Source of the DNA: Thalassolituus maritimus
GTDB taxonomy: Bacteria > Pseudomonadota > Gammaproteobacteria > Pseudomonadales > Oceanobacteraceae
Assembly (NCBI RefSeq): GCF_900156675.1
Contig: NZ_FTOH01000002.1
Location: forward strand, 186,001 to 250,000
Length of the DNA: 64,000 bases
Direction of reading: 5' to 3'
The first letter of the stretch is position 1, and the number at the start of each line of letters is the position of its first letter. Below the pieces are notes generated by a model. The model was not told where the DNA came from and ran no database searches. It worked only from the letters and a program-made list of their open reading frames with translations. The position numbers and the translations under genes are program-made. This document shows positions 1 to 64,000 of the stretch, piece after piece.

Positions 1-926
1 TTACCTTTTAGGCGACCGAAGATTTCTACCAGCTCGTCGTGCCAAACGTGCTTAAGGCCTTCACGCAGCGCTTCTTCTGCTTTCTCTTCCTGCTCGGTCT
101 CAAGCAGAAGATCGATGTATGACTTCATCACATCGCTGGTGTAACGCACGTCGCGGCCGAGACCATCAAACGTTGCTGTCAGGCCCTGTCCACCATTTGC
201 ATGGCGGGCGCGGTCGAGCAGTTGCAGAGCAACGTTGCGCTCCAGCTTACGCAACTCTTCATCCGGAATTTTGGTCGCTTTACGCAGGGTTGGCAGAAGC
301 TCATTCAAAGCAACCCAGTCTTCGAGATCCTGCAGCGTTTTTACCAGCAGTTTCAGCAGATAGGCGTGACGCGGATGCTTTTCACGCAGGCTGATCAGCA
401 CGGCCAGCGCCTGCTCGTTCTGGTTACGCGATTGCAGCAGCTGTACCTGAGTAATACCCACCGCCAGGTCTGAGCCTTTGGTGCTCAGGCTTGCCTGCTT
501 GAGCCATTCGTCTGTTGCTTCTGACTTATCCTGCTCGTAAGCAGCACGGGCAGCCGCCAGATAGTTAATCAGAGGTTGATCAGAATCTTTAGCACTGCTT
601 GTCAGGTTACGTTCGGCACGGCGCCACTGACCCTGTGCAAGAGCGAGCAGGCCTCGAGTAGTCTGGCGACGGGCACGCAAACTACGACGACGCTGACGCC
701 ATTCATTGAAACGACGGTCACTGCCAAACAACACCAGAAGCGCACGCAGCACAATGTACACGGCCAGCAGCGCAATCGCGCCCAGAACTAAGAACATCCA
801 CAAGCTGGTTTCTACGGTGTAGTTTTCCCAGCTAAGCATGACATAGCCAGCATCAATATATACGAATGCGCCAACGCCGATGGCACCGGCCGCAATCAGC
901 AACAGGAAAAGAACGATCAGTCTCAT
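1..926 (-). CDS. hemY: HemY, heme-biosynthesis-associated TPR membrane protein (3' part cut off by window edge)
   Basis: The reading frame opens at ATG 926-924, which overlaps the hemX stop in an ATGA arrangement, and stays open to base 1, so about 308 codons are seen and the C-terminus lies outside the window. The N-terminus has two hydrophobic segments (residues 3-25 and about 41-64) separated by a short loop, followed by Arg-rich, helical, TPR-like sequence, as in HemY_N proteins. HemY is a conserved inner-membrane protein encoded behind hemX. It is thought to help late protoporphyrin synthesis, but its biochemistry is unsettled. Identification rests on the membrane topology, the helical repeats and the hemC-hemD-hemX-hemY order. 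Confidence 0.9.
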   Translation of the reverse strand, partial: MRLIVLFLLLIAAGAIGVGAFVYIDAGYVMLSWENYTVETSLWMFLVLGAIALLAVYIVLRALLVLFGSDRRFNEWRQRRRSLRARRQTTRGLLALAQGQWRRAERNLTSSAKDSDQPLINYLAAARAAYEQDKSEATDEWLKQASLSTKGSDLAVGITQVQLLQSRNQNEQALAVLISLREKHPRHAYLLKLLVKTLQDLEDWVALNELLPTLRKATKIPDEELRKLERNVALQLLDRARHANGGQGLTATFDGLGRDVRYTSDVMKSYIDLLLETEQEEKAEEALREGLKHVWHDELVEIFGRLKG

Positions 927-2029
927 GCGTCCTCCTCCGTACCGGCCTCTTCAGCCTCATCCACGTTGGTTTCTGTTGGCTGAACCGTGCCATTGCGGCG
1001 CTGCTCTTCAACCAGTTTCTGCAACATCAGAAGTGACGCAGTGATATCCGGACGCTCAGGAGCCACTTCCCACGCCTGCAGTTCAGACAAGGCAGCACGG
1101 GCCGCACGAGTACGTGCATCTTCAATAACCAGATAGGCATCTAACCACTCTGAGACGCGCTGAAGGCTGTGCTCATACAGTTCGGTCTGTTCACGCAGAA
1201 GTGCAATCTGAGCCTGTTCCAGCATCAGGTGCATGTTCTGCTGCAGGTAATACTGCTGATCGGGCGTCAGTGGCGCCGCGATTGGCTCGTCACGCTCACG
1301 GATACGCACCATACGGATCACGTTATCTCTGACTGTATACCAGAGGTTCCAGTACCAGGTCTGCTCATCCAGAGTGAGTGGCTCTTCTTCAGCAACAGGT
1401 TCGGCAATCAGTTTTTCTGGCATCCATGGCAGCGCCGTTACCTGCTCCTGCAGAGCCTGCAGGCGGAAGATGGCACCCACACGATCAACGGCGGGCACGG
1501 CACGCAGAGCCATCAGCTCACGGGCAATCTGAGCACGGACTTTATCAAAACGCGGGTTACGCGTTTCAATGATGACGTTGTCTGCTGCGGTCAGCATGCT
1601 GATCGCACCCTCCCAGTCACGCTCTAGCTCAAGGCGCTGACTGGCAAGGCGCAGCAGGTATTCTGCTTCAGCCAGTAGCCAATCCTGACGCTCTGCACCC
1701 GGCAGTTTACCCAGGCGCTCTGTGTTATGAGCCACCTGGGCCGCAAGGTTCTGAGACGCAGTATTCAATGCTTCTGCGCGCTGCATCAATGTTGTTTCAC
1801 GCGCGTTGCTGGCTTCAATTTTCTGCAGTGCAGTATTGAGGCGATCAGTCAGTACCGCAGTTTCAGCGGTTGCAGCCTGTTGCTGCTGCCAGCCGAAAAA
1901 GCCGGCCGCGCCCGCCAGAGCAAACAGGATGATGATCAGGAGCAGGTTAAACCAGGAAAGCACATTGGAACTGCGCTTTTCTTTCTGTCCCTTATCAGCC
2001 GGGGCGTTAGTCTGTTGTTCGTTGCTCAC
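923..2029 (-). CDS. hemX: HemX-like protein (uroporphyrinogen-III C-methyltransferase family, PF04375)
   Basis: A 368-residue protein with a charged cytoplasmic N-terminus, one transmembrane helix at about residues 26-48 (VLSWFNLLLIIILFALAGAA), then a long coiled-coil (roughly 50-115) and an alpha-helical periplasmic domain containing the LLAEAEYLLRLASQRL stretch typical of HemX. The acidic tail has no clear function. HemX is annotated as a methyltransferase from old literature, but it has no SAM-binding motif here, so a structural role in a heme-synthesis membrane complex is more likely. It follows hemD by 39 nt and overlaps hemY by 4 nt, indicating one hemCDXY transcript. Confidence 0.93.
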   Translation of the reverse strand: MSNEQQTNAPADKGQKEKRSSNVLSWFNLLLIIILFALAGAAGFFGWQQQQAATAETAVLTDRLNTALQKIEASNARETTLMQRAEALNTASQNLAAQVAHNTERLGKLPGAERQDWLLAEAEYLLRLASQRLELERDWEGAISMLTAADNVIIETRNPRFDKVRAQIARELMALRAVPAVDRVGAIFRLQALQEQVTALPWMPEKLIAEPVAEEEPLTLDEQTWYWNLWYTVRDNVIRMVRIRERDEPIAAPLTPDQQYYLQQNMHLMLEQAQIALLREQTELYEHSLQRVSEWLDAYLVIEDARTRAARAALSELQAWEVAPERPDITASLLMLQKLVEEQRRNGTVQPTETNVDEAEEAGTEEDA

Positions 2030-2068
2030 GGTGAATTTCCTTCTGAAATTGGCCTTAACGGCGAAATC

Positions 2069-2845
2069 TTAACGGCCTGCGGCAAACCGCGCGCGCAGGC
2101 TGTGCAAAGTATCTTCATTACGGGCGCTGGCCGCAACCACCACGTCAGTGCAGCCATGCTGTCTGGCGTAAGTAGCCACTCGCTCACTTGGCACTATGAT
2201 GGTGCTTACCCGAGTCGCAATATCTGGTATCTGTTGTTGTGCAATATCGAGCGCCTGCCCACTGCTTAGCAGCAATACTGGAGCACCTTGTAAGGTTTTG
2301 TCCCAGTCGGCTTCTGCCCATTCAATCTGCCGACGTTCATAGAGCTCGGCGTAATCGACACGGGCTCCCCGGTCACGCAGAACCGATGCCAGGGCTTCCC
2401 GACCGCCGACTCCGCGCCAGATGAGTATTTTCTCACCCTCGACCTGCTGTAACGATGGCAGCGCGAGTACCCCTTCACTGTCGTATCGGTCAACCGGCAT
2501 TTCCATATCTACGCCATACTCCCGATACACTGCGGCGGTCGTCGGCCCTACCGCATACCAGCGCAGCCCAACAGGCATCTGAGGCCAATAGGCATCCATC
2601 CAGCTGAACCCCGCCTCAGCGGCATTCTGACTGATCGCGATGACGGCGTCGTAGTGGTCTATATCGAGGATTTTCTGACGACAGGCACGTGAAGCGGCGC
2701 TGTCATCATCTTCAAATCGGCGAATATCAATCAAAGGGTGATGGCGAACCTCAAAGCCGAGCTCCGCCACAGAGCTGATCAATTCACTGGCTTTGTCCGC
2801 AGGTCGCGTTACTACAACCGGCGGCAACGGCTCAGTGAACGTCAT
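2069..2845 (-). CDS. hemD: Uroporphyrinogen-III synthase
   Basis: HemD cyclises hydroxymethylbilane with inversion of ring D to give uroporphyrinogen III, the branch point to heme, siroheme and cobalamin. The protein of about 258 residues has the two-lobe HemD pattern: [13 protein letters not shown] at the N-terminus, the central [14 protein letters not shown] region and the late [11 protein letters not shown] segment that lines the cleft. I chose ATG 2845-2843 rather than the longer frame start at 2878 because the family begins just before VVVTRP. This gives a 14-nt overlap with the end of hemC, typical of translational coupling. Confidence 0.93.
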
Positions 2846-3773
2846 GACCGTATACAGCGCGCAGGATATCACCCGCACCCTGCGCCAACAGGTCTTCTGC
2901 TGCCTTTATCCCCAGTGCTTCGGCATCTTCTGGTGCCCCCCGGAGCTCGGTGCGCAGCATTTGCTGGCCGTCTTCGCTACCCACCAGGCCACGTAGCCAC
3001 AATTCATCACCATCAATGATGGCGTAACAAGCGATGGGGACCTGACAGCCCCCTTGCAGGCGACGGTTCATGGCACGTTCCGCCAGCACGCAGTGTGCGG
3101 TTACTTCGTGGTGCAGTGGCGCGAGCAAGGCATGAATGTCTTTATCAGCACTGCGCCACTCAATTCCAAGGGCGCCCTGTCCACCCGCTGGCAGTGATTC
3201 TTCTGCCGGCATGAATGCGGCAATGCGCTCATCCATTTCCATACGCAGCAGACCCGCCGAGGCGAGAATGATGGCATCGTATTCACCAGCATCCATCTTA
3301 CCCAGACGCGTCTGTACGTTGCCGCGCAGACTCTTGACTTCAAGATCAGGGCGTCGCTCTTTTGCCTGACAGCCACGGCGCAGACTGGATGTACCGAGCA
3401 CAGCCCCCTCTGGCATCTCGGCCAGAGTCTTGTATTTATTTGAGACGAACGCATCCAGAGGGTTTTCGCGATCGCAGATCACACCGAGTTCAAGCCCTTC
3501 CGGAAACTCCATCGGCACGTCTTTCATTGAATGCACAGCGATATCCGCCCGCCCGTCGAGCATGGCGTTTTCAAGCTCCTTTACGAACAACCCTTTGCCA
3601 CCGATTTTCGCCAGAGGCACATCCAGGATTTTGTCCCCTTGAGTGGTAAATGTAACCAACTCAACCTCCAACCCCGGATACAGCGCTTCCAGGCGGGCCT
3701 TAATGTGTTCAGCCTGCCACATGGCCAGTGGGCTTTTGCGGGTCGCAATGCGGAGTAAAGATGGTGTCGGCAT
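2832..3773 (-). CDS. hemC: Porphobilinogen deaminase (hydroxymethylbilane synthase)
   Basis: HemC condenses four porphobilinogens into hydroxymethylbilane in the cytosol, using a covalently attached dipyrromethane cofactor. The expected motifs are present: [14 protein letters not shown] at the N-terminus, HSMKDVP with the catalytic Asp, GTSSLRR, and [10 protein letters not shown], whose Cys carries the cofactor. ATG 3773 gives 313 residues, the usual family length. An in-frame upstream start at 3800 would add nine non-conserved residues. It is the first gene of hemCDXY. In Pseudomonas hemC directly follows algR, whereas here cioAB lies between them. Confidence 0.96.
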
Positions 3774-3875
3774 GATGTCCTCGAACCTGAAACTGTGCAT
3801 TTATCAGGCGCGGATAATATCAGGAATTGCGACAGGCTGCCTGCCACCCCAAGGACTATCCTTACAAGGATGCTC

Positions 3876-4877
3876 TCAATCGTAGGTCAGGTCCCTCGCC
3901 TTGCCGTGAAAGACCCGGTAGGCAAACACGGTGTAACCCGCAATCACCGGCAATACGAAAGCCGCTCCATAAAACATGATTAGCAACGAATCCCTTGATG
4001 CCGCACTGTCGTAGAGAGTCATCACACCGGGAACGGTGTAAGGATAAAAGCTGTAAGCTAAACCGACAAAGCAGAGAACAAAGAGCATCGCTGTAAGCTG
4101 AAACGGACGACGATAGTAGCGATCGTCAGGTAAGGGCATTACCTTGAGCAGCCGGTGCAACGCCAGAATTGAAAGAGCCGTCAATACGGGGATAGGTACG
4201 AGGTACCAGACTTCCGGCTGACTGACCCAACGTTCAAATATTCGCTCACTGACATACGGCGTCGCCAGTGATATCAACGCAATACCCGCTGCGGTCAGCC
4301 ACACCAGGGGGCGGGCCAGGCGAACGGCGCGGGCCTGTAACATTCCCTCTGTTTTCATAATCAGCCAGCACGCACCGATCAGCGCGTAACCTGCTGCAAC
4401 GGCCACAGCCGTAAGCAATGAAAAAACCAGAGTCTCGGTATTATTCTCAAACCCCATGATGTACTGCCCGAGCATGTAGCCCTGAGTCAGCGCTGCAACC
4501 GCAGAACCAATGACAAAACAGGAGTCCCACAGTGCCTTGTGAGAAGACCTGGCCTTAGCCCTGAAGTCGAAAGATACCCCCCGCAGAATCAGAGCAATCA
4601 GCATAATAGTCGCGGGTATATAGAGCGCTGTCAGCACGTAGCCATGGGAAGAAGGAAAAGCCACCAGCAGAATACCGACCGCGAACACCAGCCATGTCTC
4701 GTTAGCGTCCCAAAAGGGTCCGATGGATGCAATCATCCGGTCCTTTTCTTCCTTCTGCGCAAGAGCCATCAGCATACCGACACCCAGGTCATATCCATCG
4801 AGGATGACATAGAGAAGGATAGATAAGCCCATAATGGCTGCGAACACCATTGGCAGCCAGTCGTAGTCAAAGTTCAT
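3876..4877 (-). CDS. cioB: Cytochrome bd-type quinol oxidase subunit II (cyanide-insensitive type)
   Basis: This is the partner subunit of the bd oxidase, stabilising the hemes and the quinol site in subunit I. The 333-residue protein begins MNFDYDWLPMVFAAIMGL and has about eight or nine hydrophobic helices, with the conserved LDGYDLGVGML and GPFWDANETWLV motifs of CydB/CioB. Start ATG 4877 overlaps the cioA stop as ATGA. The open frame extends upstream to 5111, but that part is cioA sequence read in another frame. The 3' end lies 102 nt before hemC and leaves no room for a CydX-type small subunit in between. Confidence 0.95.
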   Translation of the reverse strand: MNFDYDWLPMVFAAIMGLSILLYVILDGYDLGVGMLMALAQKEEKDRMIASIGPFWDANETWLVFAVGILLVAFPSSHGYVLTALYIPATIMLIALILRGVSFDFRAKARSSHKALWDSCFVIGSAVAALTQGYMLGQYIMGFENNTETLVFSLLTAVAVAAGYALIGACWLIMKTEGMLQARAVRLARPLVWLTAAGIALISLATPYVSERIFERWVSQPEVWYLVPIPVLTALSILALHRLLKVMPLPDDRYYRRPFQLTAMLFVLCFVGLAYSFYPYTVPGVMTLYDSAASRDSLLIMFYGAAFVLPVIAGYTVFAYRVFHGKARDLTYD

Positions 4878-6223
4878 ACTTCTCCCTCCGGCAGGTTCAT
4901 CGACACTGGGGCCTCGTTGTCCTTGTGCCCAGCTCGCCTCGCCATGTAAAACACAGTAGAAATGAACGCGATCAACAATAGAACGTAGATTAATACGTAG
5001 GCAATGAAGGTACCTGCCATGGTTACTCCTGAGTGATGAGCAACAGCATCTTCTGTCAGTAAAACCCCCTGAACCAACCACGGCTGGCGACCAATTTCGG
5101 TGGTATACCAACCTGCAACGGTGGCTATCCAGCCAGAGAAGGTCATTGCCACCAACACCCGGGCCGTCCAGACCGCGGGGGCTTTATGCCGCTGAAGTTG
5201 CCAGGCTGCCAACCATGACACGATCAGCATCAGAACACCGACAGCGATCATAATTCTGAAAGAGAAAAAAAGAGGTGCCATCGGAGGGTGAGTTTCGAAG
5301 CTGTTCAGCCCTCGCACCTCACCCTCAGGGTCATGAGTAAGAATCAGGCTGGCAAGACCCGGCACTGCAATCTCGAAATGATTAGTTCTCTCTTCTTCGT
5401 CTGGTATCGCAAAAATACGCAGAGCTGCGCCACGCTCGGTTTCCCAGAGCCCTTCCATCGCCGCAATTTTTTCAGGCTGATGCTCAAGAGTGTTCAGACC
5501 GTGCAGATCGCCGGCCAGGATCTGCAGTGGGATAAGAATTGCTGCAAGCCAGGTACCAGTCTTCAGCGCCACAATAACACTGGTTTCACGGTCTCCCCTG
5601 AGCCAGCGGTATGCGCTCACGCCTGCGACCAGAAACGCTGCTGTAAGACCCGATGCGAGGAGCATATGAACCAGACGGTAGGGCATAGATGGGTTGAATA
5701 TAATGGATAGCCAGTCAGTGGCATAAGCAACCCCATCGCGCATTTCGAATCCCGCTGGCGTATGCATCCAGCTATTGAGTACCAGAATCCAGAACGCCGA
5801 CAAAGTAGTCCCAATCGCTACCAACAAAGTAGCTAAGGTGTGAACCCGCTCAGAAACACGACGACTGCCAAAAAGCATAATTCCGAGGAACACGGCCTCC
5901 ATGAAAAAGGCGGTCAGAATTTCGTAGGCAAGTAAGGGGCCGGCAATATTCCCGACACTCTCCATGAAGCCCGGCCAGTTAGTACCGAATTGAAAAGACA
6001 TCGTGATGCCAGACACAACTCCCAGCGCGAAACAGAGCGCAAAGACTTTAACGAAAAAGCGATAAGCGCCCATCCAGTGGTCCGCGCCGGAATATCGATA
6101 GCGAAGTTTGAAATAAACCAGTAACCAGCCAAGCGCAATGGTGATGGTTGGAAATAGAATATGAAAAGTGATGTTGGCAGCGAATTGAGCACGAGCCAGA
6201 ACAAATGGATCAGAGAATTCCAT
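4874..6223 (-). CDS. cioA: Cytochrome bd-type quinol oxidase subunit I (cyanide-insensitive type)
   Basis: CioA/CydA holds hemes b558, b595 and d and oxidises quinol while reducing O2 to water without pumping protons. The N-terminal RAQFAANITFHILFP carries a heme-ligand His, MPYRLVHMLLASGL the second His region, and GRQPWLVQG is the conserved quinol-site motif. The loop after helix VI is short, so with about 449 residues this is the short-Q-loop (CioA) type rather than E. coli CydA at 522. ATG 6223 has a strong GGGAGG site and is preferred over the longer frame start at 6259. Location next to algZR and hemC suggests co-expression with heme synthesis, which is inference. Confidence 0.95.
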   Translation of the reverse strand: MEFSDPFVLARAQFAANITFHILFPTITIALGWLLVYFKLRYRYSGADHWMGAYRFFVKVFALCFALGVVSGITMSFQFGTNWPGFMESVGNIAGPLLAYEILTAFFMEAVFLGIMLFGSRRVSERVHTLATLLVAIGTTLSAFWILVLNSWMHTPAGFEMRDGVAYATDWLSIIFNPSMPYRLVHMLLASGLTAAFLVAGVSAYRWLRGDRETSVIVALKTGTWLAAILIPLQILAGDLHGLNTLEHQPEKIAAMEGLWETERGAALRIFAIPDEEERTNHFEIAVPGLASLILTHDPEGEVRGLNSFETHPPMAPLFFSFRIMIAVGVLMLIVSWLAAWQLQRHKAPAVWTARVLVAMTFSGWIATVAGWYTTEIGRQPWLVQGVLLTEDAVAHHSGVTMAGTFIAYVLIYVLLLIAFISTVFYMARRAGHKDNEAPVSMNLPEGEV

Positions 6224-6432
6224 AGAACCTCCCAAGAGTATTTTCTGAACAGAGGTCACTGGATCACCACTGTTCGCAAAACACTCATGAGCGTATTTTA
6301 CCGCGCCCAGACAAACAGCAGTGGAAAAAGTGGCGTATGGAAACGTCGTATTTTGTCAGGTGCTGGGTTCTCAGTGCTTGTTTTATCAACGGTCGATAAG
6401 AACAGCGGCTCTGAGAGGGTTGCCGTGCGCCT

Positions 6433-7149
6433 TCAGCAGCCGCGCAAGTGCTTCTTCACCCCCGGCGCGTGCCGACGGCTGACGGGCAAGGGGTGATCGC
6501 TCCCGCGTAGCCACAAGACAACACCGTCATCCGTGTTTTCAAGTCGCTGAACACGATCGGACGCAACCAGATAGCTGCGGTGGATTCGCATAAACCGCTG
6601 CGGGAACTCTTCTTCCAGTTGCTTCAGTGAATCATCTATCAGGGTTTCTCCGTCAGCATGGTGCATACTGACATACTTCTGGTCTGCGCTGAAAAACAGC
6701 ACATCATCAACCGGAGTTAACACTAAGCCCTGTGACGTACGTGCGCTGATATGTGTCCGCGCAGCTGGGCCTGCCACCTGCCGGCTCAGACGCTCCGCCG
6801 CGCGACTCAGCGCCCGGATAAGATCTTCTTTGCGGATGGGCTTCAGCAGATAATCCGCAGCATCGACGTCGAAAGCCGCCAGCGCATGATCATCATAGGC
6901 GGTGCAGAATACGATGACAGGCGGATTAGCCAGCGACCTGATTTTCTCTGCGGCCTGCAAGCCATCGAGGCCGGGCATCTGAATATCAAGCAGAACCAGA
7001 TCTGCCCTGAATTGCGATAACCAGTCTACCGCCGCCTGTCCATCTCCTGCCTCAGCGATACAGGCAAAGTCTTTATGCTCATCGAGAAGACGTTTCAGGC
7101 GCTGGCGCGCAAGTGGTTCATCATCGACCACCAGAACGCGGTAACTCAT
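6433..7149 (-). CDS. algR: AlgR/LytR-type response regulator (receiver + LytTR DNA-binding)
   Basis: The 238-residue protein has an N-terminal receiver (VLVVDDEPLARQRL; phosphorylatable Asp55 in VLLDIQMPG; conserved Lys in YLLKPI) and a C-terminal LytTR DNA-binding domain from about residue 135 (MRIHRSYLV). In pseudomonads AlgR with AlgZ/FimS controls twitching motility, alginate and other surface traits. The gene order argH-algZ-algR supports orthology. Its start overlaps the algZ stop as ATGA, so the kinase and regulator are translationally coupled. Confidence 0.9.
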   Translation of the reverse strand: MSYRVLVVDDEPLARQRLKRLLDEHKDFACIAEAGDGQAAVDWLSQFRADLVLLDIQMPGLDGLQAAEKIRSLANPPVIVFCTAYDDHALAAFDVDAADYLLKPIRKEDLIRALSRAAERLSRQVAGPAARTHISARTSQGLVLTPVDDVLFFSADQKYVSMHHADGETLIDDSLKQLEEEFPQRFMRIHRSYLVASDRVQRLENTDDGVVLWLRGSDHPLPVSRRHAPGVKKHLRGC

Positions 7150-8195
7150 ACTCTATCCCCATTCTCTGGTATCAGGATTCGTGCCTCGTAGCGATGTCCC
7201 TGATCCTCTACATTAAGTGTGGCACCTTCACCGAAAAGCGCCTCCAGACGTGCGCGGATATTCTGGTGAGCGATACGGTTGCCACTGGACTCAACGGACT
7301 CACTACTTTTGCTGTTACTGATCTGCAGCAACCAGCCTTTAGCCATTTGAGTCAGCGACACCCTGATGTCTCCCTGCGCCACAACTGGCTGAATGCCGTG
7401 ATAAACAGCGTTTTCAAGTAAGGGCTGCAGAATCAATTGTGGCACCCGAATATCTGGCAAAACGTGAGGAAGTTCCCATTCCACCAGCATCCGGTCGCCT
7501 AATCGTGTCTGTTCAATATCAAGATACCCCTGCCCAAGTTTGATCTCTTCTGCCAAAGAAGTCGTTTCTTCGCTTCCACGTAAAACCGCGCGGAAAAGCT
7601 GTGCCAGCTCAAGCAGCATCTGCTCCGCTTTTTCAGGGTCTATGACGATTAGAGAAGCAACGGTGTTGAGGGTATTAAAAAAGAAATGCGGACGGATATT
7701 TGCCTGCAAGGCCGCAAGACGAGCCCGAAGTTCAGCCTGAGTCTGCAAGCGCCACTGGCTCTGCACGTAAAAATAGCGCATCGCCATCGCCGAAAAAATT
7801 GCGCTGACCAGTTGGTTGCGGGCAACCCAGTACCAATCCAGCGAGGGCTGAATTGCAGGTAAGAAGGTTTCACCCAACAGGCTGATACACAAGGTCACCA
7901 GCTGAATAATGAGCAGGGCTACCGTTGACGCTGCCCACACGGGAAGCCGGGCAAGCTGGCCACGAGCCTGACAGAGCAACGCCACAGACACTAAGGCCAC
8001 CCACTGTACAAACAGCGAAACCAGCCCGAAGCGCACCCCCGAGAAACCCTCAATGCCACTCTCAATCAACGTCAGTGCCAGTACCAGTGCCTCGCTGACA
8101 ATCAGCAGAATCAGTACTGCCCTGGCATTGCACAGGTCGGGGAGAAAGAAGCCGTCGAGCAGCTCGTCCTGCGAATGAGTTTGTTTGTCCTTCAC
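7146..8195 (-). CDS. algZ: AlgZ/FimS-like sensor histidine kinase (His_kinase PF06580 family)
   Basis: A 349-residue membrane kinase. The first about 145 residues hold several hydrophobic helices with little periplasmic sequence. Next comes the LytS-type kinase core: NIRPHFFFNTLNT contains the phospho-acceptor His with its following Asn, and LILQPLLENAVYHGI is the ATP-binding N-box. The short C-terminal ATPase domain lacks a classic extended G2 box, as in this family. It is divergent from argH, with a 154-nt gap that must contain both promoters. The signal is not evident from sequence. Confidence 0.9.
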   Translation of the reverse strand: MKDKQTHSQDELLDGFFLPDLCNARAVLILLIVSEALVLALTLIESGIEGFSGVRFGLVSLFVQWVALVSVALLCQARGQLARLPVWAASTVALLIIQLVTLCISLLGETFLPAIQPSLDWYWVARNQLVSAIFSAMAMRYFYVQSQWRLQTQAELRARLAALQANIRPHFFFNTLNTVASLIVIDPEKAEQMLLELAQLFRAVLRGSEETTSLAEEIKLGQGYLDIEQTRLGDRMLVEWELPHVLPDIRVPQLILQPLLENAVYHGIQPVVAQGDIRVSLTQMAKGWLLQISNSKSSESVESSGNRIAHQNIRARLEALFGEGATLNVEDQGHRYEARILIPENGDRV

Positions 8196-8276
8196 ATAAA
8201 TTCCTGTTTCAGTACCGCCAATGCACTCTCAGAGTCTCGCCGCATTCAGCCCCGTCGTAAAGGGCCTAAGCCCCGG

Positions 8277-8305
8277 TATGAACGCAAAGCCGCAAAGGCT
8301 ATAAT
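8277..8305 (+). promoter_or_regulatory. Candidate sigma-70 promoter of argH
   Basis: A perfect -10 hexamer TATAAT lies at 8300-8305, 44 nt before the chosen argH start. The hexamer 17 nt upstream (TATGAA, 8277-8282) matches TTGACA poorly, so either the -35 is weak or an activator is used. It sits in the algZ/argH divergent gap. Confidence 0.5.
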
Positions 8306-8349
8306 CCCGCCTTCTTTCAATTCAACGAATGTCCGATCAGAGGTGCCTG

Positions 8350-9747
8350 ATGACCGACCAATCCACAAACGCTTCCTGGGGAGGCCGCTTTTCTGAAGCG
8401 ACCGACGCCTTTGTCGCCCGCTATACCGCCTCTGTGGAGTTTGATCAGCGCATGTACCGCCAGGACATCCAGGGCTCTGTCGCGCATGCGACCATGCTGT
8501 GCAAGGTAGGTGTTCTGACTGAGCAGGAACGCGACGACATCATCAATGGCCTGAACGAAATTCAGAGCGACATTGAAAATGGCAAATTCGAGTGGTCCAT
8601 CGCACTTGAAGACGTGCACATGAATATTGAAGCCGCCCTGACGGCCAAAATTGGTATTACCGGTAAGAAGCTACACACTGGCCGCTCCCGTAACGACCAG
8701 GTAGCGACGGACATCCGTCTGTACATGCGTGATGAGATCGACGTTATCTCTGCCGAACTGACGCGCCTCCAACAAGGTCTGGTCGAGCTGGCAGAGCGTG
8801 AAGCCGATACCATCATGCCGGGCTTTACTCACCTGCAGACTGCACAGCCAGTGACTTTTGGTCATCACCTGCTGGCCTGGAACGAGATGCTTGAGCGTGA
8901 TTACGCCCGCCTTCAGGACTGCCGCAAGCGCGTAAACCAGATGCCACTGGGCGCTGCTGCACTCGCTGGTACGACGTATCCCATCGATCGTCATTACACT
9001 GCCGAGCTACTGGGCTTTGAAGCACCGACCGAGAACAGTCTCGATTCCGTCTCTGACCGTGACTTCGCCATCGAATTTACCAGCGCAGCGTCTCTGATCA
9101 TGATGCACATGTCGCGCTTCTCTGAAGAACTGGTGCTGTGGGCGTCTGCTCAGTTCCAGTTTGTCGATCTGCCTGACCGCTTCTGCACCGGCTCATCCAT
9201 CATGCCGCAGAAGAAAAATCCGGACGTACCTGAACTGGTGCGTGGTAAAACTGGTCGCGTGTATGGCCATATGATCAGCTTGCTGACCCTGATGAAGTCA
9301 CAGCCACTGGCCTACAACAAAGACAATCAGGAAGACAAAGAGCCACTGTTTGATACCGCAGACACTCTGCGTGACTCACTGCGCGCATTTGCCGACATGG
9401 TTCCACACCTGCAGGCGAAGAAAGAGTTTATGCGTGAAGCGGCCATGCGCGGTTTCTCTACCGCCACGGACCTTGCTGACTATGTAGTTCGTAAGGGTAT
9501 CCCGTTCCGTGATGCCCACGAAATTGTCGGTAAAGCGGTCGCTTACGGTCTGGAAACAGGGAAAGATCTGAGCGAAATGACGTTGGAGGAGCTGAAGCAG
9601 TTCTCCAATGAGATCTCTGACGATGTATTTGACGTCCTGACGCTGGAAGGCTCAGTAGCCGCCCGTGACCACATTGGCGGAACCGCGCCTGACCAGGTGC
9701 GTGCAGCGGCCGGCAGAGCACGCCAGAAGCTGTCTGCTCGCGGCTAA
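8350..9747 (+). CDS. argH: Argininosuccinate lyase
   Basis: ArgH cleaves argininosuccinate to arginine and fumarate, the last step of arginine synthesis, as a cytosolic homotetramer. The 465-residue protein shows WGGRFSE at the N-terminus, the [13 protein letters not shown] motif, and the fumarase/aspartase-superfamily signature [12 protein letters not shown] with the catalytic Ser. ATG 8350 is preceded by AGAGGT at good spacing. An ATG at 8329 is in frame but lacks a ribosome-binding site and adds non-conserved residues. Divergent neighbours are algZR, as in pseudomonads. A terminator follows 20 nt downstream. Confidence 0.97.
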
Positions 9748-9767
9748 GCGTAACGTTCAGTTGAAAG

Positions 9768-9800
9768 GAAAAGGGTAGCTGATCAGCTGCCCTTTTTTTT
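9768..9800. terminator. Rho-independent terminator after argH
   Basis: A stem of AAGGG, one mismatch, then the self-complementary AGCTGATCAGCT, one mismatch and CCCTT is followed by eight T on the plus strand. It overlaps the last codons of the convergent gene ending at 9783. It has A residues on the other side, so it may act weakly in both directions. Confidence 0.85.
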
Positions 9801-10022
9801 GAACCAACCCGGTACGTTATTGACCGACACAAAGCGGAATACCAGTACCGCGTGCACCAGACCAATAATCAGCCCCATACCCATTTGCCCGGTTTCCATC
9901 AGCTCCCAGACCAGCATTGGCAGAGTCAGAATCGGAAACCACGCGATGTAGCGAAAAAAAACACGCTCAAATCGCGTCGTAGGCAGATCCTGTTTACTCA
10001 TATCCTGTTTCTGCGTCGTCAT
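9783..10022 (-). CDS. Small two-helix membrane protein, function unknown
   Basis: A 79-residue protein with a polar N-terminus rich in Gln and Lys, two hydrophobic segments (about 28-43, IAWFPILTLPMLVWEL, and about 50-66, GMGLIIGLVHAVLVFRF) and a basic C-terminus (WFKKKGS). GGAGG lies 7 nt before ATG 10022, so translation is credible. I do not recognise the family. It stands alone between two convergent or divergent neighbours, and its 3' end is embedded in the argH terminator. Confidence 0.7.
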   Translation of the reverse strand: MTTQKQDMSKQDLPTTRFERVFFRYIAWFPILTLPMLVWELMETGQMGMGLIIGLVHAVLVFRFVSVNNVPGWFKKKGS

Positions 10023-10237
10023 ACAATACCTCCATCAGAAGCCCAGCTTGGCACCACGACCAGTCTCTGCCTATTAGAGGAAAGTCGAATAAGGTTTGAC
10101 TTCCTTAGCCAACATGGCGCGAGGAGCGCTTTATTTCGTAACACTTATTCCGGCATACTCCCGCTGCCCTTTCCCTAGGGCGAGGAAACAGGCCCGGCCA
10201 GGCGGGCTCGGCCTGTACACAAAACATGGAGAAAAAA

Positions 10238-10831
10238 ATGAAAAAACTTACCCTTGCTGCTGCGCTGTCTGCACTGGTACTCACCCTTCCTGCAACTGCA
10301 AAAGATCTACCTCAGGGCACGATCGCTGTATCAGGCACTACTAATGGTGAGCTCGGATTCACAACCACTGAAATTGATGAGTTCGATGCTGAGTACGATA
10401 CAACAGTACTGAATATTAACCTGGATGCGCGTTACTTTATCCAGGACAACATCGCAATTGGGCTTGGCTATTCTCTCGACAGCACTGAAACAGAATACGA
10501 AGGTGGCTTTGAAGAGGAAGATACGACTGTTTTTCTATCGCCGGGGGTATTTTATAACCTTTCGCTTGATGAAGAGAACTCGGTTATTCTTGGCGCCGAA
10601 TTCGGATTTGGGTCCCAAGAGATTAGCGAAACTGGCGAAGACGACATCGAACTCGATATGACCGGCTTCTCATTCAGAGCCGAATACAATCATTTTATTA
10701 ATGACTTTGTCGCGCTCAATGCCGGTGCTGCTTATACAATCCTGACCCTGGAAGAAGACTCGACAGGGATTGAAGCTGACACCTCTGGTCTGTTCTTTGG
10801 TTTTGGTATTTCTGTTTACCTGTCTAACTAA
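10238..10831 (+). CDS. Outer-membrane beta-barrel protein (OMP_b-brl type, PF13505-like)
   Basis: A 197-residue precursor. The signal peptide (MKKLTLAAALSALVLTLPATA) is cleaved before KDLPQG. The rest is alternating hydrophobic/polar strands with many Asp and Glu in the loops and Gly/aromatic-rich turns, as in small eight-stranded barrels. ATG 10238 is chosen over the in-frame ATG at 10226 because GGAG at 10228-10231 is a well-spaced ribosome-binding site for it and the n-region then looks normal. No enzymatic motif is seen. The acidic loops suggest a cation-rich or marine environment, which is inference. Confidence 0.75.
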   Translation: MKKLTLAAALSALVLTLPATAKDLPQGTIAVSGTTNGELGFTTTEIDEFDAEYDTTVLNINLDARYFIQDNIAIGLGYSLDSTETEYEGGFEEEDTTVFLSPGVFYNLSLDEENSVILGAEFGFGSQEISETGEDDIELDMTGFSFRAEYNHFINDFVALNAGAAYTILTLEEDSTGIEADTSGLFFGFGISVYLSN

Positions 10832-10845
10832 CAGGTTACATTATT

Positions 10846-10877
10846 CAGCAGCCAGGCAAATAACCGCCTGGCTGCTG
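10846..10877. terminator. Perfect 12-bp stem-loop between convergent genes
   Basis: CAGCAGCCAGGC at 10846-10857 pairs perfectly with 10866-10877 around an 8-nt loop. No T-run follows on either strand, so it is either an atypical terminator or an RNA-stabilising hairpin for the barrel gene and the transglutaminase gene that meet here. Confidence 0.6.
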
Positions 10878-10884
10878 GACACAC

Positions 10885-11763
10885 TTACACTCGGCTCACA
10901 TCCACAGAGACTGTCATTTCAGGCGCTGAGCCCCCACCAAAAATCACACCTTTCAGCGGCGTTACATCGTTAAAGTCACGGCCCCAGGCGGTGATGATAT
11001 GTTGCTCTCCAGCAAGGCAATTGTTCGTCGGATCAAATTCTACCCAGCCCTCACCCGGCGAAAATACCGATAACCACGCATGCGTTGCATCGGCACCCAC
11101 TAACTTTTCCTGACCCGGTGGCGGCAGTGTTTCGAGATACCCGGAAACGTATTTAGCAGCAAAACCCAAGGAGCGCAGACAGGCGATCTGCAGGTGAGCA
11201 AAATCCTGGCAGACCCCTTTTTTGTTCTGCATAACTTCGGACAGAGGTGTCGCAATGGTTGTCGCAAGCGGCGAATAGCTGAACTCTTCGTAGATTCTCG
11301 CCGTCAGTGCAAAGCATGCCGATAACAGAGAACGGTCGGCAGTAAAAAGATCTGCGGCGTAGTCACGGAATTCAGGCGCCGCCGCAATCATGGATGAGTC
11401 CAACTGGTATTCGCGAGCGAGCAGTACATCTTCTGATTTCGATTGCTGCATTTTGCTCAGAACTTCTGCACAGGTACTGCCGAGATCGAGATTAGTGTCT
11501 GCGATCTGAGGGCGGGTTTCTACCTGACTGGTAGCAGTGATCGTCAGGGCTTTGTGGGGCCGCTGAATTTCAAACTGAAACACCTGATTGCCGAAATAAT
11601 CTTCCCGGCGCTGCTCCATGGCCAGTTCCGGGGTGACTTCTATCTTGCTGCTGATGCAGGTCTGACGCTGAGTCGTGCGCGGGATCATCTGTGCCAGGTT
11701 ATAGCAATGAGAGACCCGGCTGGCGTATTTGTAGGCGGTAATATGTTTAATCAGATACTTCAT
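10885..11763 (-). CDS. Transglutaminase-like protein (TG N-terminal domain + Transglut_core)
   Basis: A 292-residue protein. Residues 1-80 form the bacterial transglutaminase-like N-terminal domain (PF08379). The papain-like core carries Cys185 in GVCQDFAHLQ, the His of ATHAWLSVF and the Asp of WVEFDPTNN, a complete Cys-His-Asp triad. No signal peptide, so cytosolic. Proteins of this type occur with circularly permuted ATP-grasp and alpha-E proteins and are predicted to cleave or transfer amide bonds, but the substrate is unknown. It is last in a five-gene operon and shares one base with the gene before it (TAATG). Confidence 0.9.
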   Translation of the reverse strand: MKYLIKHITAYKYASRVSHCYNLAQMIPRTTQRQTCISSKIEVTPELAMEQRREDYFGNQVFQFEIQRPHKALTITATSQVETRPQIADTNLDLGSTCAEVLSKMQQSKSEDVLLAREYQLDSSMIAAAPEFRDYAADLFTADRSLLSACFALTARIYEEFSYSPLATTIATPLSEVMQNKKGVCQDFAHLQIACLRSLGFAAKYVSGYLETLPPPGQEKLVGADATHAWLSVFSPGEGWVEFDPTNNCLAGEQHIITAWGRDFNDVTPLKGVIFGGGSAPEMTVSVDVSRV

Positions 11764-14297
11764 TACAGCCCCTCCCAGCGAGCATCGACCAGCTGTTGCG
11801 AGTCTTCTCTGTGATCAAAGTAGCGATCGCCGATCATATCGCTGATGTCCATCAGGGCGTTATCCAGGGTCTGCATCTCTTCGATCAGCACTTTACGCTC
11901 ACCTTCCGTACTTGCAGACAATTCAGAGAGCGTAAACAAACGCACGCGCGTACTGCATTCGATCAGTGCTTTTTCAGCGGGCGGCAGCTCATGCAGATAC
12001 CCGGCATGACTTGGAAGCTTACGTAGCTGTCGCAGTATATTGCCGAGCTGATACATCACCGAACGTGGGTTATCCGTATCCAGCAGCACCAGGTCCAGGC
12101 CGCTGCGCAGATCCGGGCGAGCCCCGTAGCGACGACGGTAGGTAATCAATCCCTCAAGCGTAAGCAGCAATGCTTCAGCAACGCGGGATTGCTCTGGTTC
12201 CATCATCTCAGGACCAAGCAAGGTGCCTGCGAGCCGCCCGGTCTGCATGGCTCGTTCGATTCGACGGCCCAATTCCATAAAGCGCCAACCGTAACCGCGG
12301 GTCATGCTCTCGTGAGTCAGGCCCGCCAAGGCCATTAATGCTGTGACCAGAGGGTCGAGTACTTCATCAGGGCTAAGGTAGGCATCCTGCTCATCGCCAT
12401 CCAGCAGCGGGATGGCATCGCGGATATCGTTGATCACCCGGTAGGTATCAGACGACAGCAGCTCTTTGGCTTCATCGGCACAGAAAAGCATGCTGTTGAG
12501 GGTATTCGCAATCGACTGCGGCGCTTCTCCACGACGCAGAGCTTCAATCATTGCTTCATCGCTTTCCGGCGTTTTCATAGGCGCAATAGTCGCCAACTCA
12601 GTCACGGCCTTCAGTAACGTCAGGCGCAGATCTGACGACAGAGGATCTTCACCGTTGAGCATGGAATACGCAGTACGGAGCAATCGCAGACAGGCTTCTG
12701 CACGCTCAGCGTAGCGCCCCATCCAGAACAGGTTCTCAAGCACGCGGCTAGGTAGGTTGGTCGCTTCACTTTCCCGCGCAGGCGCAACATCTTCGTGCTG
12801 ATTGGTAACGATGCGCTCGGGCTCGGAAGCTACAACCCAGGTATCTTTGCTGGTTGCTCCCGCCTGACCAGAGATCAGCAGTGCATCTTCTTTCAGGCCA
12901 ACCCGGGTCAAGCCGCCCGGCATCACACTGTATGAGCCGGTACCCGCAACCGTGAAGGCGCGGAGTATCGCGGGCCGCGGTGCCAGTACTTCATTCTGAA
13001 GAGTCGGTAAGAAACTGGATTCCAGCACCGGTTGGCCAACATAGCGCTGGGGATCGCTTTTAATCAGGGCAGCCATTTCAGCCAGCTCGTCAGCGCTGGC
13101 TTTGGGCCCGAAGAAGCTGAGCTCACCGGGCTTGCGATACGTGGGTTTCACCACCAGCTTCGCCAGGTTATCTAATACGTAAGCAAGATCAGAAGCATCG
13201 CCACACCACCAGGTCTGCACACTGCTCAGGCGCGGTTCACGCCCCAGTAAGGCGCGACCAATATCAGGAAGGTACTTAAGCAATGCCGGGCTCTCAAGAA
13301 TGCCAGAACCCAGTGAGTTAGCAACGACCAGATTCCCAGCCCGCACCACCTGCAGCAGGCCGGGCACTCCCAGACGGGAGTCTCCGCGAAGCTCAACCGG
13401 GTCACAGAACCAGTCGTCTACGCGACGCATGAGTACATCGACCCGGCTCAGTCCGTCGAGCGATTTCATCCAGAGAAATCCACCACGAACGACTAGGTCA
13501 TCACTCTGAACCAGATAAAACCCGAGGTAATTCGCCAGATAGGCGTGTTCAAAATAGGTTTCATTACGAGGGCCAGGGGTCAACACCGCGATACGAGGCG
13601 AGGGCCTGTGAGGGCACAGGCTCTGCATTTTGCTACGCAACTGGCGGAAGTAGCCGGCCAGGCGATGAACGTGACTGTCGCGGAATAAGCTCGGCAAGAC
13701 ACGCGACATCACCGTACGATTTTCGAGTGCGTAACCTGCGCCACTCGGGCTCTGAGTTCTGTCCGCAAGCACCATCATTTTACCGTCTGGGCCACGGGCC
13801 ATATCAGCAGCGTGAATAATGAGATCATGCTCACCGGGCATACGCAGCCCCTGACAGGCGCGTAGAAAACCACGATTAGCATAGATAACTTCTGGCGGTA
13901 TCACTCCGGTCCGGATCAACTGGCGCGGGCCGTAGATATCGCGCAATAAGAGGTTCAGTAACTCTGCACGCTCAACCAGCCCACTTTCAATGGCGGCCCA
14001 GTCATCGCTGCTGATGATATTCGGGATAAGATCGAGCCCCCAGGTACGGGAGTCGTTCAGCTTGTCGCGAAAATTATCGGTGTAGATGTTGTACGTTGCA
14101 CCATCATCACGCAGCAGGCGGCGAGCCTTCGCTTGCCGGTCATTAAGAATACTGCCCGGCATACCCGCCAGACTCTCCATGACATAATTCCAGTGTGGAA
14201 GCATGTTACCGGTGGCATCGTAGACAGCATCACCGCTGCGTTGCAGCGGTGGATACAGGTCTTCAACGGTCGGCGTGATGGCTGACTCATCAGTCAT
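11763..14297 (-). CDS. Fusion: circularly permuted ATP-grasp + alpha-E (DUF403) protein
   Basis: An 844-residue two-domain protein. Residues about 1-490 are a circularly permuted type 2 ATP-grasp domain, with the LTPGPRNETYFEHAYLA, DDLVVRGG and KPTYRKPGELSFFGP segments seen also in the stand-alone homologue encoded at 18727-20190. The last about 330 residues (from NLPSRVLENLFWMGRYAERAE) are an all-helical alpha-E domain like the one encoded at 17771-18727. ATP-grasp enzymes activate carboxylates as acyl phosphates for amide or ester formation. The permuted group has been proposed, from comparative genomics, to make peptides or peptide tags. This fused copy duplicates two separate genes of the same operon, suggesting a heteromeric machine with two ligase units. 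Confidence 0.9.
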   Translation of the reverse strand: MTDESAITPTVEDLYPPLQRSGDAVYDATGNMLPHWNYVMESLAGMPGSILNDRQAKARRLLRDDGATYNIYTDNFRDKLNDSRTWGLDLIPNIISSDDWAAIESGLVERAELLNLLLRDIYGPRQLIRTGVIPPEVIYANRGFLRACQGLRMPGEHDLIIHAADMARGPDGKMMVLADRTQSPSGAGYALENRTVMSRVLPSLFRDSHVHRLAGYFRQLRSKMQSLCPHRPSPRIAVLTPGPRNETYFEHAYLANYLGFYLVQSDDLVVRGGFLWMKSLDGLSRVDVLMRRVDDWFCDPVELRGDSRLGVPGLLQVVRAGNLVVANSLGSGILESPALLKYLPDIGRALLGREPRLSSVQTWWCGDASDLAYVLDNLAKLVVKPTYRKPGELSFFGPKASADELAEMAALIKSDPQRYVGQPVLESSFLPTLQNEVLAPRPAILRAFTVAGTGSYSVMPGGLTRVGLKEDALLISGQAGATSKDTWVVASEPERIVTNQHEDVAPARESEATNLPSRVLENLFWMGRYAERAEACLRLLRTAYSMLNGEDPLSSDLRLTLLKAVTELATIAPMKTPESDEAMIEALRRGEAPQSIANTLNSMLFCADEAKELLSSDTYRVINDIRDAIPLLDGDEQDAYLSPDEVLDPLVTALMALAGLTHESMTRGYGWRFMELGRRIERAMQTGRLAGTLLGPEMMEPEQSRVAEALLLTLEGLITYRRRYGARPDLRSGLDLVLLDTDNPRSVMYQLGNILRQLRKLPSHAGYLHELPPAEKALIECSTRVRLFTLSELSASTEGERKVLIEEMQTLDNALMDISDMIGDRYFDHREDSQQLVDARWEGL

Positions 14298-14339
14298 ATT
14301 GGCTATCTCAGGTTATCTGGCCGCAATTATGGCAGATTC

Positions 14340-17300
14340 TCAGCGTTTAGGCTGAGTTCTGAGATCCAGCGTCAGAGGATATTCATCATACGACTCTTCT
14401 GCCGGAGCACTCATCGGCCTGACATCTGTATGCGCAGTAAATTCACGTATGGCATCGATCTCAGGACGAGGCGTGTAAGGCCCCTGCGTATGATCTGTGG
14501 TCGTAAATCGATTACCCCGCCGGGACTCGGCTTCAGCAGCATTCACTGGGAATACGTCATAGCTGCGCCCTCCCGGATGAGACACATGATAGGTCGCTCC
14601 ACCCACCGAGCGTCCGTTCCAGGTATCGATCAGATCGAAATGCAGGGGAACGTGAACATCAATGGTCGGATGCAATGCCGATGGCGGCGCCCAGGCCTTA
14701 TAACGTACACCCGCCACGAATTCACCATGCTTGCCGGTGGCCCGCAGAGGCACCTTGCGACCATTACAGGCCAGAATGTAGCGGCTGCCTGTCATCCCGG
14801 TGACGCGAACCTGCAAACGCTCTACAGAGGAATCGACATAACGCGCAGTACCAAAACTGGACACCTCTTCACCGAGTACATTCCACGGCTCAATAGCCCA
14901 GCTCAGCTCAAGTGACATATCCCCAAGGTTCACTGTACCGTAGTGTGGGAAGCGGAATTCACGGAAAGGCAATAACCATTCGGCCCTGAAATCCAGACCA
15001 TGCTCCTGAAGATCCGCTGCCACATCTTTAATGTCCTGCCAGATATAGTGCGGCAACATGAACTGGTCGTGTAGACGAGTGCCCCAACGCTCAAGCTTCT
15101 GCTTATAGGGCTTCCGCCAGAACCGAACAACCAGAGCACGAAGCAGAAGCGCCTGAACCAGTGCCATACGGCTATGCGGCGGCATTTCAAATCCACGGAA
15201 TTCGAGAATACCCAGTCGCCCGGACGGACTGCCTGGAGCGAACAGTTTATCGATACAGAATTCAGCCCGGTGCGTGTTGCCCGTCATATCAATCAGCAGA
15301 TTGCGTAACAGGCGATCAACTAACCAGGGCTGCGCGACGTCACCGTCAGGCATCTGCTGAAAGGCAATTTCCAATTCATACAGAGCTTCATCCCGACCCT
15401 CATCGACTCGTGGGGCCTGACTGGTCGGGCCAATGAAGGCGCCAGAAAACAGATACGACAGTGAAGGGTGGTTCTGCCAGAAGGTAACGAAGCTACGCAG
15501 GAGGTCAGGCCGTCGCAGGAACGGGCTGTCGGAAGGTGTCGCTCCACCTAAGGTAATATGATTGCCACCACCGGTTCCCGTGTGACGACCATCCAGCATG
15601 AATTTCTCAGTACTCAGGCGGCTTTCTTTGGCAGCCTGATATAACTCAGTCATGTTGCTGACCATGTCGGACCAGTTGTCTGACGGGTGAATATTCACCT
15701 CGATCACGCCGGGATCAGGAGTCACCAACAGCTTTTGCATGCGGTGATCTTTGGGAGGTTCGTACCCCTCAATAATGACAGGCAGGTCCAGCTCCATTGC
15801 CGTCCGCTCAATCAATGCCAGCAGATTCACATAGCTTTCGAGATACGGCAGCGGCGGCAGAAACAGGTGTAACTTACCGTCGCGGGCTTCAATACCCAGT
15901 GCCGTACGCACCAGATTTTTCCAGCGATAATCGTCTTTCTTCTCAGCAGGCTCAGTCTTCTCGTGACCCTCAACCTTCTTCTGAGCACTCTGTTTTTGCA
16001 CAGGGGGCGTCAATGATGTCGGCGAAAGAGGTTGCGACTGAGCCACCGGGCGGCTGTTACGCGCCAAAGCTTCTTTTACTGCGGCATCGGCGGTTTCCAG
16101 AGGTTCGGCTTCGCGGTGCGGGTCAGCCTCCTGAATCAGAGGATCTTCTTCCGCAGGTGGCAGACTCTCCAGCGGCAGACGAAGCCCCATCGGCGAATCG
16201 CCCGGGATCAGAGTCAGACGCCCGCGGCGGAACTGCCACTCGCTGGACTGCCAGCAATGTCCGTAGAAATTCCACTCAAGCGGCAGTACGTACCCGGTCG
16301 GGGTGTCCAACCCCTGCTCTAACACCCGTGCCAGTCGACGGCGCTCAAGGCTGTCTTTGCTGCTGGCAATCCGGCTATCGATATTCTCCGGTAAATTCTG
16401 CTCCTGCAGCAGATAGTGCAGGCCGTCTTCATACGCGGGCTGAGCACAGCGCTGCGGAACGTTCAGCAACTCTGCAAGCCGGCGAGCAAATGCCCGTGCG
16501 TCTTCCTCGGTGTGACCGTAATTTTTATCTACGCGGGCAAGCAGGTCTTTGTCCTGCCATAAAGGTTCGCCGTCGGTACGCCAGAATAAACCTAACGCCC
16601 AGCGCGGTACTTCTTCTCCCGGATACCACTTGCCCTGGCCATAATGCAGCAGGCCTTTCGGTGCAAAGTGGTCTCGCAGACGGAGCAACAGGGTTTTCGC
16701 TAATGCCAGTTTGTCTTTGCCCAGCGCTTCGGTATTCCACTGCGCGGACTCCATGTCATCGACAGAAACAAACGTAGGCTCGCCGCCCATTGTCAGGCGG
16801 ACGTCTTCATCTTTCAGAATACGATCAACTTTCTCACCCAAGGCCAGAGCGTCTTCCCATTCAGACTCGGTATACGGCTTGGTCACCCGCGGGTCTTCAT
16901 GGAAACGAGTGACTTCGTTTGAGAAAGTAAACTCGACTTCACACTCATCAGTGAAGCCAGAAATAGGAGCAGCAGAGCTCGGCTCTGGCGTGCAGGCAAG
17001 GGGGATATGCCCCTCGGATGCAAACAGCCCAGAGGTCGGGTCGAGCCCCACCCATCCAGCACCCGGCAGATAGACTTCGCACCAGGCATGCAGGTCGGTG
17101 AAGTCAGCTTCAGGGCCAGAAGGACCGTCGAGAGATTTCTCATCGGATTTGAGCTGAACCAGATAGCCAGACGCAAAACGGGCGGCCAGCCCCAGGTGAC
17201 GCAGTAACTGCACCATCAACCAGGCAGAATCCCGGCAAGAACCTTTGCCTTTTTCCAGTGTTTCTTCCGGCGTCTGAACGCCCGGTTCCATGCGCACCAG

Positions 17301-17774
17301 ATAATCGATGTCCTGCTGCAATCGCATATTGATATCGACAAGAAAATCGATGGTACGCTTTTTCTCACGCGGAATACTTTCCAGCATCGTGGTGAACATT
17401 TCACCTTCGGTGGTGCAATGCAGGTAGGGTTCCAGCTCTTTCTTCAGGCTCTTTCCGTATTTGAACGGAAATTCCTCAGCGTACTCTTCAATAAAAAAGT
17501 CGAACGGGTTGATCACCGTCATATCGGCGATTACTTCAACCTCTACTGATAAGCAGCGACTTTTTTCGGGAAAAACGAGTCGCGCCTGAAAGTTTCCGTA
17601 CGGGTCCTGCTGCCAGTTAATAAAGTGCTCTTCCGGCTCTATTTTCAGACTGTATGAGCGGATAGGTGTGCGGCAGTGAGGTGCCGGACGCAAACGCACC
17701 ACGTGCGGAGATAACGATACCGGGCGATCAAAGTCATACCGGGTTTTATGATTAAGCGCGACTGTAATTGTCAT
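14340..17774 (-). CDS. Large transglutaminase-DUF2126 protein
   Basis: An 1144-residue protein. Residues 1-90 are the transglutaminase-like N-terminal domain. The core has Cys180 in GKGSCRDSAW, His in DLHAWCEVYLPGAGW and Asp in GLDPTSG. From about residue 300 to the end is a DUF2126 region with GEPTFVSVDDM, LDGRHTGTGGGNH and EFRGFEMPPHSRM segments. A low-complexity Pro/Lys/Glu linker lies near residues 565-620. DUF2126 has been suggested to contain a glutamine-synthetase or amidoligase-like fold, which I cannot confirm here. It overlaps the preceding alpha-E gene by 4 nt and is 42 nt from the next gene. No signal peptide. Function unknown. Confidence 0.9.
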   Translation of the reverse strand: MTITVALNHKTRYDFDRPVSLSPHVVRLRPAPHCRTPIRSYSLKIEPEEHFINWQQDPYGNFQARLVFPEKSRCLSVEVEVIADMTVINPFDFFIEEYAEEFPFKYGKSLKKELEPYLHCTTEGEMFTTMLESIPREKKRTIDFLVDINMRLQQDIDYLVRMEPGVQTPEETLEKGKGSCRDSAWLMVQLLRHLGLAARFASGYLVQLKSDEKSLDGPSGPEADFTDLHAWCEVYLPGAGWVGLDPTSGLFASEGHIPLACTPEPSSAAPISGFTDECEVEFTFSNEVTRFHEDPRVTKPYTESEWEDALALGEKVDRILKDEDVRLTMGGEPTFVSVDDMESAQWNTEALGKDKLALAKTLLLRLRDHFAPKGLLHYGQGKWYPGEEVPRWALGLFWRTDGEPLWQDKDLLARVDKNYGHTEEDARAFARRLAELLNVPQRCAQPAYEDGLHYLLQEQNLPENIDSRIASSKDSLERRRLARVLEQGLDTPTGYVLPLEWNFYGHCWQSSEWQFRRGRLTLIPGDSPMGLRLPLESLPPAEEDPLIQEADPHREAEPLETADAAVKEALARNSRPVAQSQPLSPTSLTPPVQKQSAQKKVEGHEKTEPAEKKDDYRWKNLVRTALGIEARDGKLHLFLPPLPYLESYVNLLALIERTAMELDLPVIIEGYEPPKDHRMQKLLVTPDPGVIEVNIHPSDNWSDMVSNMTELYQAAKESRLSTEKFMLDGRHTGTGGGNHITLGGATPSDSPFLRRPDLLRSFVTFWQNHPSLSYLFSGAFIGPTSQAPRVDEGRDEALYELEIAFQQMPDGDVAQPWLVDRLLRNLLIDMTGNTHRAEFCIDKLFAPGSPSGRLGILEFRGFEMPPHSRMALVQALLLRALVVRFWRKPYKQKLERWGTRLHDQFMLPHYIWQDIKDVAADLQEHGLDFRAEWLLPFREFRFPHYGTVNLGDMSLELSWAIEPWNVLGEEVSSFGTARYVDSSVERLQVRVTGMTGSRYILACNGRKVPLRATGKHGEFVAGVRYKAWAPPSALHPTIDVHVPLHFDLIDTWNGRSVGGATYHVSHPGGRSYDVFPVNAAEAESRRGNRFTTTDHTQGPYTPRPEIDAIREFTAHTDVRPMSAPAEESYDEYPLTLDLRTQPKR

Positions 17775-18727
17775 TGGGCCACCGCCAGTTGCTCCTGATC
17801 ATTCAGGAACCAGGTACGACTGATAGAAAAATGAAGATACTGCAATGAGATCTGCAGATCGTTCAGGGCTTCCCGCATTTCAGGGCCGGGAGCGCTATCC
17901 TCAGCACGGTCTGTGACAGTCTTATGAAGCTTGCGGATATCCGCGATAATTTTTTCGGCACGCGGCAACGCCTTCACACCCTGAATCATGTCGTTGAGAC
18001 AATACTCAACAGAACGCGGGAAACGCGGATCTGTTAACAGAAAACTGCACACCAGAGGTGCTTTGACAGAACTGCGCATCGCCCGGCGATACGGCTGATC
18101 GGCACTCAAAGAACGCAGGACATTGCCCCAGATAATCTGCTGACTATTGACAGCAAAATCATCGTCTTCGATCTGCATAATGGCCGCAGTCGCAGCATCC
18201 AGATTCCGGGTAGTCATATCGGCACGTTCAAGATTCTGACCAAGCTTCAGCATTTCCCAGGCGCTGTCGCGCGGCATATTGACCTGCCACAGACCAATAA
18301 TCTGCTGACAGGCGCTGATGACATTGCCAAGAAACTCATGACGGTCGCGACGATTAATTCCCTGCTGGAGGTGGTCCTGAACATATTGGCTCAGCTCATT
18401 CACCAACTCCCAGGTATCCGCCGGGATAACATCGCGCGTGGTACGGATGTTTTCACGAATGGCTTTGAGCGAGGTCACAATAGAACTGGGGTTCGTGTCG
18501 TCGCCGACCAGAAACTTCACCACGTTACGCTCATCCTGCACCGAATAACGCTCGTTGAAATCCTGTTCAAGACTGTTAATTACAATCAGGTTATACCAAC
18601 CCAGATTAACCTGACGCGGCAGGTCGAAAAGCAGGGTGTCGTAAATACTCAACATACGGGCTGTGCTTTCTACCCGTTCAAGATAGCGGGCGGCCCAGTA
18701 AACCCGTTCAGCAACTTTCGATAACAT
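17771..18727 (-). CDS. Alpha-E domain protein (DUF403)
   Basis: A 318-residue, wholly helical protein beginning [22 protein letters not shown], the hallmark of alpha-E proteins (motif ER-E-AR). It is found with permuted ATP-grasp ligases and transglutaminases and may be a structural or substrate-carrying partner. There is no catalytic motif I can point to. Start and stop overlap with both neighbours (TGATG and ATGA), indicating strict co-translation within the operon. Confidence 0.9.
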   Translation of the reverse strand: MLSKVAERVYWAARYLERVESTARMLSIYDTLLFDLPRQVNLGWYNLIVINSLEQDFNERYSVQDERNVVKFLVGDDTNPSSIVTSLKAIRENIRTTRDVIPADTWELVNELSQYVQDHLQQGINRRDRHEFLGNVISACQQIIGLWQVNMPRDSAWEMLKLGQNLERADMTTRNLDAATAAIMQIEDDDFAVNSQQIIWGNVLRSLSADQPYRRAMRSSVKAPLVCSFLLTDPRFPRSVEYCLNDMIQGVKALPRAEKIIADIRKLHKTVTDRAEDSAPGPEMREALNDLQISLQYLHFSISRTWFLNDQEQLAVAQ

Positions 18728-20190
18728 CAGGCTTTCCCCGCAGACGTATCAACAATCCAGGTATCTTTACTGCCACCACCTTGCGATGAATTAACTACCA
18801 GAGAGCCTTTTTTCATCGCTACCCGCGTCAGTCCGCCAGTCGTTACGTAACTTGATTCACCCTGAAGGATGAAGGGTCTCAGGTCGAGGTGACGGGGCTC
18901 GACTTTACTACGCCCGACAAGTGTTGGCGCTGTTGATAACGCCAACGTTGGCTGAGCAATATAATTTCGCGGATTGGCTTTAATCAGCTCAGCAAATTGC
19001 TCTCGTTCTTTTTTAGTACTGTGCGGGCCTACCAGCATGCCGTAACCGCCAGACTCGTTGGCTGGTTTTACGACCAGTTTATCGAGGTTATCCAGCACGT
19101 ATTCGCGCTGCTTGTCGTCGTAGCAGAGGTAAGTTTCGACATTCGGAATCAAAGGCTCTTCGCTCAGATAATAACGAATGATATCTGGTACGTACGCATA
19201 CACGACTTTATCATCGGCGACGCCTGCACCCGGCGCATTTGCCAGAGCAACTTTGCCCTTGCGCCATGCACGCATCAGTCCGGGAACCCCCAGTACCGAT
19301 TCGGGATGAAACACTTCAGGGTCGAGGAACATGTCATCGATGCGACGATAAATAACGTCGACCCGCTCCAGACCAGAGATTGTTTTCATATAGACGCAGT
19401 CATCTTTACCGACGACGAGGTCGCTACCCTCGACCAACTCAGCCCCCATGCGTTGAGCCAGGAAGGCATGTTCAAAGTACGCCGAATTAAAAATGCCGGG
19501 AGTCAGAACCACGACCACCGGGCTGGAGCTCTGACGTGGCGACAAAGAAGCCAGCATATTAAAGAGAGCTTCTGGATAATCACCAACCGGCGCGATACTG
19601 ACTTTTTCAAACACCTCAGGCAGAACCCGCTTCATAATGGAACGGTTCTCGAGCATGTAAGAAACGCCGGAAGGCACCCGCAGGTTGTCCTCAAGTACAT
19701 AAAACTGGCCGTCACCATCGCGGACAAGATCGGTACCACAGATGTGCGCCCAGACCCCAAAGCGCGGATTAACGCCCTCACACTCAGGTCGATAGTTCTT
19801 CGACTGCTTCAGTACAAACTCAGGAATGACGCCGTCTTTAATGATCTTCTGTTCATGGTACAGATCATCAATAAACATATTCAGCGCCTTCAGACGCTGA
19901 CGCAGACCCGCCGCTGTTTTCTCCCACTGCTGGGCCGATATGATCCGGGGCACAATATCAAATGGCCAGGCGCGGTCGATGTTCTCACCCTCACTGTAAA
20001 CGGTGAAAGAAACCCCCATATCTTTGATGGTGGACTCAGCGGCCAGCTTACGTGACTGTATTTCTTCTTCTGTCAGGCTATTCAGATAATTGGCGAGTTG
20101 CCGGGCGGGGACTCTAGGGTTTCCGGGCGAGCTGATCAGCTCATCGTAGAAACCCTCCTGTAATTCGTAGTGCTTCCAATTTATCGACAT
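18727..20190 (-). CDS. Circularly permuted type 2 ATP-grasp protein
   Basis: A 487-residue stand-alone ligase-like protein, first gene of the operon. Visible motifs are [80 protein letters not shown] (nucleotide-binding loop) and the terminal [11 protein letters not shown]. It belongs to the COG2308 group. The product of the reaction is unknown; by family it should couple ATP hydrolysis to amide or ester formation. ATG 20190 is preferred to GTG 20205 because [11 protein letters not shown] matches the family start. No AUG-proximal Shine-Dalgarno is obvious. Confidence 0.9.
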
Positions 20191-20508
20191 GCAGAACCGT
20201 TCCACGGTGATTCTCGAGTTTTATGCACCTATTCAGGCACTTCATCACCTCTACAGCAATAGACGAACCGGCCGGCCAACACATTGTCCACATTGGCACC
20301 ACCAGGCTAATAGAGGCCACTCCATGCGTACCCCGGGCAACCCGCTACAGCACTGCTACACTGAATGTCAGTATTAACAAACCGCTATCAGGGAGGCACG
20401 CGCGATCGTGCACCATGCAGTGAGTATTCTGCGACAACCACATAAGCAACAGACTGCAGTGTTCGATTTTGGGGCACAGAACCCCCAAAAGCCCAGCAGG
20501 GGGTCAGA
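20191..20508. other. Intergenic gap between divergent ATP-grasp operon and GGDEF/EAL gene
   Basis: 318 bp with no convincing gene. It must contain two divergent promoters, but I find no clean -35/-10 pair. A short C- and G-run inverted repeat (CCCCC at 20472-20476 with GGGGG near 20499-20503) lies just before the GTG start at 20509 and could fold over the ribosome-binding site. Nothing else stands out. Confidence 0.5.
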
Positions 20509-22968
20509 GTGACGCCTCGGAGATCGCTTGCCCAGCTGTTACTGAACTGGTCCCTGCTGATGCTAGGGCTGATTACCTGTGGGCTTGGCTATCTGTTACT
20601 GCAGCTCCAACTGGAACAGTTTTCGAGCAACTGGGAACGACGTATCAGCTTCGAGCTGGAAAGTATCGCCAAAAACGTGGAGTACCACGTCAGCCAAAGC
20701 AGTAGCCATGTTGTCGAGAACCAGATCCGGGAGAGTATCGACGATCCATCACTACGTTATCTTGCCGTTCTCTCTGAGGCTGGTGATCGGGTTATCTTCT
20801 CAAGTAATGCCGGCGACCGGCTCCACAACACCAAATACCGATTGAGCAGTCATTCGCTGAATACCGGTGTACAGCAACCTCAGATTGAGCGCTATAAATC
20901 CGAATTCTATGCCTTGTTTCCCGTCAGCCTCAAATATCCGGCATCGCCAGATTCAGTGGCCAGTACAGCCGATCAGGCCGTAAAGAACGATGTCCGCGGG
21001 TGGGTATTTGCGCATTATGATGCACACAACGATTACGACTCCATGCTGCGCTCTCTGGCCAGGAAAACAATTCTGGTTGCCTTGCTCGTGATTATTTTTC
21101 TGGTCGTTCAGAGCCAGATACTTCGCAAATATATTCTGATACCGGTCCAACATCTGGTTCAGCTAACAAGCTCAATCAAGCAGGGTAAGTACGCCAGTAT
21201 TCCCGAGAGCCGCAGCGCAACCGAGATTGCACAACTGGAAGAGGCATTTAACGACCTCAGCGAACACCTGGATGAAACAACCAGCCGGATTGCCCACCAG
21301 CAGGCGCTGAACGATGCTTTCACTGCAGGTTTTCCGGATATCGGCTTACTCGTGACCGCCACTGGGGTAATCAACGGACGCTTTGGCAACCCAGACGGAC
21401 GAATTCAGCGCCTCAATGAAGATCTCACAGGCACGCCTTTTACCGCCTGGCTCAACCTGTCAGCAACCCGAAAAATAGAGGAAGCCCGCAATCAGGCGCT
21501 GGATAAGAAAGAACTTGTGATTACTGAGTTCAATCATGATGACCTCTATCTCGAATCGCGGATGATCCCGCTTGAAGAACACGCAAACATGCAGGACGCT
21601 CTGATCTGGCTGATTCGTGATATTTCAGAAGTAAAACGTAAGCAGGAGCTCATTGAGTACCAGGCTAACTACGATCCGCTTACCGAGCTGGCGAATCGAA
21701 GAATGGCACTGCAGGAGCTGGAGAAGAAAATCGCCTGGTCAGAAGACGATAAGACCTGCGGTAGCGTACTCTTCATCGATCTTGATCACTTCAAAAATAT
21801 CAACGACTCATTAGGGCACCCGATCGGTGATCGCCTGCTGATCGAAGCGTCACACCGGCTAAAGGCCACCGTAAACGAAGGGGACCTGATCGCTCGCCTG
21901 GGGGGCGATGAATTTCTGATTATTCCTGATGAAGTTTTCAGCGCACCTGAGCTTGCCGAAGAAAGCGCGGTTGAGCTGGGTACCGCAGTACTGGATGCTA
22001 TCCGTAAGCCATTCTGTATCGATATCAATAAATTCCACATGACTGCCAGTATCGGTATTTCAATTTTCCCATCGACGGACTGCGGGGCAAACGATCTGAT
22101 ACGCCAGGCGGATACAGCTATGTACTGGGCGAAACATCAGGGTCGCTCACAACTCTGCCTGTACAACCACAGAATGCAGGAAGAGACTCGCGAACGACTG
22201 CACCTGTTTAATGATCTCTATCAGGCCATCCGCGATAACGGCTTCACTCTGGTGTACCAGCCGCAGCACAACGCCGAAGGTGACGTCACCGGAGCGGAAG
22301 CACTGTGTCGCTGGGTTAACAATGGTCACTCCGTTTATCCCGATGTATTCATTGCCGCCGCTGAAGAAACGAATCTGATTCTGCCGCTGGGAGATTGGGT
22401 TCTTACCCATGCCTGCCAGACATTACGCCAGTGGATCAGAAATAAATCCTTGCCGCCAAGCTTCAGACGTCTGGCAGTAAATATCAGTCCCGCCCAGTTC
22501 ATGGACCCGGACTTCGAAGCCAAGCTCGATAAAACCATGAAGAGTTGTGACATCGACAGCAGCGTACTGGAGCTGGAGCTGACTGAAAGCCTGTTTATGG
22601 GCGATAAAGATCTCATCCGTGACAAGATGCAACGCCTTAGCAACAAGGGCTACACCTTTGCACTGGATGACTTTGGCACAGGCTATTCGTCTCTCAGCTA
22701 CTTGCAGAAACTTCCGATCGATAAACTCAAGATCGACCGGGCCTTCGTGATGGACATCAATCCGGATAATGAACCCGCCAGTATTGTTGACGCGATTATC
22801 CAGCTTGGACAGAACCTGAATATGGATATTATCGCCGAAGGTGTCGAGACCGATCAGCAACAGGTCTATTTAAAAGATCATGGTTGCCGCAGTTATCAGG
22901 GCTATTTGTTCAGCCGCCCACTGCGCGAAGATATGTTCGTCAGCTACATACACAAACGCCCAGTCTGA
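20509..22968 (+). CDS. Membrane-bound GGDEF/EAL dual-domain cyclic-di-GMP protein
   Basis: An 819-residue protein: transmembrane helix at about 10-30, extracytoplasmic sensor, second helix about 185-205, HAMP-like region to about 265, PAS-like segment about 275-385, GGDEF domain with intact GGDEF at 465-469, and EAL domain with the EAL residues at 597-599 and intact DDFGTGYSSLSYL and KIDRAFV motifs. Both activities, c-di-GMP synthesis and hydrolysis, are therefore possible. The inhibitory RxxD site before GGDEF reads NEGD, so product inhibition is probably absent. GTG 20509 with an upstream AGGGGG is the only start that keeps the first helix. Monocistronic by spacing. Confidence 0.93.
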   Translation: MTPRRSLAQLLLNWSLLMLGLITCGLGYLLLQLQLEQFSSNWERRISFELESIAKNVEYHVSQSSSHVVENQIRESIDDPSLRYLAVLSEAGDRVIFSSNAGDRLHNTKYRLSSHSLNTGVQQPQIERYKSEFYALFPVSLKYPASPDSVASTADQAVKNDVRGWVFAHYDAHNDYDSMLRSLARKTILVALLVIIFLVVQSQILRKYILIPVQHLVQLTSSIKQGKYASIPESRSATEIAQLEEAFNDLSEHLDETTSRIAHQQALNDAFTAGFPDIGLLVTATGVINGRFGNPDGRIQRLNEDLTGTPFTAWLNLSATRKIEEARNQALDKKELVITEFNHDDLYLESRMIPLEEHANMQDALIWLIRDISEVKRKQELIEYQANYDPLTELANRRMALQELEKKIAWSEDDKTCGSVLFIDLDHFKNINDSLGHPIGDRLLIEASHRLKATVNEGDLIARLGGDEFLIIPDEVFSAPELAEESAVELGTAVLDAIRKPFCIDINKFHMTASIGISIFPSTDCGANDLIRQADTAMYWAKHQGRSQLCLYNHRMQEETRERLHLFNDLYQAIRDNGFTLVYQPQHNAEGDVTGAEALCRWVNNGHSVYPDVFIAAAEETNLILPLGDWVLTHACQTLRQWIRNKSLPPSFRRLAVNISPAQFMDPDFEAKLDKTMKSCDIDSSVLELELTESLFMGDKDLIRDKMQRLSNKGYTFALDDFGTGYSSLSYLQKLPIDKLKIDRAFVMDINPDNEPASIVDAIIQLGQNLNMDIIAEGVETDQQQVYLKDHGCRSYQGYLFSRPLREDMFVSYIHKRPV

Positions 22969-23002
22969 TATCTGGCACCAGAGTTGCTCCTCCCCCCTTA
23001 GC

Positions 23003-23016
23003 TCCCGAAAACGGGA
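23003..23016. terminator. Weak hairpin after GGDEF/EAL gene
   Basis: TCCCG-AAAA-CGGGA forms a five-pair stem with a tetraloop 34 nt after the stop. No T-run follows, so terminator function is uncertain. Confidence 0.3.
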
Positions 23017-23089
23017 TCTTAATCAATGATTTTGCACCGAAAAGGCTCACGAGGAGCCCGCGTGCTTTCTGAACAGACAGGGGATAACG

Positions 23090-23530
23090 ATGGATAAGGC
23101 AACAATGACTGAGGCGATTATCGCCCGTAAAATTGAGAAAGAGCTGACATGGGAGCAGATGGGTTCTGACCTGGGAATGTCTCCCGTCTGGTTAACCTCT
23201 GCCTGTCTGGGTATGAACAGCGCCCCTGCAGAAAAAGCGGCAGCCATCGCTGAATACCTCGGTTTTGATCAAAGTATGGCCACCGCGCTGGAAGCCTACC
23301 CGACCAAGATATGGGACCAGGCTGTCCCTACCGACCCTCTGATTTACCGACTCTACGAAATTGTTGGCGTGTACGGTGACACACTGAAAGAAGTGATTCA
23401 GGAGAAGTTTGGCGATGGCATTATGAGTGCGATCGACTTCTCGATGGAAGTCGACAAGATTGAGGACCCGAAAGGTGATCGGGTCCTTCTTACCCTCAAT
23501 GGTAAATTTCTACCATACAAGAGCTGGTAA
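23090..23530 (+). CDS. cynS: Cyanate hydratase (cyanase)
   Basis: CynS converts cyanate and bicarbonate to ammonia and CO2 (via carbamate), allowing detoxification of cyanate or its use as nitrogen. The 146-residue protein has the helix-turn-helix-like N-terminal domain and the C-terminal catalytic domain with Arg87 and Glu90 (PLIYRLYE) and Ser113 (IMSAIDF), matching the Arg-Glu-Ser triad of E. coli CynS. No cynT carbonic anhydrase, cynX or cynR lies beside it, so it is a solitary cyanase. ATG 23090 is preceded by GGGGA. Confidence 0.96.
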   Translation: MDKATMTEAIIARKIEKELTWEQMGSDLGMSPVWLTSACLGMNSAPAEKAAAIAEYLGFDQSMATALEAYPTKIWDQAVPTDPLIYRLYEIVGVYGDTLKEVIQEKFGDGIMSAIDFSMEVDKIEDPKGDRVLLTLNGKFLPYKSW

Positions 23531-23541
23531 CGGCACTCTTG

Positions 23542-24990
23542 CTAGCTGCCTGAGCCGCGCAGTACAGCGCTCAGGTTGCGACTCAGTTCCTGTCGTTTAA
23601 CTTTGCCCATCGCATTACGCGGGATTTCTTTGAGCTGGAAATACTCCGTCGGGACGAGAGTCGCATCAAGCCGCGCCTTCAGAAACTCTGCAATCTCTGA
23701 CACCGGAATAGTGCTCTCAGCGGTATAAGCCAGCGCAAGCTTCTCCGAGTTATCTGCACGTTCAACCTGACATGCTGCAACATCAGTCAGAGTCGGCATC
23801 TGCTCTGCCACTGTCTCGATATCGACCGGATTAATCTTAACGCCACCGAGGTTCACAACCTCCGACTCACGCCCGGTAAGGCAGAGAGCTCCATCACGGA
23901 ATACACCCCGGTCCCCCGGATAGAACCACCCATCACGGAACTCATTGTTATCCGGGCTACCTTTCATGTAACCGCTTACCATCCCCGAACTGCGTATCCG
24001 AACAATACCTTCGGTTCCATCAGGTACCGGGCTGCCCTGATCGTCAATGACTTCCGCTGACGCGCCCGGCTGAACAATCGCTGTTTTCCAGACCAGTTCC
24101 GGCCTGGTCACCTGAACCATGCCAACCGCACCGACTTCGGTAGAGCCATAAACATTGAAGATACGCGCCTGAGGACATACCTGTTTAATTCGGCGGATCA
24201 TCCCCGGTGACAAAGCACTACCCGCCAGACGAATCTCGCGGACACCATTCAGGTCAGCGGCTGACAGCGCATTTGAGTTCACAAGGCGGAAAAGTGCCGT
24301 AGAGGAACTTAATATAGAGGTGACATAAAAAGTACGGATCGCTTTGGCAAACGCTTCGGCGCTCGCAGGCAGGAGCACTACCTTGCCCGCCTGTATTGTC
24401 TGCAATGACCCCATGAAGCCACCAATGCTGGAGTGCCCCATCAGATTGAGATCATGCCCCGTCGCACTTCCCCAGACCAGATGATTACGATAGAGACGCT
24501 GCTCTATCATTGCCGGCGTCAGCCCTACTGCTTTCGGCTTTCCGGTGGTGCCACTGGTCAGAATAATGCGACAGATATCCTCCGCAGAGGAATAGTCCTG
24601 CATCGGCTCCAGCCCCGGCATGTTACGAGCTTCATTAAACCACTCCTGACTCAGGGCAATATTGCGGATTCCGGCTATTTCACTCTCAGGCTGCAACGAT
24701 ATAACAAAATCAAATCCAGGCTGCTCTGGAATCTCAGCGCCCTGAATCCCAAGACAACTGACCGCGGCACGATGAAACAGCGCCATAGTTGCAATAAATG
24801 CCAGATTCTCCGGGAGCAGCAGATACACGCGATGACCAGAGCCAATTCCGGCCCCCGCCAACTTTTCTGATACCTGCACAACGGTTTTATGCAGTTGTGC
24901 ATAATTCAGTGTCGACTGACCATCATAAAACGCCGGATAATCAGGAGTTACCATGGCCCGGAAGGCTAAAGGTTCAAATGGGTTATGCAT
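23542..24990 (-). CDS. Class I adenylate-forming enzyme (AMP-dependent acyl-CoA synthetase/ligase-like)
   Basis: A 482-residue protein of the ANL superfamily. The P-loop ILTSGTTGKPKAV, the NVYGSTEVGAVG motif (A5), FYPGDRGVF (A7), and the terminal NAMGKVKRQEL with the catalytic Lys are all present, so adenylation should work. Substrate specificity cannot be read; no carrier-protein or condensation domain is fused. ATG 24990 lies 14 nt after the stop of the upstream outer-membrane gene. The frame extends to 25083, but that part overlaps that gene. It may activate a fatty acid or aryl acid, inference only. Confidence 0.88.
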   Translation of the reverse strand: MHNPFEPLAFRAMVTPDYPAFYDGQSTLNYAQLHKTVVQVSEKLAGAGIGSGHRVYLLLPENLAFIATMALFHRAAVSCLGIQGAEIPEQPGFDFVISLQPESEIAGIRNIALSQEWFNEARNMPGLEPMQDYSSAEDICRIILTSGTTGKPKAVGLTPAMIEQRLYRNHLVWGSATGHDLNLMGHSSIGGFMGSLQTIQAGKVVLLPASAEAFAKAIRTFYVTSILSSSTALFRLVNSNALSAADLNGVREIRLAGSALSPGMIRRIKQVCPQARIFNVYGSTEVGAVGMVQVTRPELVWKTAIVQPGASAEVIDDQGSPVPDGTEGIVRIRSSGMVSGYMKGSPDNNEFRDGWFYPGDRGVFRDGALCLTGRESEVVNLGGVKINPVDIETVAEQMPTLTDVAACQVERADNSEKLALAYTAESTIPVSEIAEFLKARLDATLVPTEYFQLKEIPRNAMGKVKRQELSRNLSAVLRGSGS

Positions 24991-25003
24991 GTAACTACTC
25001 TGT

Positions 25004-25606
25004 TTAAAAAAGCTGCTGTATACCGAAGGATACACTGGTGATAGTGGCATTGGCAGCACTGACCGACTCGCCCGGCTCGTCATCAGGCGCGTCCCACCTC
25101 AGATAGCGATAACGGAAGGTAGCGACAAGTTCTGTCGTCTGAGTCAGGTTACCCACCACCGCAAGACCAGCGTTCAGACTGCGCGCGCCATTGTCAGCAC
25201 CTTCCTCGTCCAGTACCGACGTCTCACCATAGTATCTGTGATAGCCGACCCCAAGGATTAAATAGGGCCGCAATCGTGAGGCGGGGGCTCCATCCAGAGC
25301 ATAGGGTAACCAGACATCGCCATCGAGGCCGACAATATTCGCACCTTCCCGATCGGCTCTCATGCGCGTCCAACTGATTTCAAATCGCGCATTCATAGGC
25401 CCGGTACCACCGACCGTTAACCTCGGATAAGTGGACGACCACGCACCGGTATCAAGAAGATTCTGATCAATTGTCGCCGTTTCATAGGCAGCCCCAAGAT
25501 GCCAGGACCCATTGCCTGAATAGTCGGCAGCATGAGAGGGCGTGCTGACTAATAGCACACCTGCCACGGCGGAACACACCAATCTAATTATAGAAATGCC
25601 ACTCAT
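25004..25606 (-). CDS. Putative outer-membrane beta-barrel protein
   Basis: A 200-residue precursor with a signal peptide ending near VSTPSHA, then alternating amphipathic strands with Gly/Tyr/Arg-rich turns and a C-terminal ...FGIQQLF, the Phe-terminated beta-signal used by the BAM complex. No recognised specific family. Encoded immediately upstream of the adenylate-forming enzyme, so the two are probably co-transcribed; a shared role in lipid or small-molecule handling is speculation. Confidence 0.7.
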   Translation of the reverse strand: MSGISIIRLVCSAVAGVLLVSTPSHAADYSGNGSWHLGAAYETATIDQNLLDTGAWSSTYPRLTVGGTGPMNARFEISWTRMRADREGANIVGLDGDVWLPYALDGAPASRLRPYLILGVGYHRYYGETSVLDEEGADNGARSLNAGLAVVGNLTQTTELVATFRYRYLRWDAPDDEPGESVSAANATITSVSFGIQQLF

Positions 25607-25626
25607 GCTGTCATGGTATCAAACAA

Positions 25627-25664
25627 GCAAAAAAAAGGTGGAGCCATGCTCCACCTTCTTTTTA
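25627..25664 (-). terminator. Bidirectional rho-independent terminator
   Basis: AAGGTGGAGC (25635-25644) pairs perfectly with 25648-25657 around a 3-nt loop. A-rich sequence precedes and T-rich sequence follows, giving a U-tract on both strands. It ends transcription of the lipoprotein gene (stop at 25684) and insulates the barrel gene starting at 25606. Confidence 0.88.
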
Positions 25665-25683
25665 AAACGGCAGGATCAGTCTG

Positions 25684-26544
25684 TTACAGGCCGAGTGCCA
25701 GCAGTTCAATCTGCGCCGCAGCACCGTACAGAGCACCCGCTTCTGTTTTCAGGGTCTCTGGTGGAATCAGACCAGGCCAGTGCGGCTTAACATCGGCGAG
25801 AATGGCAAGAGTAGCTGCTTTCGCGTCGGTTACCGCTGACTCATCGGACTCAATGCCTTCAACCAAGTCGGTGGCAATCGTAGTGAAACCAAATGCGTCC
25901 TGATACTCGTGTGCATTTTCCATTTTGCCGTCCACCACTGCGATAGCGTACTCATCCGCCGCAGTACGCAGAAGCTGTACAACCAGCTTCAGTTTCTCTG
26001 CCGGTGTCGCACTGGTTTCAGAAACGGCCATAGCGTTGGTGTCGATAGCGGCAAGCAGGGTATCCAGCGCAGTCTGTACAGCTTCTACACCTTTTTCCTC
26101 ATTAACCGCATCGGATACGGCAGTCAGCTCTTTCGCGAAGCCAGCGGTACCACGTGCTTCTAAAGCAGGAACCAGATCAGCGTACAACTCGCTTTCTGGG
26201 TGCTTCATGTGTGTTTTAGCGTGCTCGATATGGCCAGCCTTGTAGAGCTCGGCGCCGACATACAGGTGACCCTTAATCAGGCTGAGGTGAGTCAGATAAG
26301 CAAGATCATCAGACGTCAGCTCTGTTGCTGCTGCGCCTTCGCCCTCACCTTCACCGGCAGAGATCACTTCGCCTTCACCCTCGCCTTCACCAGCAAGTGC
26401 AACGGCATCAACGGAGGTCTCAATCGGCGCAACCGCCGCTTCGCCTTCGTTTTCTTCTTCGGTACAAGCACTCAAGCTCATGCCTGCTGCGCCGGCCAGG
26501 CCGATCACACTGATGCTTTTCCACAGTTTGTTGCGCTTACCCAT
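25684..26544 (-). CDS. Lipoprotein with Gly-Glu repeats, function unknown
   Basis: A 286-residue precursor. The signal peptide ends in LSAC with lipobox Cys27, so it is lipid-anchored. Next is an acidic low-complexity stretch (about residues 50-72) with two runs of alternating Gly-Glu separated by VISA. From about residue 78 it is alpha-helical, with a His-rich segment (THLSLIKGHLYVG, GHIEHAKTHMKHPE) that could bind a metal or heme. GGAG precedes ATG 26544. It is divergent from the PiuC-like gene and near the ferric-iron transporter, hinting at an iron-related role, but no family was recognised. Confidence 0.75.
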   Translation of the reverse strand: MGKRNKLWKSISVIGLAGAAGMSLSACTEEENEGEAAVAPIETSVDAVALAGEGEGEGEVISAGEGEGEGAAATELTSDDLAYLTHLSLIKGHLYVGAELYKAGHIEHAKTHMKHPESELYADLVPALEARGTAGFAKELTAVSDAVNEEKGVEAVQTALDTLLAAIDTNAMAVSETSATPAEKLKLVVQLLRTAADEYAIAVVDGKMENAHEYQDAFGFTTIATDLVEGIESDESAVTDAKAATLAILADVKPHWPGLIPPETLKTEAGALYGAAAQIELLALGL

Positions 26545-26585
26545 TACTCAGGTCTCCTGAAAATTCGTTTTGCGGATACATCTTT

Positions 26586-26604
26586 ATGCTACTATCAATA
26601 GCAT
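26586..26604. promoter_or_regulatory. Inverted repeat in the lipoprotein/piuC divergent gap
   Basis: ATGCTA (26586-26591) and TAGCAT (26599-26604) form a 6-bp inverted repeat with a 7-nt spacer inside the 87-bp divergent intergenic region. A shared operator is possible. It does not match the Fur consensus well. Confidence 0.3.
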
Positions 26605-26631
26605 ATACGATCAGTTCTCATTTTCGATACC

Positions 26632-27291
26632 ATGACAATTCTCGTAGATAATCTGTTGGATGTCCACTCTGTAACTGCGGTTCTGAACAGCCTCAGCGAC
26701 GACCTGTTTGTGGATGGTAAAAAAACAGCAGGCAAGACTGCCCGCGCCGTAAAAAAGAACCTTCAGGCCGACCCTAAGTCGCCCAAAATCATTGCGGCAA
26801 CAAAGCTCGTTGAACAAGCGCTGCGTAAGCATCCGATGGTCACCAACTCGGCGTTTCCAGATAAACTCAGCAACATCATTATCAGTCGCTATGATGAGGG
26901 CATGACTTACGGTTCTCATGTCGACAACGCGTTTATTCACGCAACCAGAACGGATTTGTCGTTCACCTTGTTTCTGTCCGACCCTGATACCTACGATGGC
27001 GGCGAACTGATCCTGCAGAAGCACGATGGGGACGACGTGATTAAATTGCCCCAAGGGTCGGTTTACATTTATCCGACTCGCGAACTGCACTATGTCGCCC
27101 CCGTCACCCGCGGCGTCCGATACGCAGCCGTTGGTTGGATTCAGAGCCAGGTTCGCTCTGAAGAGCATCGCGGCACGCTGTTTGATCTGTACCTGGCGCT
27201 GCAACAGATGGCAGACACGGAAGAAAATAGACAGGCGCGGCTGCATATTTTAAAAGCCAGAAGCAACCTGATGAGAATGTGGGCTGAATAA
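26632..27291 (+). CDS. PKHD-type Fe(II)/2-oxoglutarate dioxygenase (PiuC/YbiX family)
   Basis: A 219-residue cytosolic enzyme of the prolyl-4-hydroxylase superfamily. The iron facial triad is visible as His96-x-Asp98 (GSHVDNAF) and His153 (ELHYVAP), with Arg163 (TRGVRYAAVGW) positioned for 2-oxoglutarate. Family members are commonly encoded beside TonB receptors and iron-regulated genes, and their natural substrate is not settled. Here no TonB receptor is adjacent. Downstream, only 9 nt after the stop, lies the target duplication of an ISL3 element that has separated this gene from whatever originally followed. Confidence 0.9.
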   Translation: MTILVDNLLDVHSVTAVLNSLSDDLFVDGKKTAGKTARAVKKNLQADPKSPKIIAATKLVEQALRKHPMVTNSAFPDKLSNIIISRYDEGMTYGSHVDNAFIHATRTDLSFTLFLSDPDTYDGGELILQKHDGDDVIKLPQGSVYIYPTRELHYVAPVTRGVRYAAVGWIQSQVRSEEHRGTLFDLYLALQQMADTEENRQARLHILKARSNLMRMWAE

Positions 27292-27300
27292 TGTGAACTG

Positions 27301-27308
27301 AATAAAGC
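27301..27308. repeat. 8-bp target-site duplication, left copy
   Basis: AATAAAGC directly abuts the left inverted repeat of the ISL3 element and is identical to 30670-30677. Eight-bp duplications are the norm for ISL3 transposition. Confidence 0.93.
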
Positions 27309-27332
27309 GGGTAAGCGGATTAAATGGTTGAT
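27309..27332 (+). repeat. Left terminal inverted repeat (IRL) of ISL3 element
   Basis: Begins GGGTAAGCGGATT and matches the reverse complement of 30646-30669 at 21 of 24 positions; mismatches fall at positions 6, 7 and 14. Confidence 0.93.
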
Positions 27333-27395
27333 CTTACCTTTGCATGAGAGTGAGACAGACCGGCATCTCATCGGATTATCTGGTTGATGCTTCAC

Positions 27396-27803
27396 CTACT
27401 GCTGGTGTATGTTTCCTTCGCTAATTCCAGCAAGAACCCCACACGCCTCAACTTCCCGGTCATCGTTGCAACTCGCTCTCAGTGAAACGAGTTGTTTCTC
27501 AAGCGCTTGCAGAGCGGTTATCTGCGACCGCACATGAGAGATGTGATCATCGAGCAAGGTGTTGACGGCGGTACAAGGCTGATGAGGGTCGTCCTGATAG
27601 CTCTGTAGTTCGTGAATCTCAGCCAGTGACAGGCCCAGGATTCTGCAGCGACGGATGAAGGCCAGCCCCTCACCATGCTTCTCGGTATAGACACGGTAAC
27701 CGTTGTCCTGCCGATCAGGCGGCGGCAACAAGCCCTGCTGTTCATAGAAGCGGATCGTCTGTGTTTCGACCCCTACCAACTGCGCCAACTGACCAATGCG
27801 CAT
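27396..27803 (-). CDS. MerR-family heavy-metal-responsive regulator (CadR/PbrR type)
   Basis: A 135-residue regulator. The winged helix-turn-helix (MRIGQLAQLVGVETQTIRFYEQQGLL) is followed by a dimerisation coiled-coil and a metal-binding tail with Cys in QPCTAVNTLL, ASCNDD and EACGVLAG, the three-Cys pattern of Cd(II)/Pb(II) sensors. ATG 27803 has a near-perfect GGAGGAGG site; the longer frame to 27818 lacks one. It is divergent from the exporter gene, whose promoter has the 19-bp spacer that MerR proteins untwist. Carried inside the ISL3 element. Confidence 0.9.
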   Translation of the reverse strand: MRIGQLAQLVGVETQTIRFYEQQGLLPPPDRQDNGYRVYTEKHGEGLAFIRRCRILGLSLAEIHELQSYQDDPHQPCTAVNTLLDDHISHVRSQITALQALEKQLVSLRASCNDDREVEACGVLAGISEGNIHQQ

Positions 27804-27834
27804 CAGCCTCCTCCCCAACGGATTCTTTACTCTA

Positions 27835-27865
27835 TTGACCTTATAGTAGCTTTATAGTTTTAAAT
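27835..27865 (+). promoter_or_regulatory. MerR-type promoter/operator with 19-bp spacer
   Basis: TTGACC (27835-27840) and TTAAAT (27860-27865) are separated by 19 bp instead of 17. The spacer contains an imperfect dyad of the form TTATAGT..TTTATAG resembling CadR/PbrR operators. This architecture is the signature of MerR-activated promoters and should drive the exporter-lspA genes upon metal binding by the adjacent regulator. Confidence 0.8.
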
Positions 27866-27898
27866 GGTACCACAACATTGTTCAAGTGGAGTCGTATC

Positions 27899-28795
27899 AT
27901 GAGCAAACCCTGTGGTGGCGCCTGTGGCGGTGATGCAACGTCCGCAGCGGATACCGATATACAGGCCTCCTCCGAGGCGCCAGGGAGATGGGTCAGTGTT
28001 TATGCCGTGCCGAAGATGGACTGTCCATCAGAAGAACGAATGATTCGCCTAGCCCTGAACGGCTTTGAGGAGATTCGGGCGCTGTCCTTCGACTTGTCGA
28101 ACCGCCGGCTGAAGGTCGTGCATGACGGCGAGGTCGAGCCCGTCACCTCGAAACTGAAGACCTTGGGGCTAGGCGCCTCGCTTCAGGAAACCGTCGCTGC
28201 AAATCCGGAGACCATCAAGGCCGCCGAGTTTTCGGCAGCTTCTGCTAAGCAAGAATCCGGGACCCTGCGCTGGTTGCTCGGCATCAATGCACTTCTGTTC
28301 GTGGTGGAAATGACTGCCGGTCTGATCGCCCGGTCCACCGGCCTGATTGGAGAATCCCTGGACAATTTTGCCGATGCGGCGGTGTACGGGCTTGCCCTTT
28401 ATGCGGTTGGACATAGCGTGAAAATGCAGGTACGTGCCGCGCATCTTGCTGGTGTACTGCAACTGATCTTGGCTGTGGGCGTGCTCGTAGAGGTGGTGAG
28501 ACGCTTTGTATTCGGTAGTGAGCCTGAATCGCTGGTGATGATGGCTATCGCATTCGTCGCATTGATTGCCAATACCAGTTGTCTGCTGCTCATATCCAAA
28601 CATCGGGAAGGCGGGGCGCACATGAAGGCAAGCTGGATATTCTCGGCCAACGACGTGGTGATCAACCTGGGGGTCATCACCGCCGGCGCCCTGGTCGCGT
28701 GGACCGGTTCCAATTATCCGGATCTGATTATCGGCACCATCGCGGGGGGCATTGTACTTAACGGTGCCAGACGCATTTTGGCGTTGAAGGGTTAA
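27899..28795 (+). CDS. Cation diffusion facilitator-type metal exporter with N-terminal HMA-like domain
   Basis: A 298-residue protein. Residues 1-15 are Cys/Gly-rich (MSKPCGGACGG), followed by a ferredoxin-like heavy-metal-associated segment with the atypical MDCPSEE motif in place of GMTCxxC. After that come about six transmembrane helices with the CDF metal-site motif GESLDNFADAAVYG (Asp residues) in helix 2 and ANDVVINLGV in helix 5. It should export divalent cations such as Cd, Zn or Pb across the inner membrane. ATG 27899 follows AAGTGGAG. The regulator and lspA flank it, the usual passenger set of ISPpu12-like elements. Confidence 0.9.
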   Translation: MSKPCGGACGGDATSAADTDIQASSEAPGRWVSVYAVPKMDCPSEERMIRLALNGFEEIRALSFDLSNRRLKVVHDGEVEPVTSKLKTLGLGASLQETVAANPETIKAAEFSAASAKQESGTLRWLLGINALLFVVEMTAGLIARSTGLIGESLDNFADAAVYGLALYAVGHSVKMQVRAAHLAGVLQLILAVGVLVEVVRRFVFGSEPESLVMMAIAFVALIANTSCLLLISKHREGGAHMKASWIFSANDVVINLGVITAGALVAWTGSNYPDLIIGTIAGGIVLNGARRILALKG

Positions 28796-28798
28796 ATA

Positions 28799-29311
28799 AT
28801 GCTCATTATTGGCAAAAAGCTCTCGCCGTATGCCCTACTGTCCATATCGGGCCTGCTAGCAGCGTCTGATCAGGCTGTAAAGTGGCTGGTGCAGCAATCA
28901 ATGGCCTATGGCGAGTATGTTTCGGTGACCCCGTTCTTTAACTGGGTGCACCTATGGAACACCGGTGCCGCATTCAGTCTTTTTGCGAATGGTGGAGGCT
29001 GGCAGCGCTACTTTTTTATCGGAATCGCGGTAGTGGTCTCGATTTTTCTGATCAAACTGATCCTTGAAAATCGTCATAAAGGAGAAGCCATCGCTTACAG
29101 TCTTATCCTCGGTGGCGCCATGGGCAACCTGATTGACCGGGTCTTTCGCGGCTATGTTGTGGATTCCTTTGATTTCTATTGGCGAGACTGGCATTGGCCG
29201 GCCTTCAACCTGGCTGATATTGCAATTGTCCTCGGTGCCTTACTTTTCGTTTCCAGCAGCTTGTTGGGTAAAAAAGCAAACACCAATGCCGAGTCGGATG
29301 GATCTGACTGA
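28799..29311 (+). CDS. lspA: Lipoprotein signal peptidase II (element-borne paralogue)
   Basis: A 170-residue, four-helix membrane aspartyl protease that removes signal peptides from diacylglyceryl-prolipoproteins. The catalytic aspartates lie in GNLIDRVFRG and FNLADIAIV, and WNTGAAFSLF is also conserved. It starts 3 nt after the exporter stop. It is a passenger of the ISL3 element; the essential chromosomal lspA is presumably elsewhere. Similar LspA genes (for example PbrC) accompany lead and cadmium resistance genes. Confidence 0.93.
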   Translation: MLIIGKKLSPYALLSISGLLAASDQAVKWLVQQSMAYGEYVSVTPFFNWVHLWNTGAAFSLFANGGGWQRYFFIGIAVVVSIFLIKLILENRHKGEAIAYSLILGGAMGNLIDRVFRGYVVDSFDFYWRDWHWPAFNLADIAIVLGALLFVSSSLLGKKANTNAESDGSD

Positions 29312-29332
29312 CACCTACGCCTATACAACACC

Positions 29333-30611
29333 ATGACCGAACTTCCCGACAACATCCTTCACCTGCCGCAATACCAAGTACTGGGCTGCAAATCAACCGA
29401 CGACGAAATGCACTTCCAGGTGGACGTGCCCGATCCCATCGCCTGCGAGGAATGCGGCGTGCAGGGTGAGTTCGTACGGTTCGGCAAGCGTGACGTTCCC
29501 TATCGTGATCTGCCCATCCACGGCAAGCGGGTCACTCTCTGGGTGGTCCGCCGCCGATACACCTGCCGGGCCTGCAAGACAACATTCAGGCCCCAGCTAC
29601 CGGAGATGGTGGACGGATTCCGTATGACACTGCGGCTGCATGAGTACGTGGAGAAGGAATCCTTCAACCACCCCTACACCTTTGTGGCGGCACAGACCGG
29701 CCTGGACGAGAAGACGGTGCGCGACATCTTCAACGCCCGCGCCGAGTTCCTGGGGCGCTGGCACCGCTTCGAGACGCCCCGCATCCTGGGCATTGACGAG
29801 CTATACCTGAACAAGCGCTACCGCTGCATTCTGACCAACATTGAGGAGCGAACCCTGCTCGACCTGCTGGCCACCCGCCGCCAGGACGTGGTGACCAACT
29901 ACCTGATGAAGCTGAAAGACCGGCAGAAGGTCGAGATCGTCAGCATGGACATGTGGAACCCCTACCGGGCAGCGGTCAAGGCTGTGCTGCCCCAGGCCCG
30001 TATCGTGGTCGATAAGTTCCATGTGGTGCGCATGGCCAACGATGCCCTAGAGAGAGTGCGCAAGGGCCTCAGGAAGGAGCTGAAACCGTCCCAGAGCCGG
30101 ACTCCGGAAAATCCTGCTGAAACGCGCTCACGAAGTCTCAGACCGGGAGCGCCTCATCATGGAGACCTGGACAGGCGCGTTCCCGCAACTGCTGGCCGCC
30201 TACGAGCACAAGGAGCGCTTCTACGGCATCTGGGACGCCACCACACGGCTCCAGGCAGAAGCCGCCCTGGACGAGTGGATAGCCACCATCCCGAAGGGCC
30301 AAAAGGAAGTCTGGAGCGATCTGGTCAGGGCAGTGGGAAACTGGCGCGAAGAGACCATGACCTACTTCGAGACGGACATGCCCGTCACCAACGCTTACAC
30401 GGAGTCCATCAACCGACTGGCCAAGGACAAGAACCGTGAAGGGCGCGGTTACTCCTTCGAGGTGATGCGGGCACGAATGCTCTACACCACGAAGCACAAG
30501 AAGAAGGCACCGACTGCGAAGGTCTCTCCTTTCTACAAGAAAACCATCGGTTACGGACTGCCGGACTTCGCAGAGGAACTCAACTACGGAGTCGATCTAT
30601 CAACCATCTGA
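29333..30611 (+). pseudogene. tnpA: ISL3-family transposase, frameshifted
   Basis: The N-terminal part has the Cys4 zinc-finger pattern (CEECGVQG, CRACKTTF), a helix-turn-helix region and the start of the DDE core (ILGIDELYLNKRY, VSMDMWNPYR). The frame is lost near 30101-30104: up to ...QSRT the reading frame starting at 29333 is homologous, after which the C-terminal part (KILLKRAHEVSDRER..., with ESINRLAKDKNREGRGYSFE) continues one base out of phase to the stop at 30609-30611. ISL3 transposases are not known to need programmed frameshifting, so this is probably an inactivating indel or a sequencing error. All catalytic regions are otherwise present. Confidence 0.88.
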
Positions 30612-30624
30612 GGGTGGTATCAGA

Positions 30625-30650
30625 TTGATGGGGTGAAGGTGCCCCATCAA
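30625..30650. terminator. Hairpin at right end of ISL3 element
   Basis: TTGATGGGG (30625-30633) pairs with CCCCATCAA (30642-30650) around an 8-nt loop, overlapping the inner edge of the right inverted repeat. There is no T-run; it may limit read-through into or out of the element. Confidence 0.5.
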
Positions 30651-30669
30651 CCATTAAATCCGTATACCC
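30646..30669 (-). repeat. Right terminal inverted repeat (IRR) of ISL3 element
   Basis: On the minus strand begins GGGTATACGGATTTAATGG; pairs with 27309-27332 at 21 of 24 positions. Confidence 0.93.
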
Positions 30670-30677
30670 AATAAAGC
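30670..30677. repeat. 8-bp target-site duplication, right copy
   Basis: AATAAAGC, identical to 27301-27308, directly abutting the right inverted repeat. Confidence 0.93.
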
Positions 30678-30702
30678 AAAGACAGCAATAACAGTCACAA
30701 CG

Positions 30703-30729
30703 AAAAAGGGCGCTCATTGAGCGCCCTTT
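30703..30729 (-). terminator. Rho-independent terminator of the fbpC-fbpA operon
   Basis: AAAGGGCGCT (30705-30714) pairs perfectly with 30720-30729 around a 5-nt loop. Read on the minus strand the stem is followed by TTTTT, 40 nt after the fbpA stop. Confidence 0.9.
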
Positions 30730-30768
30730 GACTGGCTGATCTTGCGATCAGTTTTCCTGTGCCGGTGG

Positions 30769-31785
30769 TCAGTTCCAACCCACGCGGTCAAAGATTTTAA
30801 CTGCCGTCACCTGATGCTCGCCCAAGGCGCTTGCATTAATGGTGTCTTCTTTGAAGTCTCCCATCGCCTCAAGTACGGAGTCTGTTTCCGCGCCCTCAAC
30901 CACAGAATATTCGTGGTTTGCTTCGACAAAATACTTCTGTGCCTCAGGCTCCGTCAGGTACTCTAGAAATGCAATTGCATTAGCACGGTTAGGTGCATGC
31001 TTTAATACACCCGCACCACTGATGTTAACGTGTGCTCCGTATCCGCCTTCTTCCTGATTCGGGAACAATACACCCACCGCTTTCACGCTTTCATCGCCTT
31101 CAGCCTGCAAACGCGCAACATAATAGGTATTTACGATACTGATCCGACACTCACCCGACGCCACTGCACGAATATTAGAAACGTCATTGCCTTGTGGTTT
31201 CTTCAGCAGGTTACCCATCACCCCTTGTGCCCACGCCTCTGCGGCTTCTTCACCATCGTGTTCAACCAATGATGCCAGCAATGAAATATTGTAAATGTTA
31301 GATGATGAACGAACGCAGATCTGCTTGCTGAACTTTGGGTCAGCCATATCTTCATAGGAATTCAGGCCTTCAGGCAGACCGCGCTCTTTGTTGTAAATAA
31401 TAATTCGCGCACGCTTCGACAAGCCGTACCACAAGCCATCCGGATGACGGAGGTGAGCGGGAATACGAGCATCCAGCACGTCTGATTCTACCGGACTGAA
31501 AATGCCACGCTGCTCCGCGCGAAATAGGCGCCCCGCATCGACCGTTACCAGAATATCGGCTGGAGAGTATTTGCCTTCGTTAACGATTCGTTCAATCAGA
31601 GTATCACTTGGTGCTTCGATCAGATTGACCTTCACGCCTGTGCGCTTTTCGAAGTTTTCATACAAAGCGATGTCTGTGTCGTAGTGACGCGCGCTGTAAA
31701 TATTCACCACGTCAGCAGCAAACACAGGTAGGCTCAGTGCTACAGCCATCGTGCTGGCTAGCAGTTTTCTGCTAAAAGAAATCAT
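30769..31785 (-). CDS. fbpA: Periplasmic ferric-iron-binding protein (FbpA/FutA family)
   Basis: A 338-residue precursor with a signal peptide ending near SLPVFAA. The mature part begins VVNIYSARHYDTD, as in Fe(III) ABC-transporter binding proteins. The iron-binding tyrosine pair is visible in IVNTYYVARL, and the ARHYDTD tyrosine is a further likely ligand. It delivers Fe(III) to the permease in the inner membrane. It follows the ATPase gene by 13 nt in one operon, while the permease gene is divergent. Confidence 0.92.
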   Translation of the reverse strand: MISFSRKLLASTMAVALSLPVFAADVVNIYSARHYDTDIALYENFEKRTGVKVNLIEAPSDTLIERIVNEGKYSPADILVTVDAGRLFRAEQRGIFSPVESDVLDARIPAHLRHPDGLWYGLSKRARIIIYNKERGLPEGLNSYEDMADPKFSKQICVRSSSNIYNISLLASLVEHDGEEAAEAWAQGVMGNLLKKPQGNDVSNIRAVASGECRISIVNTYYVARLQAEGDESVKAVGVLFPNQEEGGYGAHVNISGAGVLKHAPNRANAIAFLEYLTEPEAQKYFVEANHEYSVVEGAETDSVLEAMGDFKEDTINASALGEHQVTAVKIFDRVGWN

Positions 31786-31798
31786 ACGTTCTCCAGAT

Positions 31799-32845
31799 TT
31801 ATTTAAATAGAAAGACGCCGGTCTGGTTCGCGATCAAATCCACGCGATCCCCCAGCTGATACTGACTCACATCATCGATCAGTACTCTCAATGGCTCAGT
31901 TGCAGATGGCGTATTGTTGTTAGTAAGAAAAGCCAGCCAATCGTGGCCAATATATCTGAGACCGGAAATAACGACGTCCGACTTTTCATTTTTTTTCAAA
32001 CTTAATCCTTTTGGCCTGACCACAAGGGTGTGTGCGTCGCGATAGCTACTCAATCGCTCAGCCTCTGCCTGAATTCTGCCGAACGCAGTATCAAACCCAT
32101 GTTCATCTGCTGCAGTAATAGCCAGTCGTTGAGACCCGCCGAACAGTGTCGCCACGGCCACGGTCGCGGGTGACTCAAACACTTCTTGCGGAGTCCCGAC
32201 CTGCGCAATCACACCCTGATCGAGCACGGCAATGCTGTCTGCCATTTCCATTGCTTCGTCAGGATCATGAGTAACCAGAATGGCCGTCGTACCTTTTTCT
32301 TTGATAGTACGGCGAGCCGCTTCCCGTAATGTCCGGCGCAGCGTGATGTCGATACTCGCGTAGGGTTCGTCCATCAGCAGAATTTTTGGTTCCGGTGCCA
32401 ATGAACGCACCAGTGCAATTCGCTGTTGCTGTCCACCAGACAATTGATGCGGATAGCGCTGTCCATATTCGTCCAAGCCAACCAGCTCGAGAAGCTCTTT
32501 CACTTTTTCCTGCTGCTCGCGTCGGCTCAGATCCCGAATACCGAAGGCAATGTTTTCTGCCACTGTCATATTCGGAAACAGTGCATTCTCCTGAAACATC
32601 AGCCCCACCGGGCGAGCTTCCGGGGGCGGGTGCAGACCATCATTCGCCAGCACTTCATTATCCACGTGGATCTCACCACGCTGAACTTTCTCCAACCCAG
32701 CGGCAAGGCGGAGCAGGGTGCTTTTGCCACCGCCCGATGGCCCCAATAAACAAGTAATCTGACCAGGCTCGACGGCAAAATCCAGCTCGTGAAGTACGGG
32801 AGTAGCACCGTAACTGTGGCTTATCTGAGAAAAAACTAACGGCAT
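31799..32845 (-). CDS. fbpC: Ferric-iron ABC transporter ATPase
   Basis: A 348-residue ABC ATPase with Walker A GPSGGGKST, Q-loop FQENALFPNMTV, signature LSGGQQQRIAL, Walker B ILLMDEPYAS and the switch His in LVTHDPDEA. The C-terminal about 110 residues form a TOBE-like regulatory domain (TLVVRPKGLSL). FbpC-type ATPases drive Fe(III) import with FbpA and FbpB. First gene of the fbpC-fbpA transcript; start at ATG 32845, 83 bp from the divergent permease gene. Confidence 0.93.
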   Translation of the reverse strand: MPLVFSQISHSYGATPVLHELDFAVEPGQITCLLGPSGGGKSTLLRLAAGLEKVQRGEIHVDNEVLANDGLHPPPEARPVGLMFQENALFPNMTVAENIAFGIRDLSRREQQEKVKELLELVGLDEYGQRYPHQLSGGQQQRIALVRSLAPEPKILLMDEPYASIDITLRRTLREAARRTIKEKGTTAILVTHDPDEAMEMADSIAVLDQGVIAQVGTPQEVFESPATVAVATLFGGSQRLAITAADEHGFDTAFGRIQAEAERLSSYRDAHTLVVRPKGLSLKKNEKSDVVISGLRYIGHDWLAFLTNNNTPSATEPLRVLIDDVSQYQLGDRVDLIANQTGVFLFK

Positions 32846-32866
32846 ACAGGCGGGCTCGAATAACAG

Positions 32867-32896
32867 GTGTCACATATGCGAATGGTTCTTTATACT
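32867..32896 (+). promoter_or_regulatory. Candidate promoter of fbpB
   Basis: GTGTCA (32867-32872) and TATACT (32891-32896) with an 18-bp spacer lie 32 nt before the fbpB start. It should be iron-regulated, but I see no convincing Fur box in the 83-bp divergent gap. Confidence 0.35.
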
Positions 32897-32928
32897 ACAC
32901 CAACCTCACGCGTAATATTAGAGCCGGC

Positions 32929-34554
32929 ATGCAAAACCAACAGACGCAATGGCGTTGGCTAATCAGCAGTTTTCTTATTTCTGTTTTTACGCTTGTTCCC
33001 GTTATTGTCATTCTGACCTCCCTGTTCGCTCCAACGACATCAACATGGTCACATATCAGCAGTAGCGTTCTGCCCGGATACGTAGGTAACACTCTGCTCC
33101 TGATGGTTCAGGTCGCGCTCTATACCACTGTAATTGGCGTGGGAACGGCGTGGCTCACCGCTGCAACCGAGTTCCCCGGACGTCGAATTCTGACCTGGGC
33201 GTTAATGCTGCCACTCGCCGCCCCTGCTTATATCGTCGCCTATGTTTATACCGATCTGCTGGATTACAGTGGCCCGGTGCAGACCCTGATCAGAAGCCTG
33301 ACTGGCTTGTATGCTGGTGAGTATTACTTTCCTGAAATACGCTCGTTGAGTGGTGCGGCCTTCATTATCAGTCTGGTGCTGTACCCCTATGTGTACCTAC
33401 TGGTTCGTGTGGCCTTTATCCAACGCTCGGCGACACTTTATGATGCAGCGCGCACCTTGGGGGCCAGTCCGTTTTATGCATTCTGGCGCATCGCCTTACC
33501 AGCAGCCCGACCCGCCTTAGTGGGTGGCCTAGCATTGGTCTTGATGGAAACGCTGGCGGATTACGGCACGGTTGATTACTTCGCCGTACCCACCTTCTCG
33601 ACGGGCATATTCCGAACCTGGTTTTCAATGGGGGATAAGGCTGCGGCACTGAAGTTAGCGGCGGTCATGTTCAGCTTTGTTGTTCTGCTCATCGTGATCG
33701 AAAAGTACAACCGGCGCCCGTCTCAGGCTCAAGCCATCGCCCGCGACGGTAACCTTCAGCGCACCCAGCTGACAGGCCTAGTAGCAGCAGGCGCGACATT
33801 ACTGTGCGTTCTGCCTGTCGTATTGGGCAGCTTGATCCCTGGTGGCACCCTCGCGTATTTCGCACTGACCACAGGTGATCCACTGCTAGGACATGGCTTT
33901 ACCGGGTTTATCGGCAATAGCCTGCAAGTGGCTTTGTCAGCGACACTGGCCGCTGTCATCATCGCGCTTGTCCTGACGTACGCTAAGCGTCTGACTGACA
34001 GCAAAGCCGTGAACCTTTCTATCCAACTATCAACACTGGGTTATGCGCTACCCGGTGCCTTGCTGGCAGTAGGCTTGTTCGCCCCGGTATCGCAATTCGA
34101 TCGCGCCATCGCTACCTTCTTTGACGAGCAGTTTGATATTCAGACTGGGCTACTACTGACCGGTACGGTTGCCATCGTTGTATATGCTTATGTCGTGCGC
34201 TTTCTCACCGTGGCGTTCAACTCGACCAACAGTGGCATGGAAGCTATTCCTCCGATATACGATCAAGCCGCTCGCAGCCTGGGAGCGACTCCATGGCGCG
34301 TATTGAAAAGTATCCACCTGCCATTGATGAGCCGCTCAATACTGGCAGCGGGCATCCTTGTCTTCGTCGACAGTATGCGCGAGCTACCCGCTACCTTGCT
34401 GTTGCGCCCGTTCGATTTTGAAACGCTGGCGACCCGCGTCTATAAGCTGGCCAGCGATGAGCGCATCGCCGAGGCCTCCACCGCATCTTTACTCATTGTC
34501 GTTATCGGCCTCGTGCCTGTCCTGCTGCTCAACAAGCTATCCGATAAGCGCTGA
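32929..34554 (+). CDS. fbpB: Ferric-iron ABC transporter permease (fused two-domain)
   Basis: A 541-residue protein with about 12 transmembrane helices in two homologous halves. Each half has an EAA-type loop that docks on the ATPase: DAARTLGASPFYAFWRIALP and QAARSLGATPWRVLKSIHLP. This duplicated form is typical of FbpB/HitB. It is transcribed divergently from fbpC and fbpA, unlike the usual fbpABC order. The hybrid kinase gene follows on the same strand 126 nt later. Confidence 0.92.
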   Translation: MQNQQTQWRWLISSFLISVFTLVPVIVILTSLFAPTTSTWSHISSSVLPGYVGNTLLLMVQVALYTTVIGVGTAWLTAATEFPGRRILTWALMLPLAAPAYIVAYVYTDLLDYSGPVQTLIRSLTGLYAGEYYFPEIRSLSGAAFIISLVLYPYVYLLVRVAFIQRSATLYDAARTLGASPFYAFWRIALPAARPALVGGLALVLMETLADYGTVDYFAVPTFSTGIFRTWFSMGDKAAALKLAAVMFSFVVLLIVIEKYNRRPSQAQAIARDGNLQRTQLTGLVAAGATLLCVLPVVLGSLIPGGTLAYFALTTGDPLLGHGFTGFIGNSLQVALSATLAAVIIALVLTYAKRLTDSKAVNLSIQLSTLGYALPGALLAVGLFAPVSQFDRAIATFFDEQFDIQTGLLLTGTVAIVVYAYVVRFLTVAFNSTNSGMEAIPPIYDQAARSLGATPWRVLKSIHLPLMSRSILAAGILVFVDSMRELPATLLLRPFDFETLATRVYKLASDERIAEASTASLLIVVIGLVPVLLLNKLSDKR

Positions 34555-34680
34555 CGAGACTGCCGTTCTGATAGCCGAGTCTCGTCCTGATTGTCAGGAG
34601 ACACACATAGTATCGAGTTGAATATTGGCCTCTTTGAACTAAACCTTGAGAACAGGCCAACGTTCACGAGAGGCAGCCCC

Positions 34681-37600
34681 ATGTTTCTGAGGCACACGAG
34701 CAAACAGCAGCAAGCTGCCTATATACGACCACAAACCATGGTACTCGGCCTGCTTCTCTTGCTCACACTCGTGACAGTCGGCCAATACTACTTGTCTGAA
34801 CAGCGCGTGTTTGATCAGTATCAGCAGGCTTCAGGCGAGCAGCAGAGCGCCATCATCGATGAACTCGCCAAGCAGTTCGAAAGGGACTATCACCAGCTAC
34901 GCTTCCTTTATGCGACTCCACCCATACATGGCATAGTGCGGTCCTCAGGCAACGGCGGTATCGATCCGCTCGACAATACCCGGCAGGCACAATGGAAAGC
35001 CCGTCTGGAAACCATCTTTCAAGCTTACATTGAAAATAACGCTCACGCGTTGCAGGCGCGCTATCTGATCAATGACGGCAACTGGTCGGAAATTATTCGT
35101 GTGCAGCGCACCGGCAGCAGCACCCGGGTTGCAAACAGTACCGAACTTCAGGAGAAGCGGGGCCGCGATTACGTTGAAATACTGCCCTATATCCGAGCCA
35201 ACGACTTCTACCTATCCGATATTGAACTGAATAAAGAATACGGGCGCGTTTCCTATCCACATCAATCAGTTTACCGACTCGTCATGCCGATATATGCGCA
35301 AGATGGCCATCTTTTCGGCGCACTGGTTCTTAACTTTGACGCCTATTTCCTGCTGTCTCGTCTCAGTAACCTGGCAGCCAATACAAGCAAAGTGTACCTG
35401 TACGATCACGATGGCCATATCCTTGTGTCACCCACATCGGGAGAGGCCTTCAGCTTTGAATTCGCAAACGCCACGCTCTGGAGCGACCTGTACAGCGCAG
35501 AGCAAAACTCTATTCACCGCGGTACCGCACTCGTATCAGCAAACAGCGACGGAGCGCACTACTACCTGACGCAGCGCCAGCTGAACATGCCCGGCTCCAA
35601 TGGTGATCGGTTTATCAAGGTTGCCATAGCGACCCCAACGCGGCTTATCCAGCAACAAACGATCTCAGACACGTTGCGGTTCAGCGCCGCCGCCTTAGTT
35701 GTTTCTTTCGTACTGAGTGTGCTGTTCCTGTTCTACCAGCGGCAGGTACGTAAAACCTTAAATCTGAGTGATACCGAAGCACGCTTCCGTGCCATTGTGG
35801 ATGACTCAACGGATGCCATCATAGGGATGCGCACGGACGGAACCATAACAAGCTGGAACAGCGCTGCAACCAGCATCCTGGGTTATAGCAGCCGCCAGAT
35901 TGAAAACAGTGACTTTACCGAGACCTTTGCCACTGGCGAGCATCAGGAATGGGTCAAAGAAGTGATCGCCAGCGTTGCTGAAGGTGGTCAACCTGAGACA
36001 TTACGCGTACCTCTTGTCTCAAAAAATCAGCACACTCTGACCACCCAACTCAGCGTATCACCCATCAAAACGGCCAAGGGAGCGGCCATCGGTGTTTCTG
36101 CAATCATTCGGGACATCAGCGAACAGGAACGAGCAGAACAACGAATCCGCGATTTAAACACTAACCTCGAAGCCGTCGTCGAACAGAGAACCGAAGAACT
36201 CGAGCAGGCACGAAATATGGCACTGTCCGCAAGCCGCGCCAAGAGCCAGTTTATTGCTAATGTCAGCCATGAAATCCGGACACCTCTTAATGGCATTATT
36301 GGTATGCTTCAGTTGATTCGCCGCGGCGAACTCAGAGTTCAGGAAAAGCGGTATCTTGATCTTGCAGATACCAGCTCACAATTATTGGCAGCGATCGTTA
36401 ATGATGTCCTCGATTTTTCAAAGATCGAAGCAGGAAAACTCGATATTGATAATATCCCCTACGACCTCAATCGCTTGATCTCAGATCTGGTGCTATCCAT
36501 GTCAGTCCCGGCGTCAGAAAAAGGTCTGGAGATCATTCTCGATGTTTCAGAAGTACAGTCACCTTCGCTTTCCGGTGATGCAAACCGTATCCGCCAAATA
36601 CTCACCAACCTGATTAATAACGCGATCAAGTTTACGCTGAAAGGGCATATTCTTGTACGGCTGACTACGCAGAATACAAACGCAGAAAGCACCACATTGA
36701 GCATCGAAGTAGAGGATACCGGTGTCGGTATAAGCAAAGAAAAACTGCCAACCATTTTCGACGCCTTTGTTCAGGAGGATGCGGCGGTAACAAGAGAATT
36801 TGGTGGTACAGGCTTGGGACTCACTATTACCAATAAACTCTGTAAGTTAATGGGTGGCAGACTGGATGTTCAGAGCGAAAAAGGATCAGGCACTAAATTC
36901 ACAGCCACTTTTGTTCAGAAATTGGCAGTAGGTTCAGAAGCTGAAAAACAAAACCCCGATTTTTCCGGGCTCAACTTCCATGTCATTGACCGCTCCGATG
37001 ATTCAGCGGCAAACCTGGTAAAACTTCTCAAAAGCTGGGGTGCTCAAGCAATCAGCTCACGTCACCCACGGCCTGATGCGCATATCCGGAAAGGTAGCTA
37101 CATAATCATTGATGCCACCCTGGCCGAAAACTTCGTACCTCATGAAAACGTCGCTGGAGTCATCATCACCGTGCCTCACGTAAAGCGCACAGAGATCGAA
37201 CTTCCCGACTTGCATGGAGCCTTCCGTTTATCGAAACCCATTACTCCGGTGCAACTGGAGTATGCGGTTCGCCGATTAAAAACAGGATCTGCTGACGAAA
37301 AAAGTTCCAATCTGGAGAGCAGCGGTAAAACTGCCGCCCTGGCAGGGCGAAGAATTCTCGCGGTTGACGACAACCAGATTAACCTGGCGGTAATAGAGGG
37401 AATGGTGCGTCACCTTGGCGCTGAAGTCGTTTCCGCCGGAAATGGCGTAGAAGCCATCGATATGCTGCGTCGCTCCGGCCACCTGATTGATCTTATCCTT
37501 ATGGATTGTCAGATGCCTTCCATGGACGGCTATGAGTGTACTCGCCAGATTCGCGGGGGATATGCCGGCGATAGTGCCTGCAGAATCCCTGTCATCGCAA

Positions 37601-38139
37601 TGACTGCAAGTGCTATGGCAGGAGATCGTGAGAAATGCCTGCTCTCCGGTATGGACGATTATTTAGCCAAACCGATTGATAACGAAGAGCTGCGGAAAGC
37701 ACTGACTCAATGGATGTCAGCCGTCACCTCTGCCGAATATCAGCCTGTAGAGCAGCTGGTGGTTGAAAAAAGCACTGACCTGGATATATACCCCGTGTGG
37801 GATAAGCCAACCGTCATGAAGCTGGTAAGTAATCAGGAAGAGCGACTAGGAAGATTAATTGATGTATTTCATGAAGCCAGTGAAGAAAAAGTCGCTAAAT
37901 TGAAGAGCGCGCTGGCGCGGACTGATACCGCAGAGGTCGTGTCGCTCGCTAAGTTCCTGCAAGGCTCGTCGGCCAGTGTTGCGGCGACGCGGTTGCAACA
38001 TATCTGCAAAACCCTGGAAGCCGAAGCCCGCGAGGGGCACATGGATACGCTGAAGAAATATAAGCACATGTTTGAGGATGAATACGACAAGCTGGAAGAA
38101 GCGTTCAGCGAGTTTCTGAGCAAGCGCAATCAGGCGTGA
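34681..38139 (+). CDS. Hybrid sensor histidine kinase (sensor-PAS-HisKA-HATPase-pseudoREC-REC-HPt-like)
   Basis: A 1152-residue protein: helix about 19-37, large periplasmic dCache-like sensor, second helix about 335-355, PAS about 360-480, coiled-coil, HisKA with His530 (NVSHEIRTPLNG), HATPase with NAIKFT, DTGVGIS and GGTGLGLTI, a receiver-like segment without an acidic acceptor (about 760-865), a true receiver with Asp942 (LMDCQMPSMDG), and a C-terminal HPt-like helical domain. In the last one the expected AHxLKGSS reads AKFLQGSS, so the phospho-accepting His is Lys1091. ATG 34681 with an AGAGG site is chosen over TTG 34591. Signal and target are unknown; no cognate regulator gene is adjacent. 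Confidence 0.9.
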   Translation: MFLRHTSKQQQAAYIRPQTMVLGLLLLLTLVTVGQYYLSEQRVFDQYQQASGEQQSAIIDELAKQFERDYHQLRFLYATPPIHGIVRSSGNGGIDPLDNTRQAQWKARLETIFQAYIENNAHALQARYLINDGNWSEIIRVQRTGSSTRVANSTELQEKRGRDYVEILPYIRANDFYLSDIELNKEYGRVSYPHQSVYRLVMPIYAQDGHLFGALVLNFDAYFLLSRLSNLAANTSKVYLYDHDGHILVSPTSGEAFSFEFANATLWSDLYSAEQNSIHRGTALVSANSDGAHYYLTQRQLNMPGSNGDRFIKVAIATPTRLIQQQTISDTLRFSAAALVVSFVLSVLFLFYQRQVRKTLNLSDTEARFRAIVDDSTDAIIGMRTDGTITSWNSAATSILGYSSRQIENSDFTETFATGEHQEWVKEVIASVAEGGQPETLRVPLVSKNQHTLTTQLSVSPIKTAKGAAIGVSAIIRDISEQERAEQRIRDLNTNLEAVVEQRTEELEQARNMALSASRAKSQFIANVSHEIRTPLNGIIGMLQLIRRGELRVQEKRYLDLADTSSQLLAAIVNDVLDFSKIEAGKLDIDNIPYDLNRLISDLVLSMSVPASEKGLEIILDVSEVQSPSLSGDANRIRQILTNLINNAIKFTLKGHILVRLTTQNTNAESTTLSIEVEDTGVGISKEKLPTIFDAFVQEDAAVTREFGGTGLGLTITNKLCKLMGGRLDVQSEKGSGTKFTATFVQKLAVGSEAEKQNPDFSGLNFHVIDRSDDSAANLVKLLKSWGAQAISSRHPRPDAHIRKGSYIIIDATLAENFVPHENVAGVIITVPHVKRTEIELPDLHGAFRLSKPITPVQLEYAVRRLKTGSADEKSSNLESSGKTAALAGRRILAVDDNQINLAVIEGMVRHLGAEVVSAGNGVEAIDMLRRSGHLIDLILMDCQMPSMDGYECTRQIRGGYAGDSACRIPVIAMTASAMAGDREKCLLSGMDDYLAKPIDNEELRKALTQWMSAVTSAEYQPVEQLVVEKSTDLDIYPVWDKPTVMKLVSNQEERLGRLIDVFHEASEEKVAKLKSALARTDTAEVVSLAKFLQGSSASVAATRLQHICKTLEAEAREGHMDTLKKYKHMFEDEYDKLEEAFSEFLSKRNQA

Positions 38140-38186
38140 AACAGACAATGGTCGAGAAATGATTGGTAGTAAACTAAAAGACCACC

Positions 38187-38211
38187 AAAAAGCCCCGCCG
38201 TTACGGCTTTT
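38187..38211 (-). terminator. Distal terminator behind the atpC relic
   Basis: AAAAGCC (38188-38194) pairs with GGCTTTT (38205-38211); on the minus strand a TTTTTGG tract follows. It stands behind the relic copy of the atpC tail just as the terminator at 38302-38324 stands behind the real atpC. Confidence 0.7.
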
Positions 38212-38225
38212 ATAGTCGGATAAAC

Positions 38226-38300
38226 TCAGTGCTTACCAAGCTTCTCACGGATCTGATGACCACTGTACGCCGGTCGCAGCTCAGCTGCGTTCAGCAGACA
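38226..38300 (-). pseudogene. Relic copy of the atpC 3' end
   Basis: Bases 38230-38256 repeat the last 27 bases or so of atpC (38346-38373) almost exactly, and the minus-strand frame reads ...AAELR...[10 protein letters not shown]-stop, matching the atpC tail ...AAAQLR...[10 protein letters not shown]-stop. Similarity decays upstream. There is no start codon or domain, so it is not a gene. It looks like the tail of an earlier atpC left after recombination or tandem duplication. Confidence 0.8.
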
Positions 38301-38301
38301 T

Positions 38302-38324
38302 AAAAAAACCCGCCGGAGCGGGTT
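38302..38324 (-). terminator. Terminator of the atp operon
   Basis: AACCCGC (38307-38313) pairs with GCGGGTT (38318-38324) around CGGA; on the minus strand seven T follow. It lies 20 nt after the atpC stop. Confidence 0.9.
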
Positions 38325-38343
38325 CTTTCTGATCCGATAAAAC

Positions 38344-38772
38344 TTAGTGCTTACCAAGCTTCTCACGGATCTGCTGAATCGTACGCAGCTGTGCTGCCGC
38401 TTCAGCGAGCTGAGACATAGCGCGGGAGTAATCAAAGTCTGCACCCTGATTTTCCATCGCTTGTTCAGCGTGTTTTTTCGCCTCCAGTGCCGCGGCTTCA
38501 TCGATGTCGTTTGCACGAACAGCGGTATCGGCCAGGATGGACACTGAATTTGGCTGTACTTCGAGATAGCCGCCAGAGACGTAGACAATCTCTTCTTCGC
38601 CGCCTTGCTTAACAATGCGGACAGGGCCCGGCTTGAGCGGAGTCAGCAGGGCTGCGTGGCCAGGTTCAACACCCAGGTCACCCAAAGCACCAGCCGCGAT
38701 TACTCGCTCGACCAGACCAGAGAAGAGGTTCTCTTCAGCGCTGACGATATCGCAGTGGACGGTCATTGCCAT
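38344..38772 (-). CDS. atpC: F1 ATP synthase epsilon subunit
   Basis: The epsilon subunit of the central stalk couples rotation and inhibits ATP hydrolysis. The 142-residue protein has the N-terminal beta-sandwich ([48 protein letters not shown]) and a two-helix C-terminal domain. ATG 38772 has GAGGAA at suitable spacing. Last gene of the atp operon. Its final 27 bases are duplicated downstream at 38230-38256. Confidence 0.96.
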
Positions 38773-38832
38773 GTTCTATTCCTCTGTTCAGAGGAGGCAG
38801 AGCGCTGCACAAGTACAGCGCCTGCCCGCCCA

Positions 38833-40239
<1,407 letters not shown>

Positions 40240-40267
40240 TTAACTTAAAACCTGTTCGTTGCCCGGC

Positions 40268-41128
40268 TTATACAGCCGCGGCACCGCTGACGATTTCTGA
40301 AATTTCCTGAGTAATAGCCGCCTGACGAGCCTTGTTATACAGCAAGTTCAGCTCGGTGATCATGTTGCCGGCGTTATCGGTGGCGTTTTTCATCGCCAGC
40401 ATACGCGCAGCCTGCTCACAGGCATTGTTTTCTACTACACCCTGGTAGACCTGAGATTCTACGTAACGCACCAGCAGACCTTCGAGGATCTCTTTGGCGT
40501 CTGGTTCGTAGATGTAATCCCAGTGACCTTTCAGTTCTTCGTCCTTTTGTGCCTTGAGTGGCAATAACTGCACCGCTTCAGGCGATTGGGTCATGGTGTT
40601 CACGAAACGGTTGTAGATGATGTACAGGCGATCGATCTTACCTTCATCGAACGCTTCCAACATCACTTTAACCGCACCGATCAGGCTGGCCAGCTCTGGA
40701 GCGTCACCCAGATGAGACTGGGAGGCGACAACATTGCCACCGAAGCTGTTAAAGAAGAGAGATGCTTTTGAACCGATTGCACAGTAATCGACTTCAACAC
40801 CCTTTTCTTTCCACTCTCCGGCTTGCTGGGCGAGGCGCTTGAACATGTTGTTGTTCAGGCCACCACACAGGCCACGGTCGGAAGACACCACGATATAGCC
40901 AACACGCTTGACGTCGCGGTCCTGCAGATAACGATGACGGTATTCAGAAGTCGCATTGGCCAGGTGACCGATCACATCACGGATTTTATCCGCGTATGGA
41001 CGGCTCTGTTCCATGCGCTGCTGAGCACGACGCATCTTACTCACAGCAACTTTTTCCATTGCTGAGGTAATTTTCTGCGTGCTTTGTACGCTCGAAATCT
41101 GCTCTTTAATTTCTTTACCGACTGCCAT
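40268..41128 (-). CDS. atpG: F1 ATP synthase gamma subunit
   Basis: Rotor shaft of F1, 286 residues. N-terminal [28 protein letters not shown] and C-terminal [27 protein letters not shown] are the two conserved coiled-coil segments. It lies between atpA and atpD in standard order. Confidence 0.97.
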
Positions 41129-41198
41129 AATGCAACCTTGTTAGCTGAGTGAATCCAGCTGGCGGTGATTCCCTTTCAGGAGGCCGCCAGCACCGGAC

Positions 41199-42737
41199 TT
41201 ACCAGGTCTGAGTGCTCTTGAACTTCTCAATACACTCTTTCAGACCTGCCGCGATCTCGTCATTGAAGTCGCCCTTCACGTTGATCTTCGCCATCAGTTC
41301 AGCGTATTCGCTGTTGGCGTAGCTCAGCAGAGCAGCTTCGAATGCCTGGATCTTGGCCACTTCAACGTCTTCAAGGAAGCCTTCAGTAGCAGCGAAAATC
41401 GACAGACCCATGTCCGCAGTAGACATTGGAGCGTACTGACCCTGTTTCATCAGTTCAGTAACGGCTTTACCGTGCTCCAGCTGCTTACGGGTAGCTTCAT
41501 CAAGATCAGAAGCAAACTGAGCGAATGCCGCCAGTTCACGGTACTGAGCCAGCGCCAGACGGATACCACCGCCGAGCTTCTTGATGATCTTGGTCTGTGC
41601 AGCACCACCTACACGGGATACAGAGATACCCGCGTTCATCGCCGGACGGATACCGGAGTTGAACAGGTTGGTTTCCAGGAAGATCTGACCATCGGTAATG
41701 GAGATCACGTTCGTAGGTACGAACGCAGATACGTCACCACCCTGGGTTTCAATGATCGGCAGAGCCGTCAGTGAACCAGTCTTACCTTCAACACCGCTGA
41801 CCTGCTTAACGTAGTCAGCGTTTACGCGACATGCGCGCTCAAGCAGACGTGAGTGCAGGTAGAATACGTCACCTGGGTATGCTTCACGGCCCGGTGGGCG
41901 CTTCAGCAGCAGGGAGATCTGACGGTAAGCCCAAGCTTGTTTCGTCAGGTCATCGTATACGATCAGAGCGTCTTCACCGTTGTCCAGGAAGTACTCACCC
42001 ATCGCACAACCACCGTATGGAGCCAGGAACTGCATTGCTGCAGGATCAGCGGCGCCAGCGGCTACGATAATGGTGTGCTCCAGGGCACCGTGCTCTTCCA
42101 GCTTACGTACAACGTTAGCGATAGAAGACTGCTTCTGACCTACGGCAACGTAGATACATTTAACGCCAGTACCTTTCTGGTTGATGATGGCATCGATCGC
42201 CATCGCCGTTTTACCAGTCTGACGGTCACCAATGATCAGCTCACGCTGACCACGACCAACCGGTACCATGGAGTCAACAGCTTTGTAACCAGTCTGCAGA
42301 GGCTGATCAACACCCTGACGTGCAATTACGCCCGGTGCAACGCGCTCAACAGGAGCGGTGGTATCAGTCTCAATAGGACCTTTACCATCGATTGGGTTAC
42401 CCAGTGCGTCAACCACACGACCCAGCAATGCTTTGCCAGTAGGTACTTCAAGAATACGGCCAGTACACTTCGCAGTCTGACCTTCAGCCAGACCTTTGTA
42501 GTCACCCAGAACAACAGCACCAACAGAGTCACGCTCCAGGTTCATTGCCAGGCCGAATACGCCGCCTTCAAATTCAATCATCTCACCGTACATAGCGTCG
42601 GCAAGACCGTGGATTCGAACGATACCGTCGGATACAGATACGACGGTGCCCTCGTTCTGGGCTTGAGAAGTAACATCAAGGCTTTCAATACGCTTCTTGA
42701 TTACTTCACTGATCTCAGATGGATTCAGTTGCTGCAT
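41199..42737 (-). CDS. atpA: F1 ATP synthase alpha subunit
   Basis: Non-catalytic nucleotide-binding subunit, 512 residues. P-loop GDRQTGKTA, the [20 protein letters not shown] segment and the [10 protein letters not shown] motif are intact. It starts [18 protein letters not shown], the membrane-distal helix that contacts delta. Confidence 0.98.
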
Positions 42738-42752
42738 GAATCGTCCCTCAAA

Positions 42753-43289
42753 CTAGGATTTCATCGCTTCGGCTAACTTTGACAGTTTGCCAGTTAAGCT
42801 ACCGTCTATAACCAAGTCCCCGGCACGGATAATGGCGCCACCGATGAGAGACTCATCGACTTCGCTGGTTACCCGTACGTCACATTGCAATTTGGCTTTT
42901 AAGGCAGCTGCCAGTTTCTCTGCCTGGGCATCGCTCAGCTCGTATGCTGAAGTGACGACAACATCCACTGCGTTCTGCAGTTTTGCCTTCAGTTCTTCAT
43001 AGAGTTCAGCGATTTCAGGCAGTAATGCCAAACGCTTGTTTTCGGCCAATACGGCCACCAGGTTTTTGGCTGCTTCGTTCAGCTTGTCGCCACATACGTC
43101 AATAAGTGCCTGTGCCTGCTGTTCAGACGTCAGGGAAGGATGCACCAGTACCTTCGCCAGATCGGCGTCGGCTGCGAAAGCCGACAGGACTGCCAGGTCA
43201 TCAGACCAGGCGTCCAGTGCACTCTTCTCACTTGCTTCAGCAAACACTGCCTTTGCGTATGGCCGAGCGAGAGTTGTTAATTCAGCCAT
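42753..43289 (-). CDS. atpH: F1 ATP synthase delta subunit
   Basis: Links F1 to the peripheral stalk. The 178-residue protein starts [16 protein letters not shown] and ends with the conserved [20 protein letters not shown] region. It lies between atpF (12-nt gap) and atpA (15-nt gap). Confidence 0.96.
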
Positions 43290-43301
43290 GGAAAACCTCG
43301 C

Positions 43302-43772
43302 TTAGAGCTCTTTGGCCAGTGTATCCAGCAGCTCGTCGTGAGCTGATGCATCTACTGATTTGCCAAGGATTTTCGCTGCACCGGCTACTGCCAGTTCAGA
43401 CACCTGCTTACGCAGAGCTTCTTTAGCGCGGTTTGCCTCTTGCTCAACTTCAGCTTGAGCAGCAGCTACGATGCGCTCACCTTCGGAACGAGCATTATCT
43501 TTTGCTTCGTCCACGATCTGGTTAGCACGCTTGTTCGCCTGTTCGATGATTTCAGCAGCTTTCTCTTTTGCTTCACGCAGCTGGTCCGCGGCTTCTTTCT
43601 GAGCCAGTTCCAGATCACGTGCAGCGCGGTTAGCTGCGTCCAGACCATCGGCAATTTTCTTTTCGCGTTCTTGCATAGCCGTCAGCAGGTGAGGCCATAC
43701 AAACTTCATGCAGAACCACACGAAGACGCCAAAAGTGATGATCTGGCCGATCAGAGTCAAATTTAAGTTCAC
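43302..43772 (-). CDS. atpF: Fo ATP synthase b subunit
   Basis: Peripheral stalk subunit of 156 residues: one N-terminal transmembrane helix ([21 protein letters not shown]) and a long charged coiled-coil (about 30-135) rich in Ala/Glu/Lys. Length equals that of the E. coli protein. Confidence 0.97.
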
Positions 43773-43823
43773 GCCAGAGCCCTCATGTTCGTTGATTAAG
43801 GAAGTTCGTTAAGAAATGAACCC

Positions 43824-44075
<252 letters not shown>

Positions 44076-44103
44076 TTAGTTAAGTGAATTTAAGGTTTAA
44101 AAA

Positions 44104-45012
<909 letters not shown>

Positions 45013-45026
45013 TCAGATTTTAAGGT

Positions 45027-45407
45027 TTATAAATTGGCGATTCTTGCTGAAGCAATGTGCCCCAGCTGCACTGTTATGAAACCAGCAAACAGTGCCAGAA
45101 CATTCAGAGGCTCAACGCGTTGGAAGATGACACCAAAACACAACGCCGTGAGCACAAATTTCCAGGATTCACCCTGGTAAAACGATTGCACCACCTGAGT
45201 GGCTGCCCTTGCACCTGTGTAGCGGAACGCTCGCCAGATAAAGTAGGCATTCGGGAGGGCGCATGTCAGTCCTCCGAGCAATGCCGATTTGGCGGCCACA
45301 TCGCTGTGAATCCAGGCCAGAGCTGCAACTATCAGGGTCAGGACCAGCTGTAAAATAATGATCCTGTAAACCGGTGGACGCGGTATCGAAGACAACCTGT
45401 GCTCCAC
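45027..45407 (-). CDS. atpI: ATP synthase protein I
   Basis: A 126-residue, four-helix membrane protein that assists c-ring assembly or Mg/Ca uptake in other bacteria. The family segments GLTCALPNAYFIWRAF and LCFGVIFQRVEPLNVLALF are clear. GTG 45407 is the only start that keeps the first helix; its ribosome-binding site is weak. It leads the atp operon. Confidence 0.92.
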   Translation of the reverse strand: MEHRLSSIPRPPVYRIIILQLVLTLIVAALAWIHSDVAAKSALLGGLTCALPNAYFIWRAFRYTGARAATQVVQSFYQGESWKFVLTALCFGVIFQRVEPLNVLALFAGFITVQLGHIASARIANL

Positions 45408-45465
45408 TTCTTTGATGCTGAATTTGCAACGCTCTGTTTGAGCAACCCATTTTCAGGGCGCGAGG

Positions 45466-45494
45466 ATTATAGGGGCTACGGCCCCGCGCATCAA
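45466..45494 (-). promoter_or_regulatory. Sigma-70 promoter of the atp operon
   Basis: On the minus strand TTGATG (45494-45489) and TATAAT (45471-45466) are separated by exactly 17 bp, 59 nt before the atpI start. The spacer contains a GGGGC-CGTA-GCCCC inverted repeat. A perfect -10 and a 4-of-6 -35 (5 of 6 if position 5 is ignored) fit a strong constitutive promoter. Confidence 0.75.
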
Positions 45495-45590
45495 CAGCAA
45501 GCGGGCCGAATCAATGAGATATTTGTAAGACAGGGCCGACATGGCCGCAGATGATGGGCTGACTGCTGAAATCAACCCCTATAACCGCAG

Positions 45591-45878
45591 TTAACGAGGG
45601 GTGATCTGCACAGAAACCCCTTTCGACGGTAAGGGTATTGAGGTAGGAACAGACCCCGGAGTCACTACCGGAAGCTCACTGCGCACATCTGGCTTCGGCG
45701 CTGCGCCGGTTTCCGACTCTTCTTTACCGGTTTCTTCATTCGTTCTCTGTTGTTCCAGACCGGTAAGGTAGTCGACCCGGGTGTTACTCAGAGAGGAATC
45801 ATCGAGCATCATCATGGGGCGTGGTGTCGCCACCACGGTCGCCGAAAGCAGCAGGGCGCTGCACATCAGAATTTTCAT
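45591..45878 (-). CDS. Small secreted protein, function unknown
   Basis: A 95-residue precursor from ATG 45878 (GAGGA site upstream); the frame continues upstream to 45971 without a better start. Residues 1-18 (MKILMCSALLLSATVVA) look like a signal peptide. The rest is hydrophilic, with Glu/Thr-rich and Pro/Ser-rich parts (VTPGSVPTSIPLPSKGVSV). No family recognised. It lies upstream of the atp promoter on the same strand and next to the left edge of the three-gene cassette. Confidence 0.6.
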   Translation of the reverse strand: MKILMCSALLLSATVVATPRPMMMLDDSSLSNTRVDYLTGLEQQRTNEETGKEESETGAAPKPDVRSELPVVTPGSVPTSIPLPSKGVSVQITPR

Positions 45879-46011
45879 AGGAAAGTCCTCTGTTACTAAC
45901 AAGTCTAGTAAGCAAAGGCTCGCCTGCAGGGAAGTGTCAGTTAAGGCATGCTCGGTACGCAACCAGACCACATCATGAAATTATCCAGGCTGCCAACCTA
46001 TTAAGCTCCTA

Positions 46012-46040
46012 TGGTCATCAGGGCAACCATAAATTATCAT
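46012..46040 (+). promoter_or_regulatory. Candidate promoter of the nuclease/PurZ-like/DCD-like operon
   Basis: TGGTCA (46012-46017) and TATCAT (46035-46040) with a 17-bp spacer lie 31 nt before the first gene. The -10 matches 5 of 6 and the -35 4 of 6. This is the best pair in the gap between 45878 and 46072. Confidence 0.4.
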
Positions 46041-46071
46041 TCACCCATTGAAAACTAGGACATAAAACAAG

Positions 46072-48126
46072 ATGCTGAAGTCGACGTTTTCACATCTGCC
46101 CGGCAAGAGTGCTAAAACAGAACAGAAGCTATGGGCAAGAAACATACTCACTTGGGAAGATTATATAGCTGACTCCACCTCTCAGTATGATCTTTTCAAT
46201 ACAAGTGAACCTTCAATAAAGGCTAGCCTCGACGCCTACCGACGCCAAGATACCGACTATTTCGCACGCCTTATAAAGAAGCAGGACCTCTACCGCATAG
46301 CGTTAACCTTCCCTTCTGACACTCTCTTTCTGGATATTGAAACAACAGGCCTTAGCCTGTACTACGACCACATTACTTTAGTCGGATGGAGTCTAAATGG
46401 TAAATATGGAGCGTGGATCAACGGCCAACCAGAGGATGCTTTACTCCAAGAGATTTCTAGAGCAAAAGCAATCGTAACGTTCAATGGGACACTCTTCGAC
46501 CTAAAGTTTCTTAAAAAGCGATTCCCCGACATCAACCTCCCGGAAGCTCACGTTGACTTACGCTATCTCGCCAAACGCGCCGGCCTAACGGGTGGGCAAA
46601 AATCCATCGAGGAACAGTTAGGTTTTAACCGTCCGGTCGAAGTAGAAGCCCTCAGAGGAGATAACGCCCCTGTACTGTGGCACGAGTACCGAAGGGGAGA
46701 TATATCGGCGTTGAAGGATCTCCTCTTATATAACTACTGCGATGTAGAGGGCATGCGATACATCCTCGACAAAGTCGTTAAACTCTTATGTAAATCGAAG
46801 GAAATTCCAGAGGCAGCGTTCAATGGACCGTACTTTAGCCAACAAAGCGAATACAAATTTGTTGTTGGTAGTAAATCTTGTACCCCCTACACAATAGCTT
46901 TAGAAAAGTTCTCAGGCAATTCCAAGCCTTTGGTCACCTACAGTGAAATTAACCATAACGGCGCGCTTGATACGCTTGTTGTGCTAGGTATAGATCTAGT
47001 CTCGAGTGAAGAACGAGAATCTGGTGTGTGTAGACTCGTTGGGAATAGAGCAGAAACATTGCGTTTGAAAACTGATGACGAGCTCATCAGTTTTGCTATT
47101 CAAAGTAAAGCCAAAGTAATTTCCATTGATTCACCACTTTCAATACCAGAGGGGCGTACTTCATTTTTCGACGATGATCCTATGCGCAAAAAATATGGGA
47201 TAACTCGACTGTGCGAAAGAATTCTCAAAAAAAGGGGCGTAAACAGCTACCCTTGTTTGATTCAAAGTATGCAGAAGTTAACCCAAAGGGGCATGATACT
47301 GGCGAGTAAGCTTCGAAAGTTAGGCTTTTCGGTAATTGAAAGTTATCCCGGTGCCGCACAAGACATCATGAATATTCCGCGCAAACAGAGCGGTCTCAAG
47401 TACCTTACGACAGGGTTAAACGAATTTGGTATTGAGGGAGACTTTGTAAAAAGTTTAGTAACACACGATGAGTTGGACGCAATAACTTCCGCAGTCGTGG
47501 CGCACTTCTACTGGTCCGGAAACTTTGAAGGCCTAGGCAACGCTGCAGAAGACTACATGATTATCCCATCATTAGAGGTTAATAACTCGGCATGGATCAA
47601 TCGCATAGTATTTCTACTGAGTGGCAGATCAGGTACTGGTAAAACAACAATTGCTCAATACCTTGAAAATAAAGGGTTTAAAGTGTCTTCATTCAGCGGA
47701 ACGGTACGCTCGCGACTAGGCAGTAACGCTGTCACCCGCCATATGCTCATTGATGAAGGAGCTCGGATTCAAAACTCTCCTGGAGAGCAGCGTACATTGG
47801 CAAAAGAGGTGACTGCGCAAGTTGAACACGCACAAAGTGGAGTGATTGAAGGAGCTAGGTATGCAGAGGATGTCGCAACGGCGAGGGAAATACTTGGGCC
47901 AGCAATAGTTCACGTCCACTTAGCCGTAGATGAAGATGAAAGAACCCTTAGAATATTGAAACGAGATGGGAATCAAGCAGCCCATAGGAGTGATAAGCTC
48001 TGTGAGGATCATATCGATAGGCTCATTGAGCTATCTGACGAAGTGATAGACAATAGCGCCTCAATCAGTCAACTTTATACTCAAGTCGATTTACTTCTTG
48101 AGAGGTATAAATGCCAGTATCAATAG
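46072..48126 (+). CDS. Three-domain protein: YprB-like DEDD exonuclease + DUF429 + CoaE/NMP-kinase-like P-loop
   Basis: A 684-residue fusion. Residues 8-36 (HLPGKSAKTEQKLWARNILTWED) are the HhH-like leader usual before RNase_H_2/YprB domains. The 3'-5' exonuclease-like domain follows (about 75-240) with acidic residues Asp88/Glu90 (LFLDIETTGL), Asp143 (NGTLFDLKFL), Asp162 and Asp224 (YNYCDVEGM). Residues about 303-500 resemble DUF429, an RNase H-fold domain (GIDL Asp308, SIDSP Asp353, ESYPGA, HDELDA). Residues about 510-682 are a kinase-like P-loop domain: Walker A GRSGTGKTT at 518-526, VIEGAR, ADxVIDNS-like SDEVIDNSAS, closest in look to dephospho-CoA or nucleoside monophosphate kinases. All motifs appear intact. 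It overlaps the next gene by 16 nt. AT-rich with rare-type Arg and Ile codons, unlike its neighbours, suggesting transfer. I know no characterised protein of this architecture. Confidence 0.85.
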   Translation: MLKSTFSHLPGKSAKTEQKLWARNILTWEDYIADSTSQYDLFNTSEPSIKASLDAYRRQDTDYFARLIKKQDLYRIALTFPSDTLFLDIETTGLSLYYDHITLVGWSLNGKYGAWINGQPEDALLQEISRAKAIVTFNGTLFDLKFLKKRFPDINLPEAHVDLRYLAKRAGLTGGQKSIEEQLGFNRPVEVEALRGDNAPVLWHEYRRGDISALKDLLLYNYCDVEGMRYILDKVVKLLCKSKEIPEAAFNGPYFSQQSEYKFVVGSKSCTPYTIALEKFSGNSKPLVTYSEINHNGALDTLVVLGIDLVSSEERESGVCRLVGNRAETLRLKTDDELISFAIQSKAKVISIDSPLSIPEGRTSFFDDDPMRKKYGITRLCERILKKRGVNSYPCLIQSMQKLTQRGMILASKLRKLGFSVIESYPGAAQDIMNIPRKQSGLKYLTTGLNEFGIEGDFVKSLVTHDELDAITSAVVAHFYWSGNFEGLGNAAEDYMIIPSLEVNNSAWINRIVFLLSGRSGTGKTTIAQYLENKGFKVSSFSGTVRSRLGSNAVTRHMLIDEGARIQNSPGEQRTLAKEVTAQVEHAQSGVIEGARYAEDVATAREILGPAIVHVHLAVDEDERTLRILKRDGNQAAHRSDKLCEDHIDRLIELSDEVIDNSASISQLYTQVDLLLERYKCQYQ

Positions 48127-49100
48127 TGGTCGGAGGTCAATTTGGCTCCGAAGGTAAAGGTAAAACATCGGCCTATTTTGCGGAACAACACCAAGCGAAA
48201 TACGTGATCAGAGTTGGAGGTACCAACTCTGGACATACCGTTTACTGTAAAGCAGGGAATAAATACGCATTGCGTCAACTCCCTACCGCCTCAATTAATA
48301 GTTTTTCTAACTGTATATTACCTGCAGGCTCCTATATTGACCTGAAAATCTTAAAAGAAGAAATAGACTCTACAGGCATCAGTACAGATCGAGTACTCAT
48401 CGATCCAATGAGCGTTATTATTTCAGATGCCAATTTAAAAGAAGAGAAAGATGACGGACTAATAGAAAATATAGGATCTACTGGCAGCGGCACAGGCGCA
48501 GCAGTGAGATCCCGTATTTCGAGAACTGGGCAATGTATCTTTGCCAAAGACATTCCAGAACTAAAGATATTCTTGTGCGATACCAAAAAGGTATTGCGCG
48601 ACGCACTCAATAAGAATGAACGAGTTATAATAGAGGGTACGCAAGGTTACGGATTATCCTTATATCATTCAGAGTTTTATCCTAATACTACATCCCGTGA
48701 TACAACTGCTGCCGGATTCCTTTCGGAAGCAGGACTGAGTCCTCTAGATGTCGATGAGGTAGTTATGGTCATTCGGACATACCCCATTAGAGTTGCTGGT
48801 AATTCAGGGCCACTCCCAAATGAATTAACTTGGGAGGAGTTATCCGATTCACTGAATCTCAAAAATAGAATCTATGAACACACAACTGCCACGAATAAGT
48901 TAAGGCGTGTTGCAAGGTTCGATTCCGATATCGTTAAAAAAGCAATAGATGCCAACAACCCAACTTCAATTGTTTTAAACCATATTGATTATATTCCAGA
49001 CCAATCTAGGCAAATTTTCATATCTAAACTGGAGTCTCAAATAAACAGAAAGATTGACTACATTGGTAACTCAGCCGAGAGTATCCTTCGCTATGAGTAG
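48111..49100 (+). CDS. Short adenylosuccinate synthetase homologue with PurZ-type GSEGKGK motif
   Basis: A 329-residue member of the PurA/PurZ family, about 100 residues shorter than housekeeping PurA. The GTP/IMP loop reads GGQFGSEGKGK: Ser13 stands exactly where E. coli PurA has catalytic Asp13. The catalytic His is kept (GGTNSGHTV, His42), as are the phosphate-binding STGSGTG (123-129), EGTQG (175-179), the TSRDTTA segment (194-200) and an aspartate-loop-like TNKLRRV (261-267). In phage PurZ the same Asp-to-Ser change accompanies use of dGMP in place of IMP, giving the 2-aminoadenine precursor. That this enzyme uses (d)GMP is inference. AGAGG precedes ATG 48111; it overlaps both neighbours (16 and 8 nt). 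Confidence 0.88.
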   Translation: MPVSIVVGGQFGSEGKGKTSAYFAEQHQAKYVIRVGGTNSGHTVYCKAGNKYALRQLPTASINSFSNCILPAGSYIDLKILKEEIDSTGISTDRVLIDPMSVIISDANLKEEKDDGLIENIGSTGSGTGAAVRSRISRTGQCIFAKDIPELKIFLCDTKKVLRDALNKNERVIIEGTQGYGLSLYHSEFYPNTTSRDTTAAGFLSEAGLSPLDVDEVVMVIRTYPIRVAGNSGPLPNELTWEELSDSLNLKNRIYEHTTATNKLRRVARFDSDIVKKAIDANNPTSIVLNHIDYIPDQSRQIFISKLESQINRKIDYIGNSAESILRYE

Positions 49101-49971
49101 TGGCCTGAAGTTTTTCCAAGAAAAAGTAAACAATGGTCAAGATCCATTTCCTCGAATCCCGCCTGCATTGCTAAACTCAAGTGACATTCAGAAGTATGTT
49201 CACGTGACATCGATGATCGCTCCTTTTGACTCTCAACATTTAAAGGGTGCATCTTACGAAGCTAAGATTGGCAATGAAGTTATATACTGGGATATTGACA
49301 CAAAAAAGAAAATCAAAATATCTTTGGAAAGTAAAGGGGACTACTTTACTCTTCCACCAAACTCAATAGCGTACGTTCAGATTCAGGAGGAATTTGACCT
49401 GCCACCCTATATAGCACTACGATTCAATTTAAAGATCAAGCACGTATACAGAGGATTACTATTAGGGACAGGCCCTTTAATTGATCCAGGTTACAAGGGT
49501 AAGATTAACATTCCTCTCCATAACCTAACCGCAAACTCCTACCAATTTGAGTTCAATGAAGGATTAATATGGATTGAATTCACAAAGCTCAGCCCTCATC
49601 CCAAGTGGGACCAGTCAGTTGAAAATTACAATGAACCATCAGAGTTCCCGCTAAAAGAGATAGCTAGTGACAAGACTAAAAAATCGATGGAGTACTTCTT
49701 AAGCAGAGCTCATAAGGGGAGTATTATAAGTTCAATTCCTGACACGTTTAGGGCAGCCGAAGAAAAAGCTAATAATGCGGAAAGCACGTTAAAAAGGCTC
49801 TATCGAGTCGCAGTTGTCTCTGTTATTGGCGTAGGAGTGGCTATCTGTTCCTTAATCTACCAGGGCTATAGCCTCCAGCATCAAATATTTGACAAGCTGA
49901 GGAATGAGATAATAGCGTTGGAAAAGGAGGTTGAGCAGTTGCGAAATACCTCCAGTAAAACCAATGAATAA
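49093..49971 (+). CDS. dCTP deaminase/dUTPase-fold protein with C-terminal membrane anchor
   Basis: A 292-residue protein. Residues about 30-175 follow the trimeric dUTPase/DCD beta-fold: GASYEAKIG, LPPNSIAYVQIQEEFDLP, and GTGPLIDPGYKGKINIPLHNL with Asp131 as in motif 3. The SSLAR-type motif is not evident (RFNLKIK instead), and the Dcd catalytic Glu in the VLEFYN position is replaced (INIPLHN), so classical dCTP deamination is doubtful. A linker follows, then one transmembrane helix (about 237-260) and a short coiled-coil (about 264-288). ATG 49093 overlaps the preceding stop by 8 nt; the frame start at 49054 lies inside that gene. Convergent with parB, 32 nt away. It could bind nucleotides at the membrane as sensor or effector, inference only. 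Confidence 0.82.
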   Translation: MSSGLKFFQEKVNNGQDPFPRIPPALLNSSDIQKYVHVTSMIAPFDSQHLKGASYEAKIGNEVIYWDIDTKKKIKISLESKGDYFTLPPNSIAYVQIQEEFDLPPYIALRFNLKIKHVYRGLLLGTGPLIDPGYKGKINIPLHNLTANSYQFEFNEGLIWIEFTKLSPHPKWDQSVENYNEPSEFPLKEIASDKTKKSMEYFLSRAHKGSIISSIPDTFRAAEEKANNAESTLKRLYRVAVVSVIGVGVAICSLIYQGYSLQHQIFDKLRNEIIALEKEVEQLRNTSSKTNE

Positions 49972-50003
49972 ACGCTCGGTTGAGTAAGAACACCCATTTA
50001 AAA

Positions 50004-50951
50004 TTACTTAATGTGATCAAGAATACCGTCCAGCTCATCAAGGCTGGTGTAATTGATCACCAGCTTGCCTTTGCCTTTCGCTGAGTGCTGAATTGCCACT
50101 TTTGCCCCAAGGCGTTCGCCTAACATGCGTTCGAGACGCTGAATGTCCGGATTCACCGGCTGCTTACTGTCGGCTTTCTGTTCTTTGCCATCCAACAGGT
50201 TACGCACCAGCGCCTCGGTCTGGCGCACGGTCAGAGCACGGGCCACAACATCGGCTGCAGCGCTGCTCTGTTGCTCAACGGGCAAACCAAGCAGCGCTCG
50301 GGCGTGACCCATTTCGATATCACCGTGCTCAAGTAATACTTTGACGTCGTCGTTGAGATTCATCAGGCGCAGCAGGTTGGCCACTGTCGCACGGTTTTTG
50401 CCCACGGCTTCTGCCACTTCCATCTGAGTCAGTTCAAACTCATGCTGCAGGCGATGCAACGCCATAGCCTCTTCCATCGGATTGAGGTTTTCACGCTGGA
50501 TGTTCTCAATAAGCGCCATGGCGATGGCTGCTTCATCGGGTACGTCACGGATCAGCGCCGGAACCCTATCCAACTGCGCCAGCTGACTCGCGCGCCAGCG
50601 ACGTTCACCGGCGATAATTTCGAAACGATCAGTCTGCCCAGGCAGCGGGCGCACAACGATCGGTTGCATCAGGCCCTGCGCCTTAATAGAGGCGGCCAGC
50701 TCTTCCAGTGCTTCTGGCTGGATATCACGGCGTGGCTGATAGCGACCCGGCTGAATCCACTCGACCGGAAGGTGGCGCAACTCACTCTGGGCAGAAGAGC
50801 TGCCTGTTAGTGAGCCGGCTTCGCTGTTTTCAGCGGTGCCGACCTGCTCGTCTACTTCTACCGAGTCACTGACAGGGACTGCCGCACTGTTGGAGCTTGC
50901 CAGCAGGGCATCGAGACCACGGCCTAAGCCACGTTTTTTCTTTGTTGCCAT
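50004..50951 (-). CDS. parB: Chromosome-partitioning CTPase ParB
   Basis: ParB loads at parS sites, slides as a CTP-dependent clamp and recruits ParA/SMC for origin segregation. The 315-residue protein has the N-terminal RGLGRGLDALL, the CTP-binding boxes IVVRPLPG and ERRWRASQLA, the ENIQRENLNPMEEA motif, a helix-turn-helix (MEVAEAVGKNRATVANLLRL) and the C-terminal dimerisation domain. It follows parA by 31 nt. No obvious parS palindrome was recognised within the window. Confidence 0.96.
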   Translation of the reverse strand: MATKKKRGLGRGLDALLASSNSAAVPVSDSVEVDEQVGTAENSEAGSLTGSSSAQSELRHLPVEWIQPGRYQPRRDIQPEALEELAASIKAQGLMQPIVVRPLPGQTDRFEIIAGERRWRASQLAQLDRVPALIRDVPDEAAIAMALIENIQRENLNPMEEAMALHRLQHEFELTQMEVAEAVGKNRATVANLLRLMNLNDDVKVLLEHGDIEMGHARALLGLPVEQQSSAAADVVARALTVRQTEALVRNLLDGKEQKADSKQPVNPDIQRLERMLGERLGAKVAIQHSAKGKGKLVINYTSLDELDGILDHIK

Positions 50952-50982
50952 CTATCGTTTCCATCTGCCCTGAGGGCGGTAA

Positions 50983-51756
50983 TTATTTGCTCGCGGTCAT
51001 ACGCCGGTTAAGTTCACCCGCCAAAGCCAGATAGGCCAGAGCGCCTTTTGATACCTTATCGTACATCAACACCGGCAGACCATGACTCGGCGCTTCCGCA
51101 AGGCGCACATTGCGCGGAATAACGGAGGTAAAGAGCTTATCGCCAAAATGCTCCGTCAGCTGATCAGACACATCTTTGGTCAGGCTGTTGCGCGGATCGT
51201 ACATGGTGCGGATCAGACCGGTAATCTCGAGCTGCGGATTCGGGCCAGACTGAATCGAAGTGATGGTCTGCATCAGTGCGCTCAGTCCTTCCAGTGCGTA
51301 ATACTCACACTGCATCGGAATCAGAATGCCCTGCGCGGCGACCAGCGCATTCAGCGTCAGCATATTCAGCGAAGGCGGGCAGTCGATCAGGATATAGTCG
51401 TAATCAGGGAGTAACGCCTTGAGCGCGTTATTCAATTTCTGCTCTCGTCCAGTCACTTCCATCAACTCGACTTCTGCCGCCGTCAGGTCGCCATTCGCAG
51501 GAAGTACATCGAAGTTGGCTTCTGGCGCTGGCGTTAAAGCCTGCCCTGCACTGCAGTTAGACACCAGAACGTCGTACATAGAACGTTCGATTTCGTACTT
51601 ATCCACACCACAACCCATGGTGGCGTTGCCCTGCGGATCGAGATCAATCAGCAACACCCGGCGCTTAGTCGCCGCCAGCGACGCTGCCAGGTTGACCGCC
51701 GTCGTCGTTTTACCAACACCACCTTTCTGGTTAGCAATAGCAAAAATGTGAGTCAC
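50983..51756 (-). CDS. parA: Chromosome-partitioning ATPase ParA (Soj)
   Basis: A 257-residue deviant-Walker ATPase: KGGVGKTTTAVNLA at the N-terminus, LLIDLDPQGNAT (Walker A' Asp) and DYILIDCPPSLNML. It binds DNA non-specifically and moves ParB-origin complexes. GTG 51756 is the family start. 11 nt downstream of rsmG, as in Pseudomonas. Confidence 0.96.
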   Translation of the reverse strand: MTHIFAIANQKGGVGKTTTAVNLAASLAATKRRVLLIDLDPQGNATMGCGVDKYEIERSMYDVLVSNCSAGQALTPAPEANFDVLPANGDLTAAEVELMEVTGREQKLNNALKALLPDYDYILIDCPPSLNMLTLNALVAAQGILIPMQCEYYALEGLSALMQTITSIQSGPNPQLEITGLIRTMYDPRNSLTKDVSDQLTEHFGDKLFTSVIPRNVRLAEAPSHGLPVLMYDKVSKGALAYLALAGELNRRMTASK

Positions 51757-51767
51757 GCTGTTGATCC

Positions 51768-52403
51768 TTATGAGACAACCGGTAGCAGGCGCAGCAGATG
51801 ACGCTCGCCGTCCACGCCCGGTATTCGAAGTTCGGTGACCTGAGTAACCTCAAACTGGCCTTTCAAGTCATCTATTTCCTGCTGTGGATATTGTCCTTTC
51901 ATGGCCAGAAAACAACCATGGTCAGCCCGAAGGTGCTTACACCAGCCGGTCATATCAGCGAGTGAAGCAAAAGCACGGCTGACAATCATATCGAAAGGTT
52001 CCGGGGGATGATATGCCTCGACTCTGTCATTGACGATAGTGACATTTTCGAGTGACAGAGAGGTCTTTGCCTGAAACAGGAAGCGCGTCTTTTTTCCGTT
52101 ACTGTCGAGCAGGGTAAACCGTTTCTGCGGATTCATAATCGCCAGAACGATACCCGGAAGACCCGGGCCGGTGCCTACATCAATAATGTTGTCGGCATCC
52201 TGAACTGCAGGATGCACTGCCAGACTGTCGAGCAGATGCAGCGCCACCATGCCGGACTCATCGCGGATGGCCGTCAGGTTGTAGGCTTTGTTCCACTTCT
52301 GCAGAAGCGCCAGATAGTTAAGGAGGACGGTAAACTCATTGTCAGAGACCTCGATACCAAGGGCCTCTGCGCCCGCGCGAAGCTGCTGTTCAGATGTACT
52401 CAT
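51768..52403 (-). CDS. rsmG: 16S rRNA (guanine-527-N7)-methyltransferase
   Basis: RsmG (GidB) methylates G527 of 16S rRNA with SAM. The 211-residue protein has the SAM-binding VGTGPGLPGIVLAI motif, YNLTAIRDESGMVALHLLDSLA at the N-terminus and the VSRAFASLADM segment. Normally it directly follows mnmG; here eight genes separate the two. In-frame ATG 52403. Confidence 0.96.
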   Translation of the reverse strand: MSTSEQQLRAGAEALGIEVSDNEFTVLLNYLALLQKWNKAYNLTAIRDESGMVALHLLDSLAVHPAVQDADNIIDVGTGPGLPGIVLAIMNPQKRFTLLDSNGKKTRFLFQAKTSLSLENVTIVNDRVEAYHPPEPFDMIVSRAFASLADMTGWCKHLRADHGCFLAMKGQYPQQEIDDLKGQFEVTQVTELRIPGVDGERHLLRLLPVVS

Positions 52404-52449
52404 TGCCGGATTATTCTGGAAGAGGAAAAGGCCGCGAGTTTATCACAGG

Positions 52450-53361
52450 TTAGCAGTCAGTCAGACTGAGCAATGATAAATCCGGCCGAATGAGCAGAGC
52501 GTTGACCGCCTGCGATCGCAGCCAGCCTTCGCCCGACGCCTCTTTCAGCATGGCAATCGTCGAAAGCGTGCCCGCCAGCAGGCAGGACGGCGCAACTACA
52601 GTCACAGATGCCCAGTAATCCACCGGAAACCCGCTTTCGGGATTAAGAAGGTGGCAATAGCGCTTGCCGTCTTTTTCGAAGAATCGCTCATAGTCGCCGC
52701 TACTGGCCATACCGCCCTGATATACGGGCAAAGATGCGATCGCGTTTTCCGTATCGCGCGGATGACGCACGCCCAACTGCCAGGGGCTGCCGTCCGCGTG
52801 CGGCCCGAGAACGCAAAGATCGCCACCCAGATCGACCACACCACGGTTAATGCCTGCCTGACGAGCAATCGCGGCTGCTGCATCGACTGCGTACTCTTTG
52901 CCGATACCGCCCAGATCCAGCTCCATATCAGGCGGCATCGTCAGGTGCGCCTCTGATATTTCAATGCGGCCGAGTCCGATCCGGGGGAGTAACCGCGCCA
53001 GCGTGACCTCTGAAGGTAACTGCCCTGCGCGGAAATCCCAGGCCTGACGCAGAACGCCAGAAGAAATATCAAACAGGCCATCACTCTGCTCAAAGCAGGC
53101 ACAGGCATAGTTAATCAACCAGAGCGTTTCGTTATCCAGGCCCACTTTCTGACCTGCGCGCTGGTTAATATCAGAAAGAACGCTGTCATCACGATAGCGA
53201 CTGTATTTCGCTTCGATACGACGGACTTCGCCTTCCATGGCGTTAATCACATCGGGCGATGTCCCTGCCGGCAAATGAAAACAACACGGCGACGCCATGG
53301 CACGAAACTCATGTGCCAGATAGGTCGCTCTGGCGTCAGAGTGTTTTGTACTCAATCCCAA
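52450..53361 (-). CDS. apbE: FAD:protein FMN transferase (ApbE family)
   Basis: ApbE covalently attaches FMN to Ser/Thr of target proteins, usually in the periplasm. The about 303-residue protein has EFRAMASPC near the N-terminus, DISSGVLRQAWDF, the LDLGGIGKEYAVDAAAAIA motif and ASSGDYERFF...YCHLLNPESGFP, all family hallmarks. There is no ATG before the conserved part: a TTG at 53361 or 53355 is the likely start, overlapping the DUF3570 gene by about 26 nt. No signal peptide is visible, which is unusual for ApbE and suggests a cytosolic enzyme or a mis-set start. Last gene of the operon. Confidence 0.88.
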   Translation of the reverse strand: MGLSTKHSDARATYLAHEFRAMASPCCFHLPAGTSPDVINAMEGEVRRIEAKYSRYRDDSVLSDINQRAGQKVGLDNETLWLINYACACFEQSDGLFDISSGVLRQAWDFRAGQLPSEVTLARLLPRIGLGRIEISEAHLTMPPDMELDLGGIGKEYAVDAAAAIARQAGINRGVVDLGGDLCVLGPHADGSPWQLGVRHPRDTENAIASLPVYQGGMASSGDYERFFEKDGKRYCHLLNPESGFPVDYWASVTVVAPSCLLAGTLSTIAMLKEASGEGWLRSQAVNALLIRPDLSLLSLTDC

Positions 53362-54508
53362 GGCTCACTATTGAATAGTCCACCAGCGCCGGTGCTTCGT
53401 CGTCAGGCGTCTGCAGCAACATCATATCTTCGGATGACATGTATTGCTGAATGTCGCCACTGATATGCCAGCGCCCATAACCCGCACTCGCTGCAAGACC
53501 GACGTTAAATGCGCCGTAGGAAGACAATCGATAATCCGAACTGCTGTACTCACCGGCTTCAGCGGGCGTCAGCCGATAAAACCTGGCCTGCGTCTGCCGG
53601 TAGTAGCGTAACGAAGGGGTCAGCTTAAAACTGAAGCGCCCGGCGTTCAGTGCCTGCGCCCAGCGGGTTTCCAGCGTGTTGGAATAAATGCCCCAGCTGT
53701 CGGTGTAAAAGCGATAATCCAGATGCAAAGCAGCACCGCCACCCACCGCAAAGTAGTGGCGCGCCCGCGCATCAATCAGATACTGAGAGCGCTCACCCGG
53801 GCGATGGTCGTCCAACTTATAAGGATCAGACAGATATCCGGAGAGTCGGGTGAACCCTGCACCAATCTGTAAAGCCAGATTCTTGTTGATCACCTGAGAG
53901 ACGCCCTCGTAGAGAGAAACGCTACGTTTCACCCGGCCATCGGCTCTGCGTCTGGCTTCTGACAGAAACTCATCGGTCGGTGCCAGTACGTCATACGACA
54001 AGGTCAGTGAGCCCATCAGAGTCGTGTGTTTATTCATCAGATTGAGTGAGCCTTCAGCACCAACGGCCACCGAGTCATAGTCATTCTCGGTCGAGATCGC
54101 CAGTAAGCCCCCCAGGGTGCCATCAACACTATCCTCAAAGTAGCGGGTAGGAGCGAGTTTCAGGTCAATCCGACGCTCATCAATACTGGCACCGCTCATC
54201 AGCACGGCACTCTGGCCTTCCGAGTTTTTGTAGGTCTGCATAGGCGATGCGCCTGACATCGTCTCGTACTGCAGCTCGCTGTTCAGATACCATTGACCGA
54301 CTAATGGCCGGCGATAGCCGAGCTGGTGAATATCAATACTGTACCGCGCCGTTTCGTCAGAAAAGGTTCGCGATTCAGGTATATCGGCTTCCTGATACTG
54401 GCTGAACCGATAGCTTACCGCCTGCTCTGTGGGTACTGGCTCGGCCTGTCCTGCAAGTGGCGCCGCTGCCGCTGCCAGCGCCGCCAGAGAATTCATGGTT
54501 TTCTTCAT
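53336..54508 (-). CDS. DUF3570 outer-membrane-type protein
   Basis: A 390-residue precursor with an Ala-rich signal peptide ending near LAGQAEP. It consists of long runs of alternating strand-like sequence with Arg/Tyr/Asp-rich turns and fits a large beta-barrel. It has two SGAS motifs (ETMSGASPMQ about residue 86 and LMSGASIDERR about 109), which resemble the S/T-G-A-S/T core of ApbE flavinylation sites. DUF3570 genes commonly pair with DUF4266 and apbE. It shares one base with the DUF4266 gene. The function is unknown. Confidence 0.85.
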   Translation of the reverse strand: MKKTMNSLAALAAAAAPLAGQAEPVPTEQAVSYRFSQYQEADIPESRTFSDETARYSIDIHQLGYRRPLVGQWYLNSELQYETMSGASPMQTYKNSEGQSAVLMSGASIDERRIDLKLAPTRYFEDSVDGTLGGLLAISTENDYDSVAVGAEGSLNLMNKHTTLMGSLTLSYDVLAPTDEFLSEARRRADGRVKRSVSLYEGVSQVINKNLALQIGAGFTRLSGYLSDPYKLDDHRPGERSQYLIDARARHYFAVGGGAALHLDYRFYTDSWGIYSNTLETRWAQALNAGRFSFKLTPSLRYYRQTQARFYRLTPAEAGEYSSSDYRLSSYGAFNVGLAASAGYGRWHISGDIQQYMSSEDMMLLQTPDDEAPALVDYSIVSLGIEYKTL

Positions 54509-54726
54509 CAGTTACAGCCGCAGCCGCCTCCTGCCGCTGCGCCACCGCCGGACGAGCCTTCCTTAGAATGGTGAATATGATTATCGAGCGAGGCTTTTAA
54601 CGGATCGATATCCCAGGCCATCACATCGTGCGCGAGGCGCCCGCGGTCCCAGGGCTCAACGGCAGAGCAGCCCGAAAGAACAGGCAACAACACAGACAGC
54701 AGGCCTGTAAACAACAGTGGCTTCAT
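54508..54726 (-). CDS. DUF4266 small lipoprotein
   Basis: A 72-residue precursor with lipobox LSGC (Cys19), then the family pattern SAVEPWDRGRLAHDVMAWD, DHIHHSKE (here DNHIHHSKE), and the Gly-rich end GGGCGCN. It is typically encoded next to DUF3570 and ApbE. The terminal Cys-Gly-Cys could coordinate a metal or form a disulfide. ATGA overlap with the DUF1501 gene. Confidence 0.87.
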   Translation of the reverse strand: MKPLLFTGLLSVLLPVLSGCSAVEPWDRGRLAHDVMAWDIDPLKASLDNHIHHSKEGSSGGGAAAGGGCGCN

Positions 54727-56075
54727 CCAAATATCCTGAAGTCAGGTACGTTAAGAGGGTAATTGTCAGCCAGCGAGGAGCTGCCCACGCCCATCAGATT
54801 TCGTATGGCACGGTTAACATGCTGCGGCGTGAGAATCTCGCCTGCGGCATCCGGCTGCCCCGTCGTAAGATTCACCGGCTGAGACAAAAACTCGGTGGTT
54901 GATGCACCAAACACGCGGCCGCCGCTCGATTCAGGTCGCAGTACCAACATACTGGTCACTGGCCAGTGATCCTTACCGTTACCTGAGTTGTAGTAGGGCG
55001 TTCGTCCAAAGTCAGAGCCGACAACAACCGTCGTGCGATCGGCAATACCGGCGTACTGCAAAGCCACCATCATAAAGTGAATGCCTTCGAGCAGGTCCCC
55101 GAGGTCTGGGTAGGCATTGGCGTCGTGATTTCCGTGCGTGTCAAAACCACCAAAGTTCAGGTTGGCACTGGCAGTCAGGCCCGCAGCCATTGAGGCAACG
55201 ACCACCTCGGCCTGGCTCTTGAGACTGTTGGCGCGGTTGGTGTTCCAGTGATCATCGCGAAGGACATTCGCCTGAAGATCTTCCAGACGCACCGTCAGCT
55301 CAGCGAGATTGCTGTCGGTATTACGGATACCAAACAACTGCTGTAGCTGTTTACGTCTGAGTGGCAGTGGCTCGCTATCCAGCTGACGCTGTATGCGTGC
55401 CCGCTGTGCTGCCTCAATATGGGAATACTGATCCACCCCACGGTTAGCAGTACGGAAGTGAAAGCCGCGGTCATCGTAGTAGCTGTTCGGGTCAGCAACT
55501 TCACTGACAAATCCGGCGCTACTGGCACGGGCTCGCGCAACCAGTGAGTCTGTAAAGTCATACCCACCGTTACTGATATAAGCCATCGGCAGCGTCGGTG
55601 CGACCGATGCCGCGAAATACGCGGCCAGGCTGGGGTAGCCGGTCTCATCGTTACCCGACCAGACGAAACGGTTGCCCGTATCGTGATTGTTGGTGCCAGT
55701 ATCGATGCCGTTAATCACCGTCAGCTTATCGCCATGCGTGGTGAAAAAATCGTCGAACTGATCATTGATGCGCTGACGCACCAGTTCATCATTAGAGACC
55801 CCTTCAGGAATGGCGCTCCACTGAATATTCCCGAAGGTTTTATTACTGTCGAGAGCAACCGAATTAGTTGAGCCTTCGTAGCGGTCTGAGCGATCCTGAT
55901 AGGCTTGATTAAGCCCCTTGGGGTCGCATATCGATGTCGGGTCCCAGCCACCGCTGGCATTCACCACAATCAGAAAACGATCAGGCGCCGCCGCCTGTAC
56001 TTTGGGTGCCCACAAAGGCGCCTGTGCAGTCAGGCCCGCGGCCGCCATCATCTGCAGAAAATTACGACGTTTCAT
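54723..56075 (-). CDS. DUF1501 protein (sulfatase-like fold, Tat-exported)
   Basis: A 450-residue precursor with a twin-arginine-type leader (MKRRNFLQMMAAAGL). The family motifs include NASGGWDPTSICDP, DGHGN-like FDTHGNHD, and VVVGSDFGRTPYYNSGNGKDHW, which is the DUF1501 metal-site segment of the alkaline-phosphatase superfamily. An AAGGAGG site precedes ATG 56075. DUF1501 proteins nearly always pair with DUF1592/DUF1588 cytochrome-like proteins, as here (11-nt gap). Substrate unknown. Confidence 0.9.
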   Translation of the reverse strand: MKRRNFLQMMAAAGLTAQAPLWAPKVQAAAPDRFLIVVNASGGWDPTSICDPKGLNQAYQDRSDRYEGSTNSVALDSNKTFGNIQWSAIPEGVSNDELVRQRINDQFDDFFTTHGDKLTVINGIDTGTNNHDTGNRFVWSGNDETGYPSLAAYFAASVAPTLPMAYISNGGYDFTDSLVARARASSAGFVSEVADPNSYYDDRGFHFRTANRGVDQYSHIEAAQRARIQRQLDSEPLPLRRKQLQQLFGIRNTDSNLAELTVRLEDLQANVLRDDHWNTNRANSLKSQAEVVVASMAAGLTASANLNFGGFDTHGNHDANAYPDLGDLLEGIHFMMVALQYAGIADRTTVVVGSDFGRTPYYNSGNGKDHWPVTSMLVLRPESSGGRVFGASTTEFLSQPVNLTTGQPDAAGEILTPQHVNRAIRNLMGVGSSSLADNYPLNVPDFRIFG

Positions 56076-56085
56076 AGCGGCCTCC

Positions 56086-58365
56086 TTATTCGTACACGAA
56101 ACGGTAGTCAGACATGAGATAGGTCAGCACCGCCATCCAGGCACGGATGCTGTAGTACTCATCCTGCTCAATGCGCTCTTCTGATGGCAGGTCGCCATCT
56201 GTGCGCCCGTCAGCCTGACGAAGCCAACGCGCCCGGCACTCCCACTCCAGCCAGTTACTCGGCTGAGGATCATACTGCTCCCGGTTGGCCAGCATGTTCT
56301 GACCCTCATTCAGTACCGCCAGGAAAAGATCGTAGGTTGCCTGTTCTTCAACACTTCCCGCACTGATGTCTTCACCCAGTAGCACCCAATGCAGATAGCG
56401 GATGTTTTCTTTGATGCGATCAACGGCTGAGGGGTTAGCTGCTCCCTCGAGGTCGAATGGCAGCGTCTCAATTTCTACATGCGGAAAGAGGCGACGTTGC
56501 GAAGACGCATTAAGAAAATCATACGCCGTTGAACGGCACGCCATCTCGGTCGCCATACGATTCTGAATCGCGATAATCAGGCCGCCCGGCTCACGAATCC
56601 GCTCTGTCACACTGTCCGAGTCCATACCACCGTACATAATGCGGTTATCTTCCCAGCGCAGCTCGTCCCAGCCAAAACCAAAGATCGCCTGCAACTTGGT
56701 CTGCATCTGTTCCGGACTGATGAACTGACTGGCACCAATATGATCGTTCACCGCCAGCTCTTCCGCATTGACGCTCGCGGCACGGTAGTAAGGGCTCATG
56801 ATCAAGGCTTTTACTGCGGCCTTGATATCCCAACCATCCGCGACCATGGCATCCGCCACACTATTGAGAATGGCGCGCTGACTGTTATACGCCAGCTTTT
56901 CATCGTCGGACGCATCAGCCGGCGGTGCGGGGAGCACCTCCTGGCCAATCATACCCTCATAGAGCGTGCGTACCGTGGCACGGGCAAATCTCGGATCGGC
57001 TGCAATCTCGCTGCCGAGCCATTGCAATAAAGTACGGAACTGGCCTTCTGACCCTGACAGTGGCGCCTGCTTACCGCCCAACCCCGGTGGCTCAATATCC
57101 GAGCCGTCCCAGTCATTAACAGAAGAGCTGCCCGTTACGATATATCGACCACGATCTGTCCAATGCTGGAATGAAGAAGACACGGGGTCCATAACCTGAT
57201 GGCAGGCGTAACACGCCGGATCGAGGAGAGTCGGGTTGCTGACACCAGAACCAATACCGTCCTCAGGGCGATCCCCCTCGATGGCCAGAATGTCGGTATC
57301 CAGGAAGTAATCGAACACGATACGCGCGCGGTGACGGTTTCTGTTGGTTCGCGTCGTCGGGTAGCGATTCAGAAACATGGGAGAGGTCAGAACACCGGCA
57401 TGAGGAATCCCCCCTAACTCGTATTCAAGCTGTTTGGTGACACGAGCAGGGCGGAAGTCACTCGGGTCATAATTAATCTGCACACCATTTTCATCACACA
57501 CGGGTTCAGCCAGCTGACGGAATTCGCCGGACTCAACCAGCTCTGCTTCATACACCTGCTGGCTGTACCAGTTCACCATCATGAAATCGGCAGTCATATA
57601 GAGGGTGTGAGGCAAATCATTCATCGCCGCATAACGGATAAGCTCCAGAGGTTCACGAGCCACGGAATCGTTGGTCACAGTACGCACACAGCGACGGATA
57701 CTGCTCTGTTCATCTCCAGCATATACATTGTCATACCACTTACGATTCGGGTAATCATCGCTGTCAAGCAGGTTGATGCCACCTTCATTCAGGTTGCTGG
57801 TGAGGTACTTATCGGTGAGGAGCTGCTCGTTGAAAAAGCTCATCAGGCTATCGTAGAAGCCGGGCTCCAGATGCATAGCATCCAACGAGGTACTGAGACC
57901 TGTATCCGCACTCTCCGCAACTTGAGCTAACTCAGTGCCAGTAGGCAAACGCCCCACCAACTGAAGTGATGCTTTGCGCAAAGTCAGTGCCGCAGACTGG
58001 TTTTCCACACCCTGAATGGTGGCCAGCGCATCCGCGAGATTCTGGCCATTGAAGGCATATAGAATGTATTCGGCGGTGTCCGAAGCACAATCATCGACGC
58101 ACGCCTCAACATCGCCAATGGGCATCGTACGGCTGATTTCATCCGTTAACACGGAAAAAGACGAGCAGGTTGCACAGCCAACGAGAGAGGGGCCGACAGA
58201 GGTACCGTTACCATCCAGCCCGTGACAGGACGCACACATCTGCTGATAGTGAGCATGCCCGGCGGCGTTGTAGCCATCATCGGCAAGTTCACCGCTGTAA
58301 TTTTTATCGCACCCGACCAGCCAGAGAATCGCCATCCCGACTGCCAGTAATTTTAGGAGATTCAT
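56086..58365 (-). CDS. c-type-cytochrome-like lipoprotein with DUF1592/DUF1588 regions
   Basis: A 759-residue lipoprotein precursor (lipobox LVGC). A single-heme domain with CASCHG comes right after the leader, and a second CxxCH, ACYACHQVMDP, in the DUF1588 region at mid-protein. The C-terminal half contains the FRTLLQWLG and IGQEVLPAP segments. It is probably periplasmic and redox-active. ATG 58365 follows AGGGT; upstream frame to 58608 is discarded because the leader and lipobox define the start. First gene of the five-gene operon. Confidence 0.87.
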   Translation of the reverse strand: MNLLKLLAVGMAILWLVGCDKNYSGELADDGYNAAGHAHYQQMCASCHGLDGNGTSVGPSLVGCATCSSFSVLTDEISRTMPIGDVEACVDDCASDTAEYILYAFNGQNLADALATIQGVENQSAALTLRKASLQLVGRLPTGTELAQVAESADTGLSTSLDAMHLEPGFYDSLMSFFNEQLLTDKYLTSNLNEGGINLLDSDDYPNRKWYDNVYAGDEQSSIRRCVRTVTNDSVAREPLELIRYAAMNDLPHTLYMTADFMMVNWYSQQVYEAELVESGEFRQLAEPVCDENGVQINYDPSDFRPARVTKQLEYELGGIPHAGVLTSPMFLNRYPTTRTNRNRHRARIVFDYFLDTDILAIEGDRPEDGIGSGVSNPTLLDPACYACHQVMDPVSSSFQHWTDRGRYIVTGSSSVNDWDGSDIEPPGLGGKQAPLSGSEGQFRTLLQWLGSEIAADPRFARATVRTLYEGMIGQEVLPAPPADASDDEKLAYNSQRAILNSVADAMVADGWDIKAAVKALIMSPYYRAASVNAEELAVNDHIGASQFISPEQMQTKLQAIFGFGWDELRWEDNRIMYGGMDSDSVTERIREPGGLIIAIQNRMATEMACRSTAYDFLNASSQRRLFPHVEIETLPFDLEGAANPSAVDRIKENIRYLHWVLLGEDISAGSVEEQATYDLFLAVLNEGQNMLANREQYDPQPSNWLEWECRARWLRQADGRTDGDLPSEERIEQDEYYSIRAWMAVLTYLMSDYRFVYE

Positions 58366-58642
58366 ACCCTGTCCCGCGAGGCATACGCCCAGTTCCTGTT
58401 GACCGCCCGATGTTATAGCAGTGGCCCCGTTGAAAAAATGTGACCCGCTACGAAAAACCCTGTTTAGTACAGGGATACTTACTCTCCGATGACACAAATG
58501 CGCCAGTCCCATCGATATGCCGTAATCCTGAGACGAATCACGCCGCCGATAAGTTAAATAATGAACAGTGTGTTCATCCAAAGTCGGGATGCTCTGCCTC
58601 GGGCGCATCTATATACTGTCGGCCTTAGTAATGAGGACCGTC

Positions 58643-59794
58643 ATGTCAGCCCGTAGCCCCCTCTGGCCTCTAGTCGCCGCCGCCACCACCCTGATCGTCG
58701 TTCATGGGTTTGGTCGTTTTATCTATACCCCTTTGATTCCACTGTTAGTAAGTGATGGTTTACTTACTCTTCAGCAGGCGGCACAGCTGGCTACCTGGAA
58801 CTATGTCGGTTACCTCGCGGGCGCCATGGTCGCACTTTTTGCGTATCAGAGTGGTTGGGGCCGGAGCGCCCTGCTTACCGGCGTGCTCGGCAACGCAGTC
58901 ATTACGCTGCTGCAGGTGGGCGGCGATTACTTCCCGTATATGGCGGGCCTTCGCCTCTTCAACGGCATCACTAACGGTATTGTTTTTGTACTTGCGCCGG
59001 CACTGGTGCTGGAATGGCTGGCGGTACGCAACAAGGCGACGTTGAGTGGCCTCATGTACCTGGGTGTTGGCGCAGGCTTATTGCTCAGCAACCAGATCGT
59101 TGAAAGCACCGCTATCTGGCTGCAAGGCAACGACCGCTGGATACCCGCCGCGATGATCAGTATTCCGCTGGCGCTCTGGTCCGGCATTTACCTGTTCCGC
59201 CTCAGCTCAGGCGATGCACCTGTCAGCCGCGATGATCACTCTGCTTTATGGGATAAACAGAGTACTCCGTTATTTTTATCCTACTTTGGTGCGGGTCTGG
59301 GCTACATATTGCCGATGACCTTCCTGCCTGCGGTCGCGCAGGAATGGAGCATCAATGTCACACCCAGCCCCTGGCTGATCGCAGCGATTGCTTCAGTGCC
59401 GTCGATCTTCATCTGGAATTCTCTGGGCAACCGCCTGGGCGACCGTAACGCCCTGATCCTCAATTACGCAGTTCAGGCCGCGTCTATTGTGGCGATTTTC
59501 ATACTGCCGGCGAGTGAACTGGGCCTCTGGCTATGTGCCGCATTAATGGGGGGCAGCTTCCTCGGCGCCGTCTTCCTGACCCAACGACTGGCCCGTGCAA
59601 TGCACCCACATCAGGGGCCACGATTGAGCGCCGCCCTGATTGCACTTTACGGCGTGGCCCAGCTGCTCGGACCTATCGTTGCCGAGGCGGGGATTCATAT
59701 GGGGGCGACCTTGTCATCGACCTTTATCTGGGGCCTCGGCGCCTGTGTGTGGGCATTATTGCTTATGCTCAGAGTTCCGGTGCAGCCTCGCTAA
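58643..59794 (+). CDS. MFS transporter, YbfB/YjiJ family
   Basis: A 383-residue protein with about 12 transmembrane helices. The N-terminal VVHGFGRFIYTPLIPLL motif is characteristic of the YbfB/YjiJ family (MFS_4). The substrate is unknown. ATG 58643 has GAGGA at good spacing; the open frame starts at 58568. It is divergent from the cytochrome-like gene (277-bp gap). Its last 39 nt overlap the convergent hipB. Confidence 0.88.
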   Translation: MSARSPLWPLVAAATTLIVVHGFGRFIYTPLIPLLVSDGLLTLQQAAQLATWNYVGYLAGAMVALFAYQSGWGRSALLTGVLGNAVITLLQVGGDYFPYMAGLRLFNGITNGIVFVLAPALVLEWLAVRNKATLSGLMYLGVGAGLLLSNQIVESTAIWLQGNDRWIPAAMISIPLALWSGIYLFRLSSGDAPVSRDDHSALWDKQSTPLFLSYFGAGLGYILPMTFLPAVAQEWSINVTPSPWLIAAIASVPSIFIWNSLGNRLGDRNALILNYAVQAASIVAIFILPASELGLWLCAALMGGSFLGAVFLTQRLARAMHPHQGPRLSAALIALYGVAQLLGPIVAEAGIHMGATLSSTFIWGLGACVWALLLMLRVPVQPR

Positions 59795-60058
59795 CCCCAA
59801 CTGCAGCCCAAACAGTTTCAGGAGTCGATTAACCGTCTGAATCGTCGGATTGGCTTCATCGGACTCAATCGCAACAAGGGTACGCCTGGAAAGACCACAT
59901 AGCTTCGCGAATTCTGCTTGATTCTGCGTTGCAATATTGCGGCGTAGCACCCGTATTGCGCCGCCCAGCGACAATTCACCAGAACCAACCGAGGCTTCAA
60001 CCCAGGTCAGAACCTCTGTACGCGACATCGTTTTAAAATCGGGAATATTTTTTGTCAT
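59756..60058 (-). CDS. hipB: HipB-like XRE-family antitoxin/repressor
   Basis: A 100-residue protein with a helix-turn-helix at about 48-80 (QAEFAKLCGLSRRTLVAIES) and a LLKLFGLQLGL end, as in HipB proteins that neutralise HipA and repress their own operon. The N-terminal about 40 residues are an extra extension compared with short HipB. It is encoded after hipA (13-nt gap), the reverse of the E. coli hipBA order. Confidence 0.85.
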   Translation of the reverse strand: MTKNIPDFKTMSRTEVLTWVEASVGSGELSLGGAIRVLRRNIATQNQAEFAKLCGLSRRTLVAIESDEANPTIQTVNRLLKLFGLQLGLARLHRNSEHKQ

Positions 60059-60071
60059 GACAAAGAAGTTC

Positions 60072-61421
60072 TCATAGCAATCCCCAGCGCTTCAGGCGGT
60101 CAGGCATCGCCTTCAGATTGAGGCCGTGTCGTTCAGTGTTCATCACCTCTGCAGGCACTCCTGATTCACTGGCATACACAGGCAAATCGATGAGTCTTAA
60201 GGCAAAATCTCGCAAACCAGCCCATAATCGCGCTGCGTTGAGATTGGTTGCTGCGGCTGCTTCGTCACAGATTTCCCGCCAACGGAAATTACCACCCACT
60301 TCATTGTCCACATGCCAACGGCTGGTACGGGTAATACCTGCTTCATCCAGCACCATAGGCGCAAGGTCGTATACAGGGGCAAGACGGATCCCACCCTTAA
60401 GCCTCAAGACCGAAGTATTTCGTCCATGGTTATCACTGTTGCCCAAAACCACATTCAGCAGGTCCCTGCGCAGGTATTCCTGCACCATGGTCTCTACTTG
60501 ATCCGTCTGATCGTAAATATTCCACAGATGCGCAAGCTGCTTCAGGTAGGTCGAGTGCGCCACTGTCGCGCCCGGTTCTATTACGCCGGCGATAGAATAA
60601 AGAGATTCGACCGCATATCTTTCCATTCCATCATGGCCCAAAACCCGATCAAATCTTGGCATCCACAGGCTCGCTGTTTTGCTCTGAAGTCGGCCCGATT
60701 CAACATATAAATCCGACGAGATAGCATCGAATCCTAACCGTCCAGCCACTTGATAGTAAGCATGTTCGGTCTCCAGAATCAGGCGGTCGCTTTCCAGAGA
60801 ATTCCCCTGCCTTGAACTGCGGCGCGGGAATTTTACAAGAAAATGCTCTCGAGCCTGCTCATCCGGCAGTGAGCCATCGGGATAATAAAGACCGTCACTA
60901 GCGAGAGTCAGCTGGTATTTAGGCGCATCACCGCCGGCACCGGTAGCTCCACCCACCGCAGCTCCATGCGACCTGGCGTAATCAAGAAATTCTGTTGCCT
61001 GCTCAAGCACTTCAGACATAGGAAATCCGATCAGCTGAAAATCAGAAGTGTCGGTCACGCTTTCTTTAATACGCAGATTGCCGACAGGGGCGCGGGTACA
61101 GTTGGCTAATAACTGAAAATCATATCCGGGCTGCTGGATGTCCGGCAGGTTGAGCTGCTGCCCCCAATAACGGCGGGCGGCTCCCATAGGCATAATATCC
61201 AGCAGAAACGCGGGCCAATGGGATGTCTCATGCGGGAAGAAGTCGAGCGGAAAACGGGCGCTAACCAGTGCAGCAGGGTTTCCCTGAAATCGTGCAACAT
61301 ATCCGGCATCGTATTCCAACGTAACCGCACCATGACGGCCAGCCTCCGGATCACTAAAATAGAGTTCGCACGCATCCTGCCAGGCACCACTCAGATAGGT
61401 CTGAACTGTTAGTTGCGACAT
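60072..61421 (-). CDS. hipA: HipA-like Ser/Thr kinase toxin
   Basis: A 449-residue HipA-family protein. N-terminal barrel-like domain (VSARFPLDFFPHETSHWPAFLLDIMP) and kinase core with FLVKFPRRS (ATP-binding Lys), NVVLGNSDNHGRNTS (catalytic Asp and Asn) and LAPVYDLAPM (metal-binding Asp). The Gly-rich GGATGAGGDAPKYQL loop is conserved. HipA kinases phosphorylate aminoacyl-tRNA synthetases such as GltX in E. coli. The target here is not known. Stable as an addiction module with hipB. Confidence 0.9.
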   Translation of the reverse strand: MSQLTVQTYLSGAWQDACELYFSDPEAGRHGAVTLEYDAGYVARFQGNPAALVSARFPLDFFPHETSHWPAFLLDIMPMGAARRYWGQQLNLPDIQQPGYDFQLLANCTRAPVGNLRIKESVTDTSDFQLIGFPMSEVLEQATEFLDYARSHGAAVGGATGAGGDAPKYQLTLASDGLYYPDGSLPDEQAREHFLVKFPRRSSRQGNSLESDRLILETEHAYYQVAGRLGFDAISSDLYVESGRLQSKTASLWMPRFDRVLGHDGMERYAVESLYSIAGVIEPGATVAHSTYLKQLAHLWNIYDQTDQVETMVQEYLRRDLLNVVLGNSDNHGRNTSVLRLKGGIRLAPVYDLAPMVLDEAGITRTSRWHVDNEVGGNFRWREICDEAAAATNLNAARLWAGLRDFALRLIDLPVYASESGVPAEVMNTERHGLNLKAMPDRLKRWGLL

Positions 61422-61708
61422 ATTTCACCTATCCACAATGAGCATGATAATGCACTATTAATACAGAACCAGCATTAAATGTGCAATATATGACTCATTT
61501 AGTCCATTAGACGCAGATAATGTGAATTATAGTGCTCACCATACTTATGCACTGTGTCATCCCAGCATATTCTCCTTCCCACACATAGGAGAAGACGTCG
61601 AAACTGATCAACTGATGCTCCACGATCCAAGTATCATAAGTCGAGTGAAGGTTAATCCACAAAGCAACACCGGAGGATACGAAAGAGAGGTGCAAGCTAA
61701 GCGCCCGA
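61422..61708. other. Intergenic region between mnmG and hipA
   Basis: 287 bp, AT-rich near hipA. It must contain the hipA-hipB promoter and operators; the short inverted repeats around 61440-61480 (TGCACTATTAAT / ATTAAATGTGCA) are operator candidates. No gene is supported: the ORF on the plus strand here has no ribosome-binding site or homology. Confidence 0.4.
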
Positions 61709-63607
61709 TCAGGCGCTCATTTTGCCTGCGAGATTACGCTTCTTCAGATGAATCAGAATCTGGCTGATGGCTGCAGGCGTAATGCCCGAGATACGTGATG
61801 CCACACCCAACGTAGCGGGGCGCACGGTCGCCAGCTTCTGCTTCACTTCGTTCGAGAGACCGCCAATGGCTTCATAGTCGAGGTCTTCTGGCAGCAGGGT
61901 GTTTTCGTAGCGACGCAGCTGCTCGATTTCTTCCATCTGTCGGTTGATATAGCCGTCGTATTTGGCCTGAATCTCAACCTGTTCTGCGACCTGAGGGTCA
62001 GCAACGGCGTCACCCTTGAGCGGCGCGACCTGTGAGTAAGTCAGACCCGGGCGCTTGAGCAGGTCATGCAGGTTATATTCGCGGGTGATGCCCGCTTCGC
62101 CCATGCCTTCCAGCGCGATCGCCTCTTCTGTTTTGGGCTGAACCCAGGTGGTTTTTAAACGCTGAGCCTCGGTTTCGATGGCTTCACGCTTGGCAGTGAA
62201 CGCCGCCCAGCGCTCATCATTCACAAGACCGAGATCACGGCCGATTTCGGTTAGACGCAGATCCGCATTATCTTCACGCAGCACCAGTCGATATTCAGCA
62301 CGGGAGGTGAACATGCGATACGGCTCTTTGGTGCCCATGGTGATCAGGTCGTCGACCAAAACACCGATGTAAGACTGGTCACGACGCGGTACCCAGGCGT
62401 CTTTCTCGAGCGCGCGCAGGGCCGCATTAGCACCGGCCAGCAAGCCTTGAGCACCGGCCTCTTCATAACCCGTGGTGCCGTTAATCTGGCCCGCAAAATA
62501 GAGGTTATTCACAAACTTGGTTTCAAGGCTGTGTTTGAGATCCTGAGGGTCGAAATAATCATATTCGATGGCATAACCCGGACGGGTAATGTGCGCATTC
62601 TCGAAGCCCGCCATGCTGTGGATAAGATCCAACTGCACATCAAAGGGCAATGACGTCGAAATACCGTTCGGGTACAGCTCGTTGCTGTTCAGGCCTTCGG
62701 GCTCAACAAAAATCTGATGACTGGTTTTATCCGCAAAGCGCGTGACCTTATCTTCAATCGACGGGCAGTAACGCGGGCCAACGCCTTCAATCACGCCCGC
62801 AAACATAGGCGAACGGTCCAGATTAGCGCGGATAATGTCGTGGGTACGCTCGTTGGTGTGGGTGATGTAGCAGCTCACCTGCTCTGGGTGTTCATCCACA
62901 GAGCCCATAAAAGACATCACTGGCAGCGGTGTATCGCCCGGCTGCTCCTGCATCACAGAGAAATCCACAGAACGACGATCAATACGCGCAGGCGTGCCGG
63001 TTTTCAGGCGACCCACATTAAACGGCATTTCACGCAGACGTTTTGCCAGCGCAATCGCGGGCGGATCACCGGCACGGCCACCGGAGTGGTTTTCCATACC
63101 AATGTGGATAAGTCCGCCTAAGAAAGTACCCGCGGTCAGAACAACGCTGGTCGCATGAATACGCATATTGGTATTGGTGACCACACCCGCCACGGTAGAA
63201 CCCACACCGTCACCCTGCATAATCAGGTCGTCACAGGCGGCCTGAAAGATATCAAGGTTCGGCTGGTTTTCCACAATGTGGCGGATGGCGCTGCGATACA
63301 GTGCGCGGTCAGCCTGGGCACGAGTAGCACGCACGGCCGGGCCTTTGCGGCTGTTAAGTGTACGGAACTGAATACCGGCTTTGTCGGTAGCACGCGCCAT
63401 GGCACCGCCCAGTGCATCAATTTCTTTCACCAGGTGGCTTTTGCCGATGCCGCCAATGGCTGGGTTGCAGGACATCACGCCCACGGTGTCTGTGTTATGC
63501 GTCAGCAGCAGTGTCTTCGCGCCGGTACGGGCCGACGCCAGCGCCGCCTCGGTTCCGGCGTGTCCACCACCAACAACAATCACGTCATAACGAACGGGAT
63601 AATCCAC
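61709..63607 (-). CDS. mnmG: tRNA uridine 5-carboxymethylaminomethyl modification enzyme MnmG
   Basis: MnmG (GidA) with MnmE makes cmnm5U34 in tRNAs using FAD, NADH and methylene-THF. The 632-residue protein has the FAD motif [19 protein letters not shown], the [20 protein letters not shown] signature, [14 protein letters not shown] and the C-terminal [21 protein letters not shown] 63607 with AGGTGA is the start. Directly beside oriC, as in many bacteria. Confidence 0.97.
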
Positions 63608-63728
63608 AACTCACCTCAGTTCCGGTTCATGGGCAGGCACTTAAAGACCACCCAATGTAAAAAGGGCGCGTATTGTAGCACCCGGGAACTCAACCTGATA
63701 GCCAGTGTTTGAATTTTGTACAGATGGT

Positions 63729-63737
63729 TTATACACA
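63729..63737 (+). promoter_or_regulatory. DnaA box
   Basis: TTATACACA, exact match to TTATNCACA. Confidence 0.8.
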
Positions 63738-63825
63738 ACCGTTTTCAGTCATGTATAAACAGGGATAGTTTTTTCCACAAAGGTGGCACAAACGGATAGA
63801 AGCCAGAAACTACAGGGGCTCCGGA

Positions 63826-63834
63826 TGTGGATAA
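63826..63834 (-). promoter_or_regulatory. DnaA box
   Basis: TGTGGATAA on the plus strand, i.e. TTATCCACA on the minus strand, the strongest consensus box here. Confidence 0.85.
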
Positions 63835-63939
63835 CCCTGTACATTAATGTGGATATTTATTGAGTGACCTATCAGCTTTTTAGGTTATCCAGAAACTTAA
63901 ACATGTTTTCCTGAAACTTTATTCAGGTTTTCTACAGAG

Positions 63940-63948
63940 TTATTCACA
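63940..63948 (+). promoter_or_regulatory. DnaA box
   Basis: TTATTCACA, exact match to TTATNCACA, inside the most AT-rich part. Confidence 0.8.
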
Positions 63949-64000
63949 GATATTTGGAGCTATTCTGTCGTTTCTGCAGTCTCGTCTGTTGTTTCATCCG

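Follow-up and report, generated by a model that had tools for sequence, protein, structure and literature searches.

The window, that is, the whole stretch of 64,000 nucleotides from Thalassolituus maritimus that was analysed, contains at 52450-58365 five co-oriented genes on the minus strand, in the order CYT, DUF1501, DUF4266, DUF3570 and ApbE. All five had been named in the original prediction, and all five reading frames are present. The genes and the motifs found in them by computation are as follows:

56086..58365, minus strand: CYT, two-heme lipoprotein (reading frame, Pfam)
58222..58236, minus strand: heme-attachment motif 1 of CYT, CASCH, residues 44-48 (C44, C47 and H48 invariant in the CYT alignment)
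57199..57213, minus strand: heme-attachment motif 2 of CYT, CYACH, residues 385-389 (C385, C388 and H389 invariant in the CYT alignment)
54723..56075, minus strand: DUF1501 protein with a twin-arginine signal (reading frame, Pfam)
54508..54726, minus strand: DUF4266 lipoprotein, Gly-rich tail ending GGGCGCN (reading frame, Pfam)
54511..54522, minus strand: C-terminal CGCN (CxC) of DUF4266 (sequence motif)
53336..54508, minus strand: DUF3570, predicted 16-strand outer-membrane beta-barrel (reading frame, Pfam, model), of a family of ApbE substrates (PMC8238504)
54245..54256, minus strand: flavinylation motif 1 of DUF3570, SGAS, residues 85-88, FMN expected on Ser88 ([ST]GA[ST] motif)
54185..54196, minus strand: flavinylation motif 2 of DUF3570, SGAS, residues 105-108, FMN expected on Ser108 ([ST]GA[ST] motif)
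52450..53361, minus strand: ApbE (FMN transferase), TTG start, without a leader peptide (reading frame, Pfam)

From CYT to ApbE the spacings are 10, -4, -1 and -26 bases. The Pfam scores of ApbE (PF02424, 236 bits, in agreement with the predicted FMN transferase), DUF3570 (169), DUF4266 (77) and DUF1501 (84, cut-off 27) were all above their cut-offs, and an NCBIfam scan gave no match over cut-off. The operon was placed correctly between rsmG and mnmG, but only RsmG (GidB) adjoins it, next to ApbE; mnmG is not adjacent, as MnmG (GidA) at 61709-63607 is separated from the operon by an MFS gene and two HipAB-like genes. There was no tRNA within the 64-kb window, and shuffled sequence contained about as many promoter- and terminator-like sites as the real one. 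DsbD, which occurs in some published DUF3570 clusters (PMC8238504), had no match in the five operon genes or the five neighbours scanned.

The two gene sets of the operon were expected to travel separately as a rule, and this was borne out only in part. With linkage defined as DUF3570 lying no more than 6.5 kb from DUF1501 in the same orientation, 28 of 79 loci of the DUF1501 subtype were linked, 34 were unlinked although at least 4 kb downstream was visible, and 17 were ended by a contig edge. Solo cytochrome-DUF1501 pairs were found in Myxococcota and Sorangium, unlinked halves occur at three loci inside the family as well (L061-L063), and the DUF1501 and CYT profiles had no match in 20 DUF3570 clusters sampled phylum-wide. 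The combination is nonetheless conserved in 20 of the 34 genomes of the window's family, plus G049, and recurs in assemblies named Oleiphilaceae, Hahellaceae, Thiotrichaceae, Methylococcales and Sulfurimonas. Of the 28 linked loci, 19 group with the window's family; the other nine include two from Campylobacterota. On a DUF1501 tree, which was built quickly and has several long branches, some of them meeting, the linked state needs 4 changes, where shuffling gave a mean of 27.7 and none of 500 shuffles was as low. The pairing of the cytochrome and DUF1501 with the flavin genes is no local accident.

Operons of relatives contain one more gene, encoding a TlpA-like thioredoxin with WCGPC, which matches the thioredoxin gene of the clusters of Meheust et al. 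(2021; PMC8238504) and was found as a thioredoxin-like gene in 22/28 of the loci where DUF1501 and DUF3570 are linked. It is missing from the window operon itself and lies at another locus of the same genome (G000:C15:117-581), so that a loss of the gene was rejected; it was kept, merely unlinked. All five window genes stand together at rsmG in six of the 16 genomes tested, except that one of these (G003) has no DUF4266, and five of the six retain the thioredoxin at the old site. The common operon thus comprises six genes, five of which moved to the rsmG site in the window's clade and left the thioredoxin behind. Since thioredoxin is not universal in the published clusters (Meheust et al., 2021), the window operon may still belong to them. 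The second thiol component, DUF4266, is the Cys-tailed lipoprotein that had been predicted: it ends in CGCN, and 53 of 58 DUF4266 frames (duplicates included) end in GGCGCN.

Among the operon proteins the [ST]GA[ST] motif occurs exactly twice, both times in DUF3570, and none was found in the others; FMN on the cytochrome or on DUF1501 was therefore dropped. Two or more motifs arose by chance in 0.18% of shuffles. A pair of sites 19-20 residues apart is present in 33 of 35 unique DUF1501-linked DUF3570s and in all three with DUF1501 on the opposite strand, and in only one of 12 others (one of these, L064, ends at a contig edge before the sites). By the strict motif, the 20 phylum-wide clusters had one site in 14 cases, two in three and none in three, and the two linked Sulfurimonas operons had no pair (0 and 1 motif). 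Paired flavin sites mark the DUF1501-linked type of DUF3570. As a separate observation, a looser second site in DUF3570s without DUF1501 may be missed by the strict motif, and Meheust et al. describe two (PMC8238504). DUF3570 proteins are flavinylated by their ApbE, in clusters with DUF4266 and thioredoxin (Meheust et al., 2021; PMC8238504), and in C. luteolum flavinylation by ApbE was abolished only when both sites were changed (PMC8238504).

These data bear on the possibility that two unrelated, functionally uncoupled operons simply lie side by side, as the 34 DUF1501 loci without DUF3570 and the 20 of 20 phylum-wide clusters without a DUF1501-profile match would suggest. We regard this as distinctly improbable, as the linked state is tightly clustered on the tree and yet found in two phyla, the genes appear together at a new site in 6/16 genomes, spacings across the linked loci are mostly of a few bases, DUF1501 linkage goes with the double flavin site, and a second DUF1501 clade adjoins DUF3570 in the opposite orientation.

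By sequence DUF3570 has no solved relative. The description 'barrel-like' fits its model (pLDDT 88.3), a predicted outer-membrane beta-barrel of 16 strands whose best matches in the PDB are outer-membrane barrels, with modest Foldseek TM-scores by query of 0.57 or less. Gaps of at least 14 residues always follow an odd-numbered strand. When the usual outer-membrane rule is applied to this predicted model, both flavin sites are predicted to lie at one outward loop.

The ApbE of the window departs from the usual form. The conserved Ser, His and Asp of ApbE correspond to positions 241, 257 and 285 in V. cholerae (PMC12052999); Ser221 and His237 are kept in the window, and Gly264 stands in place of the aspartate. 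There is no hydrophobic stretch from the first possible start to the domain. The same two traits, no leader and Gly, were shared by 55/66 unique DUF3570-linked ApbEs and by 28/30 of those where DUF1501 is linked too (an export signal is missing in all 30); among the other ApbEs, 55 of 57 carry a leader and Asp. An exact split between DUF3570-linked and other ApbEs was rejected: the counts were 50/56 vs 27/27 in a smaller sample, whose controls were 27 of the 30 best-scoring ApbEs, and 55/66 vs 55/57 in a larger one, to which 40 stretches and two loci had been added. Leader and Asp were also seen in nine of the 66 linked ApbEs, among them the second copy of the genome analysed here; the ApbEs of the two linked Sulfurimonas operons keep Asp, and some linked operons have no ApbE. 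Two odd controls, leaderless with Gly, came from G049 and G054. In both of these genomes DUF1501 (broken in G054) accompanies DUF3570 at a locus beside which no ApbE was recognised, and the odd controls may be the unlinked partners of those loci. The leaderless form as a peculiarity of DUF1501-linked operons was rejected as well, since 27 of 36 unique ApbEs from DUF1501-free DUF3570 clusters are alike.

As DUF3570-linked ApbEs mostly have neither an export signal nor the catalytic aspartate, the flavin is probably attached to DUF3570 before export; this place and time we infer from the ApbE sequences. To our knowledge no ApbE lacking the aspartate has been assayed. The C. luteolum ApbE, ABB24423, is active on DUF3570 and may have a signal peptide, as is suggested by the wording 'similar cloning strategy' to that of a signal-peptide-truncated ApbE (PMC8238504). 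The cytoplasmic ApbE of Klebsiella pneumoniae, which serves fumarate reductase, is likewise free of a signal peptide, but it acts on a soluble cytosolic enzyme, while here the substrate is a predicted exported barrel and Asp is replaced by Gly (PMC12052999).

The c-heme lipoprotein of the original prediction is confirmed by the lipobox (Cys19) and two CxxCH motifs of CYT. Its N-terminal cytochrome c domain is over the Pfam cut-off (31.2 vs 27), and a DUF1592 label was not upheld: PSD4/DUF1592 had no match at E<=0.1, although a homologue (L164) does match DUF1592 (29.3 vs a cut-off of 23.3). The C-terminal part, with the second CxxCH at 385, is similar to PSCyt3/DUF1588 (26.8 vs 27) and PSD1/DUF1553 (27.6 vs 28.5) just below the cut-offs. 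PSCyt/PSD cytochromes with DUF1501 partners occur in planctomycetes and others. In those pairs, too, a cytochrome-like protein is followed by a DUF1501 protein, but the window cytochrome only borders the PSCyt3/PSD1 cut-offs and is linked to flavin genes. CYT neighbours DUF1501 in 78 of the 79 DUF1501-subtype loci, the 79th ending at a contig edge.

Residues 35-107 of CYT match the X183 structure 8q1v of T. turnerae (E 7e-16), and the C-terminal part is possibly X132. Cbp2D of Cellvibrio japonicus and TERTU_2913 of Teredinibacter likewise join an X183-like N-terminal cytochrome c to a C-terminal CxxCH region (PMC10916295, PMC12542752). Carbohydrate-binding modules, of which Pfam found none in CYT, are present in Cbp2D and TERTU_3803 and also missing from TERTU_2913 (PMC10916295). 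A role such as that proposed for Cbp2D and TERTU_2913, electron supply to lytic polysaccharide monooxygenases, would agree with the X183 match and is very improbable here: LPMO_10 was found in one of 34 family genomes (G014, not the window's) and in 4/55 overall, and the X183 domains of T. turnerae did not feed its LPMO (PMC10916295). Unlike those two proteins, CYT is a lipoprotein, is paired with DUF1501 and comes from a family of genomes almost devoid of LPMO.

The DUF1501 protein has a twin-arginine signal, in keeping with the Tat export that had been predicted. By sequence it has no solved relative, the lone weak match being a 28-residue chain named CueO. Its model (pLDDT 76.5) predicts an alkaline-phosphatase-superfamily fold, matching a nucleotide pyrophosphatase/phosphodiesterase (Z 16.5) and many sulfatases (Z 15-16), with modest Foldseek TM-scores by query of 0.40 or less. 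D45, T128, D312, H314, D355 and H370, which we take to be candidate metal ligands or nucleophile, are invariant or nearly so in a 19-row alignment, and its single cysteine, Cys50, is invariant in all 19 rows. CYT has 13 cysteines, namely the lipobox Cys, four heme Cys and eight more. The eight extra Cys, the invariant Cys50, the WCGPC of the thioredoxin and the CxC tail of DUF4266 would all suit a periplasmic thiol quality control, in which DUF3570, DUF4266 and thioredoxin mend disulfides of DUF1501 or the cytochrome with no outward electron transfer. We hold this to be quite unlikely, as it would have no need of a flavin pair on an outward loop and the 20 phylum-wide DUF3570 clusters are without the supposed clients.

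An envelope redox system needing flavinylation, as had been suggested, is well supported by the two [ST]GA[ST] sites in DUF3570 together with the flavinylation of this family by its ApbE (PMC8238504); the suggestion has to be amended in that the flavin half had already been described, operons of this kind mostly contain six genes, the thioredoxin gene of this genome lies elsewhere and ApbE has no export signal. Our leading interpretation, to which we give slightly less than an even chance, is that the operon is a conserved thiol/flavin/heme envelope electron-transfer module whose ApbE loads FMN in the cytoplasm. ApbE would attach two FMN to the unexported DUF3570 chain; after export this chain would form the predicted 16-strand barrel in the outer membrane, its two flavins seated at the foot of a single outward loop. 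The periplasmic TlpA-like thioredoxin and the Cys-x-Cys tail of DUF4266 would hand reducing equivalents to the flavins, and the two-heme lipoprotein would exchange electrons with them, most likely from flavin to heme, and act together with the Tat-exported DUF1501; the direction, the acceptor and the role of DUF1501 are what we infer from these parts.

Flavins at a predicted outward loop, and the 25 published DUF3570-type clusters with the VIT1 iron transporter (Meheust et al., 2021; PMC8238504), would also fit an outer-membrane reductase of ferric iron or another metal, whose surface flavins reduce the metal for uptake with electrons from the heme and thiol parts. This is unlikely for the window, where the neighbours scanned (RsmG, the MFS transporter, the HipAB-like genes and MnmG) include no iron-transport family.

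Extending the electron-transfer interpretation, it is a serious though doubtful possibility that most DUF3570 systems use the Asp-less ApbE class to load the barrel before export, resulting in a surface flavin pair and, with the heme/DUF1501 pair, a thiol-flavin-heme conduit. If so, the flavin pair would be beyond the reach of any periplasmic enzyme, and the conduit would be a compact alternative to multiheme porin-cytochrome complexes. Should a leaderless, Asp-less ApbE prove active in the cytoplasm, unfolded barrels could leave the cytoplasm with flavin already bound covalently, and extracytosolic flavoproteins would have to be predicted differently. The operon brings DUF1501, DUF3570 and DUF4266, three families without a functional name, together with a little-understood kind of cytochrome in one arrangement that recurs, and offers a concrete hypothesis for passing electrons across the outer membrane via covalent flavins.

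Titles and the beginnings of abstracts in the open literature, Thalassolituus included and subscription journals, preprints and supplementary tables apart, revealed no account of either the merged operon or this class of ApbE. The words DUF1501 and barrel are missing from the main text of Meheust et al. (2021; PMC8238504), and loci of this kind may well be listed in its supplementary cluster table. The flavin half is already known; neither its association with the heme genes nor the unusual ApbE was found described in this search. The published clusters and the window operon share ApbE, DUF3570 with flavinylation motifs and the C-terminal CxC of DUF4266, and the window operon differs in its additional upstream cytochrome and DUF1501 and in its unlinked thioredoxin (PMC8238504).

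The original prediction was of a single coupled operon, and its five genes are indeed all present on the minus strand of the window. They overlap or nearly touch, with spacings of 10, -4, -1 and -26 bases, identical in the near-identical locus L094:

56086-58365, minus strand: CYT, a lipoprotein of 759 residues with two CxxCH motifs
54723-56075, minus strand: DUF1501 protein, 450 residues, with a twin-arginine signal
54508-54726, minus strand: DUF4266 lipoprotein, 72 residues, C-terminal end GGGCGCN
53336-54508, minus strand: DUF3570 protein, 390 residues
52450-53361, minus strand: ApbE, 303 residues

In these proteins ApbE, DUF3570, DUF4266, DUF1501 and a cytochrome c domain scored over the Pfam cut-off, while the DUF1592 label had to be dropped, as the cytochrome protein gave no Pfam match to it. 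The set is a real, conserved heme-thiol-flavin operon. RsmG follows ApbE, and on the opposite flank lie MFS, HipAB-like genes and MnmG; a helix-turn-helix gene in the HipB-like place and a HipA-like gene occupy 59756-61421, between the MFS gene and mnmG.

Strong DUF1501 relatives (E 5e-92 or better) were found in 21 of the 55 genomes searched: G049 and 20 of the 34 genomes in the window's family. In all 21, DUF4266 and DUF3570 lie no more than about 3 kb from such a relative; in G003 (records L098 and L110) this is true of a second copy, the copy at rsmG being without DUF4266. From a scan of public genomes we kept the best 79 of 436 matching stretches as loci of the window's DUF1501 subtype. 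Among these best 79, CYT lies beside DUF1501 in 78, and DUF3570 is on the same strand in 28 (linked), not so in 34, and cut off in 17. The idea that the two sets usually travel apart thus fits the 34 loci but not the 28. The near relatives bear record names including Thalassolituus, Oleibacter, Oleispira, Bacterioplanes and Oceanobacter. A metagenome assembly with the name Oleibacter marinus is the nearest row, at 99% identity. Linked loci beyond them are, by record name, L114 (Methylococcales), L126 (Oleiphilaceae), L143 (Hahellaceae) and the Sulfurimonas loci L161 and L164, and further L128, L133 (same contig as G049), L139 and L141 (Thiotrichaceae). Placing the linked label on a quick tree built from 91 DUF1501 proteins took 4 changes, at least 2 of them forced; shuffled labels required 27.7 on average, and 0 of 500 shuffles were as low. 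In a second DUF1501 clade, from three family genomes (L057-L059), the adjoining DUF3570 gene is oppositely oriented, and three more family loci (L061-L063) have CYT and DUF1501 without DUF3570. Among 378 genomes drawn from the phylum, DUF3570 occurred in 29 and DUF1501 profile matches in 7, six partial (E 1e-11 to 1e-14) and the only strong one the window's own.

Several loci showed additional features. In the linked operons from Sulfurimonas, DUF1501 is followed by one more gene, encoding 186-195 residues (L161 2623-3183, L164 10340-10927), one with a sub-threshold paired-CxxCH match and the other without a Pfam match. On contigs labelled Klebsiella pneumoniae metagenome assemblies (L113, L171), which are probably mislabelled bins, two cytochrome-DUF1501 pairs fall among environmental gammaproteobacteria in the tree. 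The solo pairs L115, L118, L121, L125 and L127 share an upstream string of small genes (about 150-206 residues), and in L115 an M28 peptidase and a 5′-nucleotidase-like gene lie downstream.

Between DUF1501 and DUF4266, 22 of the 28 linked loci have a gene for a TlpA-like thioredoxin of the Redoxin family, with WCGPC in most rows read; none is present in the window operon. The window genome has its thioredoxin gene elsewhere (G000:C15:117-581, 57% identity). There, and in G001, G002, G005 and G008, the unlinked gene adjoins the same GGDEF protein gene (positions in G002 and G005 were taken from match coordinates). In four of these five genomes one and the same short-chain dehydrogenase gene is a further neighbour; in the window genome the contig ends before it. 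Relatives of these two genes flank the whole operon at the ancestral-type loci of other family members (GGDEF in 8 of 10, dehydrogenase in 9 of 10). The operon ApbE adjoins rsmG in 6 of 16 genomes tested and is located elsewhere in the other 10. Given the thioredoxin at the old flanks and ApbE at rsmG, the five genes apparently moved jointly to the rsmG site and left the thioredoxin gene behind, hence the operon's odd location. Such a move suggests a working unit of five genes that retains its thioredoxin in trans. In G003, the sixth rsmG-site genome, the best thioredoxin match is within the second operon copy, which holds CYT, DUF1501, thioredoxin, DUF4266 and DUF3570 without ApbE.

The flavin part of the operon is already known. 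The sections consulted of PMC8238504 describe clusters of ApbE, DUF3570, thioredoxin and DUF4266, some with DsbD, and report that Chlorobium luteolum DUF3570 is flavinylated by its own ApbE, flavinylation being abolished only once both [ST]GA[ST] motifs were changed. Like this protein of the DUF3570 clusters of Meheust et al. 2021, the window DUF3570 has two such motifs (SGAS at 85-88 and 105-108), which places the flavin half in the known kind; none was found in the other four operon proteins. The literature searched held no report of the CYT/DUF1501 coupling, the relocation, an outward flavin pair or the ApbE class described below.

The AlphaFold2 model of DUF3570 (23 aligned rows, pLDDT 88.3) has sixteen long strands. 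Even-numbered strands are followed by gaps of 2-5 residues. Odd-numbered strands are followed by eight gaps, six long ones of 14-25 residues and two short ones of 2 and 4. Its best PDB matches by Foldseek are outer-membrane barrels (BcsC, a polysaccharide secretin, OmpG and PelB; E 3e-9 downwards, TM by query 0.57 or less). As the termini of such barrels are usually periplasmic, the two SGAS motifs would stand one at each foot of outward loop 2. A pair 19-20 residues apart occurs in 33 of 35 unique DUF1501-linked DUF3570s, in 3 of 3 of the opposite-strand group and in 1 of 12 others (L056, whose neighbouring DUF1501 is broken), and is therefore typical of, not exclusive to, the linked type. 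Twenty more phylum clusters without DUF1501 (DUF4266 in 20, thioredoxin in 18, ApbE in 17) have one strict motif in 14, two in 3 and none in 3. The DUF3570 gene of L070 (6857-8035, G014:C5) also has no strict motif, in a stretch with no recognised ApbE or DUF1501, and is perhaps a degenerate or repurposed barrel.

We compared 123 unique ApbE sequences, 66 near DUF3570 and 57 not, counting as a leader a 12-residue mean hydropathy of at least 1.9 before the domain, which is not a trained predictor. A review (PMC12052999, in part) names Ser241, His257 and Asp285 of V. cholerae ApbE as conserved. Ser and His are retained in all 123. Near DUF3570, 55 of 66 have neither leader nor Asp (Gly instead), 9 have both, and two from Sulfurimonas keep Asp without a leader; the 30 that lie near DUF1501 as well are all leaderless, and 28 of them have Gly. 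Away from DUF3570, leader and Asp are found in 55 of 57, and the other two (G049, G054), lacking both, could be the unlinked partners of DUF3570 loci that have no ApbE of their own. A missed in-frame leader is excluded because frames were read from the first possible start following a stop. We infer that the leaderless, Asp-lacking class acts in the cytoplasm. Cytosolic ApbEs exist, for example one serving Klebsiella fumarate reductase (same review, in part). The simplest reading is that a cytoplasmic ApbE would load flavin onto DUF3570 before export, since the flavin sites would face outward in the folded barrel. In line with loading before export, the C. luteolum test, as far as the consulted text of PMC8238504 tells, used proteins seemingly truncated of their signal peptides and found flavinylated DUF3570 in the insoluble pellet; counting against such loading, the same wording points to a signal peptide on the C. 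luteolum ApbE. The window's genome has a second set of DUF4266, DUF3570, thioredoxin and ApbE genes, differently ordered (L060, G000:C8:99210-101983), in which DUF3570 has one strict motif and ApbE is among the nine with leader and Asp.

In CYT the N-terminal cytochrome gave a match to the X183 domain of T. turnerae (8q1v, E 7e-16); the C-terminal region is similar to X132 in its position only. The T. turnerae X183 domains have potentials of +11 to +124 mV (PMC10916295). Covalent FMN usually lies lower, which suggests that electrons would flow from flavin to heme. The role of DUF1501 is the least known among the operon's parts. Its model (pLDDT 76.5) has an alkaline-phosphatase-superfamily fold, with Z 16.5 against a nucleotide pyrophosphatase/phosphodiesterase and about 15-16 against sulfatases, and Asp, His and Thr residues conserved in the alignment are active-site candidates.
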